From Frondihabitans sp. (GTDB lineage Bacteria > Actinomycetota > Actinomycetes > Actinomycetales > Microbacteriaceae): DNA of 17,567 nucleotides. Location of the stretch: positions 1 to 17,567 of the forward strand of contig JAODMX010000425.1 in NCBI GenBank assembly GCA_025464735.1, read 5' to 3'. Below, in pieces: positions 1-17,567 of the stretch. The translations under genes and the position numbers were made by a program. The number at the start of each line of letters is the position of its first letter. Positions within the stretch are counted from its first letter, which is position 1. The notes beneath the pieces were generated by a model. It did no database searches and was not told the origin of the DNA. It saw only the letters and a list, made by a program, of their open reading frames with translations.

Positions 1-481
1 CGAGGAGGTCTTTGATCTTCTCGAAGTCTGCGGCTGCCTCGCGGCTCTGCCACTGATAGTCGTTCAGCTCGCTGACGGCCGCGGCAGGCGACGAAGGGAG
101 GCTGTCGAGCTGCATCTCGGCCAGCGCCCGGTCGCCATCGTCCATTTCGGCATCGCGGGCGAGCTGCTTGCGTTCTTCGAGGACGGCCCTGTCGAGGAGC
201 TCCTTGACCTCGCGCAGGGTTCCGTCGAGGTTGTGCTTCTTGGCCAGCTCGCGCCGCCGCTCGGCGACTCGGCGGGCCAGGTCGTCCAGGCCCGGTTGCT
301 GGGCGCCGCCGCGCCGGAAGAACTCGCGCATGGCGCGCTCGGGGGAGGTGCCCGCCATGACGTCCTGGCCGATCGCGTCGAGTGCCTCGGCGACGTCGAC
401 CGGGGGAGCGAGAGGATCCGGACCGCCGGCATACTTCGAGTAGCGAGCGTCGCGAGACAGACGCCGGTTCGCCCTAGCCAT
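1..481 (-). CDS. VWA-domain-type partner protein of the adjacent AAA+ ATPase, N-terminal part only
   Basis: The visible 160 codons read without a stop from an ATG whose first eight bases (ATGGCTAG) overlap the end of the AAA+ gene. The gene continues past the left edge of the window. The N-terminus carries a recognisable signature (RYSKYAGGPDPLAPPVDV at about residues 13-30, then IGQDVMAGTSPERAMREFF). In actinobacteria this precedes a charged helical region and a C-terminal von Willebrand A domain in proteins encoded next to ChlI-like ATPases, as in the Rv0958/Rv0959 pair of Mycobacterium tuberculosis. The VWA domain itself lies outside the window, so that assignment rests on the N-terminal motif and gene order. 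The stretch from about residue 60 to 110 is rich in Glu, Lys and Arg and probably helical. The overlap implies translational coupling with the ATPase. By analogy with MoxR/VWA and ChlI/ChlD pairs it would be the ATPase's effector subunit; the actual substrate is unknown. Confidence 0.75.
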   Translation of the reverse strand, partial: MARANRRLSRDARYSKYAGGPDPLAPPVDVAEALDAIGQDVMAGTSPERAMREFFRRGGAQQPGLDDLARRVAERRRELAKKHNLDGTLREVKELLDRAVLEERKQLARDAEMDDGDRALAEMQLDSLPSSPAAAVSELNDYQWQSREAAADFEKIKDLL

Positions 482-1859
482 AGATGGCCTGCCCGCCGCC
501 GCTTTCCTTACTCACCCTCCGGGCGAGGTAGAGACCTTCGAGGGCCAGCTCGATCGCACCGGCACGTTCCCCGTCGTTGGTGGCGTCGAGGCGCTCGCAG
601 ATCTCGTCGTACAGTTCCGATTCTCCGAGAGAGGGCAGACCGGCGAGGAAGTCGTGCGCAGTGACCTGCTCCCCGGTCGTGACCATGACGCCGCTCTCGA
701 GGGCGTCGACCAGGAGCTCGAAGTCGAGCCCCCGGAGATGGGCTCGCACCGCTTCGGCGGTGGCGGTGCGAAGCAGATGATCGAGGATCTCGTCTTCGCG
801 CCCCTCCTCGCCGGATTCGAACTCGATCTTTCCGCCGAGCACGTCGACGGCGGTCTCCAGATCGATCGGGCGGGCGACGGCCTGCTCTTCGCCCTGCCTT
901 GTCGCACGATGGAGCGCGGCCGCGGCGATGGTCTCGGCCCCCGCGATCGCGAAACGAGCACTCACACCGCTGCGCTGGTCGACCGCGTTCGACTCGCGCA
1001 GCGCTCGGGTGAAGCGGGCCAGGATTTCGACGAGGTGATCGGGGACTTCGGCGACGAGATCGGCCTCCTGCCGGATGACGGCGATCTCGTCGTCGAGTTC
1101 GGTCGGATAGTGGGTGCGGATCTCGGCTCCGAAGCGGTCCTTCAGCGGGGTGATGATCCGACCGCGGTTCGTGTAGTCCTCCGGGTTGGCGGTGGCCATG
1201 ACGAGAACGTCGAGGGGGAGCCGCAGGACGTAGCCGCGGATCTGGATGTCGCGCTCCTCCATCACGTTGAGCATCGCGACCTGGATCCGCTCGGCGAGGT
1301 CGGGGAGTTCGTTGATCGCGACGATGCCGCGGTGGCTTCGCGGGATGAGGCCGAAGTGGATTGTCTCGGGGTCGCCCAGGCTCCGCCCCTCGGCGACCTT
1401 CATCGGGTCGACGTCGCCGATGAGGTCGGCGACACTCGTGTCGGGTGTCGCGAGCTTCTCGAAGTACCGCTCATCGCGGCTGCGCCAGGTGACCGGCAGG
1501 TCGTGACCGGCCTCGGCTACCCGTCGCCGGCTCTCGGTCGTGATCGGTTCGTAGGGATGCTCGCCGAGCTCCGACCCGTCGATGACGGGTGACCACTCGT
1601 CGAGAAGGCCTGCGAGTGTGCGCAGCAGGCGCGTCTTCCCCTGGCCGCGCTCGCCGAGCAGGACGATGTCGTGCCCGGCGATCAGGGCTCGCTCGAGCTG
1701 CGGAATCACGGTCGACTCGAAACCGTGCAAACCGGGCCACGGATCGGTGCCCTCGCGGAGGGCCAGGAGCAGGTTGTCTCGGATCTCGGCACGCAAAGTC
1801 TTCTGAACATGCCCCGAAGCGCGGAGTTCGCCGACCGTTGCCACTGTTGGACGCATCAC
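474..1859 (-). CDS. ChlI/MoxR-like AAA+ ATPase
   Basis: This 461-residue AAA+ ATPase has a Walker A loop GERGQGKT at about 69-76, a Walker B segment IVAINE at 179-184, a sensor-1 segment ATANPE at 222-227 and an arginine-bearing LKDRF at 239-243. The HxGLIPRSHRG insert before Walker B and the TNRGRIITPLKDRF stretch resemble magnesium-chelatase ChlI subunits. No chelatase pathway genes are near, so a role as chaperone-like remodelling ATPase working with the VWA-type protein encoded downstream is more likely. The two reading frames overlap by 8 nt, which suggests one operon with coupled translation. Two starts are possible: GTG at 1859 or ATG at 1856. I prefer GTG because a TACCGT -10-like box sits exactly 7 nt upstream, the spacing seen before other leaderless genes in this window, and there is no well-placed Shine-Dalgarno. 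The length is normal for the actinobacterial family. Its cellular target is unknown. Confidence 0.9.
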   Translation of the reverse strand: MMRPTVATVGELRASGHVQKTLRAEIRDNLLLALREGTDPWPGLHGFESTVIPQLERALIAGHDIVLLGERGQGKTRLLRTLAGLLDEWSPVIDGSELGEHPYEPITTESRRRVAEAGHDLPVTWRSRDERYFEKLATPDTSVADLIGDVDPMKVAEGRSLGDPETIHFGLIPRSHRGIVAINELPDLAERIQVAMLNVMEERDIQIRGYVLRLPLDVLVMATANPEDYTNRGRIITPLKDRFGAEIRTHYPTELDDEIAVIRQEADLVAEVPDHLVEILARFTRALRESNAVDQRSGVSARFAIAGAETIAAAALHRATRQGEEQAVARPIDLETAVDVLGGKIEFESGEEGREDEILDHLLRTATAEAVRAHLRGLDFELLVDALESGVMVTTGEQVTAHDFLAGLPSLGESELYDEICERLDATNDGERAGAIELALEGLYLARRVSKESGGGQAIYG

Positions 1860-1866
1860 CTCGTCA

Positions 1867-1872
1867 ACGGTA
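1867..1872 (-). promoter_or_regulatory. Candidate -10 box of the AAA+/VWA operon (leaderless)
   Basis: TACCGT on the minus strand is followed by 7 nt and then GTG at 1859. The geometry matches the TAGGCT-N7-start arrangement of other genes in the window. No convincing -35 hexamer was found, so the call is moderate. Confidence 0.4.
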
Positions 1873-2041
1873 CGCCGGGCGAAGTGTCGGTTGTGTTAAA
1901 GCTCCGGAGTCGCACGAGTTTCTCCCAGGCGCGTCTGTCAGTCTGTCGAGCCTTGCCCGTTTGCCGAACGGCGCAGTGTCCCGTCGCCTCGATCACCAGC
2001 CGACATTGTCGATGCTCGCCGTCCCGATCCGAGAGGACACC

Positions 2042-3337
2042 GTGAGCGACAACAGACAACCTTTTGGGAGCCCTCGGCGCGCCGCCCGCGGAGGGTCTCT
2101 TGACAACGTCGGCATTGCGCGGCACGGCCGTCTGCGTCGATCGCGGGCCACGGTTTCGCTCGTCAAGGGCGTCGCCATCGCGGCAGCCGTCGTGCTCGTC
2201 AGCGGCGTGTCCGTCGGGGCGATCGCCTTGAAGCAGATCAAGGACGACCTCGGTCCCGGCGTCGCCCTGCAGGGTGAGCAGACCGTGAAGGCTGCGCCGG
2301 GCGGAGGTCTTGCCGCGTACAAAGGTGGCTTCAACGTTCTCATCGTGGGCACGGACAACGACGCGAAGCAGGGTGACGCCTACGGTGTCCGCGACGCGAC
2401 TCTCAACGACGTCAACATCCTGCTGCACGTGTCCGCCGACCACTCCAACGCGACGGCGGTCAGCATCCCGCGCGACCTCGTTGTGCCGATCCCGTCCTGC
2501 CCGAAAGTCGACGGCTCGGGCTCGACAAGTGCGATGACGGCTCAGCCGATCAACACGGCCTACGAAGACGGCGGCCTCAACTGTGTCGCGCAGACTGTCT
2601 CGAGCCTCACCGGTCTCGACATTCCGTTTGCCGGCCTCATCTCGTTCAACGGCGTCATCGAGATGACCAACGCAATCGGCGGCGTCCCCGTGTGCGTCAA
2701 CAAGCCCGTGCACGACAACTACACGGGTCTGAACCTCCCTGCGGGGTCGTCGACCCTCCAAGGATCCGAAGCGCTTGCCTTCCTGCGATCGCGTCACGGC
2801 ATCGGCGATGGTTCCGACCTCGGCCGCATCTCGAGTCAGCAGGTCTACCTGTCGTCGATGCTGCGAACGATCAAGTCGGGCGGCGTGCTCGGCAACCCGG
2901 CCAAGCTCTACGGCCTGGCTCGGGCTGCAGCGAGCAACATGACCCTGTCGAACAGCCTGAACGACATCAACACGATGGTCAGCGTCGGGCTCGCGCTGAA
3001 GAACCTGCCGCTCAACAACGTCAATTTCGTGCAGTACCCCGGCTCGACCGCTGGAACGGGCATCTACTCGGGCAAGGTTCAGCCCGACCTCGTCACGGCT
3101 GGGAAGCTCTTCGGCGCGATCAAGAGCGACCAGCCGTTCACGATCCCGTCAGGCAGCACCGGCATCGGCTCGGAAGACCAGCCGGGGGCGTCGGATCCGG
3201 CGACCTCGTCGCCCGCCGCGCCGTCGGCTTCACCCACGGCGCCTTCGCCGTCCGGCAAGTCGACGCAGACGCAGATCGACGGCCTCACCGGCCAGACGGC
3301 CGCCGACAAGACCTGCTCGGTGGCTTACAAGTTCTGA
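2042..3337 (+). CDS. LytR-CpsA-Psr (LCP) family cell-wall glycopolymer transferase
   Basis: The protein of 431 residues has a basic cytoplasmic N-terminus, one membrane segment at about 41-63, and an extracellular LCP domain at about 97-285. It ends in a Ser/Pro/Thr-rich tail (about 345-410) and a final CSVAYKF. LCP hallmarks visible are NVLIVGTD at 98-105, AVSIPRDLVVPIP at 139-151, and AFLRSRHG followed by GRISSQQVYLSSML at 246-274, which holds the conserved Arg and Gln that bind the lipid pyrophosphate. LCP enzymes transfer polymers such as teichoic acids, capsule or arabinogalactan from a polyprenyl carrier to peptidoglycan on the outer membrane face. The reading frame is open far upstream, but GTG at 2042 is chosen because AGAGGA lies just before it and the basic-plus-membrane start is typical. 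The usual R-S-D-T motif before the second strand reads LNDVN here, a small deviation. It is divergent from the AAA+ gene, with 182 bp between. Confidence 0.9.
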   Translation: MSDNRQPFGSPRRAARGGSLDNVGIARHGRLRRSRATVSLVKGVAIAAAVVLVSGVSVGAIALKQIKDDLGPGVALQGEQTVKAAPGGGLAAYKGGFNVLIVGTDNDAKQGDAYGVRDATLNDVNILLHVSADHSNATAVSIPRDLVVPIPSCPKVDGSGSTSAMTAQPINTAYEDGGLNCVAQTVSSLTGLDIPFAGLISFNGVIEMTNAIGGVPVCVNKPVHDNYTGLNLPAGSSTLQGSEALAFLRSRHGIGDGSDLGRISSQQVYLSSMLRTIKSGGVLGNPAKLYGLARAAASNMTLSNSLNDINTMVSVGLALKNLPLNNVNFVQYPGSTAGTGIYSGKVQPDLVTAGKLFGAIKSDQPFTIPSGSTGIGSEDQPGASDPATSSPAAPSASPTAPSPSGKSTQTQIDGLTGQTAADKTCSVAYKF

Positions 3338-3392
3338 CGCGCGGCCTCGCCCGGTGGGCGCCTCATCCGCCGCCCGGGCTAACGCGCCACCG

Positions 3393-3450
3393 AGTACGGT
3401 TCCGCGCACGAAGTACGTTCTAGTTCGTACTTCGTGCGCGGAACCGTACT
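3393..3450. repeat. Perfect 25-bp inverted repeat with 8-nt spacer
   Basis: Arms at 3393-3417 and 3426-3450 are exact reverse complements around a CTAG-centred spacer. It lies 55 bp after the LCP stop codon. There is no T-run, so a simple intrinsic terminator is not the obvious explanation, and a terminator-like hairpin follows immediately. It could be a palindromic repetitive element, a protein-binding site or a transcription barrier. I found no second copy in the window. Confidence 0.85.
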
Positions 3451-3473
3451 TCCTCGGCAGGCGGCTGCGAAGG

Positions 3474-3516
3474 AGAAGGCCGCCTCGGGAGTAACCATCT
3501 CTCGAGGCGGCCTTCT
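3474..3516 (+). terminator. Stem-loop terminator candidate downstream of the LCP gene
   Basis: A 14-bp perfect stem pairs 3474-3487 with 3503-3516 (arm AGAAGGCCGCCTCG), and the upper stem can extend by GAG/CTC pairs. It is followed by CTAT rather than a long T-run, which is common in high-GC actinobacteria. It lies about 140 bp after the LCP stop. Confidence 0.65.
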
Positions 3517-3698
3517 ATCACTCGACCGACCCGGGGAAGTCGGGAGTGAAGACCCTGCGAGACCGGGATCAGGGGTGTTCGGCCTCGCAGGGCGTCGGGT
3601 GCAAAGCGTCGTTGCTCGGCTAAAAAACCGCTGACGGGCAGCTGTCGAGCAGTTTCGGGCTGCTGTGAGCTTTCGGGGGTGCCCGGGGAGCGGGGTGG
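3517..3698 (+). other. Gene-free stretch with consecutive small inverted repeats
   Basis: I see no convincing gene here. There are short inverted repeats in series. One lies at about 3520-3549. Another has 9-bp perfect arms, CCCTGCGAG at 3553-3561 with CTCGCAGGG at 3584-3592. A third, AGCAG/CTGCT, flanks TTTCGGG near 3650. A run of six A lies near 3620. The density of pairing would fit a structured RNA or tandem terminators, but no known RNA family was recognised. Confidence 0.35.
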
Positions 3699-3704
3699 TA
3701 ATAA
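3699..3704 (+). promoter_or_regulatory. Candidate -10 box TAATAA before a mini-ORF
   Basis: TAATAA is followed by exactly 7 nt and then ATG at 3712, the same geometry as the leaderless genes elsewhere in the window. The surrounding 88 bases (3699-3786) are only about 48% GC by hand count, clearly below the neighbourhood. No clear -35 hexamer was found. Confidence 0.4.
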
Positions 3705-3711
3705 GAACTCT

Positions 3712-3747
3712 ATGTGTCCTCCTAAAGGAGGACAAGGGTACGGATGA
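3712..3747 (+). other. Possible leaderless 11-codon mini-ORF (MCPPKGGQGYG)
   Basis: ATG at 3712 opens an 11-residue reading frame with two successive CCT proline codons at positions 3-4. Its TGA overlaps an ATG at 3744 (ATGA), which opens a 53-codon frame ending at 3905, inside the 5' part of the tRNA gene. The frame contains the palindrome described next. The arrangement resembles a leader peptide, but such short frames also arise by chance, and the downstream frame has no recognisable product. Confidence 0.25.
3715..3734. promoter_or_regulatory. Palindrome pairing CCTCCT with AGGAGG
   Basis: TGTCCTCCT (3715-3723) and AGGAGGACA (3726-3734) are exact complements around two A residues. One arm is a perfect Shine-Dalgarno sequence and the other its complement. 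It could act as a DNA operator or as a stem that hides a ribosome-binding site. A second AAGGAGGA is found at 3779-3786. Confidence 0.5.
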
Positions 3748-3890
3748 GCCCAAACCGGGGGACAATATTGTGGGCATTAAGGAGGACGAGTGCGCAGGAT
3801 CCTTCGGGTCACCGCCCGCCGCCCCTCGGCTGGGTTCTCCGCCGGGCTTCCGCTAGAGTGGATGTCGTGCGTCCGCCAGCCGGTCGCTCA

Positions 3891-3980
3891 GGAGCTGTCG
3901 CATAGTTCGGCCTAGTGCACCACCCTGCTAAGGTGGAGTGCCCTTTGTGGGCACCGTGGGTTCAAATCCCACCGGCTCCG
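3891..3980 (+). tRNA. tRNA-Ser (anticodon GCT)
   Basis: A complete class II cloverleaf can be drawn. The acceptor stem is GGAGCTG paired with CGGCTCC (one G-U pair), with discriminator G at 3980. The short D stem is GCA/TGC with GG in its loop. The anticodon stem CCACC/GGTGG encloses CTGCTAA, giving anticodon GCT. A long variable arm follows (AGTGCCC...GGGCACC region), and the T arm is GTGGG-TTCAAAT-CCCAC. The 3' CCA is not encoded, since CAA follows the discriminator base. It reads AGC/AGT serine codons. No copy of its 3' end occurs elsewhere in the window. Confidence 0.93.
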
Positions 3981-4025
3981 CAAGTTTGTCCTCGCTCATC
4001 GGGTTGCCGTTTCGAACTGGACACC

Positions 4026-5054
4026 ATGGACTACTCCGATCGCCCCCTCGCCAAGCTCGGATTCCTGACCATTGGGTCGTTCGACGAGGGCGATCCATTC
4101 GCGGGCCATGACACGACATTGCGGATCATCGAGCTAGGCGAACAGCTTGGTTTCGACAGCGTCTGGCTGCGCGATCGGCACCTGCAGCATGGGATATCCT
4201 CGCCGGTCGCGGTGCTCGCGGCCGCGAGCCAGCGGACCACCCGCATCGAGCTCGGTACCGCGGTGATCCCGATGGGGCTGGAGAATCCGTTCAGGCTCGC
4301 AGAAGACCTCGCGACAGTCGACGTGTTGAGTCACGGGCGCCTCAATCCGGGATTCAGCGTAGGGCCGCCGACCCACTTCGATGACATCAAAGAGGCCCTC
4401 TACCCGGACTCCTGGGAGTCGGAAGACTTCGGGTACGGTCGTGTCATCCGCTTACTCGACAACCTGCGCGGCAGACCTGTGAGCACCTTCGACGGCAGCG
4501 AGGGTATCGAGGTCTACTCGAGCCGGATCCAACCGCACTCGCCCGGCCTGATCAATCGGGTCTGGTACGGGGCCGCGGGGCTGACTTCCGCGGTGTGGGC
4601 CGGCGAACAGGGTCTTAACCTGTTGAGCAGCAGTGTGGTGCGCGCGGAGGAGGATGACGACTTCGCTCGCATCCAACGAGCGCAGATCGAGGAATTTCGT
4701 CGGCACCATCCACTCGGCGACGCGGCGAGGGCCTCGCAGGGTCTCGTTGTCATTCCCACCGACAGTGCAACGCCCGAGCAGGTTGCGCGATATGAGGCCT
4801 ACGCCGCCGCACGATTGCCCCGCACCAGGTCGCCCCAAGGGCCGGCGCGGATCCTGTTCGCCCCCGATCTTGTCGGAAGCTCGGCACAGATTGCCGACGC
4901 GCTTCACTCGCACGCTGGATATCAGGCTGTCGATGAGGTGGTATTCGCGCTTCCGTTCTCGTTCGAGCCCGACGACTACACCCAGATCCTGACTGACATA
5001 GCCGTACACCTCGGCCCGCTTCTCGGATGGTCGTCGGCTGCTTCCGCCTCCTGA
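4026..5054 (+). CDS. Luciferase-like (LLM class) flavin-dependent oxidoreductase
   Basis: The 342-residue product has the TIM-barrel pattern of bacterial luciferase-like monooxygenases. The first strand is KLGFLTIGSF, then come LGFDSVWLRDRH at about 40-51 and the RIELGTAVIPMGLENPF segment (about 72-90). DVLSHGRLNPGFSVG (about 97-111) is the family motif that packs on the flavin. The sequence most resembles the BA3436-type luciferase-family oxidoreductases (TIGR03571); this is from memory. The substrate is unknown; it would use reduced FMN or F420, both plausible in actinobacteria. ATG at 4026 is chosen because the open frame upstream runs through the tRNA gene. No strong Shine-Dalgarno precedes it, only a weak CTGGA. 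It begins 45 bp after the tRNA with no obvious promoter of its own, so it may be transcribed by read-through or from a promoter I cannot see. Confidence 0.85.
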   Translation: MDYSDRPLAKLGFLTIGSFDEGDPFAGHDTTLRIIELGEQLGFDSVWLRDRHLQHGISSPVAVLAAASQRTTRIELGTAVIPMGLENPFRLAEDLATVDVLSHGRLNPGFSVGPPTHFDDIKEALYPDSWESEDFGYGRVIRLLDNLRGRPVSTFDGSEGIEVYSSRIQPHSPGLINRVWYGAAGLTSAVWAGEQGLNLLSSSVVRAEEDDDFARIQRAQIEEFRRHHPLGDAARASQGLVVIPTDSATPEQVARYEAYAAARLPRTRSPQGPARILFAPDLVGSSAQIADALHSHAGYQAVDEVVFALPFSFEPDDYTQILTDIAVHLGPLLGWSSAASAS

Positions 5055-5075
5055 AACTCGGGATGGGCGTCGATT

Positions 5076-5109
5076 GTGAGGGTCTCGCGGGAGGAATCAG
5101 AGACCTCAC
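5076..5109 (+). terminator. Hairpin after the luciferase-like gene
   Basis: GTGAGGGTCTC (5076-5086) pairs with GAGACCTCAC (5100-5109) with one bulged G and a 13-nt loop, 21 bp after the stop codon. There is no T-run, so termination is uncertain. Confidence 0.45.
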
Positions 5110-5246
5110 GGCCGCGACAGCTGAGGCCGCCTGCGCGGCGAGTTGTTCGACGGCAGGGCGCCTCGCCCCTGGCCGCCATCCGATAGCCTCGCCATGCGCG
5201 GGCTGCCGAGAGCGACGCGCCATCACGTCGAATCCACGGAGAGCCC

Positions 5247-5816
5247 ATGCAACACACCGTCCAGCTCGAAGGTCACGGCATCCGCCTCGTCCCCGTCGCG
5301 GAGGAACACGCGGCAGCCCTGCAGACCCTGACCGACGATGCGCTCTGGGCCGGGATGACCAAGCCCAGGCCGGTCGACCCCGAGGAGTACGCGGCGCACA
5401 TCCGCTCGCAGATCGCCGACCCCGGCACGCTGGCGTTCGCCGTTGTCGAGGAGGCGACCGGCAGGATCCTGGGGTCCACCAGCCTGTACGACTACGTTCC
5501 GTCGCAGAGGCGGGTCGAGATCGGCAGCACCTGGTACGGCCGCGAGTTCTGGGGCGGCCGCACCAATCCGGCCTGCAAGATCCTTCTTTTCGGGTACGCC
5601 TTCGACGAGCTCGACCTGTGCCGAGTCGCGCTGCGCTGCGACTCGCGGAACACCCGGAGCGCCGCAGCGATCCAACGGCTCGGTGCTGTTCCCGAAGGCG
5701 TGCTTCGCGCACACCGATCGGCGCCCGACGGTACGCAGGGTGACACCGCCTACTTCTCGGTGATCGAGTCCGAGTGGCCGGCCGTTCGCGACGGGCTGGA
5801 GCGCCGGCTGGCCTGA
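5247..5816 (+). CDS. GNAT family N-acetyltransferase (RimJ/RimL type)
   Basis: The 189-residue protein begins with the LEGHGIRLVPVAEEHAAAL segment typical of RimJ/RimL-like acetyltransferases. It continues with the central strands LAFAVVEEATGRILGSTSLYD and VEIGSTWYGREFWGGRTNPACK, the acetyl-CoA-binding region. The C-terminal RVALRCDSRNTRSAAAIQRLGAVPEGVLRAH motif (about 130-160) is diagnostic of the family. These enzymes move acetyl groups from acetyl-CoA to amines of proteins or small molecules; the target cannot be read from sequence. ATG at 5247 is preceded by GGAGAG. A TAGCCT box at about 5184 may serve as the -10. The gene converges on nadE with only 7 bp between the stop codons, leaving no room for a separate terminator on either strand. 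Confidence 0.88.
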   Translation: MQHTVQLEGHGIRLVPVAEEHAAALQTLTDDALWAGMTKPRPVDPEEYAAHIRSQIADPGTLAFAVVEEATGRILGSTSLYDYVPSQRRVEIGSTWYGREFWGGRTNPACKILLFGYAFDELDLCRVALRCDSRNTRSAAAIQRLGAVPEGVLRAHRSAPDGTQGDTAYFSVIESEWPAVRDGLERRLA

Positions 5817-5823
5817 TGCGGGC

Positions 5824-6648
5824 TCAGCCCCGCCACCACGAGTCGGCGGGCGAAACCGGCGACTGCCGCTTGTGTTCGGTGGCGAGGTAGCGGGCTTCCA
5901 ACGCCTCGGCGACCTCGACGGCGACCTCTTCGCCCTCAAGGAAGTCGTCGATGTCGGCGTAGCTCAGGCCGAGGTTCGCCTCGTCGGTCTGCCCGGGGTT
6001 GTCGTCGAGCAGATCGGCGGTCGGAGCCTTGAGGTAGAGGCGCTCGGGTGCGTCGAGGTGCTGCAGGAGCGACTTGCCCTGGCGCTTGGTCAGCCCGGAG
6101 AGGGGCAGGACGTCGGCCGCGCCGTCGCCGAACTTCGTGAAGAAGCCGGTGACCGCCTCGGCGGCGTGGTCGGTGCCGACGACGAGGAGGTTCCGCTGCC
6201 CGGCGATGGCGTACTGGGCGACCATCCGCGCGCGGGCCTTGACGTTTCCTTTCACGAAGTCGGACATGCTGGATCCCAGGGCGTCCTGGTATTCGGCCGT
6301 GAAGCCGTCGACGCCGCGCTTGATGTCGAACGTGACGGTTGACTGTGGCTGGATGAACTGCAGGGCGAGCTTCGCATCATCTTCGTCGGCCTGCACCGCG
6401 TAGGGGAGCCGCACGGCGATGAACTCGGCTTCGCGACCCTGCTCGGCCAGGCGCTCGACGGCGAGCTGGCAGAGCCGGCCGGCCAGGCTGGAGTCCTGGC
6501 CGCCGCTGATGCCAAGGACCAGCCCCGCTGACCCGACGCGGGCGAGGTATTCGCAGAGGAAGGTCACACGCCGCTCGACCTCGCCAGCCGGGTCGACGGT
6601 GGCCGAGACGTGTAGGTCGGCGATGATTCGGGACTGGAGTTCGCGCAT
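5824..6648 (-). CDS. nadE: Ammonia-dependent NAD+ synthetase
   Basis: NadE converts nicotinic acid adenine dinucleotide, ATP and ammonia to NAD+ in the cytoplasm, the last step of NAD biosynthesis. The 274-residue length matches the single-domain ammonia-dependent form without a glutaminase domain. The ATP-pyrophosphatase P-loop SGGQDS is at 48-53, and [22 protein letters not shown] is at 158-179. The [32 protein letters not shown] and C-terminal EHKRQSP segments are all family signatures. The start at ATG 6648 is supported by a TAGGCT box ending 6 nt upstream, implying a leaderless mRNA. That -10 box overlaps the proximal arm of the inverted repeat shared with the HAD gene, so the two same-strand genes are probably separate transcription units despite being only 80 bp apart. 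Confidence 0.95.
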
Positions 6649-6654
6649 TCCTGA

Positions 6655-6660
6655 AGCCTA
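6655..6660 (-). promoter_or_regulatory. -10 box TAGGCT of nadE (leaderless)
   Basis: On the minus strand TAGGCT is followed by TCAGGA and then the nadE ATG. Three of its six bases lie in the arm of the adjoining inverted repeat. No good -35 hexamer is apparent. Confidence 0.55.
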
Positions 6661-6732
6661 GGGCGCGTCTCCCAATTCCTCGCGAGCGTTGGGCGGCCCG
6701 GATCGCGTGAGGAATCGGGAGACACGCCCTAG
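6658..6732 (-). terminator. Long imperfect inverted repeat between the HAD gene and nadE, likely HAD terminator
   Basis: The arms are about 6658-6688 and 6702-6732. Reading inward from CTAGGGCG, the outer 25 bases of each arm match except at three positions. The distal arm contains the HAD stop codon (TAG at 6731-6729) and the proximal arm overlaps the nadE -10 box. The stem is far longer than a usual intrinsic terminator. Termination of the HAD transcript is the simplest role, but a palindromic repeat element is also possible. Confidence 0.65.
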
Positions 6733-7439
6733 AAGACCGCACGCACCTCCGGATCGCGGAGCTCCTCCAGTGAGGTGATGCGGCGGCCCGGCCAGGTCGT
6801 CTGAGCGTCCATCGCTCCGCTTCCCCCCTCGGGGGTGTAGAGCACCGCGGTCATTCCCAGCTCGGCAGCGCCGGCAAGCTCGTCGCTGCCGCCGTCGCCG
6901 ACGTAGAGGCAGTTGGTCGGGTCGACACCGAGCTGCCTCGTCGCGTGCAGATACATCTCTGGCGCGGGCTTCCGGATCCCGAGGGTGCAGGAGAAAGCAG
7001 AAGCGCTGAAGGCGCTCGCGAGGTCCGACTGCGGCCAGAGCATCGGCACCTCGGCCGAGCAATCGGAGACGAGCGCGAGAGGAAAGCCAGCGGCGTGGAG
7101 GTGTTCCACGAGTGGGAGAGCCCAGGTCGCTTGGAGCAAGCCACCGGTGAACCCCACTCGTAGAGCCGTCGCCTCGTCGATCTGGGTCGCGCTCGGTGAG
7201 GCTCCGAGTCGTTCGGCAAACAGCGCCAGAGTGTGCGGGAGATCGCCGAGTTCGCCGAGGGTGCGCCGGTCGAAGGTGTCGCGGAAAGCGGCCGAGAGGC
7301 CCTCACGATCGACCCCGAGCACGTCGGCGACGGACCGCGAGACGGCATCGCGCTCCTCACGGTTGCCCGAGGGAATGAGGGTTCCGAAGAGATCGAAGAC
7401 GATTGCGGAAGGGGCTCGTCGTCGTCGATCGTCACTCAC
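6729..7439 (-). CDS. HAD superfamily hydrolase
   Basis: The 236-residue product contains the four HAD motifs. Motif I is IVFDLFGTLI, with nucleophile Asp16. Motif II is LALVSDCS, with Ser125. Motif III is the lysine of GIRKPAPEMY (Lys157), and motif IV is YVGDGGSDEL at 179-188. The DLFGTL version of motif I has Phe in place of the second Asp, as in dehalogenase-like and many uncharacterised members, so a classical phosphatase mechanism is less certain. A helical cap lies between motifs I and II (about 25-105). The substrate is unknown. The frame is open further upstream, but GTG at 7439 is preferred: it is preceded by TTGGTC-N17-TAGGCT-N7, the best complete promoter in the window, implying a leaderless mRNA. 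The gene is divergent from the secreted protein at 7550. Confidence 0.85.
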   Translation of the reverse strand: MSDDRRRRAPSAIVFDLFGTLIPSGNREERDAVSRSVADVLGVDREGLSAAFRDTFDRRTLGELGDLPHTLALFAERLGASPSATQIDEATALRVGFTGGLLQATWALPLVEHLHAAGFPLALVSDCSAEVPMLWPQSDLASAFSASAFSCTLGIRKPAPEMYLHATRQLGVDPTNCLYVGDGGSDELAGAAELGMTAVLYTPEGGSGAMDAQTTWPGRRITSLEELRDPEVRAVF

Positions 7440-7446
7440 GGGTTCG

Positions 7447-7475
7447 AGCCTAGGCCGTGTCGAAATGCCGACCAA
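7447..7475 (-). promoter_or_regulatory. Promoter of the HAD hydrolase gene (TTGGTC-N17-TAGGCT)
   Basis: On the minus strand the -35 TTGGTC is at 7475-7470 and the -10 TAGGCT at 7452-7447, with an exact 17-nt spacer. The GTG start follows 7 nt later, so transcription would begin at or next to the start codon. Confidence 0.65.
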
Positions 7476-7549
7476 ACCTTCTGGGGGACAGTGGCGAACA
7501 CCCTGCATCGGGCAAACGCTCACATCACGTCCAACAAAGGATTAAGCAC

Positions 7550-8221
7550 ATGCGCAAGATCACTAAAGCCGGTGTCGGTTTCGCCGCCGCTGGTCTCCTC
7601 ATCGTCGGCGCCGCCGGCGTCGGTGTCACCGCAGCCAGCGCGTCCTCGACGCACCTTGCCGCGAAGTCGTCCTCGATCCCCGCTCCGGAAGCCGCCGTCC
7701 CCGCGATCCTCGGCGGCAACACGTCGGTCGCTCTCGACTCGAACTTCCTTGCCGCACTCAAGAGCCTCGGACTGACCCCATCGGTGGCCGGAACAGCGAA
7801 GCTTTCCGGATCCGACATTTCCTTCCCGATCACGGGCGGCAGCGTCGTCTACTGGAACCCGAAGGGCGACTACCGGCCGTACGTGCAGGGCATCCTCGAG
7901 CACGATGGATCCGGGTTGAACCTGACCGCGGGATCGACCACGGTCACTCTGTCCAACTTCACCATCAACCCGGGAAACTCGCTCCTGTACGGTGACGTCC
8001 TCGTCAACGGCAAGGTCGCCGTCACCCAGGCCGACCTGTTCAACCTCTACGGGGGCACGCTGAAGCCCCTGAAGCTCGAGGGCAACGACGCGATCCTCAC
8101 CGGAACCACCGTGCACATCTCGGCGGATGCCGCGAAGCTGCTCGATGCCACGTTCAAGACCACCGCGGTCAAGAGCCAACTCCTCGTCGGCGTCGCCACC
8201 ATCACGGCCCAGATCAAGTAG
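7550..8221 (+). CDS. Secreted protein of unknown function
   Basis: The 223-residue product starts with a classical signal peptide: MRKITKAG, a hydrophobic core at about 8-24, and likely cleavage after TAASA at about 31. The mature part is rich in Thr, Ser, Gly and Val with predicted beta strands and no cysteines. Segments such as SFPITGGSVVYWNP, GSTTVTLSNFTINPG and LYGDVLVNGKVAV suggest a beta-sandwich or repeated beta-hairpin fold. I recall similar uncharacterised secreted proteins in actinobacteria but cannot name a family. The start ATG is supported by AAAGGA 8 nt upstream. The gene ends just before a strong UUCG-loop terminator, so it is probably monocistronic. An extracellular binding or surface role is a guess only. 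Confidence 0.8.
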   Translation: MRKITKAGVGFAAAGLLIVGAAGVGVTAASASSTHLAAKSSSIPAPEAAVPAILGGNTSVALDSNFLAALKSLGLTPSVAGTAKLSGSDISFPITGGSVVYWNPKGDYRPYVQGILEHDGSGLNLTAGSTTVTLSNFTINPGNSLLYGDVLVNGKVAVTQADLFNLYGGTLKPLKLEGNDAILTGTTVHISADAAKLLDATFKTTAVKSQLLVGVATITAQIK

Positions 8222-8252
8222 CTCGCCCGCGCGAAAGCGCACAACCCGAGGG

Positions 8253-8283
8253 GGCCCGTCGCGATTCGTCGCGGTGGGCCTTT
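8253..8283 (+). terminator. Intrinsic terminator with UUCG tetraloop
   Basis: A 12-bp stem pairs 8253-8264 with 8269-8280 (two G-U pairs) around a TTCG loop and is followed by TTT. It lies 31 bp after the stop of the secreted-protein gene. UUCG loops are exceptionally stable in RNA, so this is the clearest terminator in the window together with the one at 15596. Confidence 0.9.
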
Positions 8284-8301
8284 CGGCGCAGCGACAGACC
8301 G

Positions 8302-8307
8302 TAGGGT
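8302..8307 (+). promoter_or_regulatory. -10 box TAGGGT before the leader ORF and signal peptidase gene
   Basis: TAGGGT is followed by 6 nt and an ATG at 8314. It sits 18 bp beyond the preceding terminator, where a new promoter is expected. No clear -35 hexamer is visible. Confidence 0.5.
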
Positions 8308-8313
8308 GACAGC

Positions 8314-8385
8314 ATGAAGAACTTCCGGCCGCTCCCTGGTCCGTGGCCAGTCACCCGTGTGCCAAGGAAAGGGCTCGCCGAGTGA
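8314..8385 (+). CDS. Short leader ORF upstream of signal peptidase I
   Basis: This is a 23-residue open frame (MKNFRPLPGPWPVTRVPRKGLAE) starting with ATG 6 nt after a TAGGGT box. Its TGA stop overlaps the GTG start of the signal peptidase gene (GTGA at 8382-8385). It is in a different frame from that gene. The peptide is proline- and base-rich with no recognisable domain. The geometry suggests that a leaderless mRNA is first translated here and that ribosomes then re-initiate at the signal peptidase start, helped by the AAGGAAAGGG sequence at 8364-8373. It may be a genuine leader peptide or only a spacer that couples translation; expression is not demonstrated. Confidence 0.45.
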   Translation: MKNFRPLPGPWPVTRVPRKGLAE

Positions 8386-9098
8386 GTGCCACGAGGTCGA
8401 CCGGCCGCTCTGCCGGGCGGTTCATTCGCGACATCGTCGTGATCTTCCTGGCGGCCCTGCTCATCTCGTTCCTGCTGAAGACGTTCGTCGTCCGCTCGTT
8501 TTTCATTCCCTCCGGTTCGATGGAGAACACCCTCCTGATCAACGACCGCATCATCGTGAACGAGCTGACGCCCAAGGTGATCCCCCTGCAGCGGGGCGAT
8601 GTCGTCGTCTTCACGGATCCCGGTGGCTGGCTGGGCTCCGAGGATCAGGTCTCCACAACGTCGACCAACCCGATCGCGAACGGTGTTCAGTGGGCGCTCA
8701 CGGAGGTCGGCCTCGGCACCCAGGACAGCGACGACCACCTCATCAAGCGGGTCATCGGGCTGCCGGGCGATACCGTGTCGTGCTGTAATGCGGCCGGACA
8801 GACGAGCGTCGACGGCGTTGCCCTCAACGAGCCCTACACGAAAGATCCGCCGATCGAGGAGGGCCAGACGCCTCTCGATTTCTCCGTCAAGGTGCCCGCG
8901 GGCGAGCTGTGGGTCGAGGGCGACAACCGCTACGACTCCGAGGACAGCCGCTACCACCAGGGCCTGCCGACGAAGGGCTTCGTGCCCGAGTCGGATGTCG
9001 TCGGTCGCGCGATCGTGATCACCTATCCGTTCTCGCGCTGGCGCTGGCTGGGCAACTACTCCGACGTCTTCGCGAAGGTCGAGCAGAAGGAGCACTGA
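8382..9098 (+). CDS. lepB: Signal peptidase I (S26 family)
   Basis: Signal peptidase I cleaves signal peptides from exported proteins on the outer face of the membrane. The 238-residue protein has one N-terminal membrane segment at about 15-34. The catalytic serine motif PSGSM is at 43-47 (Ser46), followed by the substrate-cleft segment NDRIIVNEL. The general base lysine is in HLIKRVIGLPGD (Lys122), and the C-terminal box ELWVEGDNRYDSEDSR lies at about 175-190. All expected S26 boxes are intact. About 45 residues, including a Gly/Ser/Thr-rich stretch, separate the serine and lysine boxes, as is common in actinobacteria. GTG at 8382 is chosen for AAGGAAAGGG 8 nt upstream and the coupling to the leader ORF. 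An in-frame GTG at 8343 would add 13 residues. It converges on the esterase gene with 41 bp between. Confidence 0.93.
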   Translation: MSATRSTGRSAGRFIRDIVVIFLAALLISFLLKTFVVRSFFIPSGSMENTLLINDRIIVNELTPKVIPLQRGDVVVFTDPGGWLGSEDQVSTTSTNPIANGVQWALTEVGLGTQDSDDHLIKRVIGLPGDTVSCCNAAGQTSVDGVALNEPYTKDPPIEEGQTPLDFSVKVPAGELWVEGDNRYDSEDSRYHQGLPTKGFVPESDVVGRAIVITYPFSRWRWLGNYSDVFAKVEQKEH

Positions 9099-9139
9099 CG
9101 CGCCCTAGCGGGGTGGTCTTCGGCGAGGCTTTCGCGGGG

Positions 9140-10042
9140 CTAGAGGCGGGCGGCGAGAAAGGCGAGTTCGGCGGGGGCGAGGCGGCGCCAGAAATCGAGG
9201 TTGTGGCCACCGGGCACGAAACCGCCGGCAGGATGTGGGTCGAGGCTCGCGACCAGTGCGCGATCGTTGGCGACGAAGCCATCGCCCGTGCCACAGTCGA
9301 TCCGCAGCGGGATCGAGTCGAGCAGCTTCTGTCTCGTCATCAGGTCGTGAGTGGCAAAGTCGGCCGCCCCGTCGAAGGCCTCACTCGCTGCCTGTTCAAC
9401 CGTGGGCCAGAGGGCGACCGACATCGCTGCGATTCCAGCTACCCGGCTGGGTCCCAACTCGCTGCCGACCAGGAGCGCGCCGTAACCGCCCATCGACCAG
9501 CCGAGGAGTCCGATCCTCCGGGTGTCGAGCCCGTGCGTCGCGAGCAGGGGCAGAAACTCATTCGTCACCAGGGATCCGGAGTCGTCGCCAGAGGCGCGCC
9601 TGTGCCAGTACGTGTTGCCGCCGTCGATCGCCGCGATGGCGAAGGGCTTGGTGCCCGCAGTGACAGCCCGGGCGAGGAAATGGTCGAGGCCGAGATGGCT
9701 GCCGAACGGGCTGAGGTGGTTGCCGCCGTAGGCGTGGAGGACGACGACGACGGGCAGGGCATCGCCCGGTTTCGAGCCGGGCGGGTAGCTGACGGCCCAA
9801 CCGACACGTTTTCCGAGTCGGGTCTTCGACACGAACGACCCGCTCAGCATCAGGCCCGTCGCCGTCCGCGGCACGACACCGGGTGCGCCGTCGAGGCCGA
9901 GCAGGCGGAACATCGTCGATCGTCCGGGGAGCACGCGCTGATCGACGGCCAGCGCAGCGGCGCCTGCGACGACGACGCCGGTGGCGCCACCGATCAGTGC
10001 GCGTCGCGTGAGATGCGTGCGAGGAGATGGCTCTTTCGTCAC
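9140..10042 (-). CDS. Tat-exported alpha/beta hydrolase (esterase family)
   Basis: The 300-residue product begins with a twin-arginine signal (LTRRALIGGATG, residues 11-22, then a hydrophobic stretch to about 33), so it is probably exported folded. The hydrolase core shows the strand VVVVLHAYGGNH, the nucleophile elbow GWSMGG with Ser183, a probable acid in IDCGTGDGFVAND (about 248-260) and the catalytic His280 in GGHNLDFW. The pattern resembles the esterase D / Ag85-like / polyhydroxybutyrate-depolymerase-like group, which cleave esters or transfer acyl groups outside the cell. The natural substrate is not evident. The frame is open for 63 more codons upstream, but GTG at 10042 has GGAGG at a 7-nt spacing and puts the Tat motif at the N-terminus. 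A TAGGGT box at 10101-10096 fits a transcript with a leader of about 45 nt. The gene is divergent from the secreted phosphoesterase. Confidence 0.88.
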   Translation of the reverse strand: MTKEPSPRTHLTRRALIGGATGVVVAGAAALAVDQRVLPGRSTMFRLLGLDGAPGVVPRTATGLMLSGSFVSKTRLGKRVGWAVSYPPGSKPGDALPVVVVLHAYGGNHLSPFGSHLGLDHFLARAVTAGTKPFAIAAIDGGNTYWHRRASGDDSGSLVTNEFLPLLATHGLDTRRIGLLGWSMGGYGALLVGSELGPSRVAGIAAMSVALWPTVEQAASEAFDGAADFATHDLMTRQKLLDSIPLRIDCGTGDGFVANDRALVASLDPHPAGGFVPGGHNLDFWRRLAPAELAFLAARL

Positions 10043-10095
10043 TGCGCGACCTCCGGCTCGTGGGGCCTGCGGCTCGGTCGGCGGGCCCTTCAACG

Positions 10096-10116
10096 ACCCT
10101 AGGTTGCGCTGCGCAA
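10096..10116 (-). promoter_or_regulatory. Candidate -10 of the esterase gene next to a 13-bp palindrome
   Basis: On the minus strand TAGGGT (10101-10096) lies about 54 nt before the esterase GTG. Immediately upstream of it is TTGCGCTGCGCAA (10104-10116), a perfect palindrome around one base. The palindrome occupies the spacer between -35 and -10, a position from which a bound repressor would block transcription. No regulator is identified. Confidence 0.35.
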
Positions 10117-10260
10117 GGTGCCCGTCCCTCGCAAGGACGAATGTGGTCATCCCAGCGGCCCAAGCGAGACCCGCGGTGAGCGTCCGAAATGTGCGGCCCG
10201 GCAGCGGCTGGAGGCAACATAAATCGGACACTCGCGGGGCGCGGAGCGAAGAGCAGCCAG

Positions 10261-10282
10261 ATTCACCACCCGTTCACCTTGT
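10261..10282 (+). promoter_or_regulatory. PHO-box-like direct repeat upstream of the phosphoesterase
   Basis: ATTCACCACCC and GTTCACCTTGT are adjacent 11-nt units sharing TTCACC in register. PhoP-binding PHO boxes of actinobacteria are built from 11-nt direct repeat units whose conserved core is GTTCACC or close to it. The site is 41 bp upstream of a secreted phosphoesterase, a typical Pho-regulon target. A degenerate third unit (GGCCCCC core) may follow at 10283. Confidence 0.45.
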
Positions 10283-10322
10283 GGCCCCCGAAAGGGAGGC
10301 ACGCGATTGATAGAAAAGCCGT

Positions 10323-12464
10323 ATGCAGATCATGGGGTTTCTCAAGGGTCGGCGTCGCGCAGTCGCGGTCGCCGCAGCGGTGGGTCTCGCGGCCGCCGGC
10401 GTCGCAGGGGTGTCTACGGCCGCGTCCGCGCACACCGAGCAGCAAGGGACGACGATCACGTCGACCGGTCTCAAGGCGGGTCAGGTCAAGCACGTCTGGC
10501 TGATCATCCTCGAGAACAAGTCGTATGACGCGACCTTCACGGGGCTCAATCAGAACAGCTACCTCTGGAAGACCCTGCCCAGCCAGGGCGTTCTGCTCAA
10601 GAACTACTACGGCACCGGCCACTCCTCGATGGACAACTACATGTCTCTGGTCTCTGGCCAGGCGCCCGAGGAAGACACGCAAGAAGACTGCTCCGTCGCG
10701 AACACCAACTTCGGCAGTGATGCGAGCATCGTCAAGAGCGGCGTCAACAAGGGGCAGGTCGCGTCGCTGGCGAATTCGAGCCAGCCGAGCAAGGCGAACG
10801 CGGCGAACGGCCTGAACGGCTGCACCTACCCGACCGACACCCCCACGCTCTTCAACCAGCTCGATGCCGCGGGTAAAACCTGGAAGGGCTACGCCCAAGA
10901 CCTCGGCAACCAGCCCGGGCGTGAAGATGCCACCTGTGGGGCTCCCGGCTCCGCGTCGAACAACCCCACGACCAACCCCACCTACCTGAGTGCCACCGCG
11001 GCGCACCCGCTGCCGACCGGGGTGACGAGCTTCACGGGGGCGCAGGCCAACGACCAGTACGTCGCTAAGCACTTCCCCTTCGGTTGGTTCGGCGGCCTCA
11101 CGGGCGCCGTGAACAAAGACGGAGGCGTGACTCCCGCGCTCACCAAGCCGGTCCAGGGCGGTACCGACTGCGATGCCAACCACATCGCAAACCTCGACTC
11201 GTCGTCGAACGGTCTGTACAAGGATCTGCAGCACGAGTCCACGACGCCGGCTTTCAGCTGGATCACCCCCAACAACTGCAGCGACGCCCATGACGCCGTC
11301 TGCAAGGGCAATAACCTCTCGGGCAGCTTCACCGCGAGCGGCCAGCCGATCTACCAGAGCGGCACCCCGAGCCCCGAGTCGACCAAGCCGGTCAACTCCA
11401 CCGGTGGCCTCTACGCCTCCGACCTCTTCCTCGAGTACTACATCCCGATGATCGAGAAGTCGGCGGCATTCAAGGACGGCGGTCTCATCGACGTCACGTT
11501 CGACGAGGCAGACCCGCCCTTCACCTACTCCGGCAACAGCTTCAACAACGCGAACGCCTACGGTCCTACCCTGAGCGACAAGGCTGACGCCTCCTCCGGG
11601 ATCGCGGCGGACGTCGCAGGCGAGAACATCAACGGAAAGAACGTCACGACAGAGCCGACCGGCCCGAACTCGACCCTCGGCACCGACAGCAAGGGCAACC
11701 AGCTCTACCCGGGTCCCGGCAACAACTCGTTCATCGACCGTCCGCCGGTGTGCACGCAGACGGCGCCAACGCTCGTTCCAGCAAACTGCGTTCCGGGCAT
11801 CGTCGAGGGTGGCTCGGGAGCGGCTCCCGGTGCACGTACCGATACCGCGCTGGCGAGTACCGCGACCAGCTTCGTACTCGACGACTCGATCGTCGCCGAC
11901 GACACCGGACGCCAGGTCACCGATACGAGTGACACCACCGGCCCCGGAGGCACGAGCCCGATCCCGGCCAACACGTTCGTCGGGACGGTGAGCGACACCG
12001 GGCCAAACCCCGCGGCGAATTCGTCGAGCTCGGTTGTCAACGGCTCGTTCCAGCTGGTCGACCAGGCGGGCAACCCCGTCACCCCGACCGGCACCGTGAC
12101 GAAGCTGACCCTCTCGGCCGAGGGAGCCCCCGGCTATCTCACCGCGGGCGAGACGGCCGACCCGCTCTACGACGCAACCGACGCCACGCCGGGTGGCGGT
12201 GACACCGGCAGCGTGCTGATCAGCCCGCTCATCAAACCGGGGACCGTCTCGACGACGTACTACAACCACTACAGCTGGCTGCGCACTATGGAAGACATCT
12301 TCCAGGTTGACAAGGGCAGCGACTACAAGAGCCTCCCGGCGGGCACGGTCTCGGGCGGCATCGACAACCGTGGTCACCTCGGCTTCGCCGGTCAGGCGGG
12401 TCTCGCCCCCTTCGGTCCCGACGTCTTCAACAATGCCGGGTCGCGGCCGGGGCACCATCGATGA
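10323..12464 (+). CDS. Secreted phosphoesterase (phospholipase C / acid phosphatase family)
   Basis: The 713-residue protein has a signal peptide (MQIMGFLKGRRR, hydrophobic core about 13-32, likely cleavage after TAASA at about 36). The phosphoesterase domain starts with VKHVWLIILENKSYDATF (about 55-72), whose Glu/Asn bind the metal. GTGHSSMDNYMSLVSGQ (about 97-113) bears the probable nucleophile region, and VTFDEAD lies near 391-397. NHYSWLRTMEDIF near 647-659 is the family's closing motif. This family hydrolyses phosphate mono- or diesters, including phospholipids, outside the cell. A Gly/Asn/Thr-rich insert at about 395-560 may be a linker or beta-rich module. ATG at 10323 follows TAGAAA-N6 and has no good Shine-Dalgarno; ATG at 10332 is the alternative. 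Its TGA overlaps the ATG of the lipoprotein gene, implying coupled expression. The upstream PHO-box-like repeat suggests induction by phosphate starvation. Confidence 0.9.
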   Translation: MQIMGFLKGRRRAVAVAAAVGLAAAGVAGVSTAASAHTEQQGTTITSTGLKAGQVKHVWLIILENKSYDATFTGLNQNSYLWKTLPSQGVLLKNYYGTGHSSMDNYMSLVSGQAPEEDTQEDCSVANTNFGSDASIVKSGVNKGQVASLANSSQPSKANAANGLNGCTYPTDTPTLFNQLDAAGKTWKGYAQDLGNQPGREDATCGAPGSASNNPTTNPTYLSATAAHPLPTGVTSFTGAQANDQYVAKHFPFGWFGGLTGAVNKDGGVTPALTKPVQGGTDCDANHIANLDSSSNGLYKDLQHESTTPAFSWITPNNCSDAHDAVCKGNNLSGSFTASGQPIYQSGTPSPESTKPVNSTGGLYASDLFLEYYIPMIEKSAAFKDGGLIDVTFDEADPPFTYSGNSFNNANAYGPTLSDKADASSGIAADVAGENINGKNVTTEPTGPNSTLGTDSKGNQLYPGPGNNSFIDRPPVCTQTAPTLVPANCVPGIVEGGSGAAPGARTDTALASTATSFVLDDSIVADDTGRQVTDTSDTTGPGGTSPIPANTFVGTVSDTGPNPAANSSSSVVNGSFQLVDQAGNPVTPTGTVTKLTLSAEGAPGYLTAGETADPLYDATDATPGGGDTGSVLISPLIKPGTVSTTYYNHYSWLRTMEDIFQVDKGSDYKSLPAGTVSGGIDNRGHLGFAGQAGLAPFGPDVFNNAGSRPGHHR

Positions 12465-13063
12465 CCAGCGGTAACCAAGGATCCTTGGGGCGGCTCGTAA
12501 CCCGAGCCGCCCCTTGGGCCTCGCTGGCAGTGGTCGCGCTTGCAGTCCCGCTGGCTCTCAGCGGCTGCACCTCGGCTCAGCCGACCGTGGTCGACACCTA
12601 TGGAGGGCTCCCGTCCTATCTCCCGAAGGCCCCTGTCGGCACGGACGACGTCCTCACCGGGAGCGTCAAGCGCCCCGCCCTGACGTCCGAGGGTGACTCC
12701 GTGAAGGTCGAGCTGCCGGGCGGTGGGACCGTGCTCGCGACGGTGACCGGCCCGGTCGTGCCCGGCGAGGGACTGCCGTACCAGGCGAACTACACGACCT
12801 GCACCTGGACCGTGAAGCTCAGCGATGCGACGCGGAACGTGTTGATCCGGCTCTCGGATCTCACGACCCTCGATCAACTAGGCGCGGTCTATCACCCGAC
12901 TACGGTTCCTGGGCAGGCGGCACCACCCGCAGTTCTCCACCCCGGCCAGTCGACGACGTTCGAGCTGCGCACCGGGATGAAGGTCGGCGAGGGGCTTCTG
13001 CGCTGGGCGCCCGGCGGATCGAAGATCGTGGCCGAGTGGGACTTCGAGGTCGAGAACGACTAA
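12461..13063 (+). CDS. Lipoprotein of unknown function, coupled to the phosphoesterase
   Basis: The 200-residue product has a lipoprotein signal: an Arg-containing N-terminus, hydrophobic core at about 20-32, and lipobox LSGC with the lipidated Cys36. The mature part has no family I recognise. It is rich in Val, Thr and Gly, with likely beta strands such as DSVKVELPGGGTVLATVTGPV and NYTTCTWTVKLSDATRNVLIRLSDL, and ends in RWAPGGSKIVAEWDFEVEND. This would fit a compact beta-sandwich exposed on the outer membrane face. Its ATG overlaps the phosphoesterase stop (ATGA), so the two are co-translated and probably work in the same process, for example as an anchor or accessory for the secreted enzyme; that role is inference. 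An 11-bp hairpin lies within codons 9-18 of the gene. Confidence 0.8.
   Translation: MTSGNQGSLGRLVTRAAPWASLAVVALAVPLALSGCTSAQPTVVDTYGGLPSYLPKAPVGTDDVLTGSVKRPALTSEGDSVKVELPGGGTVLATVTGPVVPGEGLPYQANYTTCTWTVKLSDATRNVLIRLSDLTTLDQLGAVYHPTTVPGQAAPPAVLHPGQSTTFELRTGMKVGEGLLRWAPGGSKIVAEWDFEVEND
12487..12513 (+). promoter_or_regulatory. Perfect 11-bp hairpin inside the start of the lipoprotein gene
   Basis: GGGGCGGCTCG (12487-12497) pairs with CGAGCCGCCCC (12503-12513) around a 5-nt loop, followed by TT. It begins 23 nt after the phosphoesterase stop codon, a typical terminator distance, yet lies inside the next reading frame. It may attenuate transcription or protect the 3' end of the upstream message. 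Confidence 0.6.
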
Positions 13064-13095
13064 CTGGCCCGGATGGGCGGGTCTCGTCACGGGAC

Positions 13096-13101
13096 TAGGC
13101 T
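13096..13101 (+). promoter_or_regulatory. -10 box TAGGCT of the small membrane protein gene (leaderless)
   Basis: TAGGCT is followed by 7 nt and ATG at 13109, identical in box and spacing to the promoters before 7439 and 15735. The seven bases after it, TCGAGCC, are also close to the CGAACCC after the HAD box. No -35 consensus is seen. Confidence 0.55.
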
Positions 13102-13108
13102 TCGAGCC

Positions 13109-13558
13109 ATGGATACGGTCTTCACTGTTCTGCACGTCGTTTCGGGTGTTTTCCTCGTCGGCCCCATGGCGATCCTTCCGATGGTGGCGCTTCGCGCCCT
13201 TCGGGCGCACGAGGCTGGAGCGGTCGCCGCGTCGGTGAAGTCGGTCCGACTCTTCACCTGGCTCTCGCTGATCGTCGTGGTCCTCGGCTTCGGAGTGCTC
13301 GGCATGAGCGACGGGAAGCACCACCCCACCTTCGCCTCGACCTGGATCTGGCTGTCGCTCGTCGCCTACGTGATTGCGATGCTGGTCAACCTGCTCGTCG
13401 TGGTCCCTGCTCTCAGAGGTGCGGCGACGGCGGTCGAATCTGCCCAGGGGCAGGTCGCCGGGGACAAGCCTGACGGGTACTCGCGCGTCGCTGCCGGATC
13501 CGGCGTGTCGGCGATCCTCTTGGTTCTGATCGTCGTTCTCATGGTCTGGAAGCCCTGA
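13109..13558 (+). CDS. Small four-helix membrane protein (DUF2269-like)
   Basis: The 149-residue protein is almost entirely membrane-embedded. Helices lie at about 2-28 (beginning with the His-containing VLHVVSGVFLVGP), 45-66, 75-100 and 130-147, with a short hydrophilic loop AVESAQGQVAGDKPDGYSR before the last. The layout and the FTVLHVVSGVFLVG start resemble DUF2269-type integral membrane proteins, whose function is not established. This is from memory and not certain. The start at ATG 13109 is supported by TAGGCT-N7 directly upstream and by the lack of any Shine-Dalgarno, which points to a leaderless mRNA. It lies 45 bp after the lipoprotein gene but has its own promoter, so it need not be part of that operon. 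The first 70-bp palindrome begins 18 bp after its stop. Confidence 0.7.
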   Translation: MDTVFTVLHVVSGVFLVGPMAILPMVALRALRAHEAGAVAASVKSVRLFTWLSLIVVVLGFGVLGMSDGKHHPTFASTWIWLSLVAYVIAMLVNLLVVVPALRGAATAVESAQGQVAGDKPDGYSRVAAGSGVSAILLVLIVVLMVWKP

Positions 13559-13576
13559 CCGCCGCTCCGCGCGTCC

Positions 13577-13646
13577 GCTAAACCCTCGGCGTCGGCCGTG
13601 ACGGTGGTGCTAGGACCACCGTGGTAGCCGACGCCGAGGGTTTAGC
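13577..13646. repeat. 70-bp imperfect palindrome, copy 1
   Basis: Two 32-nt arms surround a GCTAGG centre. The outer 20 bases of each arm (starting GCTAAACCCTCGGCGTCGGC) pair perfectly, four central positions do not, and the inner 8 (ACGGTGGT) pair again. It is 59/70 identical to the copy at 16440 by my hand alignment. It follows the small membrane protein gene and could terminate its transcript, but sequence conservation between copies suggests a repeat family. The rest of the gap to 13910 holds no gene I can support. Confidence 0.9.
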
Positions 13647-13816
13647 TGTCGGCGTGTCGCGGCGCCGCGGCTACGCCCGTTCCGCAATCCTCCGAATTCG
13701 AGTTCTCAAAGCCCGTTTTCAGGCGCATTCTGCGCTCTTTGCTCGACGAGTGTTGTGTGGCTGGGTGCTACAGGCGCGATGCGACTGTATGAATTTCTTG
13801 TTTCGGGGTGCCTCGA

Positions 13817-13830
13817 CCCCCTTGTGGGGG
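13817..13830 (+). other. CCCCC/GGGGG hairpin in the permease 5' region
   Basis: CCCCC-TTGT-GGGGG lies 80 bp before the permease ATG, followed by a small GCGC/GCGC hairpin near 13845. They could be part of a structured leader. No known riboswitch motif was recognised, and I cannot place the promoter. Confidence 0.35.
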
Positions 13831-13909
13831 AGTAGCTTCTGATCCTGCGCGAACTTGCGCTGTGTGCACGTTGCCCGTGTACGCATCTCGACAAGGGGAG
13901 TCACCTCAT

Positions 13910-15577
13910 ATGTCAACACTGAAGAGCCCAGACATCGCACCCACCTCAAGCGGTCTGAAACGGCAAATCGGCTTCATCGGCCTCATGTGGGCATCCGCCG
14001 GATCGATCATCGGATCCGGTTGGTTGTACGGAGCAGACAAGGGCCTCATCCAGGCCGGACCAGCAGCGATCATCTCGTGGGGCATCGGCGCCGTCGCGAT
14101 CCTGGTCCTTGCGCTAGTCCACGCCGAACTCGGCGGCATGTACCCGATCTCGGGTGGCACAGCCCGATTCCCGCACCTTGCGTTCGGCGGCGTTGCCGGC
14201 GCATCGTTCGGGTGGTTCTCCTGGTTGCAGGCCGTTACGGTCTCGCCGATCGAGGTGAGCGCCATGATCGGCTACGGAGCGACCTACGTTCCGTTCGCCA
14301 AGGGATGGATCCGAACGGACGGCACCCTCACCGCCCCCGGCATCGTCGCGGCCATCGTTATCATGCTGGTGTTTGTCGTGATCAACTTCCTCAGCGTGAG
14401 GGCCCTCGCGAATACGAACAGCGCGGCGACCTGGTGGAAGATCGGTGTGCCGGTCCTCGCCATCCTCGTGCTGGCCATCTTCAACTTCCACCCCGGTAAC
14501 TTCGGTGCTTCGAACGGGTTCGCCCCAGAGGGCCTGAAGGGCATCATCTCGGCGATACCGAACGCCGGCATCATCTTCGCCCTCCTCGGATTCGAGCAGG
14601 CCGACCAGCTAGCCGGTGAGTCGGTCAACCCCAAGCGAGACATTCCGCGCGCGGTCATCGGATCCGTGGTCATCGGTCTGGTCATCTACCTGGCCCTGCA
14701 AGTGGTCTTCATCGGCGCCATTCCGCAGGACAAGATTCTCGGCACCTGGGTCGCAACCGGCAACCAGTTCCTCACTGGCCCGTTCGCGCTCGTAGCAACT
14801 GCCGCAGGGATCGGTTGGTTGGCAACGGTGCTCTACATCGACGCAGTGATCTCCCCCGGCGGAACCGGCCTCATCTACTTCACGGCCACCTCGCGCGTCT
14901 CGTTCGGCCTCAGCAAGAACGGCTACTTCCCGAAGATCTTCGAAGCCACCACGAGTCGCGGTGTGCCGTGGTTCGGTCTGATCATCGCCTGGATCTTCGG
15001 CTGCGTCTGCTTCTTGCCGTTCCCAAGTTGGCAATCGCTTGTCGGTCTTATCACCAGTGCTTCTGTGCTCATGTACGCGGGCGCACCGCTCGCTCTCGGA
15101 GCATTCCGCAAGCGAATCCCCGAGGTCGAGCGCCCTTACCGCCTCCCGGCCGCCCACATCCTCTCGCCCATCGCCTTCATCATTGCCAACGAGATCATCC
15201 TGTGGTCCGGCTGGACGACGGTCTGGAAGCTCGGTATCTGCGTCATCATCGGCTTCATCATCATTGCGCTGAATGTCTTGCTCAAGCTCAACCCGACGCC
15301 GGTCCACCTCAACTGGAAATCGGCGACGTGGCTGTTCCCCTACCTGATCGGCATGGGCCTCATCGTGTTCCTGAGCGACTTCAACACGGACCCGACCTCG
15401 GGCAAGCCCGCTGGCCCGCAGCTGATCGGCTTCGGCTGGGACATCCTCGTGGTGGCCATCTTCAGCCTGATCATCTACTTCTGGGCGATCAACTCGGCTG
15501 TCTCGGCCGACACGATCCGTCAGATGGCGGACGAGCAGTCACTCGAGGCCGAGGAGGCGACCACCGCGCTCGCCTAG
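13910..15577 (+). CDS. APC superfamily amino-acid permease
   Basis: The 555-residue integral membrane protein has the amino acid-polyamine-organocation pattern. The helix-1 substrate-binding loop is ASAGSIIGSGWLYG (about 28-40). It is followed by the ELGGMYPISGGTARFPHLAFG segment (helix 2 to 3, about 70-90) and around 12 hydrophobic helices. It has GFEQADQLAGESVNPKRDIPRAVIGS (about 227-252), the conserved loop after helix 6. Such permeases move amino acids or related amines using ion gradients; the substrate cannot be told from this sequence. The frame is open upstream, but ATG at 13910 is chosen for AGGGGAG about 10 nt before it. A strong terminator follows, so it is probably transcribed alone. 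A TetR regulator is encoded downstream on the same strand with its own promoter. The C-terminus is acidic (EEATTALA end). Confidence 0.92.
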   Translation: MSTLKSPDIAPTSSGLKRQIGFIGLMWASAGSIIGSGWLYGADKGLIQAGPAAIISWGIGAVAILVLALVHAELGGMYPISGGTARFPHLAFGGVAGASFGWFSWLQAVTVSPIEVSAMIGYGATYVPFAKGWIRTDGTLTAPGIVAAIVIMLVFVVINFLSVRALANTNSAATWWKIGVPVLAILVLAIFNFHPGNFGASNGFAPEGLKGIISAIPNAGIIFALLGFEQADQLAGESVNPKRDIPRAVIGSVVIGLVIYLALQVVFIGAIPQDKILGTWVATGNQFLTGPFALVATAAGIGWLATVLYIDAVISPGGTGLIYFTATSRVSFGLSKNGYFPKIFEATTSRGVPWFGLIIAWIFGCVCFLPFPSWQSLVGLITSASVLMYAGAPLALGAFRKRIPEVERPYRLPAAHILSPIAFIIANEIILWSGWTTVWKLGICVIIGFIIIALNVLLKLNPTPVHLNWKSATWLFPYLIGMGLIVFLSDFNTDPTSGKPAGPQLIGFGWDILVVAIFSLIIYFWAINSAVSADTIRQMADEQSLEAEEATTALA

Positions 15578-15595
15578 CAACGGCGCACCTTCGAT

Positions 15596-15646
15596 GAAAG
15601 CCCCCACCGGCGCGTGAATTCACCACGCACGCCGGAGGGGGCTTTC
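15596..15646 (+). terminator. Intrinsic terminator of the permease gene
   Basis: GAAAGCCCCC (15596-15605) pairs with GGGGGCTTTC (15637-15646), and the inner CCGGCG/CGCCGG and CGTG/CACG pairs extend the stem. It lies 18 bp after the permease stop codon. The base ends in CTTTC, and the GAAAG/CTTTC symmetry allows function on either strand. Confidence 0.9.
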
Positions 15647-15721
15647 GTCCGTCTCGGCTCGGCGTTAGCTGGGACCGATGCGGAGGGCGCCCTGGGCGCG
15701 GGGGCTCAGGATCCGGCGGTC

Positions 15722-15727
15722 TAGGCT
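15722..15727 (+). promoter_or_regulatory. -10 box TAGGCT of the TetR gene (leaderless)
   Basis: TAGGCT is followed by 7 nt and GTG at 15735, matching the promoters before 7439 and 13109. No -35 consensus is seen. Confidence 0.55.
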
Positions 15728-15734
15728 TTGGACC

Positions 15735-16385
15735 GTGGATGCAGGAGGCGCGCGGCGAGTCGGACGGCCCCGCGACCCGTTCATCGAAGGCAAGCTGCTT
15801 CGCGTCACCCAGCAGCTGATCGCCGAGATCGGCCTCGAGGCGCTGACGATGAACCGCGTCGCCGAGCGGGCCGGAGCCAGCAAGGCGACGCTCTACCGGC
15901 GCTGGGACGACAAGCGATCGCTCGTCCGCGACGCCGTTGCCGCGTTCGACGTCGACACGACGATTCCGAACACCGGGGCGCTTCGCGGCGATCTCGAAGA
16001 GCTCGTCCGCATGTGGGTCAGTCCGATCGGGTATCCGGCGGCGGAGTTCCGGCACGTGATCGCGGCCATCTCGCGCGACCCCGACATCTGGCGGGCCTTC
16101 GACGCGGCCACACACGGCGAGCGGACCAGATCGCTCACGGTGGTCGTCAGGCGTGCAGTGGCGCGTGGCGAAGCGCCGCCGGTGCGCTACGACGCCGCGT
16201 TCGTCACCCGCGCCGTGCATGCGCTCGCGGTGGAGCACGCTGCGCAGCGCGAGTTGCCGCTCGACGAGGCGTTCGTCGCGCGGGCCATCGACAGCATCGT
16301 CGAGCCGATCCTCGGCGTTGGGCGCGACCCGGAGGCTGACGCCCGCGACGTTGCCGCCGGCATCCCGCTGCACGTGCGCCGCTGA
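15735..16385 (+). CDS. TetR family transcriptional regulator
   Basis: The 216-residue protein has an N-terminal TetR DNA-binding domain. GKLLRVTQQLIAEIGLEALTMNRVAERAGASKATLYRRWDDKRSLV occupies about 19-64, with the helix-turn-helix at about 37-58. The C-terminal helical domain (about 70-216) would bind an unknown ligand. It most resembles the TetR_C-containing regulators that begin GRPRDP. The target is not evident. The permease upstream is a candidate by proximity, but a terminator and a separate promoter divide them, and the two are in the same direction rather than divergent. GTG at 15735 is favoured by TAGGCT-N7 and the absence of a Shine-Dalgarno; the open frame extends 19 codons further upstream. 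The stop codon TGA forms the first bases of an 18-bp tandem repeat. Confidence 0.9.
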   Translation: MDAGGARRVGRPRDPFIEGKLLRVTQQLIAEIGLEALTMNRVAERAGASKATLYRRWDDKRSLVRDAVAAFDVDTTIPNTGALRGDLEELVRMWVSPIGYPAAEFRHVIAAISRDPDIWRAFDAATHGERTRSLTVVVRRAVARGEAPPVRYDAAFVTRAVHALAVEHAAQRELPLDEAFVARAIDSIVEPILGVGRDPEADARDVAAGIPLHVRR

Positions 16386-16430
16386 CTGCGGCTGCGCCTC
16401 TGACTGCGGCTGCGCCTCTGGCTGCGCCGC
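16383..16430 (+). repeat. 18-bp tandem repeat containing the TetR stop codon
   Basis: TGACTGCGGCTGCGCCTC occurs twice in perfect register (16383-16400 and 16401-16418), followed by a degenerate partial third unit (TGGCTGCGCCGC). The TetR TGA is the first three bases of the first unit. Because the unit is a multiple of three, changes in copy number would not alter the protein. Confidence 0.85.
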
Positions 16431-16439
16431 CGCGCTGCC

Positions 16440-16509
16440 GCTAAACCCTCGCCGTCGGCCGCGGCGGTGGTCCTAGGACCACCGCGACAGCCGCGTGCGA
16501 GGGTTTAGC
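16440..16509. repeat. 70-bp imperfect palindrome, copy 2
   Basis: This copy has the same ends (GCTAAACCCTCG ... CGAGGGTTTAGC) and a perfect 18-bp central palindrome, GGTGGTCCTAGGACCACC. It is 59/70 identical to copy 1 by hand alignment. Its right half encodes the last residues and the stop codon of the minus-strand nuclease-like gene (16473). Confidence 0.9.
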
Positions 16510-17432
16510 CGCACGAGCCCCGCCGCAAGAAGCCGCCGGCAGAGCTCGTCCGCGTTGCGCGCCACCGTGTAGTCCCACCGCGCGACATCGCGGACCTTGG
16601 AGTGTGCCCGCAGCCGGCCGTCGCGCCGCTTCTCGTTCGTGATCGCATCGCTCGGGGTGCCGCCCCTAAGGAACTGAGGATCGCTGTACTTCCAGTCGCC
16701 GTCAAACTCACCCACCAGCTTGCATTCCTCCCAGTAGAAGTCGACGTGCCCGATCTTGCCGTGGGCATCAATGAACGGCCGCTGCAGCTGCGGCCGTGGG
16801 AAGCCGCGGGCCGCCATCGCCACGCGACTGTAGGACTCGCCGGGCGATTCGGATCCTGCATCGGCGAATTCGAGCGCGGCCCGGGCGGATCGGCGTCGGC
16901 GTGCGTTCGGACGGCGGTCGAGAAGAGCGGCCACGTTATCAATGGACAACGCCTCCGTGTGGAGCCCGTAGTCGAAGACCAGGACGGCGTCTTCGAACGA
17001 GCTGATGAGGGCAAGATCGGCGGCTGTGCGGGCCGGTGTTGTGATCGGTAAGCCCTCCCAGAGCTCGAAGTCACCGGGCTCGAGGACTCCCGGGCGGCGG
17101 TGCAGACTCGGGATTCGGTTGCTCGTCGTGCGGCTCGGATCGATGACGTGAAGATCGGAGGGCCAGTGCTTCGGAACGGGGAACCCCCAGACGGCCGCCG
17201 CCGACCAGTGCGAGACGGCGACGGAGGGTGCGAGACGTTCGGCGCCCGCGTGGACACGCGCCACGTAGCGCTCCCTCGGCGAGAGGCGCTGCCACTCGTC
17301 GGTCGCAACGTAGGCGCCCGGCAGGATCCGGGTCATGATGCCTTTCTCGTGGAGTCGGCGGAGGCTACGGTCGCCGAGACCTGACTGGGTGAAATCGGAC
17401 GTGCGGATGAGGAGTTCGGCAGGGCGGATCAT
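16473..17432 (-). CDS. AbiEi-like N-terminal domain / DUF559-like nuclease-fold protein
   Basis: The 319-residue protein has two parts. Residues 1-150 look like the AbiEi-type antitoxin or transcriptional-regulator domain common in actinobacteria: RSLRRLHEKGIMTRILPGAYVATDEW, then AVSHWSAAAVWGFPVP and GLPITTPARTAADLA. Residues 195-305 have the pattern of DUF559/Vsr-like PD-(D/E)XK folds: Glu199 in PGES, Asp231 in HVDFYW, Glu242 and Asp244 in GEFDGDWKY with Lys248, then NEKRRDGRLRAHSKVRDVARW. All candidate catalytic residues are present, so nuclease activity is possible but not shown. No cognate AbiEii toxin gene is adjacent in the window. ATG at 17432 has no Shine-Dalgarno and no clear -10 box. 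The last 11 or so residues (LNPRTRLSRWS) and the TAG stop come from the 70-bp palindrome copy 2, and a third copy begins 122 bp upstream of the start codon. Confidence 0.75.
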   Translation of the reverse strand: MIRPAELLIRTSDFTQSGLGDRSLRRLHEKGIMTRILPGAYVATDEWQRLSPRERYVARVHAGAERLAPSVAVSHWSAAAVWGFPVPKHWPSDLHVIDPSRTTSNRIPSLHRRPGVLEPGDFELWEGLPITTPARTAADLALISSFEDAVLVFDYGLHTEALSIDNVAALLDRRPNARRRRSARAALEFADAGSESPGESYSRVAMAARGFPRPQLQRPFIDAHGKIGHVDFYWEECKLVGEFDGDWKYSDPQFLRGGTPSDAITNEKRRDGRLRAHSKVRDVARWDYTVARNADELCRRLLAAGLVRLNPRTRLSRWS

Positions 17433-17482
17433 GCCAGCAGGATGCCCGGTATGCGGGCGTGGCCGGGCCCGGATCCGGGAGT

Positions 17483-17513
17483 CTGTGGAGAAGTCGTGCC
17501 CTGTGGAAAGTCG
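17483..17513. repeat. Short direct repeat upstream of the nuclease-like gene
   Basis: CTGTGGAGAAGTCG (17483-17496) and CTGTGGAAAGTCG (17501-17513) differ by one deletion. Both contain a near-match to the reverse complement of a DnaA box (TGTGGATAA). Two weak sites do not make an origin; they could be an operator. Confidence 0.4.
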
Positions 17514-17553
17514 CGCTGGGCGCTGGCCCCGCGCAGCGCCGGGCCATACTGCG

Positions 17554-17567
17554 GCTAAACACTCGCC
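17554..17567. repeat. Probable left end of a third 70-bp palindrome copy, cut by the window edge
   Basis: GCTAAACACTCGCC matches the first 14 bases of copy 2 at 13 positions. The rest lies outside the window, so membership in the family is provisional. Confidence 0.55.

What the first reader, a model, noticed from the sequence alone, without database searches (positions are those of the whole stretch)
13577..17567. A family of conserved 70-bp palindromes in intergenic DNA
Two full copies (13577-13646, 16440-16509) share both ends exactly for 12 bases, share a CTAG-centred core and are 59/70 identical; a probable third begins at 17554. Arm-to-arm pairing is kept while the sequence drifts, as in REP/BIME-like elements. 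Ordinary terminators would not share sequence this way. I do not recognise a described family. Possible roles are a mobile palindromic repeat spread in trans, a nucleoid-protein or gyrase site, or a transcript-end stabiliser.
Basis: partly seen in the sequence, partly recalled or inferred. Interest (0 to 1): 0.7.

Follow-up and report, generated by a model that had tools for sequence, protein, structure and literature searches.

The report
Nuclease genes bracketed by matching palindromes
The two palindromes are copies of a repeat scattered through relatives' genomes, and one of them ends a gene for a predicted DNA-cutting enzyme; in other actinobacteria about half of the sampled genes of this family stand between two such palindromes, each with its own sequence, which looks like an undescribed counterpart of the REP/RAYT system.

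Summary
Copy 16440-16509 contains the stop codon and last 11 codons of gene 16473-17432(-). The cut copy at 17554 begins about 120 bp upstream of that gene, so palindromes bracket it. The protein is predicted to be an AbiEi-type half plus a Vsr/homing-endonuclease-like PD-(D/E)XK nuclease (AlphaFold pLDDT 95).

The layout is general. Of 133 distinct homologous genes, 67 have 40-bp-or-longer palindromes on both sides and 117 on at least one; of 350 other genes in the same loci, 4 have both. Sampled paralogs in one genome carry different palindromes. Unrelated palindrome families share a ruler: an 8-nt motif repeated exactly 19 bp apart in each arm. Solos reach about 28 (Frondihabitans G037) and at least 40 (G003), and abound mainly where the cognate gene is present. 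Empty sites exist in relatives.

Best reading: a REP/RAYT-like system built on an unrelated nuclease, widespread in Actinomycetota. Association, cognate pairing and presence/absence are shown. That the nuclease binds and mobilises the palindromes is inferred. Ten full-text searches of open-access papers listed no description.

The parts
13577..13646 (.). solo 70-bp palindrome between a DUF2269 gene and an amino-acid permease gene
16440..16509 (.). 70-bp palindrome at the 3' end of the nuclease gene; its right arm is coding (last 11 codons plus stop)
16473..16475 (-). TAG stop codon of the nuclease gene, inside the CCTAGG centre of the palindrome
   Evidence: same arrangement in G035 and G037
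16473..17432 (-). 319-aa AbiEi / Vsr-like nuclease gene
16860..17420 (-). [not shown]
16512..16847 (-). Vsr-like PD-(D/E)XK nuclease domain (residues 196-307); invariant E199, R203, Q217, D231, E242, D244, K248, R270 in the 100-sequence alignment
17554..17567 (.). first 14 bases of a third palindrome copy, upstream of the gene, cut by the contig end
   Evidence: full copies in this position in G035 and G037

Best explanation
The palindromes belong to a two-part, REP/RAYT-like system. A chromosomal gene for an AbiEi-type domain fused to a Vsr/homing-endonuclease-like PD-(D/E)XK nuclease sits between two copies of a 60-70 bp palindrome, and further solo copies lie mostly between genes over the chromosome. 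SHOWN: the bracketing, gene-specific (cognate) palindrome sequences, multicopy solos, copy number that largely follows the cognate gene, presence/absence of both gene unit and solos at the same sites in relatives, and a shared 19-bp motif ruler across otherwise unrelated palindromes. INFERRED: the AbiEi half reads the doubled 8-nt motif, the nuclease half cuts at the palindrome (as duplex, cruciform or single-stranded hairpin), and break repair or replication then spreads solo palindromes in trans, while the gene itself moves rarely and stays at about one copy per palindrome family.
For: Bracketing: of 133 distinct genes with enough upstream DNA, 67 have palindromes of at least 40 bp on both sides, 117 on at least one, and 71 have similar up- and downstream flanks, against 4 (both sides) and 2 (similar) of 350 other genes in the same loci. 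Cognate pairing: of 123 proteins, all 45 pairs at 80% identity or more share their palindrome, none of 7228 pairs below 50% do; in between sharing is 0 of 127 at 50-60%, 18% of 68 at 60-70% and 57% of 35 at 70-80%. Sampled paralogs in one genome differ, e.g. G006 and G018. Ruler: the first 12 bases of an arm match those 19 bp further in at 0.595, against 0.22-0.32 at every other lag from 8 to 31 (168 arms); of 64 families, 36 have a strong repeat, 33 of these at lag 19. Solos: at least 40 places in G003, 23 of them aligned with sharp borders, about 28 in G037 and 17 in G035. Co-occurrence: of 7 Frondihabitans genomes, the two with the closest gene are the two rich in copies; in Cryobacterium 18 of 18 gene-bearing genomes have 4 or more matches, 29 of the other 39 have none. 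Empty sites: gene unit absent after the glnA-like gene in G002, G034 and G001 and at the L013 site in G045, G063 and others; solo absent in G045. Position change: the gene stands after glnA in G035/G037 but after a TetR gene in the window, and flanks of that TetR gene in all 7 Frondihabitans genomes hold neither gene nor palindrome end. Enzyme. Spread: 62 of 296 genomes of the phylum; 15 of 29 homologs from these have palindromes on both sides, 10 on one, 4 on none.
Against: No movement was seen directly and no target-site duplication was looked for systematically. The clean-looking empty solo site differs from the filled one by more than the palindrome, and many 'empty' sites hold a different palindrome or terminator. 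The window's own family lacks the 19-bp repeat inside its arms, although the sister element in G036 has the motif five times at 19-bp steps. A second abundant Cryobacterium palindrome family has no such gene in the sampled loci, so not every palindrome family there has this partner. G046 has 16 strand-matches although no gene shows in the listing (truncated) or in four fetched stretches; G087 has copies, with its assembly broken at the element site. 12 of 140 genes showed neither palindrome nor flank similarity. The divergent homologs have no matched control. Gene and palindrome may co-vary simply because they are inherited together.
Confidence: 0.57

Rival explanations
1. Homing variant: the solo palindromes are cut sites, and the nuclease drives copying of its own gene unit (gene plus flanking palindromes) into cut solos by double-strand-break repair; solos spread by other means or are remnants left by recombination between the two flanking copies.
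Against: Among the 17 to 40 or more palindromes listed for G035, G037 and G003, only one pair per genome was seen to hold the gene (G037 has one more pair 850 bp apart with no gene), which is not expected if the gene homes efficiently into solos. Not all gene copies of these genomes were inspected.
Confidence: 0.2
2. Regulatory reading: the palindromes are operators for the AbiEi-type half (autoregulation at the gene, a regulon at the solos), and the nuclease does something unrelated, such as defence.
For: AbiEi antitoxins are known to bind inverted repeats in their own promoter (recalled); the doubled motif at 19 bp looks like a protein-binding ruler; PADLOC AbiEi models match.
Against: The downstream palindrome lies at or across the stop codon (30 of 94 span it), not in a promoter; classified copies lie mostly near 3' ends (27 of 34); copies come and go between close species.
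Confidence: 0.13
3. The palindromes are bidirectional terminators or mRNA 3' stabilisers that spread by ordinary recombination, and the gene family merely tends to sit among them.
For: They are strong hairpins, mostly near gene 3' ends, and terminator-like hairpins occupy several of the empty sites (by eye).
Against: The window copies end in GGGTTTAGC rather than a long T-run; they are shared sequence families, bracket this gene family about forty-fold more often than other genes (67 of 133 against 4 of 350), and are specific to each paralog.
Confidence: 0.1

Closest known systems
REP / RAYT system (REPtrons, REPINs; PMC2817692, PMC3116915, PMC3733652, passages seen)
   Same: Gene bracketed by two copies of a short palindrome; many solo extragenic copies; distinct paralogs each with their own repeat; gene not obviously self-mobile.
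   Different: RAYTs are HUH/Y1 tyrosine transposases of IS200/IS605 type and REPs carry a GTAG tag; here the protein is AbiEi-type plus a Vsr-like PD-(D/E)XK nuclease, palindromes are mostly 60-70 bp with a 19-bp motif ruler, and the hosts sampled are Actinomycetota.
EDxHD / Vsr-like homing endonucleases (I-Bth0305I) and Vsr
   Same: Same catalytic-domain fold by predicted structure; presence/absence of the gene unit at orthologous sites.
   Different: Fused to an AbiEi-type half and bracketed by palindromes; invariant lysine (EFDGxxK) near the presumed active site; no match in 50,697 phage records.
AbiE type IV toxin-antitoxin, AbiEi antitoxin
   Different: Carries an extra nuclease half; no AbiEii toxin gene noticed beside it (not searched systematically); palindromes on both sides and dispersed copies.
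MITEs and TIRtrons
   Same: Small non-coding repeats related to the ends of a gene-bearing unit.
   Different: Each end is itself a full palindrome; no DDE or HUH transposase among the family matches.

Membership tests
REP/RAYT (REPtron) | gene flanked by two copies of the palindrome | tested here: met
   67 of 133 distinct genes both sides, 117 at least one side; in the window the upstream copy is cut by the contig end
REP/RAYT (REPtron) | flanking enzyme is a Y1/HUH tyrosine transposase | tested here: not met
   Pfam and PADLOC give only AbiEi; the confident model is an AbiEi fold plus a Vsr-like nuclease fold over nearly its whole length
REP/RAYT (REPtron) | GTAG tag at one end of the repeat | tested here: not met
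   44 aligned window/Frondihabitans copies and 23 G003 copies have symmetric ends with no such conserved tag
REP/RAYT (REPtron) | many extragenic solo copies of the gene's own palindrome | tested here: met
   at least 40 places in G003, about 28 in G037, 17 in G035; 34 of 39 classified copies outside crude gene calls
REP/RAYT (REPtron) | protein cleaves its repeat | not testable with these tools
   needs biochemistry
Vsr/EDxHD homing endonuclease | Vsr-like PD-(D/E)XK fold of the catalytic domain | tested here: met
   [not shown]
Vsr/EDxHD homing endonuclease | EDxHD catalytic motif | tested here: inconclusive
   invariant E199, D231, E242, D244, K248; lysine where I recall a histidine; not mapped residue by residue
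Vsr/EDxHD homing endonuclease | copies its gene into an allele lacking it | not testable with these tools
   empty sites exist but transfer was not observed
AbiE type IV toxin-antitoxin | AbiEi fold | tested here: met
   [not shown]
AbiE type IV toxin-antitoxin | adjacent AbiEii nucleotidyltransferase gene | tested here: inconclusive
   none in the window (TetR on one side, contig end on the other) or by eye in G035/G037; not searched systematically
Insertion sequence / MITE | target-site duplication | not tested
   no filled and empty pair with clean borders was found

The most novel reading that the evidence does not exclude
Actinomycetota carry a phylum-wide, convergent counterpart of REP/RAYT: several nuclease-palindrome pairs per genome, in which an AbiEi-type reader uses a 19-bp ruler to recognise a private palindrome and a homing-endonuclease-like nuclease copies that palindrome around the chromosome. 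It would be a class of intragenomic mobile DNA driven by a PD-(D/E)XK nuclease rather than a transposase.
Probability: 0.5. Interest if true: 0.92.

Novelty: categorically new. Interest (0 to 1): 0.85.

Why it matters
Homologs of this gene are found in 62 of 296 sampled actinobacterial genomes and where named are filed as AbiEi antitoxin-domain or hypothetical proteins. If they are instead the drivers of dispersed palindromes, a large set of hypothetical genes gets a testable function, and a second, independent origin of the REP/RAYT way of life appears, built on a nuclease. Many private nuclease-palindrome pairs with one geometry would also be a natural collection of specific DNA-reading and cutting enzymes.

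Tried and rejected
Exact-end scans: the window's end pattern was found in 0 stretches of genome contigs and viral contigs. Copies that fit this pattern do exist in G037, so the copy-rich Frondihabitans genomes are apparently not in that collection, which gave only two Frondihabitans genomes; the zero says nothing about the family. Viral contigs: no relative of the protein; phages none, plasmids 2 records with partial matches. Rfam: only a tRNA in the window. PDB by sequence: none at E up to 1. NCBIfam: nothing useful. A strict palindrome finder missed the window copies and was replaced. The site 13577 could not be tested for an empty allele, because DUF2269 and permease genes are not adjacent in G034. 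Looking for a cognate gene of the second Cryobacterium palindrome family gave nothing. At the glnA site G036 and G038 have about 2.0 and 1.7 kb between the two matches, with no nuclease-family hit or palindrome end in the fetched parts; what is there was not identified. The window's genome is not held, so its own copy number and the right flank of the element are unknown.

Rejected: terminators only (gene specificity); chance; one local duplication (copies in relatives).

Rows dropped and limits: the gene set held 141 (80, 60 paralogs, the window); the window's was left out of the flank counts for lack of upstream DNA; 6 places fetched twice and one near-identical gene from another genome were removed, leaving 133. 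still include these repeats (collapses families). Palindromes per genome are lower bounds, since at most 5 to 40 candidates were scored per genome. Gene-bearing Cryobacterium genomes were read by me from the truncated list. Gene calls come from a crude codon-composition finder; one search used 23 G003 copies (2 unclassified), 14 Cryobacterium and 4 Frondihabitans copies, some of them flanking a gene. Structure rows not listed are not evidence of absence.
Full report
OBSERVATION. The two 70-bp palindromes at 13577-13646 and 16440-16509 are real, 59/70 identical (counted), and fold with z -9.4 and -7.6 against shuffles. A third begins at 17554 and is cut by the contig end after 14 bases. No whole genome is held for the window; the closest named homologs of its nuclease are from Frondihabitans, Microbacteriaceae.

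THE GENE. The ORF at 16473-17432 on the minus strand (319 aa) ends inside copy 2: its stop codon TAG is part of the CCTAGG centre, and the right arm encodes the last 11 residues. Homologs share this C-terminus (RLNPRxRxPRWS in P0002 and P0007). Copy 3 begins about 120 bp upstream of its start codon, so the gene stands between two palindromes. In Frondihabitans genomes G035 and G037 the orthologous gene has the same layout, with full palindromes on both sides and the stop codon in the CCTAGG centre.

THE LAYOUT IS GENERAL. I collected 80 homologous loci from named genomes and 60 further paralogs from 18 genomes. After removing 7 repeats, 133 genes had enough upstream sequence: palindromes of at least 40 bp upstream in 90, downstream in 94, both in 67, either in 117; up- and downstream flanks similar (score above 50) in 71. 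Before removal the numbers are 94, 101, 71, 124 and 74 of 140, where shuffled flanks gave 2.6 and 2.0 expected. Of 350 other genes in the same loci, 38 had one upstream, 43 downstream, 4 both, and 2 had similar flanks. A second control, random window pairs in the same loci, gave 0 of 314 above the 99th percentile of cross-locus pairs, against 34 of 77 for the gene. In one search the upstream palindrome begins about 240 bp before the start of the protein match (median), the downstream one 8 bp after the stop (median); 30 of 94 downstream palindromes span the stop codon.

COGNATE PAIRS. Sampled paralogs in one genome have different palindromes (for example G006 and G018). Over 123 proteins (7503 pairs), all 45 pairs with 80% or more identity share their palindrome (score above 0.5) and none of 7228 pairs under 50% do; sharing is 0 of 127 at 50-60%, 18% of 68 at 60-70% and 57% of 35 at 70-80%. 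The six pairs at 99-100% are places fetched twice or near-identical genes. Shared inheritance explains part of this, so pairing is shown but co-evolution is not separated from linkage.

A COMMON RULER. Although the sequences differ, the arms share one geometry: an 8-nt motif at the outer end recurs exactly 19 bp further in. Mean identity between the first 12 bases of an arm and the bases 19 further in is 0.595; at all other lags from 8 to 31 it is 0.22-0.32 (168 arms). Of 64 independent families, 36 have a 7/8 or better repeat, and 33 of these at lag 19 (single arms: 57 of 65). Palindromes beside control genes show a weak excess only (0.373 at lag 19, 44 palindromes). The window's own family does not show it within its arms, but its sister element in G036 carries CCCTCG five times at 19-bp steps upstream and CGAGGGT twice at 19 bp downstream. 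This suggests a protein reading two sites about two helical turns apart; binding is inferred.

SOLO COPIES. The L003 palindrome has at least 40 places in its own genome G003 (80 strand matches; 40 of 63 candidates scored) and none in three other Microbacteriaceae genomes. 23 aligned copies have sharp borders and unrelated flanks. The window palindrome has about 28 places in G037, 17 in G035, 3 in G036, 2 in G001, and none among the scored candidates of G002, G034, G038 and three genomes of other genera. 44 copies, 2 of them the window's, align with a mostly conserved GGTGGTCCTAGGACCACC core and ACCCTCG ends; Watson-Crick pairing is 81.6% against a shuffled mean of 76.0% and maximum of 77.9%. 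With a crude gene finder, 34 of 39 classified copies lie between genes and 27 of these 34 within 100 bp of a gene 3' end.

COPY NUMBER FOLLOWS THE GENE. In Frondihabitans the two copy-rich genomes of seven are the two with the closest gene. In 57 Cryobacterium genomes, the 18 with an L013-type gene (read by me from the listing) all have at least 4 palindrome strand-matches (median 13.5); of the other 39, 29 have none and 10 have 1 to 16. Exceptions: G046 (16; gene not in the truncated listing) and G087 (6 here, 31 with another query; its assembly breaks at the element site). Relatedness among the gene-bearing genomes was not corrected for.

PRESENCE AND ABSENCE. The L013 unit is present at one locus in eight Cryobacterium genomes, a diverged gene (71-72%) stands beside the same right flank in ten more, and others lack it: G045 has 181 bp and G063 121 bp in place of about 1260 bp. 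The Frondihabitans unit sits downstream of a glutamine-synthetase-like gene (named by eye) in G035 and G037, while G002, G034 and G001 have 178, 168 and 354 bp there instead of about 1250, without gene or palindrome end; G036 and G038 have longer, unidentified DNA without them. In the window the unit stands after a TetR gene; the fetched flanks of that TetR gene in all seven Frondihabitans genomes contain neither the gene nor the palindrome's end. A solo at G011:C44 is missing in G045, where 24 bp replace 134 bp between flanks of 89% identity. Against a simple insertion story: the filled and empty solo alleles differ by more than the palindrome, and other species carry a different palindrome at the same spot. 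Target-site duplication was not established.

BREADTH. 62 of 296 genomes sampled across the phylum, G011 included, have the gene at E up to 1e-20. In 29 homologs from the others, 15 have palindromes on both sides, 10 on one and 4 on none (no control run); the 19-bp ruler is less evident there. The protein has no match in the phage records and partial ones in two plasmid records, so the system looks chromosomal.

WHAT IT IS. Anatomy, multicopy solos, private repeats and about one gene per family are those of a REP/RAYT system as described in PMC2817692, PMC3116915 and PMC3733652 (passages seen). It is not a member: no HUH/Y1 transposase and no GTAG tag. It works like one, with a nuclease of homing-endonuclease fold in the transposase's place. 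How cutting would multiply solos (repair copying, replication, template switching) is not known, and the homing variant remains open.

LITERATURE. Ten full-text searches of open-access papers listed no paper whose title or shown abstract describes AbiEi or Vsr-like genes bracketed by palindromes; most listed papers were not opened. A 2025 survey of REP sequences (PMC12306157, term search only) holds none of the words AbiEi, endonuclease or RAYT and has one passage with Actinomycetota. Most subscription journals are not covered, so prior description cannot be excluded.

CHECK. 

Noticed in passing
window 3393-3450 and 6658-6732: Two further long palindromes in the window (25-bp perfect arms; 75-bp CTAGGGCGCGTCTCCC...), unrelated to the family studied; they may belong to other palindrome families.
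   Followed up: no
L276 1355-1465, L277, L330 (Cryobacterium G045, G063, G027): A second, about 97-bp palindrome family (AATTCGACGGAGATTTT...) with dozens of matches per genome and no nuclease gene in the sampled loci.
   Followed up: partly
L218 (G037:C1:1257000-1276900): Five solos about 3 to 4 kb apart; the segments between them map to different places in G035, one of them (7097-11288, 82% identity) bounded closely by two palindromes. Palindromes may mark rearrangement or insertion borders.
   Followed up: partly
L142, L145, L150, L159, L166 (G003): Several copies carry adjoining short tandem repeats of the palindrome's end motif, about 13 bp each (GACAGCGCAGCAC).
   Followed up: no
L282-L284 (Cryobacterium G051, G046, G040): At the site where other species carry the nuclease unit stands a different, nearly perfect palindrome (GCGAGAGCGTAAAAAGTGCCCC...).
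   Followed up: no
L235 about 6956-8220 (G036): The sister element has the same outer motif and CCTAGG centre but a different inner arm (GCAATGCCTAGGCATTGC), which suggests that palindromes evolve in modules.
   Followed up: partly
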